24,539 nt of DNA, taken from the NCBI GenBank assembly GCA_900751785.1, contig CAADSM010000008.1:1-24539 (forward strand), given 5' to 3'. The position numbers were made by a program, and so were the translations under genes. Shown in pieces: positions 1 to 24,539 of the stretch. The notes under the pieces are model-generated. The model ran no database searches. It was given only the letters and a program-made list of their open reading frames with translations, and was not told where the DNA came from. How positions within the stretch are numbered: the first letter of the stretch is position 1; each line of letters opens with the position of its first letter. Source of the DNA: Lachnospiraceae bacterium (GTDB taxonomy: Bacteria; Bacillota; Clostridia; Lachnospirales; Lachnospiraceae).

Positions 1-3000
1 ATCGGTCTTGTCGCCTTTCTTGAACTCCAGATACTGCATTGCCTTGATCAGATTGCTCCATGCTGTGTCCACATCGCTCTGTGTCACTGTGGTGTCGCCT
101 TCCTGAACTCTTGCAAGTACATCCTTCGCAGCCTGCAGTGCGTTCTCGAAGTTTTCTTTCACTGCATCTACAACACCGTCTGTGCTCGCGCCTTCAGCAA
201 GCTCGATCGCGTATTCCAGAACTGCTGTGGAAATATCTCCGCCCGGCTCAACCGGCTCTTCTTCGTCGACTCTGATGTCGAACATCGCCTCGAATCCGGC
301 ATATCCTACCGTTACTGTCACATTGCCTGCTTCCAGAGCTGTATCCAGACCAGGTGTGAATGTGAAGCTGCCTGCTGTCTCGTCAGAGTATGCTACATCT
401 GCTGTAGATCCGTCGCTGTAGCTTACTGTCAGAACAAGTCCGCTCGGATCAAGCGTCTCGCCCTCTGTGTAAACATTCTTAGTCGGAGCAGTCTTTACTG
501 CGATACCTGTAGCAGTTACTTCTGATCCTCCGCTCACCCTGATCTCAAATTCTGCGGATGCGCTTCCGGAATATCCGTACTGTCCAAGACCTGTAACGAT
601 TGCTGTTGCCGTTCCCTCAGCAGTGTTGTTCTCATAGGATACGATGTAGTCAACGCCGTATCTGAGTTCTGCACCGTCAAGAGCAACTGTGATCTCATCA
701 GCGCTCAGTGTTACCGGATGATCTTCATCTACAACATCCACTTCCTTCACTTCAGGAACTGTAACCTCTGCATTGCTGATGTCTGTCGTCTCTTCTGCCA
801 TTCTTACACGAAGCTCAGCCGCGCTCATGAATCTGTTATTTCCGGAATCGCCAAATGTGCTGAGACCTGTGAGACGAACATATTTTGCCATCATCGGCTG
901 ATCAAACACTGCCAGCTTCCAGCCTGCCGTATTTTCCCAGGATCCCGTAGATACAGCTGTCCACTCTTCGCCGTCCGTGCTTACTTCTACCAGATATTCA
1001 GAGACACGTCCATTCTCGCTTCCGTCACGTCCATAGTAACGAAGTGCATCGAGCATTGTCTCTTCTTCCAGTTCAAGCGTGATCCAGAAATCGGACATCG
1101 GAACTGTCACATTCCAGTTCGTATGCCACCATGTTCCGGTATTATTATCTACCGCATAGGATGCAGGTCCTTCATTTCCGCCTCCCGGATACTCGCTTGC
1201 TGCTGTTGCAGTTGTCTTTGTATAGTCGTAATCTCTGCTGTCATCCGCAGCGTCGCCTGCAGATGCGTCTACACCAAGGTTGATCGTAAATGTGTTTCTT
1301 GTACTGTGGTCCTCAGACTCGATGATCAGTTTTGCTGCGTTCTCATACGGCGGAATATATGTTACCGCTGCATTGTCTGCGCCTGCATACTGGATCGTAT
1401 CGATCAGGATCGCCTCTGTGTCAAAGTATCCGTTTGCCAGATCTGATGCACTTGCTTCCAGGCCATTGACTGACAGCGACTGAAGTGCTGCTGTAGAGTT
1501 CGTCGTATAGGAGCCTGTCCACTCGTTGATCATAACCTCTGTGATCGCTACACTCGGTTTAGACAGATCCGTACCTGTCGGATTCACAACACGAAGTTTT
1601 ACATAAGTTGCTAACTGCGGGTCAAAATTATATGTATATGCCTTGACCCTTGTCGGATTCTCGGACTCAGCGATCGTCTCTTCCGCCTCTACCTTTGTCC
1701 AGCTGTTGTCCTCGCCTGTTTCGGAGATATAGATCTCTGTCGTTCCGGCGTTCGGGAATCTCAGGCCACTGTAGTCTCTTGCGAAGTAAACAACGATCTC
1801 TCCGACTCTCTGCTGAGTATCATAGCGGAATGTAATCTCCGCATCATTGTCATTATTCTTGTTTGTATTCGTCCAGTTGCTCCATGCCGTGAGGTTAGCT
1901 CCGCCGCTTGTGTTGTCGCTGATCGCTGTATTTCCATCTTTGATCGCTTCAAGCGTATCTGACTGGAAGCCTGCCTCAATATCCTGGCTCAGGTTGGCTG
2001 CTCCTGTCACACTGTCGCCGATTGTAACCTGCTGCTCCTGCACACGTACAACAGCAGACACTGTCATCTCCTGTCCGAGTACATTCGCCGTACCTGTTAC
2101 CATCACCGGACCGACTTCATCATAGCTGCCCTCAGGCTCGCCCCACTCTACCGGGAAGGATGCGCTGATCACTTCGCCGTTCTGGAGCACTGCAGGTCTT
2201 GATTCCGGAAGCACCGGTTCTGTTCCGACCGGAACTGTAGTAGTGTAGTTGAGCAGTGCAGCCACCTGATCGATCATGTTGACCGTTACAGAAACTGTAT
2301 CGCCCGCCTCTGTCACACCTGCAACTGAGAATGTGCCTGTCTGTGCGATCTGGTCCTCTGAGATCTCATTCCATGTCACCGTCATGTCAGCCTCAGAATT
2401 GTCAGAATACACAGCTGTTACTGTCTCAGGCAGCTGAGGCATATTGCCGGTCTTCACATAATAGTTTCTGGACATCATGTAGTAGCTTAATGACGTTTCT
2501 CCGGACTCTTCTTCCACCGGTGTCGTATTGATCGTCACAACAGCCGGATCAAGTCCGTCCGCGCTTGCTGTTACTTTGATCTCGCCTGCGTTCTTCGTAG
2601 ACTGTACGATCGCAACAAGCTGACCGCTGAACGCATCCCTATTATCGTCCTGATAGGACTGATGATCTGCCTGCTCGCCATTGTCAACACCTACAAGCGT
2701 TCCTTCGCCTTCTACTGTAAACTTCACATTGTTTGCCGCATCAGGAACGATTTCACCATTTTCATCTTCAACGCTGACAGTAATATAGCTCAACTCTGTG
2801 CCGTCAGCCGCGATCTCTGTACGGTCGGCCTCTGCATCCAGCTTAGCCTCATCTCCGGTCGTCGTCACATAAGTACGTCCTTCAACCTGGTCGAGATCGA
2901 TCGCATTGCCTTCTGCGTCCCATGCCTCTGCTGAAATGGTTCCTTCTTCAAACGGTACATTCCATGTCAGATAGAGATTCTTATGGGCGGTTCCGTTTGC

Positions 3001-5253
3001 GCCTTCTCCCTCATAAATCTGATAGGTATATCCCGCATCCGTAGTCTTTGTCGTAAATTCCTTTGTTCCAAGATCCTTTACTTCTCCGTCTGCAGTAGTA
3101 AGCGTCAGTTTTACTTTCGCTGCATCTGTATATACAACGACCGGAACTTCTCCGCTTCCGTTTGTTGTCACGACATCTTCATTCCATGCGGGAAGAATAT
3201 GGAGCGTGTCAACGTCGTCGTTCCACTGGCTCTGATAAAAATAGTAGCTGTCCTTCGGAAGTCCTGCGGTATCAACGATACCGAAATAGGAGTTCTTCGG
3301 AGACGGCCAGGATGACACTGCCCCGGTGCTTGTTCCGTTCCACGGTGTAGGCTCGCCGATATAGTCAAAACCTGTCCATACATATTCACCGGCCACGAAA
3401 TCACGCTGGATCACATCATACCATGCGCTGCTTGCAAGAGCCCCCCAGCCTACTGCCGAGTTGTCATAAGACGTAAGGTTCTTATCTGCCGTCTGTGACG
3501 CGCCGCCGCTTCCTAATCTGTCATAAATACCGCGGCTGTTGACCGATGAAGCCGTCTCTGATCCGTAGATAGGCCAGTCCGGACTTGCTTCGTGCTGCGT
3601 ATCATACTGCGATCCGTTTGTATAGTTGAGGCCTACTGCCCCGCCGGCCTGGGCAAGCGAATCCATAATATTATATGCTGTTCCGGATGTATTACCTTTA
3701 ACATTATTATCGCCTCTTGTGACAGGCCTTGTCGAATCAAGCTCCTGAGCCCATGCGATCAGCTTGCTCTGTGCATCTGCATAAGTCTGGTTAAGACCAT
3801 AGGCTGTTCCTTCCTGCACCTCGTTTCCGAGAGACCACATAATCACGGAAGGAGCATTCTGTCCTCTCTTGATCATGGCGGTCAGATCGAACTGTGCCCA
3901 TGTCATTCCTGATTCTGCCCCGATGATTTCGTTACCGTCATCAATTGTCTGGTCAAACCATACAGAATAGTCATTGGAATTGCCGTTTTTCGGATACATC
4001 CAGCCGTCGAACGCCTCATCGATCACAAGGATTCCCTGCTCGTTGCACGCCTCGATCAGCTCGTCTGCAGCCGGGTTGTGTGTTACGCGGATAGAGTTGC
4101 ATCCCATCTCTTTCAGGATTTTCACCTGACGGTTGATCGCATCCTCCCATGCCTCTGCTCCAAGGGCTCCCTGATCGTGGTGCATGCAGACGCCCTTCAG
4201 CTTCATATTCTCTCCGTTTAATGAGAAACCTGTATTGGCATCAAGATTAAAGTAGCGGTAACCAAATTCTGTGTCATATGTATCGACAACAGTGTCACCA
4301 ACCTTCACTTCTGTTCTCACAGTATAGAGTGCCGGGTTATCGGATGTGTCCCACAGTGTCGGATTATTTACCGGTACTGTTGCATCGATATCTGCGCTCG
4401 CGCCGGCAGCTACTTCTACAGCCTCTGTCGTCACAGTTCCGATGCTGTCCTCTGCATCTCCGTCTTTCGGGAATACAGTATTTGTAAGTGTTACATTCTG
4501 TGCTTCTGCGGAATCATTTACCACAGTTGTGCTGACGTTCGTGCTTACCGTGCCGCCAGCTTCTTCCTCCAGGTTCGGAGTCTCGATCTTTGTTCCGTAC
4601 AGATCGACATGTACCGGATCTGTGATCGTCAGATCCACGCTCCTGTAGATACCGCTTCCTGAATACCAGCGGCTGGACGGAGTCTGGTGATTTACCTTTA
4701 CAGTGATCACATTGTCTCCGCCGTAATTTACATAATCAGTAATATCGAAGGAGAACGGTGTGTATCCGTAAGGATGGCTTCCGACCTCATGGCCGTTTAC
4801 CCAGATCGTAGAATTCATGTAAACTCCGCCGAAATCAATCCGAATCCTCTTGCCTTCCGCACTGCTGTCAACGGTAAAGTTCTTCCTGTACCATCCGGTT
4901 CCTCCCGGAAGATAGCCGCTTTCTGCTTCCCCGGATGTCGAATAATCCTGCTCGATGCTGTAATCGTGCGGAAGATTCACCTGCTCCCAGCTCGAGTCAT
5001 TGAAGCCCGGGTCCTCTGCGCCCGATGCGTCGCCCAGATAGAATTTCCAGTTGTCGTTGAAATTCTCCGAGCGTTCTGTTCCGGAATAGCTGTTTACATA
5101 GACAGCTTCCGGGTCAGAACTCATCTGCACGTCTGAATCCGAAGCAACCCTGACCAGCGGGCCGGCAGCGTACGCCGTAGCGGGCACCATACCAAGTGTC
5201 AGTGCCGCTGCCATTGCCATTGCGCCTACTCTTTTTAAATTGCGCTTCTTCAT
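1..5253 (-). CDS. Secreted multidomain GH2 beta-galactosidase-type glycosidase (partial, C-terminus off window)
   Basis: Open for 1751 codons from ATG at 5253 (GGGAGG upstream) to the left edge. Residues 1-29 are a signal peptide (KKRNLKR, hydrophobic core, ATAYA cleavage site). GH2 sugar-binding domain about 60-220, GH2 Ig-like domain 222-330, TIM barrel 330-630. The acid/base is E478 in SLGNEV and the nucleophile is E566 in YGSETAS. A DUF4982-like domain (about 690-785), a GH2 C5/invasin-like domain (800-905), two Big_4-like repeats (928-1071), a first discoidin-like domain (1077-1230), an F5/8 type C/CBM32 domain (about 1348-1480), an Ig/FN3-like module (1490-1576), a Big_3 domain (1575-1657) and a FIVAR helical module (1672 onward) follow. 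The family hydrolyses beta-galactosides of host or dietary glycans outside the cell. The layout resembles BgaA/BbgIII-type enzymes, so a cell-wall anchor beyond the edge is expected. Exact substrate is unknown; beta-glucuronidase or another GH2 specificity is possible. Confidence 0.93.
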   Translation of the reverse strand, partial: MKKRNLKRVGAMAMAAALTLGMVPATAYAAGPLVRVASDSDVQMSSDPEAVYVNSYSGTERSENFNDNWKFYLGDASGAEDPGFNDSSWEQVNLPHDYSIEQDYSTSGEAESGYLPGGTGWYRKNFTVDSSAEGKRIRIDFGGVYMNSTIWVNGHEVGSHPYGYTPFSFDITDYVNYGGDNVITVKVNHQTPSSRWYSGSGIYRSVDLTITDPVHVDLYGTKIETPNLEEEAGGTVSTNVSTTVVNDSAEAQNVTLTNTVFPKDGDAEDSIGTVTTEAVEVAAGASADIDATVPVNNPTLWDTSDNPALYTVRTEVKVGDTVVDTYDTEFGYRYFNLDANTGFSLNGENMKLKGVCMHHDQGALGAEAWEDAINRQVKILKEMGCNSIRVTHNPAADELIEACNEQGILVIDEAFDGWMYPKNGNSNDYSVWFDQTIDDGNEIIGAESGMTWAQFDLTAMIKRGQNAPSVIMWSLGNEVQEGTAYGLNQTYADAQSKLIAWAQELDSTRPVTRGDNNVKGNTSGTAYNIMDSLAQAGGAVGLNYTNGSQYDTQHEASPDWPIYGSETASSVNSRGIYDRLGSGGASQTADKNLTSYDNSAVGWGALASSAWYDVIQRDFVAGEYVWTGFDYIGEPTPWNGTSTGAVSSWPSPKNSYFGIVDTAGLPKDSYYFYQSQWNDDVDTLHILPAWNEDVVTTNGSGEVPVVVYTDAAKVKLTLTTADGEVKDLGTKEFTTKTTDAGYTYQIYEGEGANGTAHKNLYLTWNVPFEEGTISAEAWDAEGNAIDLDQVEGRTYVTTTGDEAKLDAEADRTEIAADGTELSYITVSVEDENGEIVPDAANNVKFTVEGEGTLVGVDNGEQADHQSYQDDNRDAFSGQLVAIVQSTKNAGEIKVTASADGLDPAVVTINTTPVEEESGETSLSYYMMSRNYYVKTGNMPQLPETVTAVYSDNSEADMTVTWNEISEDQIAQTGTFSVAGVTEAGDTVSVTVNMIDQVAALLNYTTTVPVGTEPVLPESRPAVLQNGEVISASFPVEWGEPEGSYDEVGPVMVTGTANVLGQEMTVSAVVRVQEQQVTIGDSVTGAANLSQDIEAGFQSDTLEAIKDGNTAISDNTSGGANLTAWSNWTNTNKNNDNDAEITFRYDTQQRVGEIVVYFARDYSGLRFPNAGTTEIYISETGEDNSWTKVEAEETIAESENPTRVKAYTYNFDPQLATYVKLRVVNPTGTDLSKPSVAITEVMINEWTGSYTTNSTAALQSLSVNGLEASASDLANGYFDTEAILIDTIQYAGADNAAVTYIPPYENAAKLIIESEDHSTRNTFTINLGVDASAGDAADDSRDYDYTKTTATAASEYPGGGNEGPASYAVDNNTGTWWHTNWNVTVPMSDFWITLELEEETMLDALRYYGRDGSENGRVSEYLVEVSTDGEEWTAVSTGSWENTAGWKLAVFDQPMMAKYVRLTGLSTFGDSGNNRFMSAAELRVRMAEETTDISNAEVTVPEVKEVDVVDEDHPVTLSADEITVALDGAELRYGVDYIVSYENNTAEGTATAIVTGLGQYGYSGSASAEFEIRVSGGSEVTATGIAVKTAPTKNVYTEGETLDPSGLVLTVSYSDGSTADVAYSDETAGSFTFTPGLDTALEAGNVTVTVGYAGFEAMFDIRVDEEEPVEPGGDISTAVLEYAIELAEGASTDGVVDAVKENFENALQAAKDVLARVQEGDTTVTQSDVDTAWSNLIKAMQYLEFKKGDKTD

Positions 5254-5293
5254 GTTTTTCCTCCCATTCTTTAATGTATTGAAGGCTTGTTAC

Positions 5294-5349
5294 GAAAACA
5301 AAAAAGGCCAGACGTCCACCTGCTTACCTCCACACGAACATCTGGTCTT
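5294..5349 (-). terminator. Leader intrinsic terminator (attenuator) of the GH2 gene
   Basis: On the minus strand AAGACCAGATGT (5349-5338) pairs with ACGTCTGGCCTT (5315-5304): ten Watson-Crick pairs, one G-U and one mismatch, with a 22-nt loop. A T-rich run (TTTTTTGTTTT) follows. It lies about 40 nt upstream of the GH2 start and no gene precedes it on that strand, so it acts in the leader rather than at a gene end. Its 5' arm shares 6 nt with the antiterminator element at 5344-5372, so the two structures exclude each other. Confidence 0.85.
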
Positions 5350-5372
5350 GCCTGCATTATCAGTAACAACCC
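5344..5372 (-). promoter_or_regulatory. RAT element: BglG/LicT/SacT-type ribonucleic antiterminator
   Basis: The minus strand reads GGGTTGTTACTG, a 5-nt loop ATAAT, then GCAGGCAAGACC. This matches the bgl/lic RAT pattern (GGATTGTTACTG, loop, GCAGGCAAAACC) except for two positions outside the loop. The outer GG/CC pairing, the internal G-A mismatch and the inner CTG/CAG stem are kept. In known systems a PTS-controlled antiterminator protein binds this RNA and blocks the overlapping terminator. The element begins within a few bases of the predicted transcription start. No antiterminator gene is present in the window. Confidence 0.88.
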
Positions 5373-5383
5373 AACTTACGATT

Positions 5384-5412
5384 ATTTTAACGTTTTTGAC
5401 ATTTTTTCACAA
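5384..5412 (-). promoter_or_regulatory. Promoter of the GH2 gene
   Basis: TTGTGA (5412-5407), a 17-nt spacer, then TAAAAT (5389-5384) on the minus strand. The predicted start near 5377 places the RAT at the very 5' end of the transcript, as in known BglG-controlled leaders. Confidence 0.75.
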
Positions 5413-5422
5413 TCGTTTTCAT
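5408..5422 (-). promoter_or_regulatory. Possible cre-like (CcpA) site overlapping the -35 box
   Basis: ATGAAAACGATTGTG on the minus strand fits the degenerate Gram-positive cre pattern WTGNAANCGNWNNCW except for one position near its 3' end. It covers the -35 box, where CcpA binding would repress. Catabolite repression together with RAT control is common for glycosidase genes, but this motif is weak and may be chance. Confidence 0.3.
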
Positions 5423-5505
5423 AAAAGAATCCCTTTTTCTGCTAATTGCACAAGATTGTCTTGATTTTTATCCTGTTTATCCTGTTTTTTTGGTGGTTTT
5501 TACTT

Positions 5506-5533
5506 TTCACGAATGTGACATATATGATATACT
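5506..5533 (+). promoter_or_regulatory. Promoter of the small membrane protein / DUF975 operon
   Basis: TTCACG (5506-5511), a 16-nt spacer, then TATACT (5528-5533), preceded by TGA to give an extended -10 (TGATATACT). It is divergent from the GH2 promoter and lies about 50 nt before the first gene. Confidence 0.6.
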
Positions 5534-5586
5534 GTTAACATATTTATCTGTCACAAAATTTATCGATCAAACACGGAGGATTATCT

Positions 5587-5961
5587 ATGAAAAAGAGCAG
5601 ATTACTGCACATCGTTTCCATTATCATCATCATACTCAGCACGATTTCCGTCGTTTACGGTTCGATCGCTATCCTTACCTACAATTCCATGACCAGTATA
5701 ATGGAAGCCGAAGGGCTGGCGAATTATTCGATCGGCGTTTACACATTTTCTCTGATCGGCGCCTGCGTTGAACTGGCGGCAGGCATCGCCGGCGTGATGT
5801 ACAGATCCCGGAAGACCGTACTGATCCTCGGTATCCTGTACTGCCTCTATATCCTGGGAAGCCTCTGCTTTTCTGCTGTTACAGGCGGTTTCAGTGTCTC
5901 CGGACTTTCCAGCTGCATCCTTCCCGCTCTGTTCATGTGGGGATGGCATCAGTCGAAGTAA
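5587..5961 (+). CDS. Small four-helix membrane protein of unknown function
   Basis: 124 residues with RBS CGGAGG before the ATG. There are four likely membrane segments (about 7-29, 51-73, 77-97 and 103-121), a basic start (KKSR) and a basic stretch YRSRK between helices 2 and 3, consistent with a polytopic cytoplasmic-membrane protein. I do not recognise a named family and no catalytic motif is visible. It sits 21 nt before the DUF975-CmpB gene on the same strand, with no terminator between, so the two are probably co-transcribed from the extended -10 promoter at 5506-5533. A shared membrane-related role is only an inference from that pairing. Confidence 0.8.
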   Translation: MKKSRLLHIVSIIIIILSTISVVYGSIAILTYNSMTSIMEAEGLANYSIGVYTFSLIGACVELAAGIAGVMYRSRKTVLILGILYCLYILGSLCFSAVTGGFSVSGLSSCILPALFMWGWHQSK

Positions 5962-5982
5962 ACGCAGTCTGGAGGGAACGAT

Positions 5983-7569
5983 ATGTGGAAGCAAAAAACG
6001 CTTAAGAAAAAAGTACGCACGGCATTAAAGCAGAACTACTGGACCGTTGTCTCTGTCTGCTTCCTTATTGCCCTGCTCACGAGTGCTTACCCTGCCTCAA
6101 CGACCTTTGTCGGCTCCCATGCTGTCAATCCCGACAGTACTCTGCTGATAGCCGGGCCGTTCTCGCCGGATTCCTCCAACTCCGGGGTCATCAGCGAGAC
6201 GTTCCAGAACTTTTTGGGAGACACCGCTGTTTCTGATTTTTTTGCTTCAGACCATGCCTATCCTGTCGATCTGCTGATCGACCTTTTCTCGCCAGGCATT
6301 TCGGTGGTGATTTCTCTTCTGCGCGCTGTCAACAGCTATATTGCTGAGAACTGGAATACCTCAACCTTTTTCCTCATCCTCGGAGTGTTCACCGCGCTGT
6401 CCTATCAGCTTTTGGTCAGCAATGTGCTCATCGTCGGGGAAAAGCGCTTCTTTCTCGAGCAGCACAGCTACAGGAAAACGCCGATCTCCAAGATTTTCTG
6501 CCTTTACAAGCTGCGCTGTCTCGCAGGACCGGTATGGATCATGTTCTGCCGCTCCCTCTTCCAGGCGCTCTGGAACCTGACGGTAATCGGCGGACTCATA
6601 AAATTTTATGAATATCGGATGATCCCGTTCATTCTCGCGGAAAATCCGAAGATAAGCCGGAAGAACGCTTTCTTCCTGTCGCGTCAGCTGATGAACCATA
6701 ATAAATGGAAGCTTTTCCGCCTGCATCTTTCTTTTTTGGGCTGGAAAATCCTCTCCATCCTCTCATTCGGCATACTGGACCTGGCTTTTGTCAATCCTTA
6801 TCTGACCGGATGCGAAGCCGAGCTTTATCTGACGCTGCGCAGGAACTATGTCCTCTCCCGCTCGCCCCGCTATGAGTTTTTAAACGACTCCTATCTGGAG
6901 CACGTGCCGTCCGAGGACGAACTCCTCATCAGCAAAGCGCTGTACGACGACTCGAGAGGACCCTATACGAAGATTTCTTATTTTGCTCCGGAACAGTATC
7001 CGGTATTTCTCTTTTCCGTGCAGCCTCCGTTCAGCGCGGTGCGCTCACCGGTAAAGGCAAACCGGAAATACAGCTTTCTATCCCTTGTATTTCTGTTCCA
7101 CGCATTTTCCCTGCTGGGATATGCAGGCGAAGTGCTGATCCAGCTGATCACAAACGGCTCTCTTCCGGATCTGCCCATGCCCTTTGCGCCATGGCTGCCC
7201 ATTTACGGATTATACGGCGTCCTCATCCTTCTTATTGTAAAACATTTTTATGAGAAGCCGGCGCTGGTATTTCTGCTGAACTTTATCATCTATACAGTGC
7301 TGGAGTATCTTGTCAGCCTGGCGGGCGAGCTTTGGCTGGGATGCCGGCTTTGGGATTACAGCGGATATTTTCTGAATCTTAACGGAAGAGTATATGTAGG
7401 CGGATCTGTTAGCGTCGCCATGCTCGGCTGTACCTTCCTCTATTATCTCGCGCCCAGACTCACGGACCTCTTCCTGAAGCTGAAGAAGGATCTGCGCATC
7501 CTTCTGTGCATTGTCCTGTCCGTTCTTTTTATCGCCGCCGCGGTCTTATCCATGCTGCACTATCTGTAA
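5983..7569 (+). CDS. DUF975 - CmpB (putative ABC-transporter type IV) fusion membrane protein
   Basis: 528 residues with RBS GGAGGG. The N-terminal half (1-305) is DUF975-like: a basic start with ALKQNYW at 14-20, then the family block EYRMIPFILAENPKIS at 210-225, followed by SRQLMNHNKWKLF and FLGWKILSILSFGIL, and the NPYL motif at 271. A hydrophilic linker (about 300-360) leads to a second membrane domain (362-495) with GYAGEVLIQL, LWDYSGYFLNLNGRV (456-470) and GGSVSVAMLG, typical of the ABC_trans_CmpB family (PF06541). Both families are common in Firmicutes and neither has a firmly known biochemical role. Single-domain versions usually occur as separate genes, so the fusion suggests they work together. 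It has about ten membrane segments and no ATPase motif, so calling it a transporter would be unsupported. Confidence 0.82.
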   Translation: MWKQKTLKKKVRTALKQNYWTVVSVCFLIALLTSAYPASTTFVGSHAVNPDSTLLIAGPFSPDSSNSGVISETFQNFLGDTAVSDFFASDHAYPVDLLIDLFSPGISVVISLLRAVNSYIAENWNTSTFFLILGVFTALSYQLLVSNVLIVGEKRFFLEQHSYRKTPISKIFCLYKLRCLAGPVWIMFCRSLFQALWNLTVIGGLIKFYEYRMIPFILAENPKISRKNAFFLSRQLMNHNKWKLFRLHLSFLGWKILSILSFGILDLAFVNPYLTGCEAELYLTLRRNYVLSRSPRYEFLNDSYLEHVPSEDELLISKALYDDSRGPYTKISYFAPEQYPVFLFSVQPPFSAVRSPVKANRKYSFLSLVFLFHAFSLLGYAGEVLIQLITNGSLPDLPMPFAPWLPIYGLYGVLILLIVKHFYEKPALVFLLNFIIYTVLEYLVSLAGELWLGCRLWDYSGYFLNLNGRVYVGGSVSVAMLGCTFLYYLAPRLTDLFLKLKKDLRILLCIVLSVLFIAAAVLSMLHYL

Positions 7570-7669
7570 GTCTGCGGTTGATTTTTACAGGAAATAATAG
7601 TAAACTTTTCGTATACTCTATGGTGAACGTGAACATAGAAATTCTAAGAAATGAAAGGAAATAGATAAG

Positions 7670-8599
7670 ATGAAAAAACGAGTTGTAGTAGCTCTGGGAC
7701 ACCGTGCCCTGGGAACCACGCTTCCCGAACAGAAAATAGCAGTAAAGCATACCGCAAAATGTATCGCCGACCTGATCGAGGAGGGATACCAGATTGCGAT
7801 CACCCACAGCAACGCGCCGCAGATCGGCATGATCCATACAGCGATGAATGAATTTGCCAAGGCTCATCCGGAATATACCGCCTGCCCGATGTCTGTGTGC
7901 TCGGCCATGAGCCAGGGCTATATCGGATACGATCTGCAGAACGGGATCCGCGAAGAGCTTTTAAACCGCGGGATCTACCGCACAGTCAGCACCGTGCTCA
8001 CCCAGGTCATTGTAGATCCCTATGACGATGCTTTCTACACCCCGACGAAGGTGCTCGGCCGCTATATGAACGCGCAGGAAGCGAACGAAGAAAGGAAGAA
8101 GGGGAATTATGTCATCGAGGAGGCCGGCAAAGGCTTCCGCCGTGTCGTATGTGCCCCGAACCCGGTGAAGATCGTAGAGCTGGATGCGGTGAATGCGCTG
8201 CTTGACGCTGACCAGATCGTTGTAGCTGCCGGAGGCGGCGGCATCCCGGTCCTTGAGCAGGACAACCATCTGAAGGGCGCCAGCGCCGTCATCGAGAAGG
8301 ATCTTGCGGCCGGCAAGCTGGCAGAGGGCATCAATGCGGATATGCTCATCATCCTGACAAACGTCGAAAAAGTGTGCATCAATCTCGGACAGCCAGACGA
8401 AGAGCCGCTGGGCGAGATCTCTGTACAGCAGGCGAAGGACTATATGGAGCAGGGACATTTCGGAATCTACAACATGCTCCCGAAGTTCAAAGCCGCCGTC
8501 GACTTCATTGAAGGGCGCGAAGGCCGCTGTGCCTATATCACCTCGTTCGACAAAGTTAAGGACGCGCTGAAAGGAAAGACAGGAACCGTGATCCGCTGA
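7670..8599 (+). CDS. arcC: Carbamate kinase (variant active-site loop)
   Basis: 309 residues, the normal length for the family (amino-acid kinase fold, ATP + carbamate = ADP + carbamoyl phosphate, cytoplasmic). RBS GAAAGGAAAT before the ATG. Family landmarks: VLTQVIVDPYDDAF (109-122), PTKVLGR (125-131), AGGGGIPVLEQ (187-197), AVIEKDLAAGKLAEG (206-220), VCINLG (235-240), GHFGIYNMLPKF (262-273) and TGTVIR at the end. The glycine-rich first loop is GHRALG at 10-15 instead of the usual GGNAL. The second loop is HSNAPQIG at 46-53 instead of HGNGPQVG. No arginine deiminase or carbamoyltransferase gene is nearby. A -10-like TATACT at 7612-7617 suggests its own promoter, but no convincing -35 is visible. 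It is closed by a strong terminator at 8623-8656. The symbol is by family and the physiological pathway is not determined. Confidence 0.85.
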   Translation: MKKRVVVALGHRALGTTLPEQKIAVKHTAKCIADLIEEGYQIAITHSNAPQIGMIHTAMNEFAKAHPEYTACPMSVCSAMSQGYIGYDLQNGIREELLNRGIYRTVSTVLTQVIVDPYDDAFYTPTKVLGRYMNAQEANEERKKGNYVIEEAGKGFRRVVCAPNPVKIVELDAVNALLDADQIVVAAGGGGIPVLEQDNHLKGASAVIEKDLAAGKLAEGINADMLIILTNVEKVCINLGQPDEEPLGEISVQQAKDYMEQGHFGIYNMLPKFKAAVDFIEGREGRCAYITSFDKVKDALKGKTGTVIR

Positions 8600-8622
8600 A
8601 CTGAATAAAGAACTATTTTCAC

Positions 8623-8656
8623 AGAAAACCGGGGAAACCCGGTTTTCTTTTGTTTA
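8623..8656 (+). terminator. Rho-independent terminator after carbamate kinase
   Basis: An 11-bp perfect stem, AGAAAACCGGG (8623-8633) with CCCGGTTTTCT (8638-8648), closed by a GAAA tetraloop and followed by TTTTGTTT. It begins 24 nt after the stop codon. Confidence 0.95.
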
Positions 8657-8773
8657 TCAGATGTGTCCCCATCTGATAAACGCTTCGCGAGAATGCGCAG
8701 GGATTCGGAGAAGTATTATGTCGGCTGATGCCGGCCCGGATCCCGCGCCAAGACTCGCGAGCGAGTCTTGAAT
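8652..8773. repeat. Hairpin-rich intergenic element
   Basis: Two perfect inverted repeats frame the region. The first is GTTTATCAGATG (8652-8663) with CATCTGATAAAC (8670-8681), 12 bp with a 6-nt loop. The second is CAAGACTCGC (8752-8761) with GCGAGTCTTG (8764-8773), 10 bp with a 2-nt centre. Between them is a GC-rich stretch containing GATGCCGGC and CGGATCCCGCG. No reading frame or T-tract makes the second hairpin an obvious terminator. The segment TTATCAGATGGGG (minus strand, 8679-8667) recurs exactly at 17487-17499. This suggests a dispersed intergenic element, but copy number cannot be judged from one window. Confidence 0.5.
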
Positions 8774-8780
8774 TTTACAG

Positions 8781-8809
8781 TTGATTTTTTTGAATATATG
8801 TTGTAGTAT
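8781..8809 (+). promoter_or_regulatory. Promoter of the hemolysin III-family gene
   Basis: TTGATT (8781-8786), a 17-nt spacer, then TAGTAT (8804-8809). It is about 65 nt upstream of the start codon, within an AT-rich stretch that follows the hairpin element. Confidence 0.6.
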
Positions 8810-8824
8810 ATGCATATGCTTAAT

Positions 8825-8841
8825 GTAGTTTTTAAAACTAC
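8825..8841. promoter_or_regulatory. Perfect palindrome in the leader, candidate operator
   Basis: GTAGTTTT and AAAACTAC flank a single central T. It lies just downstream of the predicted transcription start of the hemolysin III-family gene, a position where a bound dimeric repressor would block transcription. No regulator in the window can be assigned to it. Confidence 0.4.
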
Positions 8842-8874
8842 GTATTGTTTCATACATTAGGGAGGTGCATATAT

Positions 8875-9534
8875 ATGGACAGAAAACATCATATCAAAGA
8901 ACCCGGAAGCGCGATCACTCATTTTATCGGCATGCTGATGGCCATCTTCGCAGCTGTTCCGCTGCTGATCAAGGCCGCGCATGAGCCCAGCAGAATTTAT
9001 ATCATCTCGCTTGCGATCTATGCAGCAAGCCTGATCCTGTTATATGCGGCGAGCACAACTTATCATACCTTCGATATCTCTCCAAAGGTCAACACGATCT
9101 TAAAAAAGATCGATCATATGATGATCTCAGTACTGATCGCAGGGAGCTATACTCCGGTCTGCCTGATCGTCCTGAAGGGAAAAACAGGCATCATCCTTCT
9201 TTCCATCGTCTGGGCGATCGCGATCGCAGGAATCCTGATCAAGGCATTCTGGGTATACTGCCCGAAGTGGGTCTCTTCCGTACTCTATATCGGTATGGGC
9301 TGGACCTGCGTCCTGGCTTTCACTCAGATCCTGAACAATATGTCGCCGGCAGCGTTCGGCTGGCTGCTCGCAGGAGGGATCATCTACACAGTGGGCGGAG
9401 TCATCTACGCGCTGAAGCTTCCGATCTTCAACAGCAGGCATAAAAACTTCGGCAGCCACGAGATCTTCCACCTGTTCGTCATGGGCGGAAGCGCATGCCA
9501 CTTTGTTGTGATGTACGCATTCCTGCTGCCGTAG
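8875..9534 (+). CDS. Hemolysin III / PAQR family membrane protein
   Basis: 219 residues from ATG 8875, chosen because GGGAGGTG (8860-8867) sits 7 nt before it; an in-frame ATG at 8845 has no such site. Family motifs: EPGSAITHFIG (9-19), SxxxYH as S60 to H64, DHMMISVLIAGSYTP (80-94), and a C-terminal HEIFHLFVMGGSACHF (195-210) with H195, H199 and H209. The conserved Ser, Asp and His residues form the metal site in PAQR structures. Seven membrane helices are expected. Bacterial members (YqfA/hemolysin III) are inner-membrane proteins of poorly defined role, and the haemolysin name is historical. It is transcribed alone from the promoter at 8781, with a palindrome in its leader. Confidence 0.9.
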   Translation: MDRKHHIKEPGSAITHFIGMLMAIFAAVPLLIKAAHEPSRIYIISLAIYAASLILLYAASTTYHTFDISPKVNTILKKIDHMMISVLIAGSYTPVCLIVLKGKTGIILLSIVWAIAIAGILIKAFWVYCPKWVSSVLYIGMGWTCVLAFTQILNNMSPAAFGWLLAGGIIYTVGGVIYALKLPIFNSRHKNFGSHEIFHLFVMGGSACHFVVMYAFLLP

Positions 9535-9606
9535 CGGCTTTCAGCAGAAGACAGCAGTTCGAACCCCGAATGCCGATATGGCTGTTTTTTATCATTCACA
9601 TAAATC

Positions 9607-9648
9607 CAGGGCAGTACGATCCAGGAACCGTACTGCCCTGTGCTTTTG
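9607..9648. terminator. Bidirectional terminator between hemolysin III gene and NUDIX gene
   Basis: A 12-bp perfect stem, CAGGGCAGTACG (9607-9618) with CGTACTGCCCTG (9629-9640), with TGCTTTTG on the plus side. The two flanking genes converge here. A weaker structure lies before it (ACAGC 9551-9555 with GCTGT 9581-9585, then TTTTTT) and could also end the plus-strand transcript. Confidence 0.8.
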
Positions 9649-9657
9649 TCCGGGTAT

Positions 9658-10140
9658 TTAATTTCTATCCAGAGGCACGCCGTCGAGGGCTGCATAGCGC
9701 AGCACATCCTCGGTATCGTACACAAGCTTCAGGGAGAAGAACTCCCTTCCCTCGTCCAGAAGCCGGAAGAAGATCCGGTCCCCTTCCCAGAGCTCCAGCG
9801 ACGGGACTGCCGACTTATCGATCCACTCCAGCTCTCCCTCATCACAGTCAATCGGATCCCCCTTGAATCCATCCGCAGTATACAGCGACATATACTCCAC
9901 CACAGCTTCCCCATAGACAAACGTGACGATCCCCCGGTATCTCCAGGATGTGAGAGTATAGCCGGTCTCCTCCTTCACTTCCCGCAGCAGGCATTCTTCC
10001 GGGCTCTCTCCGTATTCAAAATGTCCTCCCACCCCGATCCATTTGTCATGGTTCACATCGTTTTTCTTCACAGTCCTGTGGAGCATCAGATACCGCCCCT
10101 CTTTTTCTATATAACACAGTGTGCTCAATTTTGCTGCCAT
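9658..10140 (-). CDS. NUDIX hydrolase (MutT-like)
   Basis: 160 residues with RBS GGAGGAGAAA. A complete Nudix box runs G39 to Y61: G39, E45, then REVKEETGY at 53-61 with R53, E54, E57 and E58. This is the Mg-binding signature for hydrolysing nucleoside diphosphates linked to another group. The preceding HDKWIGVGGHFE and following YRGIVTF resemble 8-oxo-dGTP diphosphatase-like members, but the substrate cannot be read from sequence. It starts 17 nt after the downstream ABC gene ends, so it is the last gene of the exporter operon and ends at the shared terminator at 9607. Confidence 0.9.
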   Translation of the reverse strand: MAAKLSTLCYIEKEGRYLMLHRTVKKNDVNHDKWIGVGGHFEYGESPEECLLREVKEETGYTLTSWRYRGIVTFVYGEAVVEYMSLYTADGFKGDPIDCDEGELEWIDKSAVPSLELWEGDRIFFRLLDEGREFFSLKLVYDTEDVLRYAALDGVPLDRN

Positions 10141-10157
10141 TTTCTCCTCCGTATCTT

Positions 10158-11927
10158 CTAAGTATGCGCCTGATGTATGCTGAACTGGCTCTCATACAGA
10201 TATCTGTAGAAACCGTCCTGCGCCAGCAGCTCAGCATGTTTTCCCTGTTCAATGATCTTACCGTCCTTCATCACAAGGATCCTGTCCGCTTCCCGGATCG
10301 TGGATAATCTGTGCGCCACGATGAACGTTGTCCTTCCCTCCATCAGCTTTGCAAATGCCTCCTGGATCCGGAGCTCTGTCCTTGTATCAATGGACGAGGT
10401 CGCCTCGTCCAGGATCAGCATGGGCGGCCTGCATAACATGACTCTGGCAATGCACAGAAGCTGTTTCTGCCCCTGTGAAAGTCCGCCGCCGTCCTCTGTG
10501 ATCCAGGTATCATATCCCTGCGGCAGGCGGCAGATAAAGCTGTGGATATGTGACGCCTTCGCCGCCTCGATCACTTCCTCGTCCGTGGCGTCCGGCCGCC
10601 CCATCATGATATTTTCCCGGATGGTCCCCGTCTTGAGCCATGTATCCTGGAGCACCATACCGAACCCCGCCCTCAGGCTCTGTCTCGTCATCTCCCGGAT
10701 GTCGATATCCTCCACGCAGATCCTTCCCTCATCCACGTCGTAGAAGCGCATCAGAAGATTGATCAGTGTGGTCTTGCCGCAGCCTGTGGGGCCGACAATG
10801 GCGATCCTCTGTCCCGGTCTTACCTCCAGGTTAAAGTGCTCGATCAGCTTCTGCTCCGGAAGGTAGGAAAAAGAGACATCCTCCGCCCGTACATTTCCCC
10901 GGATATCGGTCAGATCTGCCGCGTCTTCCGGATCCGGCGTCTGCGGCTCCTCCTCAATCAGGTCGAAGATCCTGCGGGCGCACGCCACCGCATTCTGGAA
11001 CTCAGTGACAACGCCGGAGATCTCATTGAAAGGTTTGGTATACTGGTTCGCATAGCTCAGGAAGCTGGAAAGCTGTCCCACTGACAGAGAGCCGTTCACG
11101 ACCGCGAACGCCCCCGCGATCCCGACTCCCGTATAGACCAGGCTGTTCACAAAACGGGTCGCGGGGTTGGTGATGGAGGAAAAGAAGGTCGCGCGCAGTG
11201 ATGCGTCCCGGAGCCGTTCGTTGATCTCATCAAAGCGCTCTGTCACATCCTTTCCCCTGCCGAACGCCTGGACCACCTTCTGATTCCCGATCATCTCATC
11301 GATCAGCCCGGTCTGCTCGCCCCGTGTCTCCGACTGCAGGCGGAACATGGCAAATGTCCGTTTCGCGATAAAGTTTGCCACAAGGAAGGACACCGGAGTG
11401 ATCAGCACGACGACAAATGTGATCGATACATTCACCGACAGCATGAACCCGAAGGTTCCCACGATGGTCGCCACGCCGGTGAAGAGCTGGGTAAATCCCA
11501 TCAGCAGCCCGTCCGCAAACTGGTCCACGTCGGCGATCACGCGGCTCACCATATCGCCGCTGGAATGGCTGTCGATATATTTGAGCGGAAGGATCTCGAT
11601 CTTGCGGAACGCCTCGTTCCTGATGTCCCGCACTACCTGGTAAGTCATTTTATTGTTGCACACATTCATCAACCACTGCGCCAATGCCGTGATCAGGGTA
11701 CATGCCCCGATCTGGAGCATCACCTGGAACACGCCGGGAAAGTTAACATTTTCTTTCGCAACGATATAATCCACCGCGTTTCCAGTCAGCTTTGGAATAT
11801 AGAGTGTCAGCGCCACGGAAACGCTTGCCAGCAGCACGGAAAACACAAGGAATATCCGGTATCGTCCGAGACGCCGCACAACCTCCCGCAGTGTTTCCGC
11901 CTGTCCTTTTTTCTTCTGTTTATCCAT
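10158..11927 (-). CDS. ABC exporter half-transporter, catalytically complete subunit (BmrD/YheH type)
   Basis: 589 residues: six membrane helices within about 20-320, then a nucleotide-binding domain. Walker A is GPTGCGKT (379-386) and the Q-loop is Q427. The signature is LSQGQ (483-487), a non-canonical version of LSGGQ. Walker B is LILDE with catalytic E508, and the H-loop is H539 in VAHRLST. The family pumps lipophilic compounds or lipids out across the cytoplasmic membrane. Its RBS (AAGGAGG) and start lie inside the 3' end of the preceding exporter gene (8-nt overlap), so the two are translationally coupled and expected to form a heterodimer. The altered signature here combined with altered Walker B and H-loop in the partner defines one degenerate and one active ATP site. 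Confidence 0.92.
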   Translation of the reverse strand: MDKQKKKGQAETLREVVRRLGRYRIFLVFSVLLASVSVALTLYIPKLTGNAVDYIVAKENVNFPGVFQVMLQIGACTLITALAQWLMNVCNNKMTYQVVRDIRNEAFRKIEILPLKYIDSHSSGDMVSRVIADVDQFADGLLMGFTQLFTGVATIVGTFGFMLSVNVSITFVVVLITPVSFLVANFIAKRTFAMFRLQSETRGEQTGLIDEMIGNQKVVQAFGRGKDVTERFDEINERLRDASLRATFFSSITNPATRFVNSLVYTGVGIAGAFAVVNGSLSVGQLSSFLSYANQYTKPFNEISGVVTEFQNAVACARRIFDLIEEEPQTPDPEDAADLTDIRGNVRAEDVSFSYLPEQKLIEHFNLEVRPGQRIAIVGPTGCGKTTLINLLMRFYDVDEGRICVEDIDIREMTRQSLRAGFGMVLQDTWLKTGTIRENIMMGRPDATDEEVIEAAKASHIHSFICRLPQGYDTWITEDGGGLSQGQKQLLCIARVMLCRPPMLILDEATSSIDTRTELRIQEAFAKLMEGRTTFIVAHRLSTIREADRILVMKDGKIIEQGKHAELLAQDGFYRYLYESQFSIHQAHT

Positions 11928-13650
11928 TTGCCGCCTCCTTCGGGAACTGTGAGTAATAGATTTCCTGATATACCGGACAGCTCTCGATCAGCTCTTTATG
12001 AGTGCCGATCCCGGCTGCCCTGCCGTCCTCCAGGACAATGATCTGATCCGCATACTGGATCGACGACGCCCTCTGAGAGACGATGAACACCGTGGGCTTC
12101 TCTCCCATCCCCCGGATTGCCGCCCGCAGTCTGGCGTCTGTTGCAAAGTCCAGGGCTGAAGCGCTGTCATCCAGGATCAGTATCCGCGGTCTTCGCACAA
12201 GCGCTCTGGCAATCGTAAGCCTCTGCTTCTGTCCTCCGGACAGGTTGCTCCCCCCCTGCTCGATCTGGAATGCGGTGCCGCCCTCCTTCCCGTCGACGAA
12301 CTCTTTCGCCTGGGAAATCTCAAGCGCCTCCTCGATCTCTGCGTCTGATGCGTCCGCCTTTCCCCAGCGCAGGTTCTCGGCGATCGTCCCTTTGAAGAGG
12401 ACCGCCTTCTGGAGGACTGTACCGATCTGTGTCCGCAGCTTATCCACATCATACTCACAGATATTCCTTCCGCAGATCCTTATCTCTCCGCCGGTCGCAT
12501 CATAAAATCGCGGGATCAGATTGACGAGTGAGGATTTGCCCGATCCGGTGCCGCCAATGATCCCGATGGTCTGTCCCTGCTCCGCGCGGAAGCTGATGTC
12601 CGAGAGAGCGTCTCCGGCTGCCCCTCTATACCGAAGGGACACATGGGTAAACTCCACTGCCGGCACATCCGTGTCCTCCGGCCAGTCCAGAGTCCCGTTT
12701 TCCATGTCGGACTCTTCATTCAGCACTGCGCCGATCCGGTTGCCGCAGGCGATCGCTTTTGTCACAGTAATGATCAGGTTCGCCAGCTTCACAAGCTCCA
12801 CAAGAATCTGGGACATATAGTTGAGCAGTGCCACCACTGCGCCCTGTGTCAGATCTCCTGCATCCACCCGCAGGGCGCCTGCGTAGATCAGAACGATGAC
12901 CGCGCCGTTTACAACAATGTATGTGAGCGGATTCATCAGTCCCGATATACGTCCCACAAATTTCTGCGCGTCAGTCAGAACCTGATTTCCTTCCTCGAAC
13001 CTTTTCTGCTCGTCCTTTTCCTTATTAAATGCACGGATCACTCTCACGCCGGTCAGATTCTCCCTCGTCATCAGGAGCACATTGTCCAGGTCAGCCTGCA
13101 CCTTCCGGTAGAGCGGCATTGTGATCAGCATGATCCCGAACACGATGACCGACAGGACCGGTATCGCCACCGCAAAGATCAGCGCCGCCTTCACGTCCAC
13201 CGTGAACGCCATGATCATCGCGCCGAACACGATGAAGGGCGAGCGCAGGAAGAGCCGGAGCACAAGGTTCACTCCGGACTGAACCTGGTTGATGTCGCTG
13301 GTCATCCTTGTGATCAGCGTGGTGGAGCCGACCATATCCATCTCAGTAAATGTAAAGCCCTGGATGTGCTCGAACAGGGCGTGCCTTACCCCTGTACCGA
13401 AGCCCGCCGCAGCTTTTGCCGCGAAGTACTGCGCCGTGATCGAGCAGACGAGACCGATCATCCCCAGGGCGACCAGCACAAGGCACATGCGTATGATATA
13501 GGCTGTGTCCTTCCGTGCAATGCCCACATCGATCACCGCCGCCATCACAAGCGGGACCAGGAGCTCAAAGGAAGCCTCCAGCATCTTGAACAGCGGCGCA
13601 AGGACGGATTCTTTCTTATAATCTTTCAGATATATCAGCAGTGATCTCAT
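11920..13650 (-). CDS. ABC exporter half-transporter, degenerate-site subunit (BmrC/YheI type)
   Basis: 576 residues with RBS AGGAG. Six membrane helices lie within about 15-300, followed by the ATPase domain. Walker A is GGTGSGKS (366-373), the Q-loop is Q414 and the signature is a canonical LSGGQ (470-474). Walker B is LILDDSAS, with D495 where the catalytic Glu is expected, and the H-loop reads VSQRASS with Q526 in place of His. These changes are the known mark of the inactive half of heterodimeric exporters such as BmrCD or TM287/288. It is the first gene of the operon, followed by the complete half (8-nt overlap) and the NUDIX gene. The exported substrate is not predictable. Confidence 0.92.
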   Translation of the reverse strand: MRSLLIYLKDYKKESVLAPLFKMLEASFELLVPLVMAAVIDVGIARKDTAYIIRMCLVLVALGMIGLVCSITAQYFAAKAAAGFGTGVRHALFEHIQGFTFTEMDMVGSTTLITRMTSDINQVQSGVNLVLRLFLRSPFIVFGAMIMAFTVDVKAALIFAVAIPVLSVIVFGIMLITMPLYRKVQADLDNVLLMTRENLTGVRVIRAFNKEKDEQKRFEEGNQVLTDAQKFVGRISGLMNPLTYIVVNGAVIVLIYAGALRVDAGDLTQGAVVALLNYMSQILVELVKLANLIITVTKAIACGNRIGAVLNEESDMENGTLDWPEDTDVPAVEFTHVSLRYRGAAGDALSDISFRAEQGQTIGIIGGTGSGKSSLVNLIPRFYDATGGEIRICGRNICEYDVDKLRTQIGTVLQKAVLFKGTIAENLRWGKADASDAEIEEALEISQAKEFVDGKEGGTAFQIEQGGSNLSGGQKQRLTIARALVRRPRILILDDSASALDFATDARLRAAIRGMGEKPTVFIVSQRASSIQYADQIIVLEDGRAAGIGTHKELIESCPVYQEIYYSQFPKEAANG

Positions 13651-13687
13651 ATCCCTCTCCTATCTTTCGTTCATAAAATACAGAAAT

Positions 13688-13716
13688 ATTTTAGCATGGA
13701 TACTGAACGGATGGAA
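13688..13716 (-). promoter_or_regulatory. Promoter of the ABC exporter-NUDIX operon
   Basis: On the minus strand TTCCAT (13716-13711), a 17-nt spacer, then TAAAAT (13693-13688), preceded directly by TGC as an extended -10. The -35 is weak. It lies 38 nt upstream of the first start codon. Confidence 0.5.
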
Positions 13717-13791
13717 CTGTTTTCTTGTCTCATTGCGGCAGATGCGCACTCCGCCAGGCTATGCAGCTCATACCTGCTGCTCTGAGGCACC

Positions 13792-15552
13792 TCACCGAAT
13801 GACCGTCGGACTGTTATCCAGGCTGTCCTCCACGCATAAGATCCCGTACCCGAGCTGCGGGTTTGGCCACGTCTCATATCCCGGAAGCTGCCTGGCCCCT
13901 CTCTGCAAATATGCTTTCACCTTCTCTCCATACAGATACGGGTCATTTCCTTTCACAATCCCCCACTCCATCAGAAGCGCAGCACCGCCTGTCACAAACG
14001 GCGCTGCAAAGGAAGTCCCTGTAAACTCAGCGTATCCTCCTCCCGGGACGGGCGCCCTCACTCTTACGCCGGGCGCTGCCAGATCTGGCTTTGGCACGCC
14101 GCTCCCCTCATACGCGGATGCGGTTCCACGCCCCGAAAAATCTGCATAGGAAAAAGTCAGCGCATCGTACGCCGCTGCCGTAATAACGCGCGACGCCGTG
14201 GAGGGAATCGTCAGTGTGAGCGCGCTGCCCGGAAGAAGAAACGCCGTCCCGTCATTCAGTGCGCTCTGAGACGGCAGCCACATCTGCCAGGACCCGTCTA
14301 CGATCCGCCGCGGGATCAGCACAATACGCCAGACTCCGCTGTCAACATAGGCTCCGCGCGGAAGAAAGGATATGTATATCTCCTGCCTGACACTGTAAGG
14401 CTTCGGCTCGCCATAATAGACAAGAAGCTCCGTGCCGCCGAGATAAAATCGCTGCGCCCCAAGCGTCTCGCGAAAAGGTATTGTAGATACTCCCGACGGG
14501 TTTATGACGGAGATTTCAATCTCATCTACGTAAGACTTCCATATCTGTACACTGAGATTAGTCTCCCTTGCCTGTACGCCAAGCTGGATCTCTGACTCGC
14601 TTTCCTCTGTCAGGCGTCCTGCGGCGTGTCCGGCGGCTGCCCCCTCGTTGCCGCTCCCCACGCAGAACACATTTTTCCATACATCTGCCGCCGCATCCAG
14701 GAACTGCTCTACGAGCGATGTGCCGTCGTGGGAACCATAGGTGTTGCCGAAGCTTAAGTTCACAGCCACGGGCATCCTTATCTCAACCGCCCGGCGCAGG
14801 ACATAGTCTACCCCCTCCATCAGCTCTGTTGTCCTGGGAAATCCTTCATCCCTGGGGAGCCCCATCTTCACAATGATCAGCCTGCTTTCAGGCGCTGCCC
14901 CCCGAAGCCGTCTCCCCTCACTCCCTCTGCCGTTTCCTGCAGCGATCCCCGCCACCGCCGTCCCGTGTCCGCTGTTATCTCTGCTGGGGATCAGCGCCCG
15001 GCGCTCTTCCCGGTCTGTAAGGACAAGCGCCTCATTGATCTGCTCACTCGTGTACTCTGTCCCTCTCGCATATCCCTCCGGCGGATTTCCGGGAATTGTC
15101 TGATCCCACAGGGCGGCGATCCGGGTGGTACCGTCCTCATTTCGAAAATCCGGGTTCTCATAGTCGATCCCGCTATCGATGACAGCCACAAGAATCCCCC
15201 GGCCGCTCAGAGAAAGAGGCGGAATCTGTACCGCATCGATGCAGGAAGCTCTCCGGCCATTCTCTGCCTGGAAATAAAGGTTTTTCGGTTTCTCGATAAA
15301 CTCGACTTCATCAAGAGCTGCCAGCGCTTCGATTTTGTTCTCCTTTATCACGACAACGGCATAGCCACCCAGAAGCTCCGTCACCGAGACCGCAAGCTCC
15401 CTTATCGACTCTGTGCTGCCTGAATATTTCACGATCAGCTCCCACTCCCTTTCCAGCGGGTCATACCCGGTCTCAAGCTCAATGGACTCCCTGCGCTCTT
15501 CCTCTGTTGCCTCAAGCGCCAGATTCAGAAGATTTTCAATCTTCTGGGTCAT
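13792..15552 (-). CDS. Csp-like S8 subtilisin-family serine protease
   Basis: 586 residues; ATG 15552 is the first possible start because an in-frame TGA lies just upstream, and GGGAG is 9 nt before it. Triad: D126 in AVIDSGID, H196 in SGHGTAVAG, S514 in GTSFAAPFV. The oxyanion Asn is N302 in GSGNEG. There is no signal peptide. An N-terminal prodomain (about 1-95) precedes the catalytic part, and a roughly 150-residue insertion (310-455) rich in beta strands lies before the Ser region, where Csp proteases carry a jelly-roll domain. Csp proteases act in spore germination by processing SleC, but many Lachnospiraceae encode several paralogues, so that role is not established here. The prodomain ends in NLYFQ (91-95), a plausible self-cleavage site. 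It is 177 nt downstream of rubrerythrin with a hairpin between. Confidence 0.9.
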   Translation of the reverse strand: MTQKIENLLNLALEATEEERRESIELETGYDPLEREWELIVKYSGSTESIRELAVSVTELLGGYAVVVIKENKIEALAALDEVEFIEKPKNLYFQAENGRRASCIDAVQIPPLSLSGRGILVAVIDSGIDYENPDFRNEDGTTRIAALWDQTIPGNPPEGYARGTEYTSEQINEALVLTDREERRALIPSRDNSGHGTAVAGIAAGNGRGSEGRRLRGAAPESRLIIVKMGLPRDEGFPRTTELMEGVDYVLRRAVEIRMPVAVNLSFGNTYGSHDGTSLVEQFLDAAADVWKNVFCVGSGNEGAAAGHAAGRLTEESESEIQLGVQARETNLSVQIWKSYVDEIEISVINPSGVSTIPFRETLGAQRFYLGGTELLVYYGEPKPYSVRQEIYISFLPRGAYVDSGVWRIVLIPRRIVDGSWQMWLPSQSALNDGTAFLLPGSALTLTIPSTASRVITAAAYDALTFSYADFSGRGTASAYEGSGVPKPDLAAPGVRVRAPVPGGGYAEFTGTSFAAPFVTGGAALLMEWGIVKGNDPYLYGEKVKAYLQRGARQLPGYETWPNPQLGYGILCVEDSLDNSPTVIR

Positions 15553-15679
15553 CCCTCACAACTCCCTTCCCAATATCAGTCACTCCTTATTTCTTTCTCA
15601 TATTTATGCAGCAGGCCCGCTGTTCATGCGTAAGCCTGCCCGGCACACTTCTGTTGAAAATGTGACAAAACGGTGAAAG

Positions 15680-15712
15680 GGGACGTAGTCAAATTCAATT
15701 TCACTACGTCCC
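15680..15712. terminator. Near-perfect inverted repeat, probable rubrerythrin terminator
   Basis: Arms GGGACGTAGT (15680-15689) and ACTACGTCCC (15703-15712), extended after a C-C mismatch by AAATT and AATTT around a single base. Read on the minus strand it follows the rubrerythrin stop by 16 nt and is followed by CTTTCACCGTTTTG, a modest T-rich tail. Its symmetry and very short loop would also fit a REP-like mobile repeat. Confidence 0.6.
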
Positions 15713-15728
15713 AAACTGCACAAAATAA

Positions 15729-16328
15729 TCATTCTCCACGGTAACAGGCAAATTCATACGGAATAAAATATCCCTGCTCATGCCTGCACGCCGGGCAGTA
15801 CTTCGGCGCCTGATTTCCCTCATGGATATATCCGCAGTGGGTACACATCCACTTCGTCACCTCACCGCCTCCATAGTAGGTGCCGTCCTCGAGCAGCTTT
15901 GCCAGCCTGCCGAACCGCTCTTCGTGCACATGCTCCACCTCTGCGATCTGATAGAACGCGGACGCCGCCTCGTGGAAGCCCTCCTCCGTGGCAGTATCCC
16001 CGAACGCCTGATAGACATCCTCGTATTCCTCATGTTCGTTATACTCTGCCGCGCGCAGAAGACCGGGCAGGCTGTCCTGCTGGTCCACCGGATAGCTCCC
16101 GTCGATATGGATCGTCTCTCCCGCCAGCTCTTTCAGCAGATCGTAGTATCTCTCCGCATGCGCCCTCTCCTGGTCCGCTGTATAGCGGAAGATATCAGCG
16201 ATAGTATACATTCCTTCCTTCTCCGCACGCTCCGCCGCGATGGTATAGCGGTTCCGCGCCTGGCTCTCTCCCGCAAAAGCCCGCATTAAATTTTCCTTCG
16301 TCCTGCTCTCTGAAAAATTAACAGCCAT
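15729..16328 (-). CDS. rbr: Rubrerythrin
   Basis: 199 residues from ATG 16328 (AAGGAG 8 nt upstream). The frame is open further upstream, but that part lacks homology and an RBS. Ferritin-like four-helix domain (1-140): E21, ERAHAER at 54-60, E95, EHEEYE at 98-103 and AEVEHVHEERF at 129-139 supply the diiron ligands. A C-terminal rubredoxin-like domain has CTHC (162-165) and CPAC (178-181) for one Fe(SCys)4 centre. The protein reduces hydrogen peroxide to water in the cytoplasm, protecting anaerobes. The tail after the second CxxC is slightly longer than usual (ending in FACYRGE). It lies 98 nt behind the glycosyltransferase gene without an evident terminator. No clear PerR box was seen. Confidence 0.95.
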   Translation of the reverse strand: MAVNFSESRTKENLMRAFAGESQARNRYTIAAERAEKEGMYTIADIFRYTADQERAHAERYYDLLKELAGETIHIDGSYPVDQQDSLPGLLRAAEYNEHEEYEDVYQAFGDTATEEGFHEAASAFYQIAEVEHVHEERFGRLAKLLEDGTYYGGGEVTKWMCTHCGYIHEGNQAPKYCPACRHEQGYFIPYEFACYRGE

Positions 16329-16426
16329 GATACATACTCCTTTTGATAGATAATCTTTCTTCATCAGGTAATATGCACCATGGCTGTGAAAAATATACAC
16401 TCTTTCCAGCTCCTGCCCCGGAATAC

Positions 16427-17443
16427 TTAATTGAATCCGATCAGTCTCCTCGCCACACTGTAGGCCAGGGAGGACACTTTCCTTCCCGAGCGTCCCGGCA
16501 GGTTCATCGTCTGTCCGAGAATGCCGTACCGAATCTTAAAAAATGTCTTGTAGTCTTTCTTCTTCAGGTATCCCCAGAGCTCCTTCTTCTTCTCGAGATT
16601 CTCCTTTTTCTTTGAACGGATACAGAGGATTGACGAAACCGTCATCATGATCGCAAGATAATTTATCATATATTTGCGGAGCTTCCTGCTGGTGATCAGC
16701 TTCAGCTCATACATGGCGATCATACTCTTCGTCACAAAGAGCTGCTGGTCGATCCTGCTGATCATCACCTTCTCATTGACAGACTGGTCTTCCCGTCCGA
16801 TAAAATATCTGTAAAAATCCACATTCAGATAATACAGCATCCGAACGTGAGGCAGCGGATAATACACGTAGATATTGTCAACATAAAACGTATGCTTCGG
16901 CAGCTTAAGCTGGCAGAGCCGAAGCATCTCTGTCCGGTAGATCACAGAATGCATCAAGATATATTGATCCAGGCGGAAACGCCCGATGTCGTCCCACCGG
17001 AAGATCTGGTTCTCCGGCAGTACATTATCATAGCGGATCACCTTCTTGTTCGTCATCCCCACCTTCTCATATACATAGTTGGAAATGATCATATCAACCG
17101 GCGAATCCGCGTCTACAAAGCCTTTCACCGCGTCCAGGATCTTGAGGAGCGCCTCTCTGTCGACCCAGTCGTCACTGTCTACGACCTTAAAATATCTCCC
17201 CGTGGCATGCTCCAGTCCGCAGTTGACTGCGTCCCCGTGTCCTCCGTTTTCCTTCTTGACTGCTTTTACGATCGTCGGATACTTCTCCTGGTATTTCTCC
17301 GCGATCTCCTGAGTCCCATCCTTCGAACCGTCGTTTACGACAATGATCTCAACGTCCTCTCCGCCGGCCAGGATCGAGTTGATCGCCTTTTCCATATAAG
17401 CCTCAGAGTTGTAGCATGGTATAGCAAATGAAATATATTTCAT
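16427..17443 (-). CDS. Family 2 glycosyltransferase
   Basis: 338 residues with RBS GGGAGG. GT-A fold at the N-terminus: SFAIPCYNSEAYMEKAINSIL (5-25), IIVVNDGSKDGT (33-44) for the nucleotide, NGGHGDAVNCGLEHATG (66-82), and the metal-binding DSDDW (89-93). The C-terminal half is basic (KKKENLEKKKELW) and lacks clear membrane helices, so the enzyme is probably cytoplasmic or peripherally bound. Such enzymes add a sugar from a nucleotide donor to a glycan, lipid or teichoic acid acceptor; donor and acceptor are not predictable. It stands alone rather than in a polysaccharide cluster. Its promoter shares its -35 region with that of the divergent phosphofructokinase gene. Confidence 0.88.
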   Translation of the reverse strand: MKYISFAIPCYNSEAYMEKAINSILAGGEDVEIIVVNDGSKDGTQEIAEKYQEKYPTIVKAVKKENGGHGDAVNCGLEHATGRYFKVVDSDDWVDREALLKILDAVKGFVDADSPVDMIISNYVYEKVGMTNKKVIRYDNVLPENQIFRWDDIGRFRLDQYILMHSVIYRTEMLRLCQLKLPKHTFYVDNIYVYYPLPHVRMLYYLNVDFYRYFIGREDQSVNEKVMISRIDQQLFVTKSMIAMYELKLITSRKLRKYMINYLAIMMTVSSILCIRSKKKENLEKKKELWGYLKKKDYKTFFKIRYGILGQTMNLPGRSGRKVSSLAYSVARRLIGFN

Positions 17444-17486
17444 GCATCTTTCCTCCCTGCATAATTTCTTGTGCGGTCCGGCAGAC

Positions 17487-17499
17487 TTATCAGATGGGG
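17487..17499 (+). repeat. 13-nt exact match to the intergenic element at 8667-8679
   Basis: TTATCAGATGGGG is identical to the minus strand of 8667-8679. Here it lies in the leader of the glycosyltransferase transcript, inside the loop of a short stem (GTCCGGC 17476-17482 with GCCGGAT 17504-17510; one end base unpaired). No longer similarity to the other element was found. Confidence 0.3.
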
Positions 17500-17527
17500 C
17501 AAGGCCGGATCACCTGCACGCGGGTTT

Positions 17528-17557
17528 ATTATAACATTTCTCTGTGTATATTGTAAA
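17528..17557 (-). promoter_or_regulatory. Promoter of the glycosyltransferase gene
   Basis: On the minus strand TTTACA (17557-17552), an 18-nt spacer, then a perfect TATAAT (17533-17528). The leader to the ATG is about 80 nt. Confidence 0.75.
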
Positions 17558-17579
17558 ATTTATTTTTTTACTATATAGT
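17551..17579 (+). promoter_or_regulatory. Promoter of the phosphofructokinase gene
   Basis: TTGTAA (17551-17556), a 17-nt spacer, then TATAGT (17574-17579). Its -35 box occupies almost the same bases as the -35 box of the divergent glycosyltransferase promoter, so polymerase can bind only one of them at a time. Confidence 0.75.
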
Positions 17580-17595
17580 ATGTAATATATTGCCG

Positions 17596-17640
17596 GTTAC
17601 TGTGAACAGTAACTGCAGCTGAACTGTTGTTCTGCAGCAG
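17596..17640 (+). promoter_or_regulatory. Two adjacent hairpins in the phosphofructokinase leader
   Basis: The first is a perfect repeat, GTTACTGT (17596-17603) with ACAGTAAC (17606-17613). The second is CTGCAGCTGAAC (17613-17624) with GTTCTGCAGCAG (17629-17640), pairing 10 of 12. Both fall in the 5' part of the transcript, before RBS AAGGAGGT. There is no T-tract, so they are not a terminator. They could stabilise the mRNA or bind a protein. Confidence 0.5.
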
Positions 17641-17675
17641 ACGTTATAGAATCCAACTATCCAAGGAGGTAACAA

Positions 17676-18899
17676 ATGAAAAAAAATGTAATTGTCGGCC
17701 AGTCCGGAGGTCCCACTGCCGTTATCAACGCCAGCCTGTACGGTGTCGTGAGCGAGGCCCTGAAGCACTCTGACACAATTGGGAATGTTTATGGAATGAT
17801 CAACGGGATCGAGGGCTTCTTAAACGGACAAATGATGGATATGAAGCCGCTGGAAGAATCCGGTGAACTGGAGCTGATCCGCACGACCCCGGGATCTTAC
17901 CTCGGCTCCTGCAGATACAAACTCCCCGAGGACCTGGACGACGCCGTCTATCCTGAGCTGTTCCGCAGATTTTCCGAATATGAGATCGGATATTTTTTCT
18001 ACATTGGAGGAAATGATTCGATGGATACCGTCAGCAAGCTTTCACGATATGCAGAGAAGGCCGGCAGCGAGGTTCGTTTTATCGGTGTCCCGAAGACGAT
18101 CGACAACGACCTGGTCCTCACCGACCACACGCCCGGGTTCGGGAGCGCGGCAAAATATGTCGCTTCGACCGTGAGAGAGATCGCCATTGACGCATCCGTG
18201 TATGACAATAAAAAATCCGTAACGATCGTGGAGATCATGGGACGGCATGCCGGATGGCTGACTGCTGCCAGCGTGCTTGCCAGAAAGTTCGAGGGAGACA
18301 ACCCTGTGCTCATCTATCTGCCCGAGACCGCGTTTGACCCGGATGCTTTTATCGAAGATGTGCGCAGGGCATTCGAATCCGTCAACAACCTGGTCGTCTG
18401 TATCTCTGAAGGCATCAATGACGGGAAGGGCACCTTCATCTGCGAGCTTGCCAGCAGCGTAGGCGTGGACACATTCGGACACAAGATGCTCACCGGCTCC
18501 GGAAAATATCTCGAGAACCTGGTGAAGGAAAAGCTGGGCGTGAAGGTCCGCTCCATCGAGCTCAACGTATCCCAGAGATGTTCTTCGGCTATGCTCTCCG
18601 CCACGGATCAGGAAGAGGCTGTGGCTTCCGGCGCCTGCGGCGTCAATGCAGCACTGGCCGGCGAGACCGGTAAAATGATCGCCTTCCGCAGAGTGCCCGG
18701 CGAAGCATACTGTCTCGAATATGTGACCGAAGACGTGAACCTCATCTGCAATCAGGAAAAAGCCGTGCCCGCCGAGTGGATCACCCGCGGAGGATCTGAT
18801 ATCGGACAGGAGTTCATCGACTATGCGCTGCCCCTCATCCAGGGCGACGTCATGATCCCCTCCGAGAACGGCCTTCCGAAATTCGCATATCGTAAATAA
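17676..18899 (+). CDS. pfp: 6-phosphofructokinase, predicted pyrophosphate-dependent (PFP type)
   Basis: 407 residues with an ideal RBS (AAGGAGGTAAC). Phosphate-donor loop GQSGGPTAVIN (8-18). The loop GGNDS (111-115) has D114 where ATP enzymes have Gly. PKTIDND (139-145) has K140 where ATP enzymes have Gly. Asp plus Lys at these two sites is the known signature of PPi use. The fructose-6-phosphate side is MGRHAGWL (188-195). It is longer than bacterial ATP-PFK (about 320). The enzyme catalyses fructose 6-phosphate + PPi to fructose 1,6-bisphosphate + Pi, reversibly, in the cytoplasm. It is transcribed alone, with a structured leader, and divergent from the glycosyltransferase. Donor specificity is inferred from two residues and has not been tested. 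Confidence 0.9.
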   Translation: MKKNVIVGQSGGPTAVINASLYGVVSEALKHSDTIGNVYGMINGIEGFLNGQMMDMKPLEESGELELIRTTPGSYLGSCRYKLPEDLDDAVYPELFRRFSEYEIGYFFYIGGNDSMDTVSKLSRYAEKAGSEVRFIGVPKTIDNDLVLTDHTPGFGSAAKYVASTVREIAIDASVYDNKKSVTIVEIMGRHAGWLTAASVLARKFEGDNPVLIYLPETAFDPDAFIEDVRRAFESVNNLVVCISEGINDGKGTFICELASSVGVDTFGHKMLTGSGKYLENLVKEKLGVKVRSIELNVSQRCSSAMLSATDQEEAVASGACGVNAALAGETGKMIAFRRVPGEAYCLEYVTEDVNLICNQEKAVPAEWITRGGSDIGQEFIDYALPLIQGDVMIPSENGLPKFAYRK

Positions 18900-18945
18900 T
18901 CTTTCTTCTGCCCGGAGGCGCCCCCACGCCCACGCAGGAGACAAC

Positions 18946-19017
18946 GCAAAAGCCGCAGAAACGGCGTGCTGCTGTCCGTGCCATTCGGCACGTACAGCAC
19001 CGCATCGTCTCTGCGGC
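18946..19017 (-). terminator. Long hairpin terminator between PFK and SEDS genes
   Basis: Nested stem: outer GCCGCAGA (18952-18959) with TCTGCGGC (19010-19017), middle GTGCTG with CAGCAC, and an inner CGTGCC with GGCACG around ATTC. On the minus strand it is followed by TTTTGCG, so it best serves the PadR-SEDS operon ending at 19067. It may also stop the converging PFK transcript. Confidence 0.8.
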
Positions 19018-19066
19018 CATTCTATTGACCTCTCCCCACTTCTTCCTGTCCTCTGCTCCCGCGGTC

Positions 19067-20410
19067 TTATTCACTTGTGCGAAACAGCTTCGCAGACAGC
19101 TTTCTCTCCGGCGCGGTATTCTGATACCGGTAAATGCTCAGCAGAAGTCCCAGCATGATATATGTCACCATCATCCCGGTCCCGCTGGAAGTGAGGAACG
19201 GGCAGTAGCTGTCGAGATAGGCTGCCCCCAGGTTTACGGCGATATAGATCAGCATCTCGATCAGGAATACAGCGCAGCAGCCGGTTCCCATCAGCATGCC
19301 GAGCTGATTCCTCTGGCGGAAGGAAATACGCATAAACCGGATAAAGAGAAAGAGGATCAGTCCCACGATCAGCGCCGCTGCCAGTATCCCATAGGATGCG
19401 GCCACACCGCTGAGCACAAATTCCACCATGTTCGGGAACCGCGCGATATTCCCCGCGCCTCCTTCTCCGATCATCCTGCTTCCGCTCACCAGATCTCTGA
19501 CGGCAGAAGCTGCATATCCGGGCCCTGTACCTGCAGGATCCAATACGTATCTCAGCCGCTCCCGCTGATACCCCGAGCTGAAGAACCATACGAATACAGC
19601 CGCCGCTGCCGGAGCACCTGCTGCAAGCACCGCGATTCCCGCCAGGACAGGTTTCCTCGCCACCCTGAACCATCTCTTCCAGACTGCCGCTGCCAGCACC
19701 ACAAGACAGGTCAGCATAAGCACTCCCGCAAAAACGATGTTTGGTCTCCCTGCTGCGATCAGCACCGACGGCAGCATCCATAGCACTGCTTTCAGAAGAG
19801 CACGGTATCCCTGTCCTCTATATCGATACAGGACTGCAGCGTAGAGCGGGACAGTCAGGAACTGTACATAGGACAGTGTGAATGTGCCCGCCAGCGGGAT
19901 CTCGATCCAATTCATGGATCCGTTCACTGATACACTGAAGAATATCGGACCAACGGCAAAGAAAAGAAACATAAGGATGAGGAGCTCTCTGGCACGCACG
20001 GCAATCCGGGTGTAATCTGCAAAGCAGACTCCGATCATGACCGCAAGTCCTGCGATCATATACGGAATACTTCCCGACGGACCAGCTCCTCCTTCCCCGC
20101 CCGCAGCGATCCATTTTTCCTGCAGCAGATACTGGACCAGATATCCCACGATACTCAGCACTGCGATCAGCGCGATCATCCCCCACGCCATCTTCGGCCG
20201 ATGGATCCTGTCCAGTTCATTTCCTGTCTCCACCGGATCTCCCATCTCACGCACTGCCGCTTCCTCCGCCTCTGCCTGTTCCATCCCCTCACTCAAAAAG
20301 GCAGCCTTCTGATCCTCGATATGGCAGAGAAACTCTTCCCTCACAGCTCCCCTCGCCATCCTGCACCGGATCTGCTCTGTCAGTATCGTCAAATATTCTT
20401 CCGCTCTCAT
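19067..20410 (-). CDS. HAAS/permease-prefix domain fused to a divergent SEDS (FtsW/RodA/SpoVE-like) membrane protein
   Basis: 447 residues. Residues 1-70 are a soluble helical HAAS/permease-prefix domain (EEYLTILTEQI, then EEAAVREMGDPVETGNEL), often found in proteins encoded next to PadR regulators. About ten membrane helices follow, with SEDS landmarks: NGSMNWIEIPLAG (163-175, compare NGAxRWI), GGAGNIARFPNMVEFVLSGVAASYGILAA (317-345) and PFLTSSGTGMMVTYIMLGLLLSIYR (404-428). The position of the catalytic Asp of RodA (in the HTDF region) is held by E330, and the usual QPSE motif is replaced by TLSY. SEDS proteins polymerise peptidoglycan from lipid II; whether this one can is doubtful. The start overlaps the PadR stop (ATGA) and its RBS GGAGGGG lies inside padR, so the two are coupled. 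Confidence 0.8.
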   Translation of the reverse strand: MRAEEYLTILTEQIRCRMARGAVREEFLCHIEDQKAAFLSEGMEQAEAEEAAVREMGDPVETGNELDRIHRPKMAWGMIALIAVLSIVGYLVQYLLQEKWIAAGGEGGAGPSGSIPYMIAGLAVMIGVCFADYTRIAVRARELLILMFLFFAVGPIFFSVSVNGSMNWIEIPLAGTFTLSYVQFLTVPLYAAVLYRYRGQGYRALLKAVLWMLPSVLIAAGRPNIVFAGVLMLTCLVVLAAAVWKRWFRVARKPVLAGIAVLAAGAPAAAAVFVWFFSSGYQRERLRYVLDPAGTGPGYAASAVRDLVSGSRMIGEGGAGNIARFPNMVEFVLSGVAASYGILAAALIVGLILFLFIRFMRISFRQRNQLGMLMGTGCCAVFLIEMLIYIAVNLGAAYLDSYCPFLTSSGTGMMVTYIMLGLLLSIYRYQNTAPERKLSAKLFRTSE

Positions 20411-20742
20411 ACAACCCCTCCTGCCTCAAGCACGCTCAGAACGGCATGCGCGTAATTCTTCCATTCGTCCTGTTTCTCAGCCAGAGCTTTCCTCCCCTGT
20501 TTCGTAATACTGTAGTACTTACGTGTCTTGCTGCCTACCACCTTCTCATACGCGGTCAGGAGTTCCTTCTCCTCCATGCTGTGAAGCAGCGGATACAGCG
20601 TGCCCGCCTTCAGCTCAAACACGTTCTGAGACCGCTCTCTCAGCGTCTCAATCATCTCATAGCCATACATGTCCTTCTCTGACAGCAGCTTCAACAGGAG
20701 CATCCCCGTGCTGCCCGACACCAGACTTTTATCAACAGCCAT
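20407..20742 (-). CDS. PadR-family transcriptional regulator
   Basis: 111 residues with RBS AAGGAGGG. Winged-helix core: LLKLLSEKDMYGYEMIETL (17-35), the recognition region ELKAGTLYPLLHSMEEKELL (43-62), and the wing GSKTRKYYSITKQGRKAL (70-87), followed by a dimerisation helix. The length is that of small PadR (subfamily 2-like) proteins. PadR repressors usually control their own operon together with a membrane or transport protein and release DNA on binding a small hydrophobic ligand. Here the gene is followed with a 4-nt ATGA overlap by the HAAS-SEDS gene. The promoter is embedded in a long inverted repeat that is the obvious auto-operator. Confidence 0.93.
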   Translation of the reverse strand: MAVDKSLVSGSTGMLLLKLLSEKDMYGYEMIETLRERSQNVFELKAGTLYPLLHSMEEKELLTAYEKVVGSKTRKYYSITKQGRKALAEKQDEWKNYAHAVLSVLEAGGVV

Positions 20743-20821
20743 TTTCTTTCCCTCCTTCCTGGATCTTGTCGATATACTCTGTCTGGAAATCCTTTGCCGG
20801 CATCATCCTTTCCGCACAAAT

Positions 20822-20875
20822 ATATATCGGCAATCTATATATATTTCCTTTATTATATATAGATTACCGATATAT
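20822..20875. promoter_or_regulatory. Inverted repeat, probable PadR operator
   Basis: Two 21-nt arms (20822-20842 and 20855-20875) are inverted copies with a single mismatch, separated by 12 nt. The core of each arm is TATCGG(C/T)AATCTATATA. The right arm covers the spacer and part of the -10 of the padR promoter and reaches its -35, and the left arm lies just downstream of the start site. Two equal half-elements fit binding by one or two repressor dimers. Confidence 0.7.
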
Positions 20876-20880
20876 GTCAA
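20852..20880 (-). promoter_or_regulatory. Consensus sigma-A promoter of padR operon
   Basis: On the minus strand TTGACA (20880-20875), a 17-nt spacer, then TATAAT (20857-20852): both boxes are perfect. Such a strong promoter requires tight repression, consistent with the overlapping inverted repeat. Confidence 0.9.
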
Positions 20881-21034
20881 TATACTATATAATAATGCCT
20901 GTCAGCAGAACAGCCCGCGCCGACATGGCAGTGCCAGCGCATTCCTTTTTCAATGCTTCATAGTCTGCAGTGCTGATAATTTTTCTATTTTTTAACACCG
21001 TTTATTTCCCACAAAACAGCTTTGATAAAACGCT
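20881..21034. other. Intergenic stretch between divergent padR and AraC-type genes
   Basis: No gene can be called with confidence. On the minus strand a 37-codon frame (GTG 20998 to TAG 20885) reads like ordinary protein (IISTADYEALKKECAGTA) and ends beside the padR promoter. It has only a weak GGGA before its GTG. It may be a remnant or a small protein. Confidence 0.25.
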
Positions 21035-21063
21035 TTGAAAATCATACGATTTTATGTTACAAT
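21035..21063 (+). promoter_or_regulatory. Promoter of the AraC-type regulator gene
   Basis: TTGAAA (21035-21040), a 17-nt spacer, then TACAAT (21058-21063), followed by a leader of about 55 nt to the ATG. Confidence 0.75.
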
Positions 21064-21124
21064 TTATCCAATGACAATATTGTGCTATTTTAAACAAATA
21101 TCTTGCTAACATAGGAGGCGGCTT

Positions 21125-22360
21125 ATGGAACTGAACTGCCTGGAATTATTTATGAAAACTCTGAGCGGGATCAACATCAATACAGTCATTTTCAGAAAGG
21201 ACTGCTCAAATCTGGAGCTTGTAGACAACAGATTCCGGATGCATCTCTATGAGAATTATCCCTACGGCAGCACACTCAGCCTCAGCAGCCAGAAGATCAA
21301 GAAGAATACTCTTGTCTGTAAGACGGATGAATTTTCCCACACGTATTTTTTTCTGAGGATCCCGGAAGAATTTCTCTCAGAGGAAGACACTGATTTTATG
21401 TCCATCGGACCTTTCTTATCTAGACGCAAAAGCCACGGCGAGATCTACCAGATCATGCAGGACAATGCTCTGCCGGAACGTCTGCTGAACGACGTTTCCG
21501 CCTTCTATGACTCGATCCCGGTCGTCGACAATCTGCCGGCCTTTCAGAACGTCATCCTGCAGCTTGCCGCCGGACTGTTCGGAACAGAATACCATTTTGA
21601 TTATCTGCCTGAGGACAGTGTCCTCTTTCTCGGCAGCGGCAAAATATATAATACAGTAAAAGACAATCCGCAGATGGCAAGGGACAGCATTGCGGAAAGA
21701 TATGAGGTGGAAAATGAACTGATGGCTGCAATCTCAGCCGGCGATTATGACAGAGCGCACGAACTCCACGGGAGGTTCATCAAATACCATATACGCCCAC
21801 GCGCAAAAAGTCCGCTCCGGAACCAGCAGCATCTGTCCATTATCCTGAATACGCTCTGCCGCAAAGCAGCAGAAGCCGGCGGAGTTCACCCGCTCTATAT
21901 CGACGACCTCTCCACACGGTTCGCCGTCCTGATCAACGAGGTCAATTCCCTGACCGGCATCAGCGCACTCCCCGGAGAGATGATCCACAAGTACTGTCTG
22001 CTTGTAAAAAATCATGCCATGAAGGGATATTCAGCTGTGACAAAGGAGATCATCTCGTACATTGATTTTCATTACACGGAGGACCTGAACCTCAACTTCT
22101 TTGCCAAGATGTTCAATATCTCCAAGACATACCTGTCCAATCTCTTCCGCAAAGAGACGGGCAGCACGCTCACAGAATTTATCCATCAGGTCAGGATGCG
22201 CAAGGCGATCACGCTGATCAATTCGTCGGCCCTCCCGATCACTGCGATCGCGACAGCCTGCGGATATAACGATATCAATTATTTCATCCGCATATTCAAG
22301 CGGACCTACGGGCTGTCGCCCAAACAGTACCAGAAGACGATCATGCACACGGGGCACTGA
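21125..22360 (+). CDS. AraC-family transcriptional regulator with a large N-terminal sensor region
   Basis: 411 residues; RBS AGGAGG 7-8 nt before ATG. The C-terminal AraC/XylS domain (about 307-406) has two helix-turn-helix units: NLNFFAKMFNISKTYLSNLF (322-341) and the PITAIATACGYNDINYFIRIF region (372-392), with RTYGLSPKQY at 394-403. The long N-terminal part is not a cupin arm of the AraC type. Residues about 200-285, including PLRNQQHLSIILNTLCRKAA and GGVHPLYIDDLS, resemble a helical region common in clostridial AraC-type regulators; its ligand is unknown. The gene directly downstream on the same strand is a PLP-dependent aminotransferase 80 nt away, without a clear terminator between, so it may be a target or operon partner. 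Confidence 0.9.
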   Translation: MELNCLELFMKTLSGININTVIFRKDCSNLELVDNRFRMHLYENYPYGSTLSLSSQKIKKNTLVCKTDEFSHTYFFLRIPEEFLSEEDTDFMSIGPFLSRRKSHGEIYQIMQDNALPERLLNDVSAFYDSIPVVDNLPAFQNVILQLAAGLFGTEYHFDYLPEDSVLFLGSGKIYNTVKDNPQMARDSIAERYEVENELMAAISAGDYDRAHELHGRFIKYHIRPRAKSPLRNQQHLSIILNTLCRKAAEAGGVHPLYIDDLSTRFAVLINEVNSLTGISALPGEMIHKYCLLVKNHAMKGYSAVTKEIISYIDFHYTEDLNLNFFAKMFNISKTYLSNLFRKETGSTLTEFIHQVRMRKAITLINSSALPITAIATACGYNDINYFIRIFKRTYGLSPKQYQKTIMHTGH

Positions 22361-22440
22361 GCGGCTGCAGATATCGATCTTTTTCGGGCTGTCATAGTAT
22401 CATTTTCTATTAAGAGTGTATTGGAAAGAAGGATGTGACC

Positions 22441-23550
22441 ATGAACACAAGACCTGTTTTTCACGGAAGTGATATAGAAAAAATCTGCGAATATTATCAT
22501 CTGGACAGAGAAGACATCGTTAATTTCGGGGCTAATGTCAATCCCCTCGGACTGTCTGAAACTGTTAAAAATGCCATTGCCTCCCATCTGGATCTTCTCT
22601 CTTCCTATCCCGACCGGGATTATACCTCACTGCGGGAGACCATCTCCGGATACTGCGGCATCCCGGCTGATTTCGTCCTGCCGGGGAACGGCTCCAGCGA
22701 GCTCATCGCGCTCCTCATCGAGGCCCGGGCGCCGAAGCATACCCTCATCCTGGGCCCCACCTACTCCGAATATTCCAGAGAGCTCGCCTTCTCCGGGAGC
22801 ACGCAGGAATACTATCATCTGCGGGAGGACAGGAATTTTGAGCTTGATGTGGAGGATCTCTGCCGTGCCCTCGAAGAAGGCGGCTATGACTTTCTCATCC
22901 TCTGCAACCCGAACAATCCAACTTCCTCCGCCGTAATGCAGGAAGACCTGCGCAGTCTGCTCAGCTTCTGCGCTAAAAGCGATGTTTTTGTCATGATCGA
23001 CGAGACCTATGTAGAGTTCGCCCCGGACGTAAACGCCGTGACCGCGGTGCCGCTGGCAAAAGGGTTTTCCAATCTGATGGTCCTCCGCGGCGTGTCCAAA
23101 TTCTTCGCCGCGCCCGGGATGCGCCTTGGCTACGGGATCACCGGCAATACGGACTTTCTCCGGGTAATGAAGGAAAAGCAGATCCCCTGGTCGCTGAACA
23201 GCATCGGTGCATTCGCGGGAGAGCAGATGCTCAAAGACAGCTGCTATATCGAAAAGACACGCTCGCTCATCCTCTCCGAGCGCAGCCGCATGTACAGCGC
23301 ATTGAGCGAAATGACGGGGTGCAGGGTATACACCCCTTACGCCAACTTCATTCTGCTCCGGATCACAAAGACCGGGCTCACCTCCTATGATGTGTTCGAA
23401 AACTGCATAAAAAAAGGGCTCATGATACGCGACTGCTCCTCCTTCCAGTGCCGGGACGGAGAATACGTCCGCTTCTGTATCATGATGCCCGATGATAATA
23501 CAAGACTCCTTGATGCCCTCCATTCAGAATTTTCTGAACGCGGCATCTGA
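22441..23550 (+). CDS. PLP-dependent class I/II aminotransferase, HisC/CobD-like
   Basis: 369 residues from ATG 22441, chosen because AAGGA lies 7 nt before it; an upstream in-frame GTG (22435) is too close to that site. Fold type I motifs: FGANVNPLG (29-37), SYPDRDY (55-61), GNGSSELI (82-89), CNPNNPT (155-161), DETYVEF (187-193), the Schiff-base lysine K220 in GVSKFFAAPGMRLGY, and R344 in YVRFC for the substrate carboxylate. GANVNPLG and IRDCSSF near the C-terminus resemble CobD (threonine-phosphate decarboxylase), whereas overall length also fits histidinol-phosphate aminotransferase. No histidine or cobalamin genes are nearby, so the substrate stays open. It sits behind the AraC-type regulator. 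Confidence 0.88.
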   Translation: MNTRPVFHGSDIEKICEYYHLDREDIVNFGANVNPLGLSETVKNAIASHLDLLSSYPDRDYTSLRETISGYCGIPADFVLPGNGSSELIALLIEARAPKHTLILGPTYSEYSRELAFSGSTQEYYHLREDRNFELDVEDLCRALEEGGYDFLILCNPNNPTSSAVMQEDLRSLLSFCAKSDVFVMIDETYVEFAPDVNAVTAVPLAKGFSNLMVLRGVSKFFAAPGMRLGYGITGNTDFLRVMKEKQIPWSLNSIGAFAGEQMLKDSCYIEKTRSLILSERSRMYSALSEMTGCRVYTPYANFILLRITKTGLTSYDVFENCIKKGLMIRDCSSFQCRDGEYVRFCIMMPDDNTRLLDALHSEFSERGI

Positions 23551-23568
23551 ATCTCTATCTGAAACTGT

Positions 23569-23593
23569 CAGCGGAGCGGCGTCTGCTCCGCTG
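23569..23593. terminator. Hairpin between converging genes, possible bidirectional terminator
   Basis: A 9-bp perfect stem, CAGCGGAGC (23569-23577) with GCTCCGCTG (23585-23593), with a 7-nt loop, between the aminotransferase and DUF3887 stops. Neither side has a strong T-tract; only short runs follow. Confidence 0.6.
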
Positions 23594-23607
23594 AAAATGT
23601 CCTGGTC

Positions 23608-24093
23608 CTACTGCAGACCGAATGCTGCGAGCTGCATATCTGTGTTAAACGCCAGCGTATATGTGATGTTCTGATTCTCATAGGCAACCACCATCTGTAC
23701 AACTGCCGCCTTTACATTTCTCTGATGCATTTCCGCTGTGCTGATCTCTTCTATCGACTGGAACTCGCCCCAGTCTGAACCGATCTGTTCCTTCGCCTCA
23801 TCCATCTTCTCTTTCGTCATATTGGACCTGACTTCCTCGACCGTCATCTCCTGCAGGCTGTCGTAATCCTCTGCATTTAACAGCTGCACGACTTCCTCTG
23901 CCTTTGCCTTTACTTCCTCCGCGTCAAAAAGGTCGCTGCTCTCCAGAGAGCTGTTCTTCGGGAGCGCCCACCAGCATGCGATCGACACGACAAGAAGAAC
24001 GACTGCGGCCGTGATGAACCGGCGCATGCGCTTCTGCTTTTTCTCCGCCGTTGTAAATGGATCGGTTGTGGTCTGTTTCTGCTTTTTCTTCAA
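23608..24093 (-). CDS. Membrane-anchored DUF3887 protein (TTG start)
   Basis: 161 residues. No ATG is available; TTG 24093 is the likely start, with GGAGG 9 nt upstream (24107-24103). A basic, Thr/Lys-rich cytoplasmic tail (1-24, ending KKQKRMRR) precedes one membrane helix (about 25-43, ITAAVVLLVVSIACWWAL). The extracellular domain (about 56-161) starts LFDAEEVKAKAEEVVQLLNAEDYDSL and ends ENQNITYTLAFNTDMQLAAFGL, matching the DUF3887 pattern, whose function is unknown. It is a single gene with its own extended -10 promoter. No protease or lipobox motif is present. A cell-envelope role is an inference from topology only. Confidence 0.85.
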   Translation of the reverse strand: MKKKQKQTTTDPFTTAEKKQKRMRRFITAAVVLLVVSIACWWALPKNSSLESSDLFDAEEVKAKAEEVVQLLNAEDYDSLQEMTVEEVRSNMTKEKMDEAKEQIGSDWGEFQSIEEISTAEMHQRNVKAAVVQMVVAYENQNITYTLAFNTDMQLAAFGLQ

Positions 24094-24141
24094 TGTAGTA
24101 TGCCTCCGTGTTTGTATTTTGGGAATTAAGTTATTGTGTAT

Positions 24142-24170
24142 ATAATACCATTTTACGGGAGTAAAGTCAG
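24142..24170 (-). promoter_or_regulatory. Promoter of the DUF3887 gene
   Basis: On the minus strand CTGACT (24170-24165), a 17-nt spacer, then TATTAT (24147-24142), preceded by TGG (extended -10). Confidence 0.6.
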
Positions 24171-24353
24171 CAGGAGATTTTGTTATTATGAAAAACTTGA
24201 GGCATTCTCCCTTTTATCTGCATTCCAATAGCCGGCATATACGTCATGCTCTGCGATTTCATACTGTTATTGCAGGGCAAAAGGCAGGCAGTGACAACCG
24301 CCAGGGTTGTTTCATGAAAGATTTTTAAAAGTATAAGAAGATTGGATTTTATC
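24171..24353. other. Intergenic stretch without a confident gene
   Basis: A 46-codon plus-strand frame (ATG 24188 to TAA 24328) follows CAGGAG at an 11-nt distance. Its residue make-up (many His, Arg and Ser) is not convincing and no family is recognised. No RNA structure stands out. It lies just outside the insertion sequence and may contain older debris. Confidence 0.3.
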
Positions 24354-24539
24354 GGGAGTTATACGTGTTATACAAATACGCGTATAACTCTCGACTTTTT
24401 ATTCCTGTAGAGGTACAATGTCTATATACTATAGGTATACTCCACCTATACGGAAAGGAGGACATTATGCCAGTAACTGAGAAAAAGTATCCGGATTGGG
24501 TTCAGAAGTATCGGACAAAGGGAACTACTGTGAAGAAAA
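24354..24539 (+). mobile_element. Left end of an insertion sequence (continues past window)
   Basis: The start is inferred from a terminal-type inverted repeat (GAGTTATACG 24356-24365 with CGTATAACTC 24381-24390, followed by TTTTTATT, which also works as an inward terminator), a promoter (TCGACT 24391-24396, 17 nt, TACAAT 24414-24419), a second inverted repeat (TATAGGT 24430-24436 with ACCTATA 24444-24450) and the transposase start. The exact boundary and target duplication cannot be seen without the other end. Confidence 0.55.
24467..24539 (+). CDS. Transposase, N-terminal 24 codons only (partial)
   Basis: ATG 24467 follows AAAGGAGG by 6 nt. The visible residues are MPVTEKKYPDWVQKYRTKGT, then TVKK. 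They resemble the start of DDE transposases of a clostridial IS family (the MPVxEKKYPxWV and RTKGT pattern, IS1634/IS4-like as far as I recall). The catalytic residues lie outside the window, so the family is provisional. The inverted repeats and promoter upstream support an intact element rather than a fragment. Confidence 0.6.
   Translation, partial: MPVTEKKYPDWVQKYRTKGTTVKK

Follow-up and report, generated by a model that had tools for sequence, protein, structure and literature searches.

The leader of the giant GH2 glycosidase gene in the window (the whole 24,539-nucleotide stretch of Lachnospiraceae DNA that was analysed) is, judged by its sequence, a RAT/terminator switch, which confirms an earlier observation. 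The reading preferred here, to which a probability of about 75% is given, is that of a LicT-type switch worked by NagT in response to GlcNAc. The name NagT is coined here for the LicT-like CAT-RBD protein of the nag locus. Without inducer, the terminator hairpin would form and transcription would end in the GH2 leader. Entry of GlcNAc through the phosphotransferase NagE would relieve NagT of its NagE-dependent phosphorylation; the freed protein would bind the RAT and block the terminator stem, and transcription would reach GH2. Switching of the GH2 leader would in this way depend on the inducer. NagT, encoded elsewhere in the nag locus, would act in trans on this leader. Its other targets would be the leaders of nagT itself and of nagBA and, in close relatives, those of four more surface glycosidases. 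Once sensed, the released sugar would lead to more uptake and to more of some of the enzymes releasing it. The RAT, the terminator, their conservation, a regulator gene, the nag locus and a set of RAT-led genes are all found in the DNA of the window or of its relatives. The parts of the leader are the following:

5384..5412, minus strand: predicted promoter TTGTGA-17-TAAAAT (9/12 in a consensus scan; TAAAAT is kept in the alignment with G049 and G002, the two genomes nearest to the window)
5344..5372, minus strand: RAT, a predicted antiterminator hairpin of the LicT type with a U11-A20 apical stem (found by pattern; identical in G049, one base off in G002)
5300..5345, minus strand: intrinsic terminator with the stem 5345-5334/5319-5308 and T6 at 5305-5300 (folding and conservation)
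5284..5293, minus strand: GTAACAAGCC, able to pair with the 5' arm of the RAT (5372-5363) as an outer helix (fold and alignment)
5260..5265, minus strand: ribosome-binding site GGGAGG, read from the sequence
1..5253, minus strand: secreted GH2 glycosidase with F5/8 type C and Big domains, running off the window (ORF and domain scan)

The RAT is 29 nt long (GGGTTGTTACTGATAATGCAGGCAAGACC, 5372-5344, minus strand) and is situated between the predicted promoter and the GH2 gene. The pattern GGNTTGTTACTGNNNNNGCAGGCAANACC has a single match in the window, with 0 mismatches even if up to three were allowed, and 0 matches in 100 shuffles. From the bgl/lic consensus the RAT differs at two non-loop positions, 3 and 26 (both A to G), just as the preliminary description had it. 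The promoter-like site (5412-5384) is one of eight such sites (9/12 match) in 1.2 kb and is weak alone; it would place the transcription start a few bases before the RAT.

Folding of the leader RNA (5377-5253, minus strand), proposed earlier as a check, gives a stable structure of -39 kcal/mol (z -3.47; 1 of 200 shuffles as good) in which the terminator hairpin is seen. The core stem of this terminator has 2 nt in common with the RAT (RAT positions 28 and 29). With the pairs of the U-tract counted, 8 RAT nucleotides are paired in the terminator, so that the RAT helix and the full terminator are mutually exclusive. The overlap as such thus holds, and the 6 nt originally given for it fall between the 2 nt of the core and the 8 nt reached with the U-tract; fold comparison reveals the overlap in relatives as well, several of which have exactly 6 nt. 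A simple terminator scan of the leader found 0 terminators (1.2 expected by shuffles), and the window hairpin hence rests on folding and conservation. Such an unflagged hairpin would fit a chance likeness to a RAT, which is nevertheless scarcely credible: the shuffles gave no match, the element is conserved in the same place, and G002 and G049 contain seven sites each, against 0 and 1 for the reversed pattern. An Rfam search of the leader returned no family at the gathering threshold.

The outer helix (5293-5284/5372-5363) could form only in the read-through RNA, and both G049 and G002 keep GTGACAAGCC there. A closing outer helix is also part of the fold of other glycosidase leaders in G002. 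That of the GH29 leader shows two compensatory pairs between G002 and G049; that of the GH84+GH20 leader of G002 is not kept in G049.

The GH2 gene starts at 5253, downstream of the terminator, and encodes the secreted GH2 domains expected from the preliminary description. Within the window it spans 1751 aa, and the frame runs off the window end. A domain scan identified the GH2 N-terminal, Ig-like and TIM-barrel domains, DUF4982, GH2_C5, F5/8 type C, Big_4 and Big_3. In NCBIfam it comes nearest to the beta-galactosidases GalB and GalA but reaches neither cut-off, so that the label beta-galactosidase is provisional. The ortholog of G002 (L002) is complete, with 1976 aa and a signal-peptide-like N-terminus; its C-terminus consists of KTGD, a hydrophobic stretch and RKKEDK, which we take to be a sortase-type wall anchor. 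This giant surface enzyme probably trims host glycans.

The switch is conserved at its locus. Among the 58 genus genomes, the nearest is G049, with 89% DNA identity over 5254-8600 (79% for G002), and its RAT is identical, with the same GH2 beginning behind it (L148). In G002, the locus is collinear with the window over most of the window length, and the RAT, one base different, occupies the same place before GH2. RAT and terminator are retained together at the same locus in three species. Furthermore, the GH2 orthologs in G005, G008 and G010 combine a RAT with a terminator that differs in sequence while its pairs covary. Both facts speak against the leader being a relic or an unswitched element, with a leaky terminator or an unbound RAT, and with GH2 governed chiefly by the promoter or a different regulator. 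What would fit such a relic is the presence, before GH20 in G029, of a RAT-like site without any terminator, and the fact that most GH2 relatives lack the RAT; on balance it is very unlikely.

The frequency of the RAT among GH2 relatives was obtained from a scan of genome contigs, in which the best of 376 relatives were kept, giving 79 distinct GH2 loci; the RNA model places a RAT in the leader of five of these best 79, a low share that tells against the preferred reading. For four loci (L010, L046, L051, L065), fewer than 420 bases upstream of GH2 were available. The scores are 39.7 bits for L002, 35.0-35.2 for L010, L005 and L008, and 27.8 for L058, recorded as Ca. Avoscillospira; the window itself scores 36.1. 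The window, L002, L005, L008 and L010 were in the training set of the model. The leader of L035 (14.2 bits) was counted as noise.

The antiterminator gene presumably lies outside the window, as had been stated: 67 window ORFs of at least 80 aa were listed mechanically, 17 were scanned for domains, and none of the 17 contains a CAT-RBD or PRD domain. It was sought in G049 and G002. CAT-RBD proteins occur in 53 of the 58 genus genomes, with two each in G002 and G049 (at E 0.001), and a protein with a CAT-RBD plus two PRD domains is present in both. This NagT is encoded in a locus of the order nagB-nagA-nagT-IIA-nagE. It scores 379.8 (G002) and 377.7 bits (G049) against the NCBIfam LicT model, the cut-off of which is 300, and its nearest solved structures are LicT chains. 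Four PRD histidines align with those of LicT; they are presumably the phosphorylation sites, and NagT would be controlled through them. NagB and NagA exceed their model cut-offs in both genomes. NagE is over the cut-off of the GlcNAc-PTS model (553.2) in G002, with 566.4, and just under it in G049, with 549.3, where this model is still the best match by far. The same RAT type is found in nagT's own leader and in the nagB leader of both genomes. This LicT-like antiterminator beside a GlcNAc-type PTS supports what was originally put forward, namely that a protein of the LicT type, controlled by the PTS, acts in trans. The idea of a switch by a PTS sugar is likewise supported; by comparison with the relatives, the inducing sugar is most likely GlcNAc and not a beta-glucoside. 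The window's own genome would carry nagT as its two nearest relatives do.

The second CAT-RBD protein of G002 and G049 is nearest to GlcT (222, against a model cut-off of 320). Its gene adjoins a PTS gene whose best match is of the glucose type, below cut-off, and the PTS leader carries a RAT with another lower helix (GTGTTACTGGTAAGCAGGCATAAAC). Given this differently built RAT, the GlcT-like protein was rejected as the GH2 regulator.

A real RAT switch could still answer, in the window's genome, to another LicT/BglG protein and to another PTS sugar, such as a beta-glucoside or glucose. The bases G3/G26 of the window RAT, unlike the A3 or G3/A26 of the G002 sites, which are of the nag type, would agree with this, even if G26 alone does not exclude NagT, since G015 has A3/G26 before its own nagT-like gene. 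The search for antiterminators covered relatives of the window's genome; of these, G049, at 89% identity, has the identical RAT and, at E 0.001, only NagT and the GlcT-like protein, of which the latter has the leader RAT with the other lower helix. Genus members also carry beta-glucoside antiterminators with a third RAT type, but those RATs reach 24.6 bits, compared with 34 or more. Another regulator is, all in all, unlikely.

In the genus, all 25 nagT loci have a RAT in their own leader and a NagE-like IIC motif downstream, and in the 3 kb examined, an IIA motif was present in 22 and a NagA or NagB motif in 23. An antiterminator tree was built from 43 of 51 proteins, eight not being extracted; L085 and L103 have implausibly long branches, probably due to a poor choice of ORF, and the figure for its 'class3' group was not used, as this group contains the GlcT-like L097. 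The 27 NagT rows (25 from the genus, plus G014 and G015) are on one side of a branch with a support of 96/95. The CAT-RBD search found no NagT in G054, G059 and G006 despite a strong RAT site; in G006, the contig may end before an antiterminator gene.

The seven sites in each of G002 and G049, found by the core pattern and by the RNA model alike, precede nagB, nagT, GH2, GH84+GH20, GH84, GH29 and GH20. The C-terminal motif of the five RAT-led enzymes of G002 is KTGD in four and KSGD in one; behind it come a hydrophobic stretch and then basic residues. Over the genus, 59 sites of at least 34 bits are present in 28 of 58 genomes; for 30 of these RAT sites the scores are not independent, as the RNA model was trained on them. 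The strong sites precede nagT (25), nagB (16), surface glycosidases (16) and two other PTS loci (G053, G006). At 11 of the 16 nagB sites a NagB motif is seen, and at the other five only nagA is in a fitting place. The glycosidase sites comprise five each in G002 and G049, GH84 in G021 and G054, GH20 in G029, and GH2 in G005, G008 and G010. The site in G029 (L265 4344-4368) is RAT-like and located 61 bases before a GH20 surface protein; no terminator hairpin was found there. Outside the genus, a GH20 protein of G014 is also preceded by a RAT.

Weaker sites were left out of the 59. Seven of 24.6-24.7 bits are next to CAT-RBD genes (beta-glucoside type). Another 21, of 18.7-20.7 bits and matching model positions 5-23, were taken as GlcT-type leaders, not each inspected, because the GlcT leader of G002 matches the same positions at 17.4 bits. 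The others are two sites of 22.8 bits (G006, G011) and those of G022 (19.1), G046 (24.1, inside another frame) and G047 (20, a diverged nagB leader). The core pattern alone gives 78 matches in 40 of the 58 genomes, compared with 23 for the reversed pattern, so part of the 78 is background.

In G002, the genome-wide search with the RNA model revealed no site beyond the seven. Twenty regions of this genome were fetched, which contain 24 further ORFs of at least 900 aa, TGD being the ending in 22; a search of these regions at E up to 2 gave no RAT, three ORF starts being at or beyond the region edge. Since the majority of the other large surface proteins of G002 lack a RAT, only some of the surface enzymes would be under the control of NagT. 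A domain scan of 20 other surface ORFs of G002 gave five GH101, three GH84, two GH20, and one each of GH33, GH95, PL8, LacZ-type GH2 and GH3. These three GH84 and two GH20 have no RAT, and the RAT-led genes are not claimed to be specially GlcNAc-releasing. The loci L298-L315 constitute a very large host-glycan-degrading surface set in one chicken-gut MAG, G002.

The RATs occur in two forms. In an alignment of 30 distinct RATs, 97.9% of the cells are paired in the two-helix fold, and the pairs of the apical stem covary, with a change on both sides in 22 cells (mean of the shuffles 7.5; none of 500 reached 22). U-A forms the second apical pair in 20 of the 30 and C-G in 10; the third is standard in 25, with four types. 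The C11-G20 form, with a short stem, is present at 13 of the 16 glycosidase sites, several of which are orthologs or recent copies and not separate events, and at 0 of the 43 other strong sites. The U11-A20 form is found at all 41 nag sites. The GH2 RAT is of the U-A form in the window, G049 and G002, and of the C-G form in G005, G008 and G010. Among 397 genomes of the family, only three match the C11-G20 RAT (class 2), one of them being G002. In G403 it precedes a frame that by eye resembles a chemotaxis-type receptor, and no terminator was noticed; in G332 the frame behind it looks, again by eye, like GH1. In the small clade of chicken-gut Mediterraneibacter relatives, one GlcNAc-sensing antiterminator might act in trans on nag genes and giant glycosidases, the two target groups being marked by different apical stems, a generalization that is tentative and rather doubtful. 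If true, the stems could set different affinities, and uptake genes and surface enzymes would be turned on at different GlcNAc levels.

To our knowledge, little is understood of how gut Lachnospiraceae time their mucin- and N-glycan-cutting surface enzymes. The wiring proposed here would be simple: the amino sugar freed outside is sensed at the PTS, leading to antitermination of its own uptake and of part of the surface enzyme set. The LicT system of Bacillus subtilis, with licS and bglPH, resembles the present one in its LicT-type protein, its nearly identical RAT and a secreted glycoside hydrolase controlled in trans, but has a beta-glucoside signal and a single secreted beta-glucanase.

The BglG-RAT switch of Clostridium acetobutylicum, for which the consensus GGATTGTTACTG-N6/7-CAGGCGAGACC and tests by mutants and reporters are reported (PMC12628678), likewise combines a RAT with an overlapping terminator; as described there, it belongs to a disaccharide PTS operon with two RATs inside and no surface enzymes. 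Closer still is NagY of Enterococcus faecalis, a BglG/SacY-type protein encoded beside the GlcNAc PTS. Through NagY, GlcNAc induces nagE, and NagY also binds the hylA leader; the product of hylA is a lyase that is anchored to the wall and carries F5/8 and FIVAR domains (PMC9981650). Binding and induction are reported for this system in the accessible parts of PMC9981650 and PMC12502629. Like NagY, NagT is beside a GlcNAc PTS, with a RAT overlapping a terminator in its own leader, and like hylA, GH2 is a surface glycan-degrading enzyme preceded by such an element. By contrast, the NagY RAT, given as TTTCATGTGACTAGATAATACTAGGCATGGAA, has by eye no GGNTTGTTAC...GGCAANACC frame (PMC12502629), the enzyme there is one PL8 lyase and here five glycosidases (G002, G049), and no RAT for nagBA is reported in the accessible parts of the two E. 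faecalis papers (PMC9981650, PMC12502629). The NagT system would hence work like NagY but is not filed as NagY, the likeness described here being one of arrangement. The mechanism is the standard BglG/LicT one, and its kind is already known, with NagY-hylA as the nearest case in the published texts accessible. What is new is this member of the kind, the number of enzymes that the set comprises and the short-stem RAT form on most of them. The literature search, largely of open papers, found no RAT control of such a glycosidase set in Lachnospiraceae.

The RAT is not tied to the enzyme that it precedes. The GH2 of L001 (10108-14915) has 96.5% DNA identity with the window (338-5149), other flanks, and no RAT in its leader, which indicates that RAT control goes with the leader and not with the enzyme. 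This pair is, on its identity and flanks, a recent exchange or duplication of the enzyme gene. The finding suggests that, in passing from species to species, large enzyme genes acquire and lose RAT control. The leaders of the GH84 gene with a class-2 RAT (L129, L211, L213) are almost alike in G002, G021 and G054, pointing to a recent transfer between species. Several of the RAT-less GH2 orthologs (L071, L001, L003, L004, L006, L007, L009, L023) share a leader with an inverted repeat, clearest by eye in L071 (TTGCACAATAGCA ... TGCTATTGTGCAA). In L005, L008 and L010, the RAT and terminator sit, again by eye, between arms similar to those of this inverted repeat.
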